Shown here piece by piece: positions 1 through 64,000 of a stretch of DNA of 64,000 bases. Every line of letters starts with the position of its first letter. Within the stretch, counting starts at the first letter, position 1. The notes beneath the pieces were generated by a model. It ran no database searches and was not told the DNA's origin. It was given only the letters and a program-made list of their open reading frames with translations. Both the position numbers and the translations under genes were made by a program. This stretch comes from Homalodisca vitripennis. Taxonomy: Eukaryota; Arthropoda; Insecta; Hemiptera; Cicadellidae. The stretch is taken from positions 24,103,001-24,167,000 of the forward strand of contig NC_060211.1 of assembly GCF_021130785.1 (NCBI RefSeq). The letters are read 5' to 3'.

Positions 1-1728
1 GATCCATGAAATCTTCACCGTTGGACCCAACTTCAAGTATGCATCCAACTTCCTCTGGCCGTTTAAGGTAAGTTTATTTGTCTTGTATCATAGCGTACTA
101 CTTATCCGTTTAGGGATTCGATTTACAATACTTTCTTTTATTTTCTGAGACAAAAATTAATTCAGTATGGATGTATAACAGGATTTAAGATATTTGCATC
201 GTTAAATGTAACAAGAATATGGAACACTACTTTTGAGGATTGGAATCTATCCTTTTCTTCAGGTGACAAAAATTATTCAGTATGGATGTATAACAGGATT
301 TAAGATATTTGCATCGTTAAATGTAACAAGAATATGGAACACTACTTTTGAGGATTGGAATCTATCCTTTTCTTCAGGTGACAAAAATTATTCAGTATGG
401 ATGTATAACAGGATTTAAGATATTTGCATCGTTAAATGTAACAAGAATATGGAACACTACTTTTGAGGATTGGAATCTATCCTTTTCTTCAGGTGACAAA
501 AATTATTCAGTATGGATGTATAACAGGATTTAAGATATTTGCATCGTTAAATGTAACAAGAATATGGAACACTACTTTTGAGGATTGGAATCTATCCTTT
601 TCTTCAGGTGACAAAAATTATTCAGTATGGATGTATAACAGGATTTAAGATATTTGCATCGTTAAATGTAACAAGAATATGGAACACTACTTTTGAGGAT
701 TGGAATCTATCCTTTTCTTCAGGTGACAAAAATTATTCAGTATGGATGTATAACAGGATTTAAGATATTTGCATCGTTAAATGTAACAAGAATATGGAAC
801 ACTACTTTTGAGGATTGGAATCTATCCTTTTCTTCAGGTGACAAAAATTAAATACTCAGTATTAATCTGCAGATAATATTAATACTTTTTCTTTTATTTA
901 TTTATGTAAATACTACACTATGATGCCTGATGTCAGACCGAGAGCTGGTCAGTTTTTAAACATTAAACGATGGCAAATTTCCAAAAATCTTATTATTTGT
1001 CAATTAAATCAAACATTATCAATAGTAAATGTAATTAAACTATTATAGATGTTTTAAATTGAAAATTTTAATTGCTATTTCGAAGCTTCAATAATGACTA
1101 CAGCAGAATAGGAATTCTAACGTAATGATATTGAGTTTTTATGTAATCAGGAGCCATTTAACTTTTGGATTTCATGTTATATCAGTTTTAAGTTATATAA
1201 TTATTTATACATAAATACATTTATATGGTATACATTTCATGAAAACCAGCCACAAATACAAAATAATAGCCATGAAAAGATTAAATTTATGGTACTTAAG
1301 CAATTGGATGAAAAATTAGACTTAATTTTATTGCTATGCTCATTGTAGTAAAAACCCATTTTATCTCAAGACCAATGTTGAATATCCTCCATTTCTTAAT
1401 TACAATTTAATTAGACAAAGAACCTTAGTACATTACAGTTATATAATTAAATCTATTTACTCTCAAATTCTGTTTAATCATTTGTGTGTGTTTATGTCAA
1501 GTAATGAGAATAAGTTCAATGTCATTGATAGATAGTGAAATTGTTGTGACCCAGTTCTCCACTAGCACTCACAGTAAAGAAATCGTACATTAACATTACG
1601 TTACTGTCTGTCTACAGCTGAACACACCAACAGGAGGATGGCGGAAGAAGACAACTCACTACGTAGAAGGAGGTGACTTTGGTTGCAGGGAGGACAAGAT
1701 TAACCATCTTCTAAGAAAAATGGTTTAA
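1..1728 (+). CDS. RpL7: Ribosomal protein L7 (uL30), last two exons
   Basis: Large-subunit ribosomal protein. Two coding exons are visible: 1-67 (22 full codons, ending WPFK, donor gtaagt at 68) and 1618-1728 (acceptor tctacag, 36 codons, stop TAA 1726-1728). Joined, they read IHEIFTVGP...[14 protein letters not shown]...HYVEGGDFG...LLRKMV, which matches the conserved C-terminus of eukaryotic RpL7 (WPFKL, KKTTH[YF]VEGGD, REDxIN). Both exons meet at a codon boundary with consensus splice sites, so the gene looks intact. The N-terminal exons lie outside the window. The intervening 1,550-bp intron is expanded by a 115-bp minisatellite. An AATAAA at 1744-1749, only 16 bases after the stop, would give a very short 3' UTR, as is usual for ribosomal protein genes. 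Confidence 0.93.
148..850. repeat. 115-bp minisatellite in the RpL7 intron
   Basis: About six near-identical head-to-tail copies of a 115-bp unit. The repeated small reading frames in it are spaced exactly 115 bases apart and simply reflect the repeat. The unit contains AACAGGATTTAAGATATTTG, then a GATTGGAATCTATCC/TTCTTCAGGT block. This order is also found in the dispersed inverted-repeat elements at 24.3, 28.9, 30.5 and 61.7 kb, so the satellite looks derived from one of them. Confidence 0.92.
851..1617 (+). other. Rest of RpL7 intron
   Basis: AT-rich intron sequence from the end of the minisatellite to the acceptor at 1617. I see no coding potential or recognisable element in it. Confidence 0.6.
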
Positions 1729-2239
1729 CTTTACTTGTAAACAAATAAACCTCTTTTTATGTTAATACATTTGCTTTCTTTCACAACTAACCTTGTGTTT
1801 ATTTTTTAATAAGTCCAAAACGTGTTTAAATATAACATAATATAAATTGGATAACAATAACCGTAGAGATTTACAAATAATTATATACTATGAGTTCGTT
1901 CACTGTGTATAATGCTCTTAAACAACAAAAATGGTTTTCTTGAATAATTTGTTATTGCTGTCTAATTCTTATTGCATTTTGGAAGTTTGTTTTCAAATCT
2001 GACTCCTGCTTGTAGCAAATTTAGTCCTGCTAGTGGAATAAATAAAACTTTGTCTTGTGTTGCTTAGGTCTAGGCATTTGATTACATCGTGTGTTGAGAT
2101 TGTGGTATTCCATTTCCTCAAATTATTTAAATTTGAATGCAATATTGTTTATAACTTATATACAGTAGACGGAGCAAAGTCGGAAGTCCCAATATTCTTT
2201 ATAAGCAGATTTACATAACAATTTTAGCTTCGTTATCGC
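1729..2239. other. RpL7 3' UTR and intergenic DNA
   Basis: Contains the AATAAA at 1744-1749 just after the RpL7 stop. The rest is AT-rich and I recognise nothing further in it. Confidence 0.5.
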
Positions 2240-2376
2240 TGACTTTTATCTCCCGACGAACATGTCTTCCCAGGACTGTGAGAGCGTCAGATTATAAACG
2301 CTGGACTAAGAGGAAGAATTGGAGATTCAAGAACAGGACTCAACATTCACACTGAATCAACCCTTCTTACCATAGC
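2240..2376 (+). repeat. SINE-like dispersed repeat, interrupted copy
   Basis: Shares blocks with 61430-61595 (+) and 56060-56180 (-): CGAACATG, a GAGAGCGTCAGAT-like stretch, and a 3' end GAATCAACCCTTC..ACCATAGCTA. The mariner at 2379 inserted at the terminal TA of this copy. The family is not identified. Confidence 0.5.
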
Positions 2377-3451
2377 TACGAGGGTAATTCGGAAAGTAAG
2401 GTCCGATTCGCGTTAACCAGACAAACAGTAAGTGAGCAGCGAAATGCGTGCTGACTCCCGGCATGCATTGCGTGCAGAACGACGCCATTTGCAGTGAAAT
2501 CGTTGTAGTCTGCTGTTGTCTGTGCCTTTTAAAATGTTTATAACTATTGAACGTCCCCCCGACTGAAATACGGTTTTTGACAGGAAGGAATGTTTCAGCA
2601 GCGGATATTCATCGACAGATAAGTGAAGTGTGCGGTCCAAATGCAATAAGTGACAGCAAAGTGCGGAAGTGGGTGCGAGCTTTTAAAGATGGACGGAAAA
2701 ATGTCCATGACGAACCATGATCTGGTCGCCTGTCAGTGATCACCGAAGATTTGGTGAAAGCCGTTGATGAAAAAATTCGTGAAGATCGGCGATTTACTGT
2801 TTTTTCATTAGCAATAGAATTTCCAAACGCGAGTAGAACCACATTGTTTAAATTATTTCTGAAATTTTGGATTTTTGCAAATTGTGCTCACGTTGGGTTC
2901 CCAGGCTGCTTACTGAGGAACACAAAAAAAGAAGAATGGGTATTGCTGTTGAATTTTTGATTCAATAGCATCAGGAAGGTGATAACCTTTTAGACCACAT
3001 TGTGATGGGTGACGAGACGTGGGTTTCTCACATAACCCCAGAAACTAAACGCGAGTCGATGGAGTGGCGTCACCGGTTAAAATGAAATCAAAACAAACAT
3101 TGTCCACACGCAAGGTTATGGCGACAGTGTTTTGGGATAGACGTGGGATATAGCTAGTCGAGTTCATGAAGCGAGGAACAACAATAAATGCGGCCACTTA
3201 TTACAACACTCTGACTAACCTTAGACCAGTGGCGTAGTGAAGGGGGGGTCCGGACCCCCCCCCCCGACATTTTAAGACATATACTTTTGGGCTCGGCCTT
3301 TCGGATAGTGTAGTGTAATCACGGCATTTCTATAGGGCGCGGTCACGTGACGTCGCAAAGTAACTTGAACCGTAACACGGCGAACAGTTTAAATTAGCGT
3401 CCACTTTGTTCAAATTCGTCTTGGGGACGTATGATGACTGCTTAGAATTAA

Positions 3452-4165
3452 GTTACTACGTTGATTTTAGGTGTCATTAAACTGTAGACGTGTATATAAT
3501 TATCGAAAAAAATATAAACAATTACTTTCAGTCGGAAAATACACTTGAAAAACTCTACCGATTAGAACTTCAACTAATTTGGACTTCAGTGATTGAGGTA
3601 AACGTGGTGTTTTCGATTGAGTTAGGACGACGATTTTTGTTATCATGAAACTGTACTTATATAATTATCGAGAAAAAAATCACTTCCGGTCGGTAAATAC
3701 GAAAGAAAAGCTCTCTACAGATTCAAGTTTTGACGATTTAGGATTTCAATGGTTGAGTGTTTGGGTAAAAGTGGTACTGTACTTAGAATTGTGTTAGGAC
3801 GTTGATTTTAGATATTAATTCAACGCCGACTAATACATATATAATTATCGAGAAAAAACAATAAAACGCTTCCGGTCGGCAAATACCGAGGAAAAGCTCT
3901 ACTGATTGAGATTTTGACGATGTTGGATTTCACTGGTTGAGTAGTTGAGGTAAAAGTGGTACTTAGAATTATGTTAGGACGTTGATTTTATATATTAATT
4001 CAACGCCGACTAATACATATATAATTATCGAGAAAAAAAACAATAAAACGCTTCCGGTCGGCAAATACCGAGGAAAAGCTCTACTGATTGAGATTTTGAC
4101 GATGTTGGATTTCACTGGTTGAATGGTTGAGGTAAAAGTGGTACTTAGAATTATGTTGGAGAGTT
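3452..4165 (+). repeat. Four diverged 180-bp tandem monomers
   Basis: The block TTAGGACGTTGATTTT..ATATATAATTATCGAGAAAA..CTTCCGGTCGG..AAATAC is repeated with 180-bp spacing (clearest copies near 3795 and 3975, weaker ones near 3455 and 3625). The array ends about 150 bp upstream of the first endonuclease codons of the LINE. It could be 5' UTR promoter monomers of that LINE or sub-terminal repeats of the hAT-like element. Confidence 0.7.
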
Positions 4166-4315
4166 GATCTGTGTTGGAGAAACTCTCTTAGCTAATAATA
4201 ATGTGTCCTCTGGATCTAGTGCTGGCCCAGAGCTTTATTCTGAAATCGGTGACACGGACTCGGTGACAAAGGCTCGGCCATCGGGAAACGAGTCCAGCAG
4301 GAGGCCTTGTTTTCA

Positions 4316-5073
4316 AGGATAGGACATGTAAATATCCGGTCACTAAATACAGGATTTGAGGAACTTTGCAGTGTCATTGAGGATTTCGATTTTGATGTTT
4401 TGGGTGTTTCCGAGACGTGGCTTAATCCAATGACCCCCTCAGATTGTTCAGGGTGGCTGGCTACAATCTCTTAAGAAGCGACAGAATGATGCCACAGACT
4501 TCAAAACTTCAATCCGGTGGTGGAGTCGGTATGTATGTGAAGTCCGGTCTGACTTTAAATCAGATTTTTCTTGACAACATTGACAGTCGGCTGGAGTACA
4601 TCTGTTGTAGAACTGACATAGGAAACCACAAACTTTGTGTCTGTATAGCATATAAGCCTCATGAAACTCCTTACACTTGTCTGGGTTCCTTGTTGCAGTC
4701 ACTTTTTATTGATCATGTCTTAGGTGTGGACTCAGTCATTTTGCTAGGAGATTTGAATATTAATCTTCTTGAGCCTGTTAAGGCTGAAGTGAAATATCTG
4801 ACAAATTTGTTTGGCTCTTTAAGTCTTTCTCAGTTGATAAGGGAACCCACACGCACAACAGATTCGTCATCAACACTTATTGACCACATTATTGCAGACA
4901 AAAACTTCGTTCCTAAACACGTAGGTTTAATAGACACTTCAATCATGCTTGATGCAAGGGGAAGAAAGATAACTGATCATAAGCTTGTGTTTTGTGATAT
5001 TTCTCGATACAAACGCCAAAGGGAAGCTAAGTATATAGCCTATAGAAACTTTCGATATGGAGAGTTTTATTGA
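4316..5073 (+). pseudogene. AP-endonuclease domain of LINE A (frameshifted)
   Basis: Exonuclease-endonuclease-phosphatase domain of a non-LTR retrotransposon. The N-terminal strand HVNIRSLN and the VLGVSETWL motif are read from 4316 to about 4440 in the same frame as the downstream RT. From about 4444 to 5073 the domain continues in another frame: QSGGGVGMYV, ICCRTDI..CIAYKP, LLGDLNINLL, STLIDHIIAD, ITDHKLV. These are the usual E, D/N and DH catalytic motifs. Two compensating indels near 4445 and 5060 probably disrupted an originally continuous EN-RT frame. Confidence 0.82.
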
Positions 5074-7126
5074 TCTTGCATCAAACACTAACTGGGACGA
5101 GATTAAAGAATTAAAGTGTATTAATGAAATGACCGATAAACTGACAAAAGTTATAATAAATATCTTTGACATATGTGTTCCGTTAGTTAGAAAGCGTGTC
5201 ACTAAAGATAGAGCATCGTGGCGTGACGATTACATAAAAAGACTAACCGTAATGAAAAATAAATTGAGGAACGATTATGTAAAAACAAAATGCCCCACCA
5301 TTAAACAATCTTATTGCAAATTGAGAAATAATTTAAACAATGCCATAATGCTTGCAAAGAAAAATTATTTCAAAAAAAATTTAGATCTGAAAAATCCTAA
5401 AGCTTTCTGGAAGGCGATGCGAAGAGAAGGAGCGATGAATACTGGTCAAGATAATACGAATACCTGCAAAATAACTCCAGATGTATTGAACACTTACTTT
5501 GCTCAAATGGGTGTAGGAAACACCTCAAGTACAGATATGCTTAATTTTTATAAAAATAACTCACACAGTGAAACCAGGAGTGATTTTAAATTTAGGCAAG
5601 TGAGTGAGTATGAAATAAGACAAGTAATAAACAGCATTTCTTCATCAGCTTTCGGAGTAGATGGTATATCCATCCATATGGTGAAAGGCTTAAGTCCATA
5701 TTGTTCTGGAGTAATTACTCACCTTATCAATAAATCACTGATGGATGGTTGTTATCCGACGGCATGGAAGAAAAGCGTCGTGGTTCCGCTCCCCAAGGTA
5801 CCAAATGCTTCTACTGCCTCTCAGTTTAGACCTATTTCTTTACTCCCAACTATATCAAAGGTGATGGAAAAGGTCGTGACAGAACAAATTATTTCATATA
5901 TTGAAAATGAGAAAATCGTGTCCGAAACACAGTCAGGATTCAGGAGAGGCTTCAGCACTTGCTCTGCACTTTTAAATATGGTCGATGAAGTCTGCAGGGC
6001 CAGAAATAACAAAATGTGCAGTGTCGTAGCTGCCCTGGACTACAGACAAGCCTTTGATTCGGTAAATCATGATGTCTTACTAGCAAAGTTGAAGTTTTAC
6101 GGGTTCGATGATTTGTCTCTGAGGTGGTTTTCATCGTATTTGAGAGGCAGGTCTCAAGTGACAAAGGTTGATGGTCGGTTTTCAGAATGGTTACCTAAAG
6201 CTGTAGGAGTTCCCCAGGGGAGTTGTTTGGGGCCAATTCTGTTTATTTTGTATGTTGCAGGTTTGGACAGCCAGTTAAATTTCTGTTCATTGCATGCCTA
6301 TGCAGATGATTGTCAACTCTTGCTATCTTACCATCCCTCAGAGGCAAACGAGGCTTGTATTCAGCTGAGAAATGATTTGTTAGCAGTTAGTAAATGGTCA
6401 GAAGATCACGGTCTCAGGCTGAACCCTGAAAAGTGCTCGGTCATGCACTTTGGTAAACAGACCCTAAATGCTGATATGGGAAATATTTCGCTCAATAGTG
6501 TTGATTTATTAAGGTGTGATAGGCTGAAGATTCTTGGAGTCAGCATAGACTCGGAGCTTACTTTCAATAGCCAGATTGAGTTGATACATCGTAGAGTTAT
6601 GTGCAAACTTAGGATGCTTTACAGGCTGAAGAATATTCTTCCCGAGGCTGCAAAGTTGCAACTTGTGCAGGCCCTTATTTTCCCTATAATTGAATATTCA
6701 CTTCCCGTGTTTGGTTACAGCTTGAGTCAGGAACAACTTACAATTCTTCATAGGCTCCAAAACTGTGCAGTAAGGTTTGTTTACAATATTCGTAAATTTG
6801 ACCATATTACAAGTTACCGCCGGAAAGCAAGTGTGTTAACTATTAAGGAGATTTGTAGGAGACAAACTGTCACCATAGTCCACAAGGTTCTTGACACTGG
6901 TAGACCTGCGTACCTGAACAAAAGATTGATGTTGCGGTCGGCGGTCAGGGAACGTCATACTCGGCAGGACGCCATGCTGCAACTGCCGAGGGTTCACCTG
7001 GAGAGGGGCAAGAGGGGATTCTCGTACTTTGGACCCAAGGAATACAATGCCCTACCACCTGCTGTTAAAACCCTACCCTTAAGTAGTTTTAAAAAGAAGT
7101 TAAAAGAAATTAACTTAAGTTATTAG
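5057..7126 (+). CDS. LINE A reverse transcriptase, long intact frame
   Basis: A 689-codon open frame covering the linker, reverse transcriptase and C-terminal region of a Jockey/CR1-type non-LTR element. RT motifs: PTAWKKSVVVPLPK, FRPISLLPTISKVMEK, TQSGFRRGFSTCSAL, motif A ALDYRQAFDSV (about residue 326), motif B GVPQGSCLGPILF (about 383), motif C HAYADDCQLL (about 414). The C-terminal segment ends ALPPAVKTLPLSSFKKKL. The frame overlaps the endonuclease frame by 17 bases, most likely because of an indel. AATAAA near 7230 and a T/A-rich tail to about 7260 mark its 3' end. It lies inside a hAT-like element that lies inside a mariner. Confidence 0.9.
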   Translation: MESFIDLASNTNWDEIKELKCINEMTDKLTKVIINIFDICVPLVRKRVTKDRASWRDDYIKRLTVMKNKLRNDYVKTKCPTIKQSYCKLRNNLNNAIMLAKKNYFKKNLDLKNPKAFWKAMRREGAMNTGQDNTNTCKITPDVLNTYFAQMGVGNTSSTDMLNFYKNNSHSETRSDFKFRQVSEYEIRQVINSISSSAFGVDGISIHMVKGLSPYCSGVITHLINKSLMDGCYPTAWKKSVVVPLPKVPNASTASQFRPISLLPTISKVMEKVVTEQIISYIENEKIVSETQSGFRRGFSTCSALLNMVDEVCRARNNKMCSVVAALDYRQAFDSVNHDVLLAKLKFYGFDDLSLRWFSSYLRGRSQVTKVDGRFSEWLPKAVGVPQGSCLGPILFILYVAGLDSQLNFCSLHAYADDCQLLLSYHPSEANEACIQLRNDLLAVSKWSEDHGLRLNPEKCSVMHFGKQTLNADMGNISLNSVDLLRCDRLKILGVSIDSELTFNSQIELIHRRVMCKLRMLYRLKNILPEAAKLQLVQALIFPIIEYSLPVFGYSLSQEQLTILHRLQNCAVRFVYNIRKFDHITSYRRKASVLTIKEICRRQTVTIVHKVLDTGRPAYLNKRLMLRSAVRERHTRQDAMLQLPRVHLERGKRGFSYFGPKEYNALPPAVKTLPLSSFKKKLKEINLSY

Positions 7127-7755
7127 GTAGCCACTTATGTATACTTTATTTTATGCTGTTTCAGCTTATTATGTAATTGACCTGAGTTAATTTGAAAAGC
7201 AGTTTGTAAATACTGAAATTCGCTTGAAAATAAAGTCATTATTTATTTTTTTTAAATTTATTTTAATATAGTCGTGTCAATTATACGCTTGAGAGAAGCT
7301 CTGTTTTGTTCTTTTTCTTTCTTATCCAGTGAATTCAACATCACTTTGGTGCTTTCTACTCGGCCAGAATCGAACTTCGTAAAGTTTCTGTAGCTATACA
7401 AGAAAATTTGTGGTACTAGAGTTGCTGTGAGAGTTGAATTTGCGTATTACATCTTTCCACTTTCTATAAGGCGTAGTTACTAAAGCTCCATATTTTTGGT
7501 ATTTACCTTTTACCAGTGAACTCATTGACAAATAACACACAAAACGTCCCCCGGATCCCCGGTTTCGGACCCCCCCGAACAAAATTTCTGGCTACGCTAC
7601 TGCCTTAGACGAGCAATACAGAACAAGTGACGTGGCCTATTGACAGCTGGAGTTTCGCTGCTGCATGACAATGCCAGACCCCACTCTGCCAACCAAAAAA
7701 TCTGTTGTGGTTTTTTGAAATAAAAAAACGGACCTTACTTTCCGAATTACCCTCA

Positions 7756-8234
7756 TATATTATTGATGTGTTCCTTAAAATTGAATTTTGTGTCATAAAT
7801 TTCCAAGAATTTGTACAATTTACTTCCTTAATCTTTGTTTCATTAATCATAACATAAATGTTACTGTACTTGATAGGAACATATGCCAACTAGAAAATGT
7901 TATGAAATTAGATTTTACTAGATTAGTCTTTAATTAAGATTTGATCAAAAATAGTGCATGAATTTCTTCACAAGTTTTAAATTCTTAATCATTCAATTGT
8001 TTTCACTAAAGGGGTACTGTAATCAGCATATATTGAATTAAATTTCCAATTGTTCAGGATGCATTGCAATTATTTATGTCAAGAATTAATATAAATGACA
8101 AATTTCTAGCTCTATATTTATTGAGTTCTTTTAGCTAGTCATGGTTCTAGCTACTAGCTACTTCTGTGGCAAACCACGTAAACCATGCTTTGAAGAATGA
8201 TCAGTGGTCGTAAAATCTAATGAATGACACATAC
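7756..8234. other. No gene recognised
   Basis: AT-rich DNA between the mariner right end and the first legible codons of the antisense RT relic. I see nothing clear in it. Confidence 0.5.
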
Positions 8235-8551
8235 GTGTTATGGATAGATCTAGGAATATGCCAACTATAGGCTGGTATTTTTCCGACCTTTTAACTGTTA
8301 ACTTGAGTAATGCAGCATCAGTGGTTGACTTTCCTTGCCTAAACCCAAATTGAAGCTTCGATAAAATGTTCTATTATCTTAAATATCCGAACAATCAATT
8401 GTAAAGTAATTTTTATAAGTTGTGCTAAATAAAGGTAAAGTTCGATTAGAGGGAGATAGTTGTAGCTTTCATTGGATCTCACTTTTGATTATTGGGATAA
8501 CTAGAGTACTTAGGCATTCAGGGAAAACTCCTGCTTGAAAGGAAATATTTA
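8235..8551 (-). pseudogene. Antisense non-LTR RT relic, downstream half
   Basis: Read on the minus strand: FQAGVFPECLSTLVIPIIKS, then GFRQGKSTTDAALLKLT and PIVGIFLDLS, with stops and frameshifts. These are the RT fingers and motif A of a non-LTR element (compare GIFPDCLKxAxVIPIFKSG...FLDLSKAFD). The upstream codons are found 7.7 kb away at 16279-16425. The relic was therefore split by the TTAA-flanked element between them. Confidence 0.8.
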
Positions 8552-8905
8552 TTAACCCTTTTAGCCCCGGCGTCCGATATATCGGACAGAGGTGGTCTAG
8601 CTAAAATGCCCAACGTCCGATATACCGGACGTCTCGATAATTTAATGTAGCTGGCTAATAATATGTCCAAATGCCATCAGTTTCGGTATAGTAGTCGGTG
8701 AAGAAACGGGCTACATGCAAAAACAATAAACCTTCCAATTGGCATTGTATGTCGTCGTCATTGAGCGTAGTTTATTTGTCGATGTCAGCTGTCAGACGAC
8801 TTCAGTTGCATTGTTGTTGTATGCTGACTTATAACCTCAATTAGTTTGCGTGATTGAAAGCGGTTGTTTTTCGTGTGATTTATTGTATTATTAGTAAAAA
8901 AAAAC

Positions 8906-9034
8906 ATGAGTAAACGTCGTAGAGAAAAGTTACCAGTGAGTGAAAACACTTTGATAAACACTATTATTGGTACTTTGGGATTATACCGACCAAACCCAGA
9001 CATGAATCGTTATTTGACATTTTGCTTCTACTGA
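8906..9034 (+). CDS. Small unidentified basic ORF
   Basis: A 42-codon ORF, MSKRRREKLPVSEN..., then TLGLYRPNPDMN. It lies near the left end of the TTAA-flanked composite. The codons around GTLGLYRP recur inverted at 9656-9690. It may be the N-terminus of a decayed transposase of the outer element. No family is recognised and coding is unproven. Confidence 0.25.
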   Translation: MSKRRREKLPVSENTLINTIIGTLGLYRPNPDMNRYLTFCFY

Positions 9035-9690
9035 TTACTAGATTAGCGTAGAACAATATTTCGTAAATATAAAACAGGAATTGTCTTATCGCAAACCCCT
9101 CCCCATCCTTAGACAGAGGTCAAAGTCGAGCGGTGTAGTAGATAACGTGATTGCAGAGTCTCGCCGCCCGTTCAGCTGGTGCGTCGCTTTGTTGTACTTC
9201 CGTGTTTTACCTCTACATTTCTCCAAACACAAAAATTCAATAAAAACAAACATGATCAAACTAAAACTAAACTCTTTATTGAAAAAACACTCAAAACTTG
9301 TTTTTATTCTTGATCACACTGCGCCACCCAAATGCGAGTGCCATGCCTTCGCGCTGATCTCAACGAAAGAAAAACATCCCTCGAGATAGTACATATCAGT
9401 AAAATATCAAATTCTAGAGGATCTGATCAGAAATATAAATTGAATTGTAATGGAAAGGCAATTATGTACCGTGAAAATCACGTGATGCCGCGTGGCCTGT
9501 CGTAATCGGGATTCTCGAGAAAGATAAGATAACAGCGACAACAATACCAATCACAATGCCTGGAAATGCTTGTAATTTTGTAATTAAAGAGTTGTTTTTT
9601 CGTTCTATCATGTTTGTTTCTATAAATTTATATTTTTGTGTTCTTCATACTGGTGTGGTCGGTATAATCCCAAAGTACCCTATTATTAGT
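8962..9690. repeat. Short inverted repeat
   Basis: GGTACTTTGGGATTATACCG at about 8969-8988 reappears inverted as CGGTATAATCCCAAAGTACC at 9660-9679. Weaker similarity (ATTATTA, GGTGTGGT) lies on either side. The roughly 650 bases between contain no recognised gene. Confidence 0.6.
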
Positions 9691-9889
9691 GGTGATTGTG
9701 CTATTTTTGAAGACAATGAATTGAGTTGTTTATATAAAATGTATATATTGTAAATATTATTTTATTTACTTTTTTGAAAAATTAAACAAGTTTTAGTCTT
9801 ACAAACCATTACAATTAGTTTGTATTATTTTACAATTGTTATTATTTCAAAAGTGCAAAAACAAGTATACATATCTGTATACTTCTACT

Positions 9890-9892
<3 letters not shown>

Positions 9893-9953
<61 letters not shown>
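9893..9953. repeat. (TA)n microsatellite
   Basis: About 30 uninterrupted TA dinucleotides. Flanking DNA from 9760 to 10430 is AT-rich and otherwise featureless. Confidence 0.97.
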
Positions 9954-9956
<3 letters not shown>

Positions 9957-10431
9957 CTCCAGAAAGTATTAAAGGGTTTTGAAGGTATATGTGTTATATT
10001 TACACGATTCAACAAACTGTCACGTATCCATTGGCAATATTCAGACAGCAAGAATGTAAAAAATATTAGTTTCACGTACTTTTGAATACACTAATTATAG
10101 TAATATTTAATTTTTTTAAATTTTTGGTTCATTAAACTCAGATATTTCATTTTTAGTTTCATACTAGTGTTGTAAATAAAAACAAGAAATATTATCAACA
10201 TTTTTATTTGAGAGCTACCCTCCGCCACCCCCCAAGTACAGGCAATACTTGAGTCCACTAAGCTATTACAGAATTTAAGAATTAGTTATAAACAGTAAAT
10301 TACCAAAATTTTAGGGGGTTAGTGAAAAGTTTACACTGGGGAAAACATAGTTTGTCGTGCAAGTAATATGTTATTGATATGAGTTCTGGTGCTTTCATTG
10401 AAGTCCGGGCCTGATGACAGATTTAGAGGGT

Positions 10432-12083
10432 GAGTTTAAAATCTTCTTTATCAAAGGACAATTTCAGCTGCATGGGTTGACGTCCCAGCCGCTCACAGAC
10501 ATTTAGAGTGTTGGTGTCAGTTAAAATCTTCATTATCAATGGACAATTTCAGCTGCATGGGTTTATGTCCCGGCTGCTCACTGACATTTAGTGTTGGTGT
10601 CAGTTAAAATCTTCTTTATCAACAGAGAATTTTTGCTGCATGGGTTGATGTCCCGGCTGCTCACTGACATTTAGTGTTGGTGTCAGTTAAAATCTTCATT
10701 ATCAATGGACAATTTCAGCTGCATGGGTTTATGTCCCGGCTGCTCACTGACATTTAGTGTTGGTGTCAGTTAAAATCTTCTTTATCAACGGAGAATTTTT
10801 GCTGCATGGGTTGATGTCCCGGCTGCTCACTGACATTTAGTGTTGGTGTCAGTTAAAATCTTCTTAATCAACGGAGAATTTTTGCTGCATGGGTTGATGT
10901 CCCGGCTGCTCACTGACATTTAGTGTTGGTGTCCGTTAAAATCTTCTTAATCAACGGAGAATTTTTGCTGCATGGGTTGATGTCCCGGCTGCTCACTGAC
11001 ATTTAGTGTTGGTGTCCGTTAAAATCTTCTTAATCAACAGAGAATTTTTGCTGCATGGGTTGATGTCCCGGCCGCTCACTGACATTTAGTGTTGGTGTCA
11101 GTTAAAATCTTCTTAATCAACAGAGAATTTTTGCTGCATGGGTTGATGTCCCGGCTGCTCACTGACATTTAGTGTTTGTGTCAGTTAAAATCTTCTTAAT
11201 CAACGGAGAATTTTTGCTGCATGGGTTGATGTCCCGGCTGCTCACTGACATTTAGTGTTGGTGTCCGTTAAAATCTTCTTAATCAACGGAGAATTTTTGC
11301 TGCATGGGTTGATGTCCCGGCTGCTCACTGACATTTAGTGTTGGTGTCAGTTAAAATCTTCTTTATCAACGGAGAATTTTTGCTGCATGGGTTGATGTCC
11401 CGGCTGCTCACTGACATTTAGTGTTGGTGTCAGTTAAAATCTTCTTAATCAACGGAGAATTTTTGCTGCATGGGTTGATGTCCCGGCTGCTCACTGACAT
11501 TTAGTGTTGGTGTCAGTTAAAATCTTCTTTATCAACGGAGAATTTTTGCTGCATGGGTTGATGTCCCAGCCGCTCACTGACATTTAGTGTTGGTGTCCGT
11601 TAAACTCTTCTTTATCAACGGAGAATTTTTGCTGCATGGGTTGATGTCCCGGCTGCTCACTGACATTTAGTGTTGGTGTCAGTTAAAATCTTCTTAATCA
11701 ACGGAGAATTTTTGCTGCATGGGTTGATGTCCCGGCTGCTCACTGACATTTAGTGTTGGTGTCAGTTAAAATCTTCTTAATCAACGGAGAATTTTTGCTG
11801 CATGGGTTGATGTCCCGGCTGCTCACTGACATTTAGTGTTGGTGTCAGTTAAAATCTTCTTAATCAACGGAGAATTTTTGCTGCATGGGTTGATGTCCCG
11901 GCTGCTCACTGACATTTAGTGTTGGTGTCAGTTAAAATCTTCTTAATCAACGGAGAATTTTTGCTGCATGGGTTGATGTCCCGGCTGCTCACTGACATTT
12001 AGTGTTGGTGTCCGTTAAAATCTTCTTAATCAACGGAGAATTTTTGCTGCATGGGTTGATGTCCCAGCCGCCCACTGACATTT
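10432..12083. repeat. 84-bp minisatellite, about 20 copies
   Basis: Tandem unit of 84 bases: GTTAAAATCTTCTTAATCAA, CGGAGAATTTTTGCTGCATG, GGTTGATGTCCCGGCTGCTC, ACTGACATTTAGTGTTGGTG, TCAG. The first copies alternate between a GGACAATTTCAGCTG type and a GGAGAATTTTTGCTG type, a trace of higher-order structure. Later copies are homogenised. There is no long reading frame. Confidence 0.95.
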
Positions 12084-12614
12084 AAAGTGTTCGTTTCAGC
12101 TTAGCCGATTTCAGAATATTCAAAATATTGAACAAATATCTCAGACCCGGATGGAACATTTATAGGTGTAGTATATTATTTGTGGACTGTAGTTCTTTCC
12201 TCCAGTGAATGTTTTACTAATACTTCAGATTTTATGTATAGGTCACACTAACTTGGAATTTAGAATGATATTTTGCTTAATGTGTAATAACCATAGTTAC
12301 TAATTTCAACAATTACATAATAAACATATTAAATATGAATATTTTACAATGATCTCTGTGGCTGAATTTGGTCATGAACATGATTCTGGTGGACAAAGGC
12401 TTTGAAGAAGACAATGTTTTATTTTGATTTCTAGAATAAGTTTCTTAAATATTTCAACTGACTAAGATAAATGCCATATATAAGGCTGTAAACTCTCATA
12501 ATTAATTATCGATTTTGAAATTGAAGTGATTTGTGGGGAGATCAGTGTGAAGTAAATTGGATTTAACATTACTTCAGTTATGATGCAAGTCTAACTCCAA
12601 AACTCTGTAATTAT
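12084..12614. other. No gene recognised
   Basis: AT-rich spacer inside the composite, between the minisatellite and the nested piggyBac. I see nothing in it. Confidence 0.5.
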
Positions 12615-12618
12615 TTAA

Positions 12619-15083
12619 CCCTTGTCAGACACACTTACCTTTCATTGCATAAAAGACACACTGGGGTGTGTGACACCCCAATTAAAATAACTGTCCTATT
12701 TTTTTAATTTTAGTAGTTCTTTTGGTAATCATATGTGTTTATAATACATCTATATTCCTTAGAATGCAAATCAGTAATTTTTAATTTAATTTAATTTTTT
12801 AAACACACATATTTTTAATTTTTGTTGTAAAATACAAAAGTTTTGCAAAAAAATAGTCAGTACAGTTTTTGTTAGTAAAAATACCTAAAAATAAAAAATA
12901 TTAGGAAAAAATCACCAGTAAATAAATAAGTACAAATTTATTTGTATTATACATTAGTAAAAAACTCCAAAAGTTACATAAACTTATCTTAGCCAGGCGG
13001 TCAAATTTTCCTAGTCTACACATTCATAAGCACAACTGAACACGGTGTTCGTCACACATTGGGGCGCTGGCATGTTGTACAGCATTGCTTAGTTTTTTCT
13101 GTCCTTGTTTCTATCACAGAAGCAACATCTTCTCTGGCGTCTTTCTGGGACAGGGATCTGCCTTTTTTCTTCATTTGGGATACCAAGAATTTCACTGATT
13201 GCGACACCGAAGACTTCTTCGCAGAGTTGTTGTCTCTAGCCTAGTTTGTAGGAATGGCTTCACTATTTCAAAAGATAGCTGCTTTAGGAACTGTCTTCGT
13301 TTCATTTTGGTGTTATCAGCTCTCATATTATATATTACCATAGCATTTATACCACTTTGATCCATCATGGCGAACCAAATTCTCATAGGCCATCGGTTCG
13401 TTCGTCTACTTACCTGAATAACTATGGCACAATTGGTCAAATGTGTCTGTACCACCTTTCGTGGTATTGTAGAATAGTATAGGCATAGGCTTCATTGTTA
13501 TGGGATCAATTTCTTTGTTTGTGTGCATTGTAGTTAGCAGAAGAACATTTTTCTTAGGTTTCGGGGAATAAGAAATCAGCATTTTGTTTGAAGTAAATGC
13601 AAACAGAGAACTATCTTTAGCTTTTGGTGCAATGAAAGAGGGAGGTATTTTCAGGCTTGTTGGATCTGAGGGTACCAACCATTGTCAGGCTGAAAATTTT
13701 GTAGCATATTGTCAAAAAGTGGAATTGATGAAAAGAAGTTATCTACTGTAATATTTCGATTTGTGTGATGAATAGGTTCACTTAGTGTCCGGACATAGTA
13801 TGATGGTACGGGTTCATTGTTGGGTGGCTTTATTGGACCAGCATATGGCAAAGCGTTGATCATGTAAGCAGTTCTTGAGTCATTTAGCATAAATATTTTT
13901 AATCCATACTTATCAGGCTTACTCCTCATATAAACCCTGAAACTACTATTACCACGATACCCAACCAACTGCTCATCTATGGTGCAATGTTCATAAGGCG
14001 GAATACAAAACCTTTTGCATTTCCTATAAACATGTTTCCATATATTTCTGATAGGTGCAAATTGGTCATTTGCCTTCCTTGCCGCTCTCGTAGCTTTGTC
14101 ATCAAAGCGTAAAGTCTTAGCCAAAAACTTGAATCTATTTAGTGGCATTGTAGCACGAAAAATCGATAAGCCACAAAACTTATTGGACCAAAGTTCATCT
14201 AAGTGTCGGTTGTTATTTTTCTTTGGACACCAGCTAAATATAACAATCCAATAAAGGCTAAAAGCTCAGTTTCATTTGTTGCATGATGATAGCTTTGGAT
14301 GTTTTGTAAAAATAAAACATTCCTACCAATTTCTTCATTTTGTCCTATAGACAACTTCTTTTAAAATATTTTTATCAATTTGAAGCAACCACATGACTCA
14401 AGTGGAGTTTTTTACCTCTTTTCCGGGTCCTTAGCACAAGGAAAGTGTGTTATCAAGTTCCTTGCCAACGGGCGGCCTCTCCGTTGAGGTTATCTTCAGA
14501 GCTCCACATGTAAACCATTTTTCCCCAAAAGAGCAGCTACATTTCTCCTCCTTTCATTTCTTTCTTCTTCTCCTTCTTCGTCTGCACTGTTCTCATCAGT
14601 ATGTTCTGAGTCCTCCTCTACATAATCCGGATCATCATCCGTATTATCACCACCAAATAAACTTTCCTCATCACTTTCAGTGTCCAATAATAAATCACGA
14701 ATTTCATCACTTCTTAGTTCAGAAGACATAAACTATTTATATTATAAATAACTCTTACAATGCAAACAGTGATAACATTTAACCTTTAAACAAGTTAATC
14801 AATACACACACTAGTTTTAAAATTATAAATAGTAAGTTTGTGAAAAACTAAAACCGTCACACAGAAGACACACTGGGGTGCAGCACACCCCAAGCAAACG
14901 TTTTCGACCTTTCCACTTGGACAATGACAGGCAGAATGGAGTAAACAACAATGGCGCCTGAGCAGCAAGGCTACCCAACTGAATTTACATGGCCACCAAA
15001 ATTTCCCTGCACCACCCACTTGTGCTGCAGAGAAAAAGTTATTTAGTGTGGGGTATTTTACACCCCAGTGTGTCTGACAAGGG
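12619..15083 (-). mobile_element. Nested piggyBac element
   Basis: Perfect terminal inverted repeats CCCTTGTCAGACACAC (12619) and GTGTGTCTGACAAGGG (ending 15083), flanked by TTAA at 12615-12618 and 15084-15087. Sub-terminal GACACACTGGGGTG..CACCCC blocks occur at 12654-12683, 14864-14893 and inverted at 15048-15075. Length 2.47 kb is normal for a complete piggyBac. It encodes a decayed transposase on the minus strand. Confidence 0.95.
13013..14729 (-). pseudogene. piggyBac transposase pseudogene (DDE_Tnp_1_7)
   Basis: Starts MSSELRSDEIRDLLLDTESD (14729), the acidic N-terminus typical of piggyBac. Then come NETELLAFIGLLYLAGV (about 14250) and MPLNRFKFLAKTLRFDDK to HCTIDEQLVGYRG and MRSKPDKYGLK (14148-13651). 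Next are KGGTDTFDQLCHSYS and, after a frameshift near 13430, VSRRTNRWPMRIWFAMMDQS with GINAMVIYN. The end is a cysteine-rich domain beginning RRCCFCDRNKD, again frameshifted. All family blocks are present in order, so this was a full-length gene, now broken by at least three frameshifts. Confidence 0.93.
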
Positions 15084-15183
15084 TTAACTCTATCGCAATA
15101 TACATAGGTGTGGCCACGCTTCTGGAATTCCTGGAAAGTCATGGAAATAAAGTAGGTCATGGAAAATCATTGAAATTCAAAAG

Positions 15184-15961
15184 TTGGTCCTGGAAAATTT
15201 TGTGGTAGCTGTTTTAGGCTGGTTTTCCTGCTATCAGGAGTTGCATCCAAAGTGTTTGAGTCAATTTATGGATAGTCAAATCGCAGGAAAAATTTCACTT
15301 GAGCGTATTAAAATTGGTTATTTGGTGAACTTTGGTATTGTTGAGTATTTTCGAGACCTACTGGACAAGGAAGTCCAGGAATCATCTGCCTTTGTTTCTA
15401 TATTGGACGAAAGCATGAATAAAGTTAGCCAGAATAGTAAATGGGTATTGCACTAAGGTATTGGGATCCTGTAAGTCATGAAGTGACCACAAGATATTTT
15501 ACCTCTACTTCTTTGACTAAAAGCACTGGGAGCAATTTGATTTTAAAATTCAGAAGTCAATCAAAGCACATAAATGTAAAAAAAACATTTCTCATTGTCT
15601 ATCGATAGACTTAATGTAAATTTAAAGTCTGTGAAAGATCTGGAGTAGGAACTTCAGACTGAGAATAATGATGATGATCCTATACTTTTCATTTATAGGC
15701 ACCTGTGGTTTGCACATCCTCAAAAATGTGTTCAAATCAGGGGCTAAGTGGAATCTAGTTAAATTTCTTAGGGCTCTCTACAATTTTTTTGAAGATGTTC
15801 CTGCCAGAAGGGAATTTTGTGTACAATTAACAAGACATATCTGTATACTTCTACTGACGTGTATGTGGAAATATATGAAGAAGTGCTTATGCAGCAATAC
15901 AATTAATTGGATATATCTCCTGCATTTATCAAGGAAAGTTCTTCAAATTTTGTTTGTGTAG
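15184..15961 (+). pseudogene. hAT-like transposase relic
   Basis: Pieces in different frames: GKISLERIKIGYLVNFGIVE, SSAFVSILDESMNKVSQ, RYWDPVSHEVTTRYFTST, SIKAHK, then FIGTCGLHILKNVFKSGAKW, FLRALYNFFEDVPARREF. This order (SILDES..., TSTFL, GTCGLHI..., DxPARRE) resembles a hAT-related transposase family found in arthropods and cnidarians. Preceded by repeated TGGAAAGTCATGGAAAT-type sequence. I cannot fix its ends. Confidence 0.6.
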
Positions 15962-16278
15962 TAAGAAATATGTGTACAACAAAATTGCTTCATTTTTTTT
16001 TTCTACCCTTTTAAGTACAGTATGTCCAAACTATAAAAAATTAAAAATTTTTTTATGTATAAATACGCTAAAAAAAACAAATCATTCTGTAAAAGTACTT
16101 TTTAACTATTACATCTAAGAGTACACTTATTTGTGAACAATTTAAAACAAAAACCTAAAAGTTATCTTCAAAAATAAGAAAACTAGATGTATTTTTCCTC
16201 AATTCTGCACTACGGACCCTTATCGCCATGGGCTTTCTGGCAAGTCCATGGAAAAATGGCTGGGGTTAAAAGGGTTAA

Positions 16279-16425
16279 TTAGGTTAAGAATTCAATAATA
16301 TGTTTTGAGCATTCTTTAACCAGCCACATTGAAATCACATTAATATCTATTAATTTAAAAAAGTTAAGCTTTGATTAGTTTGACTTATGAAGGTGTCACT
16401 GGTAAGAGAGTTGTTCTGAAAGTTT
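16279..16425 (-). pseudogene. Antisense non-LTR RT relic, upstream part
   Basis: Minus-strand reading VTPS*VKLIK then NVISMWLVKECSKHIIEFLT and *LINIS, the region just before the RT fingers (DGISxWLVK..IIEPLTHLINxSF in related elements). It joins in frame to 8551 once the TTAA element is removed. Confidence 0.75.
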
Positions 16426-16529
16426 GAGATATCAGCATACTGCTATAATCTTATCCAATTGTCTGAGAGCCAATTAGTATCTGACAGCAATTTAGGTTCA
16501 TCAGTGTACTTGTGTCTGTTCAAAAAGAT

Positions 16530-17423
16530 CAATTTTATGGAGTTATAGAAAGAGCGTTTTTGAGCTATGATTTTAAGTCTATTTCAAGAGCAGTGTGTCA
16601 ATTGTCCCAAAATTGGCTTTGGTTCTGAAGCACCTCCTGTGCTGCTGTTTTATTTAGTGTTCGAATTTCAAAATTGATGTAATTCACCTCAAAACAAATG
16701 GTCTTCATTTGACTTGCACTTATACCATGATTGAAGCTTCTTTATGGATTGGATCCACAGCAATACGCTAATCTTGCATGAATTTCTAAGTCAGAAAAAT
16801 TGTTTCTCAGTGGCTACCTCACGAATTGACAGATGAGCAAAAGGCTGAATGGATCAAATCAGCCAGCAGACTCCAACTGCTTAATAATGTGGTCAATGGA
16901 TTATTTCCAAGATTGTCACTGGTGATGAGATGTACACACCATTTTATGATATTCCAACTGAAGGAGGGTCGCATAAGAAACAACTATTGAAGAATTGAAG
17001 AAAGTAATGCTCACTATTTTCTCCATGCATCAAGACAGGTAAAGGCTAATAAGCTGTATAAGCTAAGAACTGTCACAGCAAGTTTGTACACTGAACAATG
17101 GTTGCAAAGTTTTTCAGGACTTTAACATCAAGGGTTTAATTTTTCACCAAGACAATGCATCTTCTCACACTGTTGTAAACAATTTGGTGTTTTTTGGAGA
17201 AAATGGTGTCAAAACGATGGATCACCATCCTATCTCGCTATGTGCAAAGTATAGTTATTCTTCAATCGGAAGAAAAATTGTGCATAGTCTGCTACTGGGC
17301 ATATTCACCAACCTGCGAGTCTACTCTGTTATTAATCTAGAAACTATAAGTCACTCACTAATGAGTTGCTTACTCATCTTTTTGGGTGAGTCTGCGTTTT
17401 ATTCCAATGTATCAGTTAAATAA
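16530..17423 (+). pseudogene. mariner transposase relic B
   Basis: Heavily decayed mariner transposase. Recognisable in shifting frames are AMI..DFKS..EQCVN, GFGSEAPP, ILHEFLSQK, SQWLPHELTDEQKAEWIKSA, VTGDEMYTPFYD (first catalytic Asp), SLYTEQWLQ, IFHQDNASSHTVVN (second Asp) and NGVKTMDHHPIS, where PPYSPD would be expected. There is no clear terminal inverted repeat. Confidence 0.8.
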
Positions 17424-17624
17424 GTGAAATGCATTTAAACTAATTGCTTGTATATTTTTGCAACATGAATCTTAGTACTATTAACCGAGCATACAATCCT
17501 TTTATGGTTTATAAGAAGCTTCAAATTTCAGTGAGCTGACCAAATTAGTTGCCAGGTAAGAATTAAAACTTCGAAGTAAACAGGCAACAAAACTGTAGAT
17601 TGCCTCATTATCTAACTAATTAAG

Positions 17625-18749
17625 ATGCAGTATCGACATAGGAGGCATAAGAGTCACAACATCTCCCACATCTCCCAACTTACAACACATACCACAGTTC
17701 GAATTGCTGCAATACCCTGCAGACATGATGTCCCCGGGTTGAATAACCGGATAGCCTACATAAACATGGAATTGGAAAAAATTCTTTCTCAACATCTAGA
17801 TGCAGATTTTCTCCCTGTCAACATCTTACCTAGGCATATGTACACAAAAAAAGGGATTCACTTCAACCGTACAGGAAAAAAAGAATTGTCTAAAATGATC
17901 AAACACAGTATCTGCGGAGAGACCAAAATCAATACAGACAACTTAAGAACACAAATTCATGAAGAAAAACTAAATTTGTCTATGAACTCTGTAACGGGAA
18001 TTCAGGTGCTGGAGGGGGACATGGGGGAGATTATTGAGAACCTGAAAAGCAACGAGTCTTGTGCCTTTGCACATACAATCTCAGGCGACTTCCATCAAGA
18101 CAGGAGGATGACTGCAGGGGTGGCGGTTGTGTTTGCAAAGCAATTTGGAAAACCTGTATGGAGGGATTGCCTCACCAAGCATCTGGCTTACCAGAGGGAT
18201 GGTCCGCGGGCAGCGGGAGTCTACAGCCTAATAACCAAGGATAACTTCAATGACAAGCCTTCAAGGGATGATTACAACAAGGCGTTCCATGACCTTACTC
18301 ATGACTTTAAGAGTAGAACTTTTTCTACGTTAATATGCTCGCCCTTGGGTTGTGTCCGAGACCATGTCAAGATAGAGCACTTTGCCAAGAACATCAATGA
18401 GTTTCATCAGACCACAGGGGCAAAGGTGGTGGTGGTCACCAAGGAACAGTCTACTGCTCGTAGAGTATTACATCATGGACTTTCCCACGCAGTATTTGTC
18501 AGGAAGCTGAAGGAGGAGATTAAGAAGGCAGGATCTGCAGATACGCCGGCGACCAAAGACCTCGGCACCTCCCAAAGTGTTCCTGTCTCCACCCAGTCTA
18601 GTTTTAACTTGAATTCATTTCATTTGCATTGTTCAGACTTCCCGCCATTAACAGTCCCCACCAAGTCACTGCAAGCTCCCTTGACATCTGGCAAGAACCC
18701 TTCATCTTGTTTAAACTCCCTAGTACCACAGCAAACACCCCCCTGTTAA
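17625..18749 (+). CDS. LINE B ORF1: SGNH esterase remnant plus macro domain
   Basis: 374 codons from ATG 17625; an in-frame stop lies 12 bases upstream. Residues 25-90 (VRIAAIPCRHDVPGLNNRI ... GIHFNRTGKKEL) are the C-terminal half of an SGNH hydrolase, known from CR1-type ORF1s, including the His block. Residues 122-272 form a macro domain: IQVLEGD, AHTISGD, AGVAVVFAKQFG, AGVYSLITKDN.NDKPS, STLICSPLGCVRD, AKVVVVT. The nearest type I know is TARG1/OARD1 (LAHCISED, GIAVLFKKKFG, IYYLITKKR..HKPTY, MPRIGCGLD). Lys205 and Asp246 align with its catalytic Lys and Asp. A role in binding or removing ADP-ribose is inference. The C-terminus is Ser/Thr-rich and overlaps the next frame. Confidence 0.85.
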   Translation: MQYRHRRHKSHNISHISQLTTHTTVRIAAIPCRHDVPGLNNRIAYINMELEKILSQHLDADFLPVNILPRHMYTKKGIHFNRTGKKELSKMIKHSICGETKINTDNLRTQIHEEKLNLSMNSVTGIQVLEGDMGEIIENLKSNESCAFAHTISGDFHQDRRMTAGVAVVFAKQFGKPVWRDCLTKHLAYQRDGPRAAGVYSLITKDNFNDKPSRDDYNKAFHDLTHDFKSRTFSTLICSPLGCVRDHVKIEHFAKNINEFHQTTGAKVVVVTKEQSTARRVLHHGLSHAVFVRKLKEEIKKAGSADTPATKDLGTSQSVPVSTQSSFNLNSFHLHCSDFPPLTVPTKSLQAPLTSGKNPSSCLNSLVPQQTPPC

Positions 18750-21700
18750 TAAGTCCTAACCTTTCCATATCCAAAAAAACTTCTTGTTGTTCAAGTAATC
18801 CAGTATATAAAAGCCTTTCAATATTACATCACAATGTTCAACACCTTCCATCTCGTCTGGATCTTCTTGACATTTTTCTCACTGAATCAAAACCGGACAT
18901 AATTGCACTAAGCGAGCATAAGATGATAAAAGAAGAAATAGACTTGCTAAAAATTTCAAATTATGTAACAGCTTCTTATTTTTCAAGAAACCTAGGACGG
19001 GGTGGAGGTGTCATAATTTTGACTCATACAAATGTAAACTTTAAAGCTGTAGAAATCCCTTATTTTCAATCAATATTAGTAGAAAAAGAATTTGAATGTT
19101 GCTTGACAGAAATCATAAATAGTGGGTTTTCTTTCGTATTAGGATGTATTTACAGATCCCCAAATGGTTCAAACTTAAACATCTTTTTTGAAAATTTAGA
19201 AATTTTACTAGACATTTTATGTAAAAAATTTGAAAAAATTGTTCTTGCTGGAGATTTTAATGTGGGTGTTTTAGTAAAAAACCACACTTATACTAGATTT
19301 GTAAATGTTTTATCTGGTTATGGTATGAGGTATATGGTAAATTTCCCTACTCGAGTAACAGAACATTCAAAAACAGCAATTGATAACTTCATCACCAATA
19401 TAGAGCCCAATAGTTTAAATGTAATTGGGGCAATCACTCATATTTCTGATCATGATGGCCAAATAATGGAATTGTTAGATTTAGAATCAAAAAATATTAC
19501 TCTAGTTAGAAAACAAGTAAGAAAATTTGATAAAAGTAACATAGACATATTTCACAAACAATTAAGCTTAGAACTTTGGTTAGATGTCTCTCAATCTACC
19601 ATTCCCCTTAAATATGATAGTTTTTACAATATATTTAAGTATTACTTTGATGTTAATTTTCCAAAATTGTATATTACAGAAAAGTTGGATAGTAGAAATA
19701 AATGGATTAATGAGGAGTTAAAACTAAAGCAAACTGAAATAACTTATTTGGAGTCTCAATTTAGAATATGTAAAGATAACGAATTAAAATTATTAATCAA
19801 AAGTAAAAAGCAAGATCTACGAAATAATGTAATTAGTAATAAACAGTTATACTTTGAGGAAAAAATTATGAATTCAAAAAATAAGATTAAAACTACGTGG
19901 AACTTAGTAAATTTAGAAACTGGAAAACTGTCAAAAACCTACACAAACACTAAATTATTTCATCTGGGTCACTACATAACTGATCCATCTGTTATATGTG
20001 AAACATTTAATGAATTCTTTGTGAATGCAGTTAAAGATCTAGTAGTCCCAAACATTGAGCACTCGGCAAAAGCTACTTTATTAAATGTTAGTCAAGTCAA
20101 CACAAAATTTCAATTCAAAATGGTAACAGAAAATGAAATTATTGCAAAAATAATAACATCCTTCGATAATAAGTACTCTTCAGGATACGATGACATTCCT
20201 ATTACAATTATAAAGGCAGCTTTGCCTTTTATTTGTATTCCGTTAACTCATGTAATCAATCATTCCCTAATCTCAGGTATATTTCCAGATAAATTTAAAA
20301 TAGCCCGAGTTATACCTATATTTAAAAAGGGTAATTTAGAGGATGTGAAATGTTATAGACCAGTATCGGTACTTCCAGTATTCTCAAAAATTTTAGAAAA
20401 AGTAGTATATAGTCAATTTTCTAATTATCTCGAAACTAATGAGCTATTAGATAAACAACAACATGGCTTTAGGTCCAGTAAGTCTACTACAACGGCAGGA
20501 GTTGAGTTTATTGAATCAATAATTGAATCTGTTGATAGAGGGCAAAAAATAATTGGCATTTTTCTGGATTTGTCAAGGGCCTTCGATAGTGTTGAACACA
20601 GTAAGTTACTGAATGTACTTTATACTCTTGGAGTGAAAAGTACAGAATTGACATGGTTTAAATCATACCTGTCAGAAAGAAAACAATTTGTTGAAATTAA
20701 TCATTATAAAGAAAATGTAAAAGTTAGATATAAGGAAAAATATGCTTCTCGTCTTTTAACTGTTCAATATGGTGTCCCCCAGGGATCGATATTGGGCCCA
20801 TTACTGTTCCTATGCTATTTGAAAGGTCTACCTGGAATAGTATGGGGCAATGATAATAAAGTTTGCCTTTATGCAGATGACACAAACATAATTGTAACTG
20901 CGGAAAGTGAAGAGCAAATAGAAATTTCCTCTCACATTGGCTTGTCGTTGGTGAAAGACTTTTTGGACAGTAAAAATCTCCTTTTGAATTCTAGTAAATC
21001 TAATTTTATTTCCTTCTCAACAAAGCAAGCTAAGAATAAATTACGGCCCACAATATTTGTCGAAAATAAGATACTGGACCAAGTACAAGAAACTAAATTT
21101 CTAGGATTAGTTATAGATGAAAACTTAACGTGGGATGAGCATGTAAATCTTGTTATGCGCAAAACATCAAGTGGCCTTTATGCTCTAAGAAGAATGGCAC
21201 TATCATGTAACATAGAAACATTAAAATCTATTTACTACGCCTTAATCCACTCCCACATTTCTTATGGTATTTGTATATATGGCACAACAACAAAACGAAA
21301 TATGGACAGAATCTTAATCCAACAAAAACGGGCCTTAAAGATTATGCTCCATTTGAAACAATCCGACTCTGTTAAACATATATTTTCAGAATTGAAGATT
21401 TTTACAGTGTATAGCTTATATATTTTTGAGACAATAAAATTCATACTTTTAAATAATAAAACTACAATAGGGAAAAATGTACATACATATAATACTAGAT
21501 CACATCGACAAGTTGAACAACATAGATTGTGTTTTTTCGAAAAGAAAACTTCTTTTAAAGGAAACAAATTTTTTGACTGTTTACCGCAAAATATTAAACA
21601 AGAGAAAAATCTGAACAAATTTCTTAAATCATTAAAAATTTTTTTAATAAAATCTGCATTTTACTCAACTGAAGAGCTACTTACTCTAAGAAACCATTGA
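18629..21700 (+). CDS. LINE B ORF2: endonuclease-reverse transcriptase, intact
   Basis: A 1,023-codon frame without stops. AP-endonuclease (residues about 62-275): LHHNVQHLPSRLD, ALSEHK, GRGGGVIIL, LGCIYRSPNGS, VLAGDFNVG, TAIDNFI, ISDHDGQ. Reverse transcriptase: KIARVIPIFKKGN, YRPVSVLPVFSKILEK, QHGFRSSKSTTTA, motif A IFLDLSRAFDSVEH (about 645), motif B YGVPQGSILGPLLF (about 714), motif C CLYADDTNII (about 746). All catalytic residues are present. The frame opens after a stop at 18605 and has no ATG until about residue 99, past the first endonuclease motifs. It is in the -1 frame relative to ORF1 and overlaps it by at least 121 bases. Translation by frameshifting from ORF1 is therefore likely. 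Clade: CR1/Jockey group, not resolved further. Confidence 0.93.
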   Translation: MFRLPAINSPHQVTASSLDIWQEPFILFKLPSTTANTPLLISPNLSISKKTSCCSSNPVYKSLSILHHNVQHLPSRLDLLDIFLTESKPDIIALSEHKMIKEEIDLLKISNYVTASYFSRNLGRGGGVIILTHTNVNFKAVEIPYFQSILVEKEFECCLTEIINSGFSFVLGCIYRSPNGSNLNIFFENLEILLDILCKKFEKIVLAGDFNVGVLVKNHTYTRFVNVLSGYGMRYMVNFPTRVTEHSKTAIDNFITNIEPNSLNVIGAITHISDHDGQIMELLDLESKNITLVRKQVRKFDKSNIDIFHKQLSLELWLDVSQSTIPLKYDSFYNIFKYYFDVNFPKLYITEKLDSRNKWINEELKLKQTEITYLESQFRICKDNELKLLIKSKKQDLRNNVISNKQLYFEEKIMNSKNKIKTTWNLVNLETGKLSKTYTNTKLFHLGHYITDPSVICETFNEFFVNAVKDLVVPNIEHSAKATLLNVSQVNTKFQFKMVTENEIIAKIITSFDNKYSSGYDDIPITIIKAALPFICIPLTHVINHSLISGIFPDKFKIARVIPIFKKGNLEDVKCYRPVSVLPVFSKILEKVVYSQFSNYLETNELLDKQQHGFRSSKSTTTAGVEFIESIIESVDRGQKIIGIFLDLSRAFDSVEHSKLLNVLYTLGVKSTELTWFKSYLSERKQFVEINHYKENVKVRYKEKYASRLLTVQYGVPQGSILGPLLFLCYLKGLPGIVWGNDNKVCLYADDTNIIVTAESEEQIEISSHIGLSLVKDFLDSKNLLLNSSKSNFISFSTKQAKNKLRPTIFVENKILDQVQETKFLGLVIDENLTWDEHVNLVMRKTSSGLYALRRMALSCNIETLKSIYYALIHSHISYGICIYGTTTKRNMDRILIQQKRALKIMLHLKQSDSVKHIFSELKIFTVYSLYIFETIKFILLNNKTTIGKNVHTYNTRSHRQVEQHRLCFFEKKTSFKGNKFFDCLPQNIKQEKNLNKFLKSLKIFLIKSAFYSTEELLTLRNH

Positions 21701-22109
21701 AATACATTGTGCTTTTCCCCTTTTCGTTTTATTCAAAAGAAAATTGTTAATGACTACTCTAATAGAACAGGTATGAAAGTTGAAAGAAGGTGAAAACACT
21801 TAATTTTAATATTTTTATTTGTAGGCTCAATGTTTGTATGATTGTTTGTAAAACCTGTATTTAGAACTAATGTTGTTCTGGCCCGAAGAAGGCGAAAACC
21901 CCTAAACTAATCTGCACGAACCTAGTTAAGAATGTGTAATTTTGTGTATAAAGAGGTTCTTGTTTTCTGTTTTATCTCATTTGTTTTTATTGTTCACAGA
22001 CATTGTAAATGTTTAAATTAAAACCAATTACTTTGTTGACACTATTTCTTGTACGATATGTACATTTTTATGAAATAAAGATGTTTGATTGATTGATTGA
22101 TTGATTGAT

Positions 22110-22500
22110 CCCTTTTATAATCACGACACAATACCAAGTTGGAGAAGTGCTCTAGATCAGAGAGTAGGCTAGATAGAAAGGGAATTGGCAATTATATTCA
22201 CCTAATATAATTGTTGAAAGGAGCACTAGAAATACATAATAAAAACTGATTATGCATGATTTTAACAGTTAGATTTTTGTACTTAGCCTTGTTTTTAATG
22301 CCATTAAAAACACATTAAAATGTTAAGTACATACATCTGGACACTAAAGATCTTGAAAATGAGAACGGAAATGTGAATGAGAACCCCTGATGCAGACCCC
22401 ACATCGTAAGTATTTCTTTAATAGAAATTAATTTATCGTAAGAAATTAATTACTTTCTTTAGTAGAAATTAAAATTTTGGAATAAAACATCTGTTTATCT
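22110..22500. other. No gene recognised
   Basis: AT-rich stretch between the (GATT)n tail of LINE B and the next insertion. I see nothing in it. Confidence 0.5.
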
Positions 22501-22513
22501 GGAATCAGCATTA

Positions 22514-23524
22514 CTTACTCCCATGGCCATGGATACCCTAGGTGGTATTTGGCCTCGCCAACCAGCTGCCTCCATCTCTCCCTGTCTTCACAATCCCCCT
22601 GACCCGCTCTCAATTTCCGCAAGTCCTTCTCCACCTGGTCCTTCCAGCGATTTTTGGGTCTACCTCGAGGTCTTCTTCCAATTGGATTGTGTTTCCAAAC
22701 CTCTTTAATCTATTTATCATCCTCCCTCCTCATCACATGGCCTGCCCACCGAAGTCTCTTGCTCTTTGCTTCTCCTACAACGTCTGGAGATTGAAACATC
22801 TCTCTGATTTCTTGGTTGTGCCTGATTCTCCATCCATCTCCATCTCTAATAGGTCCGAAAATTTTCCTCAACATTTTATTCTCGAATGTAACCAATTTCT
22901 TTTCTGCCTGTTTATCTATAATCCATGTCTCTGCTCCATAAAGAAGAACTGGTCTTATAACAGTCTTATATATTCTTAATTTTGTTTTGTAAGACAGTAA
23001 TTTTGATTTTAAAATATTATTCAATGCGTACATGCTTCTATTTGCCAAATTTATTCTATTTTGGATTTCTATTAATTCATTACTCTTTGAAGTAACTATT
23101 GCTCCGAGGTATTTGAATCTTTCAACCTGTTCAAATTTATGGTTCAGTATTTCCAAATCTTCTCTACCATTATTTCCTTGCCTAAAATAAATCAACTTTG
23201 TCTTAGCGTCGTTAATTTCTAGTCCTATTGACCGGGTTTTGTCTATTAATATTCCTGTCATCTCCATCAGTTCATCTCTGTCAATAGAAACTAACACCAC
23301 GTCATCCGCAAATGCCAGTGCTCCTATCTTAGTTCCAATGCTTATACCTAGTTTCCTATTTCTTATTTCTTTTAACGCTTCTTCCAGGGCTAAATTGAAC
23401 AGTAATGGAGAGAGGCTGTCACCCTGTCTCACCCCTGTTTTTACTTCAAACTCGGGTGAATATTCATTTTCCACTTTAACTTTGCATTTGGAATTTTCTA
23501 AGCTAAGTTTTGCCATTTTCGTCA
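22514..23524 (-). mobile_element. 5'-truncated non-LTR element C with 13-bp target duplication
   Basis: The insertion is flanked by the exact 13-bp direct repeat GGAATCAGCATTA at 22501-22513 and 23525-23537. It is read on the minus strand and contains only the 3' half of an RT gene, with almost no 3' UTR or tail. A 13-bp duplication fits target-primed reverse transcription followed by 5' truncation. Confidence 0.92.
22515..23516 (-). pseudogene. LINE C reverse transcriptase, C-terminal part
   Basis: Begins after RT motif A. Visible are FEVKTGVRQGDSLSPLLFNL (motif B), ALAFADDVVLVS (motif C), VERFKYLGAIVT, RPVLLYGAETW, KMLRKIFGPIRDGDGW and SKRLRWAGHVMRRED. An in-frame stop follows at about 22708, after which the family C-terminus continues as NPIGRRPRGRPKNRWKDQVE ... 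ERWRQLVGEAK to the natural stop at 22515. The GxRQGxxLSP and GHVxR pattern fits RTE-like and related clades, distinct from LINEs A, B, D and E. Confidence 0.88.
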
Positions 23525-23641
23525 GGAATCAGCATTAGTAAATATAAAATGACGAACTATTATCTAATATTGCCTAAATTTAATATCGTAGATCAATGAG
23601 GAATAAAAATAAACATTTTTCATATACAAAAATTGATTACA

Positions 23642-23647
23642 TTTATT
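23642..23647 (-). terminator. Poly(A) signal candidate for the USP gene
   Basis: TTTATT on the plus strand is AATAAA on the minus strand, about 355 bases downstream of the USP stop codon at 24001-24003. The DNA between (23650-24000) is open 3' UTR-like sequence with no coding signal. Confidence 0.45.
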
Positions 23648-24000
23648 TACATATAGATGAGTATAATTTCAACAAATGCTTGACCTTACTTAAAATATCA
23701 ATAAAACATAAATAAGAGGTGTATAATGAGCTGAGCTAAGTTCAACTGAGGCTTTCACTATTCAATGAGATCAGCTTTGCGTTGAAATCTTCATTCTTAA
23801 TGTCAGCGCCTGGAAAAATATGCAATGAGTAATACCACTAGTTCAATTAGTAAAAAGTCATTCAATTGTTTATTTATTATAAATGAACATAAATTCTAAA
23901 TAGTTGCAAGTGATAAAAATAGAGAAAATATGTAGTATGCCCGTCCACAAAAAATTAAAATAACTTTCCCTGTGTGATAAGCTAATGAGATAAAAGTTAT

Positions 24001-63095
<39,095 letters not shown>

Positions 63096-64000
63096 CTGCC
63101 ACTTCCCCTAGAACCGATCTGTAATTGGACAAAACATAATGTAAAACATCACATCATGAGGCTCTTAGAAGTGTGCCAGACCAGAACATCCCCTAAATCT
63201 GTTCCAACTTTTGCAAACCCGACATCTTGTAAAGTGCTTATTATCAATGCTGTTTAGATTTTTATTCTTATTGCCACATTTATACAGGTTTTATTGTGAA
63301 TTTAAAAAGCCAACATAATGGATATTTTATTTCACAACAGTATTAAAATGTACAATATTTTTAAAAGGAAAGTGAAAAGGTAATGCTTAACAGCTCCAAC
63401 AGAATGAGGTGCTCAACTTAATGGTTAACCACCAACAAAAGTGTTTTATTAAAACATTTCAAATATTAAATGGAATAACTGCTGTAATAAGTAGAAGGGG
63501 GTCGTCCTATTCAGCATACTAATGAAAAGGAAGAGAATGCAATAAACTTTCCATAAGTATAATAAACTATATTTAAAAACACACATTAAAAAATAAACAA
63601 ATTCATCTTGTTAGCTTTCATAATTCACAAAAATGAATTCAACTATTTAAAAACAAATATTACTAGAAGAATCATGTTTAAACCAAGGTAAAGGCCTATC
63701 CTTATCACTGGCGATGGTGCCACTGGATTACACTGTTGGCAACATTTGAAATATATTTAAATCTACTGGTATTTCAATACACTAATAAGATTGTTTAAAA
63801 GTAATATAACAATTCAAGTTAAACTCTGACGGATTTTGAGAAATGTTGTATCATTAGTTTTGAGAATACAGTATACATATTTTATTCATTTATTGTTATT
63901 ATTAAAAATCTTCCAATACTCAATTCAATTTGGTAATGATAAATTAAAACTGTGCCATTTCATAACTGTACACAGCATTATATTTTTAATTGTCACTAGA
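63096..64000. other. USP 5' region, no gene recognised
   Basis: Includes the 5' UTR next to the ATG. No convincing promoter motif, frame or element. AT-rich with ordinary short ORFs. Confidence 0.5.

Follow-up and report, generated by a model that had tools for sequence, protein, structure and literature searches.

A macro domain of the TARG1 type is present in many LINE families of the glassy-winged sharpshooter Homalodisca vitripennis, a leafhopper, where it lies in the first open reading frame (ORF1) and is under purifying selection. In fuller relatives, ORF1 opens with a chromatin-reader domain (MBD, PWWP, or PHD-like), and an Ulp1-type protease is present in several families. We are nearly certain of the anatomy and conservation of the macro domain; as the best overall explanation we propose that it is a mono-ADP-ribosyl hydrolase working during target-primed integration, a reading to which we assign a probability of about 0.5.

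The features known from LINE ORF1s are RNA binding, coiled coils, PHD fingers, and esterases, and the elements described here appear, judging from their sequences, to have a new type of ORF1 to which a TARG1-like macro domain has been added. The preliminary description of this DNA knew of no LINE ORF1 with such a domain, and we likewise found none among the open-licence PMC papers listed, as judged by titles or the start of abstracts, nor any non-LTR retrotransposon ORF1 with an Ulp1 domain; an earlier mention of a macro-domain ORF1 in Repbase or in preprints is possible. Term searches of the available portions of PMC4120745, PMC3905857, PMC5408684, and PMC8496328 returned no mention of one either. 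If the proposed function is right, many LINE families would maintain, under selection, an ADP-ribose eraser by which the element for its part connects retrotransposition with PARP signaling; until now, this connection has been examined on the part of the host (PARP1/2 and human L1). It raises the testable question of whether the element itself clears ADP-ribose at the nick.

The window copy and the identity of its macro domain

The window is a stretch of 64,000 nucleotides of the H. vitripennis genome, in which an open frame at 17625-18749 encodes 374 residues (protein P0001). The ATG at 17625, previously taken as the start of ORF1, is a chance one in the genomic flank: positions 17676-22109 are 99.2% identical to the copy L010 (blastn), and the remaining copies likewise begin to match at 17676. 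The parts of the copy and its flank, all on the plus strand, are as follows.

17625..17675, plus: genomic flank outside the element, upstream of 17676 and without similarity to other copies
17676..22109, plus: 5'-truncated LINE copy, with part of ORF1, the whole of ORF2, and the 3' tail
17676..18749, plus: truncated ORF1 coding sequence, in the frame of 17625
17670..17927, plus: C-terminal half of the SGNH domain (tblastn with residues 85-170 of the P0002 SGNH query, 97.7%)
17994..18443, plus: TARG1-like macro domain, residues 124-273 (phmmer, PDB profile, AlphaFold2, VIA-align)
18237..18239, plus: K205, counterpart of TARG1 Lys84 (alignment; kept in 22/22 genomic domains)
18360..18362, plus: D246, counterpart of TARG1 residue 125 (alignment; kept in 22/22 genomic domains)
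18486..18536, plus: predicted extra C-terminal helix, residues 288-304, past the TARG1-matched part (model secondary structure)
18764..21700, plus: ORF2, in a frame already open upstream of the ORF1 stop and overlapping the end of ORF1
18830..19264, plus: endonuclease domain of ORF2 (Pfam Exo_endo_phos, E 1.6e-5)
20324..21112, plus: reverse transcriptase (RT) domain of ORF2 (Pfam RVT_1, E 2.6e-30)
22085..22108, plus: 3' tandem tail, six units of TTGA, with the same tail in L010

The element has the marks of a LINE: an ORF1 followed by an endonuclease-RT (EN-RT) ORF2, dispersed near-identical copies, 5' truncation, and a short-repeat 3' tail, with runs of TTGAA or TTTGAA near the 3' end of L013, L016, L018, L019, and L028. 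The two ends of the window copy share only 5-bp matches at chance level, with no clear target-site duplication. The tandem tail and the SGNH-bearing ORF1 are compatible with a placement in the CR1/L2 lineages of the Jockey superfamily. The half esterase reported earlier is indeed there as the C-terminal half of an SGNH domain, but its half state is an effect of the 5' truncation, which removed the N-terminal half. A mariner/Mos1-like transposase frame (L009:7142-8056, minus strand; Transposase_1 4e-13, HTH_48 8e-11) interrupts the SGNH region of a near-identical copy a few bases from the truncation point of the window copy.

By sequence, profile, and fold, the closest relative of the ORF1 macro domain is TARG1 (phmmer, PDB profile search, and AlphaFold2 model compared with VIA-align). 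The profile search of the PDB retrieved five TARG1 chains at about 1e-15, the next row, at 0.15, was not a macro domain, and TARG1 chains were the sole entries below E 0.1. Since Pfam alone listed no family in P0001, the identity of the domain rests on these PDB sequence, profile, and fold comparisons. Both the profile search and the structure prediction that the preliminary description had put forward as checks thus bear out its central claim of a TARG1-like macro domain in a LINE ORF1, and the Lys (205) and Asp (246) that it singled out align with the catalytic pair of TARG1.

Human TARG1/OARD1 (C6orf130), an ALC1-like hydrolase, shares this Lys/Asp dyad with the LINE domain at 26-28% identity in fold alignments. 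Unlike TARG1, the leafhopper domain lies inside a LINE ORF1, occurs in many copies, and is probably followed by an extra helix; ALC1-like macrodomains are called minimal and devoid of extensions in the part of PMC7050489 that treats them, whereas our model predicts a helix at residues 288-304, after the TARG1-matched part. Of the dyad, the macrodomain of the DarG antitoxin has retained the Lys alone, according to the same portion of PMC7050489, whereas the leafhopper LINE domain has both residues. We rejected an identity with DarG, given the dyad acid and the neighboring genes, which encode EN-RT and not a DarT toxin. The macrodomains of alphavirus nsP3, with 10-12% identity to the LINE domain, form a separate class by sequence, and macro-profile scans of viral contig and genome contig collections returned no relative. 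A Pfam Macro search of the H. vitripennis genome found two single exons, which we take, by eye, to resemble macroH2A and MacroD exons.

Spread, selection, and companion domains

A six-frame search of the genome with P0001 gave at least 113 matches (110 of 3209 candidates were scored), from which 20 loci were chosen for long open frames and diversity, every locus being picked by its ORF1 match. In all 20, the macro domain is followed on the same strand by an ORF2 (endonuclease-RT) match; an SGNH match above 40 bits is found in all but L015 (19/20), and the ORF2s are 25-99% identical to that of the window in single BLAST pieces. Because related elements carry the domain ahead of EN-RT in 20/20 fetched loci, it is not a one-off host gene fragment, the outcome that the preliminary description had named as refuting its claim. 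The nearest database proteins to P0001 are H. vitripennis hypothetical proteins (98% and 97% identity). Some matches are clustered, on C165 (73244, 99472, 125355, 159496) and C448 (80723, 97575, 117352) of G000, on one strand, with a spacing of ~17-34 kb and equal scores in 6/7; these clusters perhaps reflect segmental duplication carrying a macro-bearing LINE. In P0028, an H. vitripennis protein named "lipase 1-like," a piece of macro domain is joined to a lipase, which would be a chimera of gene prediction or the result of LINE exonisation.

The window and the fetched loci, of which L023 holds two copies, provided 22 genomic macro domains, and K205 and D246 are both retained in every one. 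Database rows (93 matches in 92 proteins, including 4 free-standing TARG1-like ones) have the Lys in 87 of the 89 that cover the site and the Asp in 82 of 83. Of the 231 pairwise comparisons among the 22 domains, silent sites are saturated in 158, and dS is under 2 in 43. Of these 43, 23 are between-family pairs (dS 1.40-1.96), which involve three families and are not independent, with dN/dS 0.11-0.20; in the other 20, where dS is no higher than 0.104, the ratio is scattered from 0 to 0.98. The argument that the intact frame of the window copy reflects selection until recently is weakened, a truncated copy's frame saying little, but selection itself stands on the between-family dN/dS, a comparison over copies that had been suggested from the outset. 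Between families, divergence is often lower in the macro domain than in the RT (window versus L014: macro 39%, RT 55%), with the opposite order for the window versus L028 (macro 55%, RT 48%).

The ORF1 of L020 is one frame of 1116 residues with PWWP (E 5e-11), Peptidase_C48/Ulp1 (1e-12), SGNH (tblastn), and macro domains, and ORF2 behind it. The combination PWWP, SGNH, and macro is found in L026 and L027; L025 has a PHD-like finger (8.5e-5; 22.9 bits against a cut-off of 24) with SGNH and macro, and L011 an MBD (6e-17) that a frame break separates from the SGNH and macro domains behind it. Peptidase_C48 (C48) is found together with SGNH and macro in L016, L022, and L028, which together with L020 are the loci with C48 above the Pfam cut-off. 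No Pfam family at E up to 0.01 was found in the frames of L013, L018, L021, L019, and L010, and neither a reader nor C48 in those of L017, L024, and L012, several of the scanned frames being cut upstream. In the window's own family, the upstream stretch of another copy, L029, begins with a sequence resembling an MBD (E 7e-4; 19.5 bits against a cut-off of 21) followed by a coiled-coil-like stretch, in a broken frame with a second match to HTH_IclR at 0.004; the family start looks MBD-like, and no C48 was seen in this family.

Database proteins, which we take as LINE ORF1s because of their homology, extend this repertoire. Of the 24 proteins that the profile search listed, 12 carry a precomputed PF02902 (C48), all 12 of which have the macro motifs, and C48 is accompanied by an MBD in P0042, a FLYWCH domain in P0032, and a weak PHD in P0030. 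P0031, from Macrosteles quadrilineatus, combines PWWP, SGNH, and macro, and a matching fragment exists in Cuerna arida. The C48 domain and its His-Asp-Gln-Cys motifs are those of Ulp1/SENP proteases (of 12 proteins selected with a His-motif pattern, all 12 have the Gln/Cys motif and 9 the Asp motif), but here C48 is fused with SGNH and macro domains in one protein. With a coiled coil and an SGNH fold ahead of EN-RT, these ORF1s agree with the esterase-type (Type IV) ORF1 found in CR1/L2 elements, ZfL2-1 among them, to which the leafhopper ORF1 adds the macro domain and the reader and protease modules; a survey of 448 elements restricted esterase ORF1s to two vertebrate groups (PMC4120745, in the part available). 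In the DxxH motif of the SGNH domain, 3/23 proteins have the usual Asp and the other 20 a different residue (His in 13, Gln in 4, Lys in 3), so that esterase activity is doubtful. We accordingly do not describe this domain as an active SGNH/GDSL esterase; it may bind rather than hydrolyse.

The modules have been exchanged, as indicated by the conflict between the macro and ORF2 trees (17 rows each) and by P0035 and P0036, in which the domains run macro, C48, SGNH and not, as in the other proteins checked, C48, SGNH, macro. The macro clade that unites the window and L010-L014 is rejected when tested on the ORF2 data (p-AU 1.2e-4), and so is the group that the window, L010, and L028 form in the ORF2 tree when tested on the macro data (p-AU 2e-6); long branches are present, and the groups were named after viewing the other tree, which makes these p-values optimistic. 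The splitting of the RT group L020-L027 by the macro tree is not significant (p-AU 0.112), and macro and RT distances correlate across 11 representatives (r 0.68, permutation p 0.0016). L016 and L020 are 68% identical in their N-terminal and C48 parts, 31% in SGNH, and 47% in macro. Such exchange fits the reticulate ORF1 evolution described, in the portion seen, for CR1/L2-type LINEs (PMC4120745).

A possible role at the integration site

ADP-ribose is a mark of DNA damage. LINE integration begins with a nick, and the nick made by ORF2 would be of the break type that activates PARP1/2. We propose that ORF1p is carried to chromatin within the element's RNP and anchored there by its reader domain, and that the macro domain, through its Lys/Asp pair, would clear the nick of ADP-ribose attached to acidic residues or to DNA/RNA ends; with ORF2p, ORF1p, or chromatin reset in this way, target-primed reverse transcription could finish. 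TARG1 acts on mono-ADP-ribose attached to Asp/Glu or to phosphorylated DNA/RNA ends, which it removes, and interacts with PARP1 (PMC7050489, PMC6582358), and PARP1/2 act at human L1 integration (PMC8535693), as stated in the sections of these papers at hand. We favor removal of ADP-ribose because TARG1 is the best match, the dyad is kept, dN/dS is 0.11-0.20, the domain is linked to EN-RT, and reader and Ulp1-type domains occur in the same frames. The domain is probably an active hydrolase; that the place and time of its action are the integration site at target-primed reverse transcription is an even call. Three observations argue against removal. Human L1 retrotransposition falls by about half when PARP1 or PARP2 is lost and by 80% when both are (PMC8535693, same section), so that, by analogy, clearing ADP-ribose could hinder an element that these enzymes help; the loss of the SGNH Asp (20/23) hints that enzyme folds in ORF1 may persist for binding; and the helix predicted past the TARG1-matched part differs from the minimal form ascribed to ALC1-like macrodomains.

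One of the two main alternatives is that the macro domain binds ADP-ribose and brings the RNP to damaged or PARP-marked chromatin, catalysis being minor. Macrodomains comprise both readers and erasers (PMC7050489, in the part consulted), and other reader domains stand in the same ORF1s; a pure reader would not need both residues of a pair kept at the frequencies given above, and we regard this as improbable. It is very unlikely that the fold serves a role unlinked to ADP-ribose, such as RNA binding or ORF1p oligomerisation: LINE ORF1 domains are often RNA-binding (PMC4120745, as far as its available text goes) and the adjoining SGNH domain mostly lacks its usual Asp, yet the dyad and the motif residues around the ligand site are conserved.

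The other main alternative is counter-defence: viral macrodomains are thought to counter host ADP-ribosylation, and the LINE domain might similarly shield the RNA or RNP of the element by removing ADP-ribose from host PARPs or TRPT1-like enzymes. We hold this to be unlikely, since the reader domains suggest chromatin and not cytoplasmic RNA, and the sequence is TARG1-like and not of the viral type. A host OARD1 fragment lying by chance beside one LINE, or a spurious domain call, would agree with the empty Pfam result for P0001; with significant sequence, profile, and fold matches and the domain ahead of EN-RT in every fetched locus, we give it practically no credence.

Extending the preferred reading, hydrolysis of ADP-ribose during integration, to the whole protein, we tentatively suggest that ORF1p may act as a portable tool for editing chromatin and damage marks, in which the reader would anchor, the Ulp1-type domain would remove SUMO or a related modifier, and the TARG1-type domain would remove ADP-ribose, resetting host signaling at the integration site, with modules shuffled, reordered, and traded between RT lineages. 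With their shuffled readers and erasers, such elements are a possible source of fused chromatin-modifying genes.

Other features of the window

Further LINE remnants, recognised by EN or RT matches, lie at 4444-7126 (plus), 22710-23516 (minus), and 56289-59113 (minus) of the window, and tblastn found no macro match in these three. Remnants of DNA transposons are found at 13651-14148 (minus; DDE_Tnp_1_7, 1.2e-29) and 52665-53201 (plus; Mutator-like transposase, 1.8e-29). The window also contains a tandem array at 24920-27629 (131-bp unit, 20.7 copies, 98% matches), another at 10436-12084 (83-bp unit, 19.8 copies), and smaller ones at 149-850, 3654-4157, and 39581-40025.
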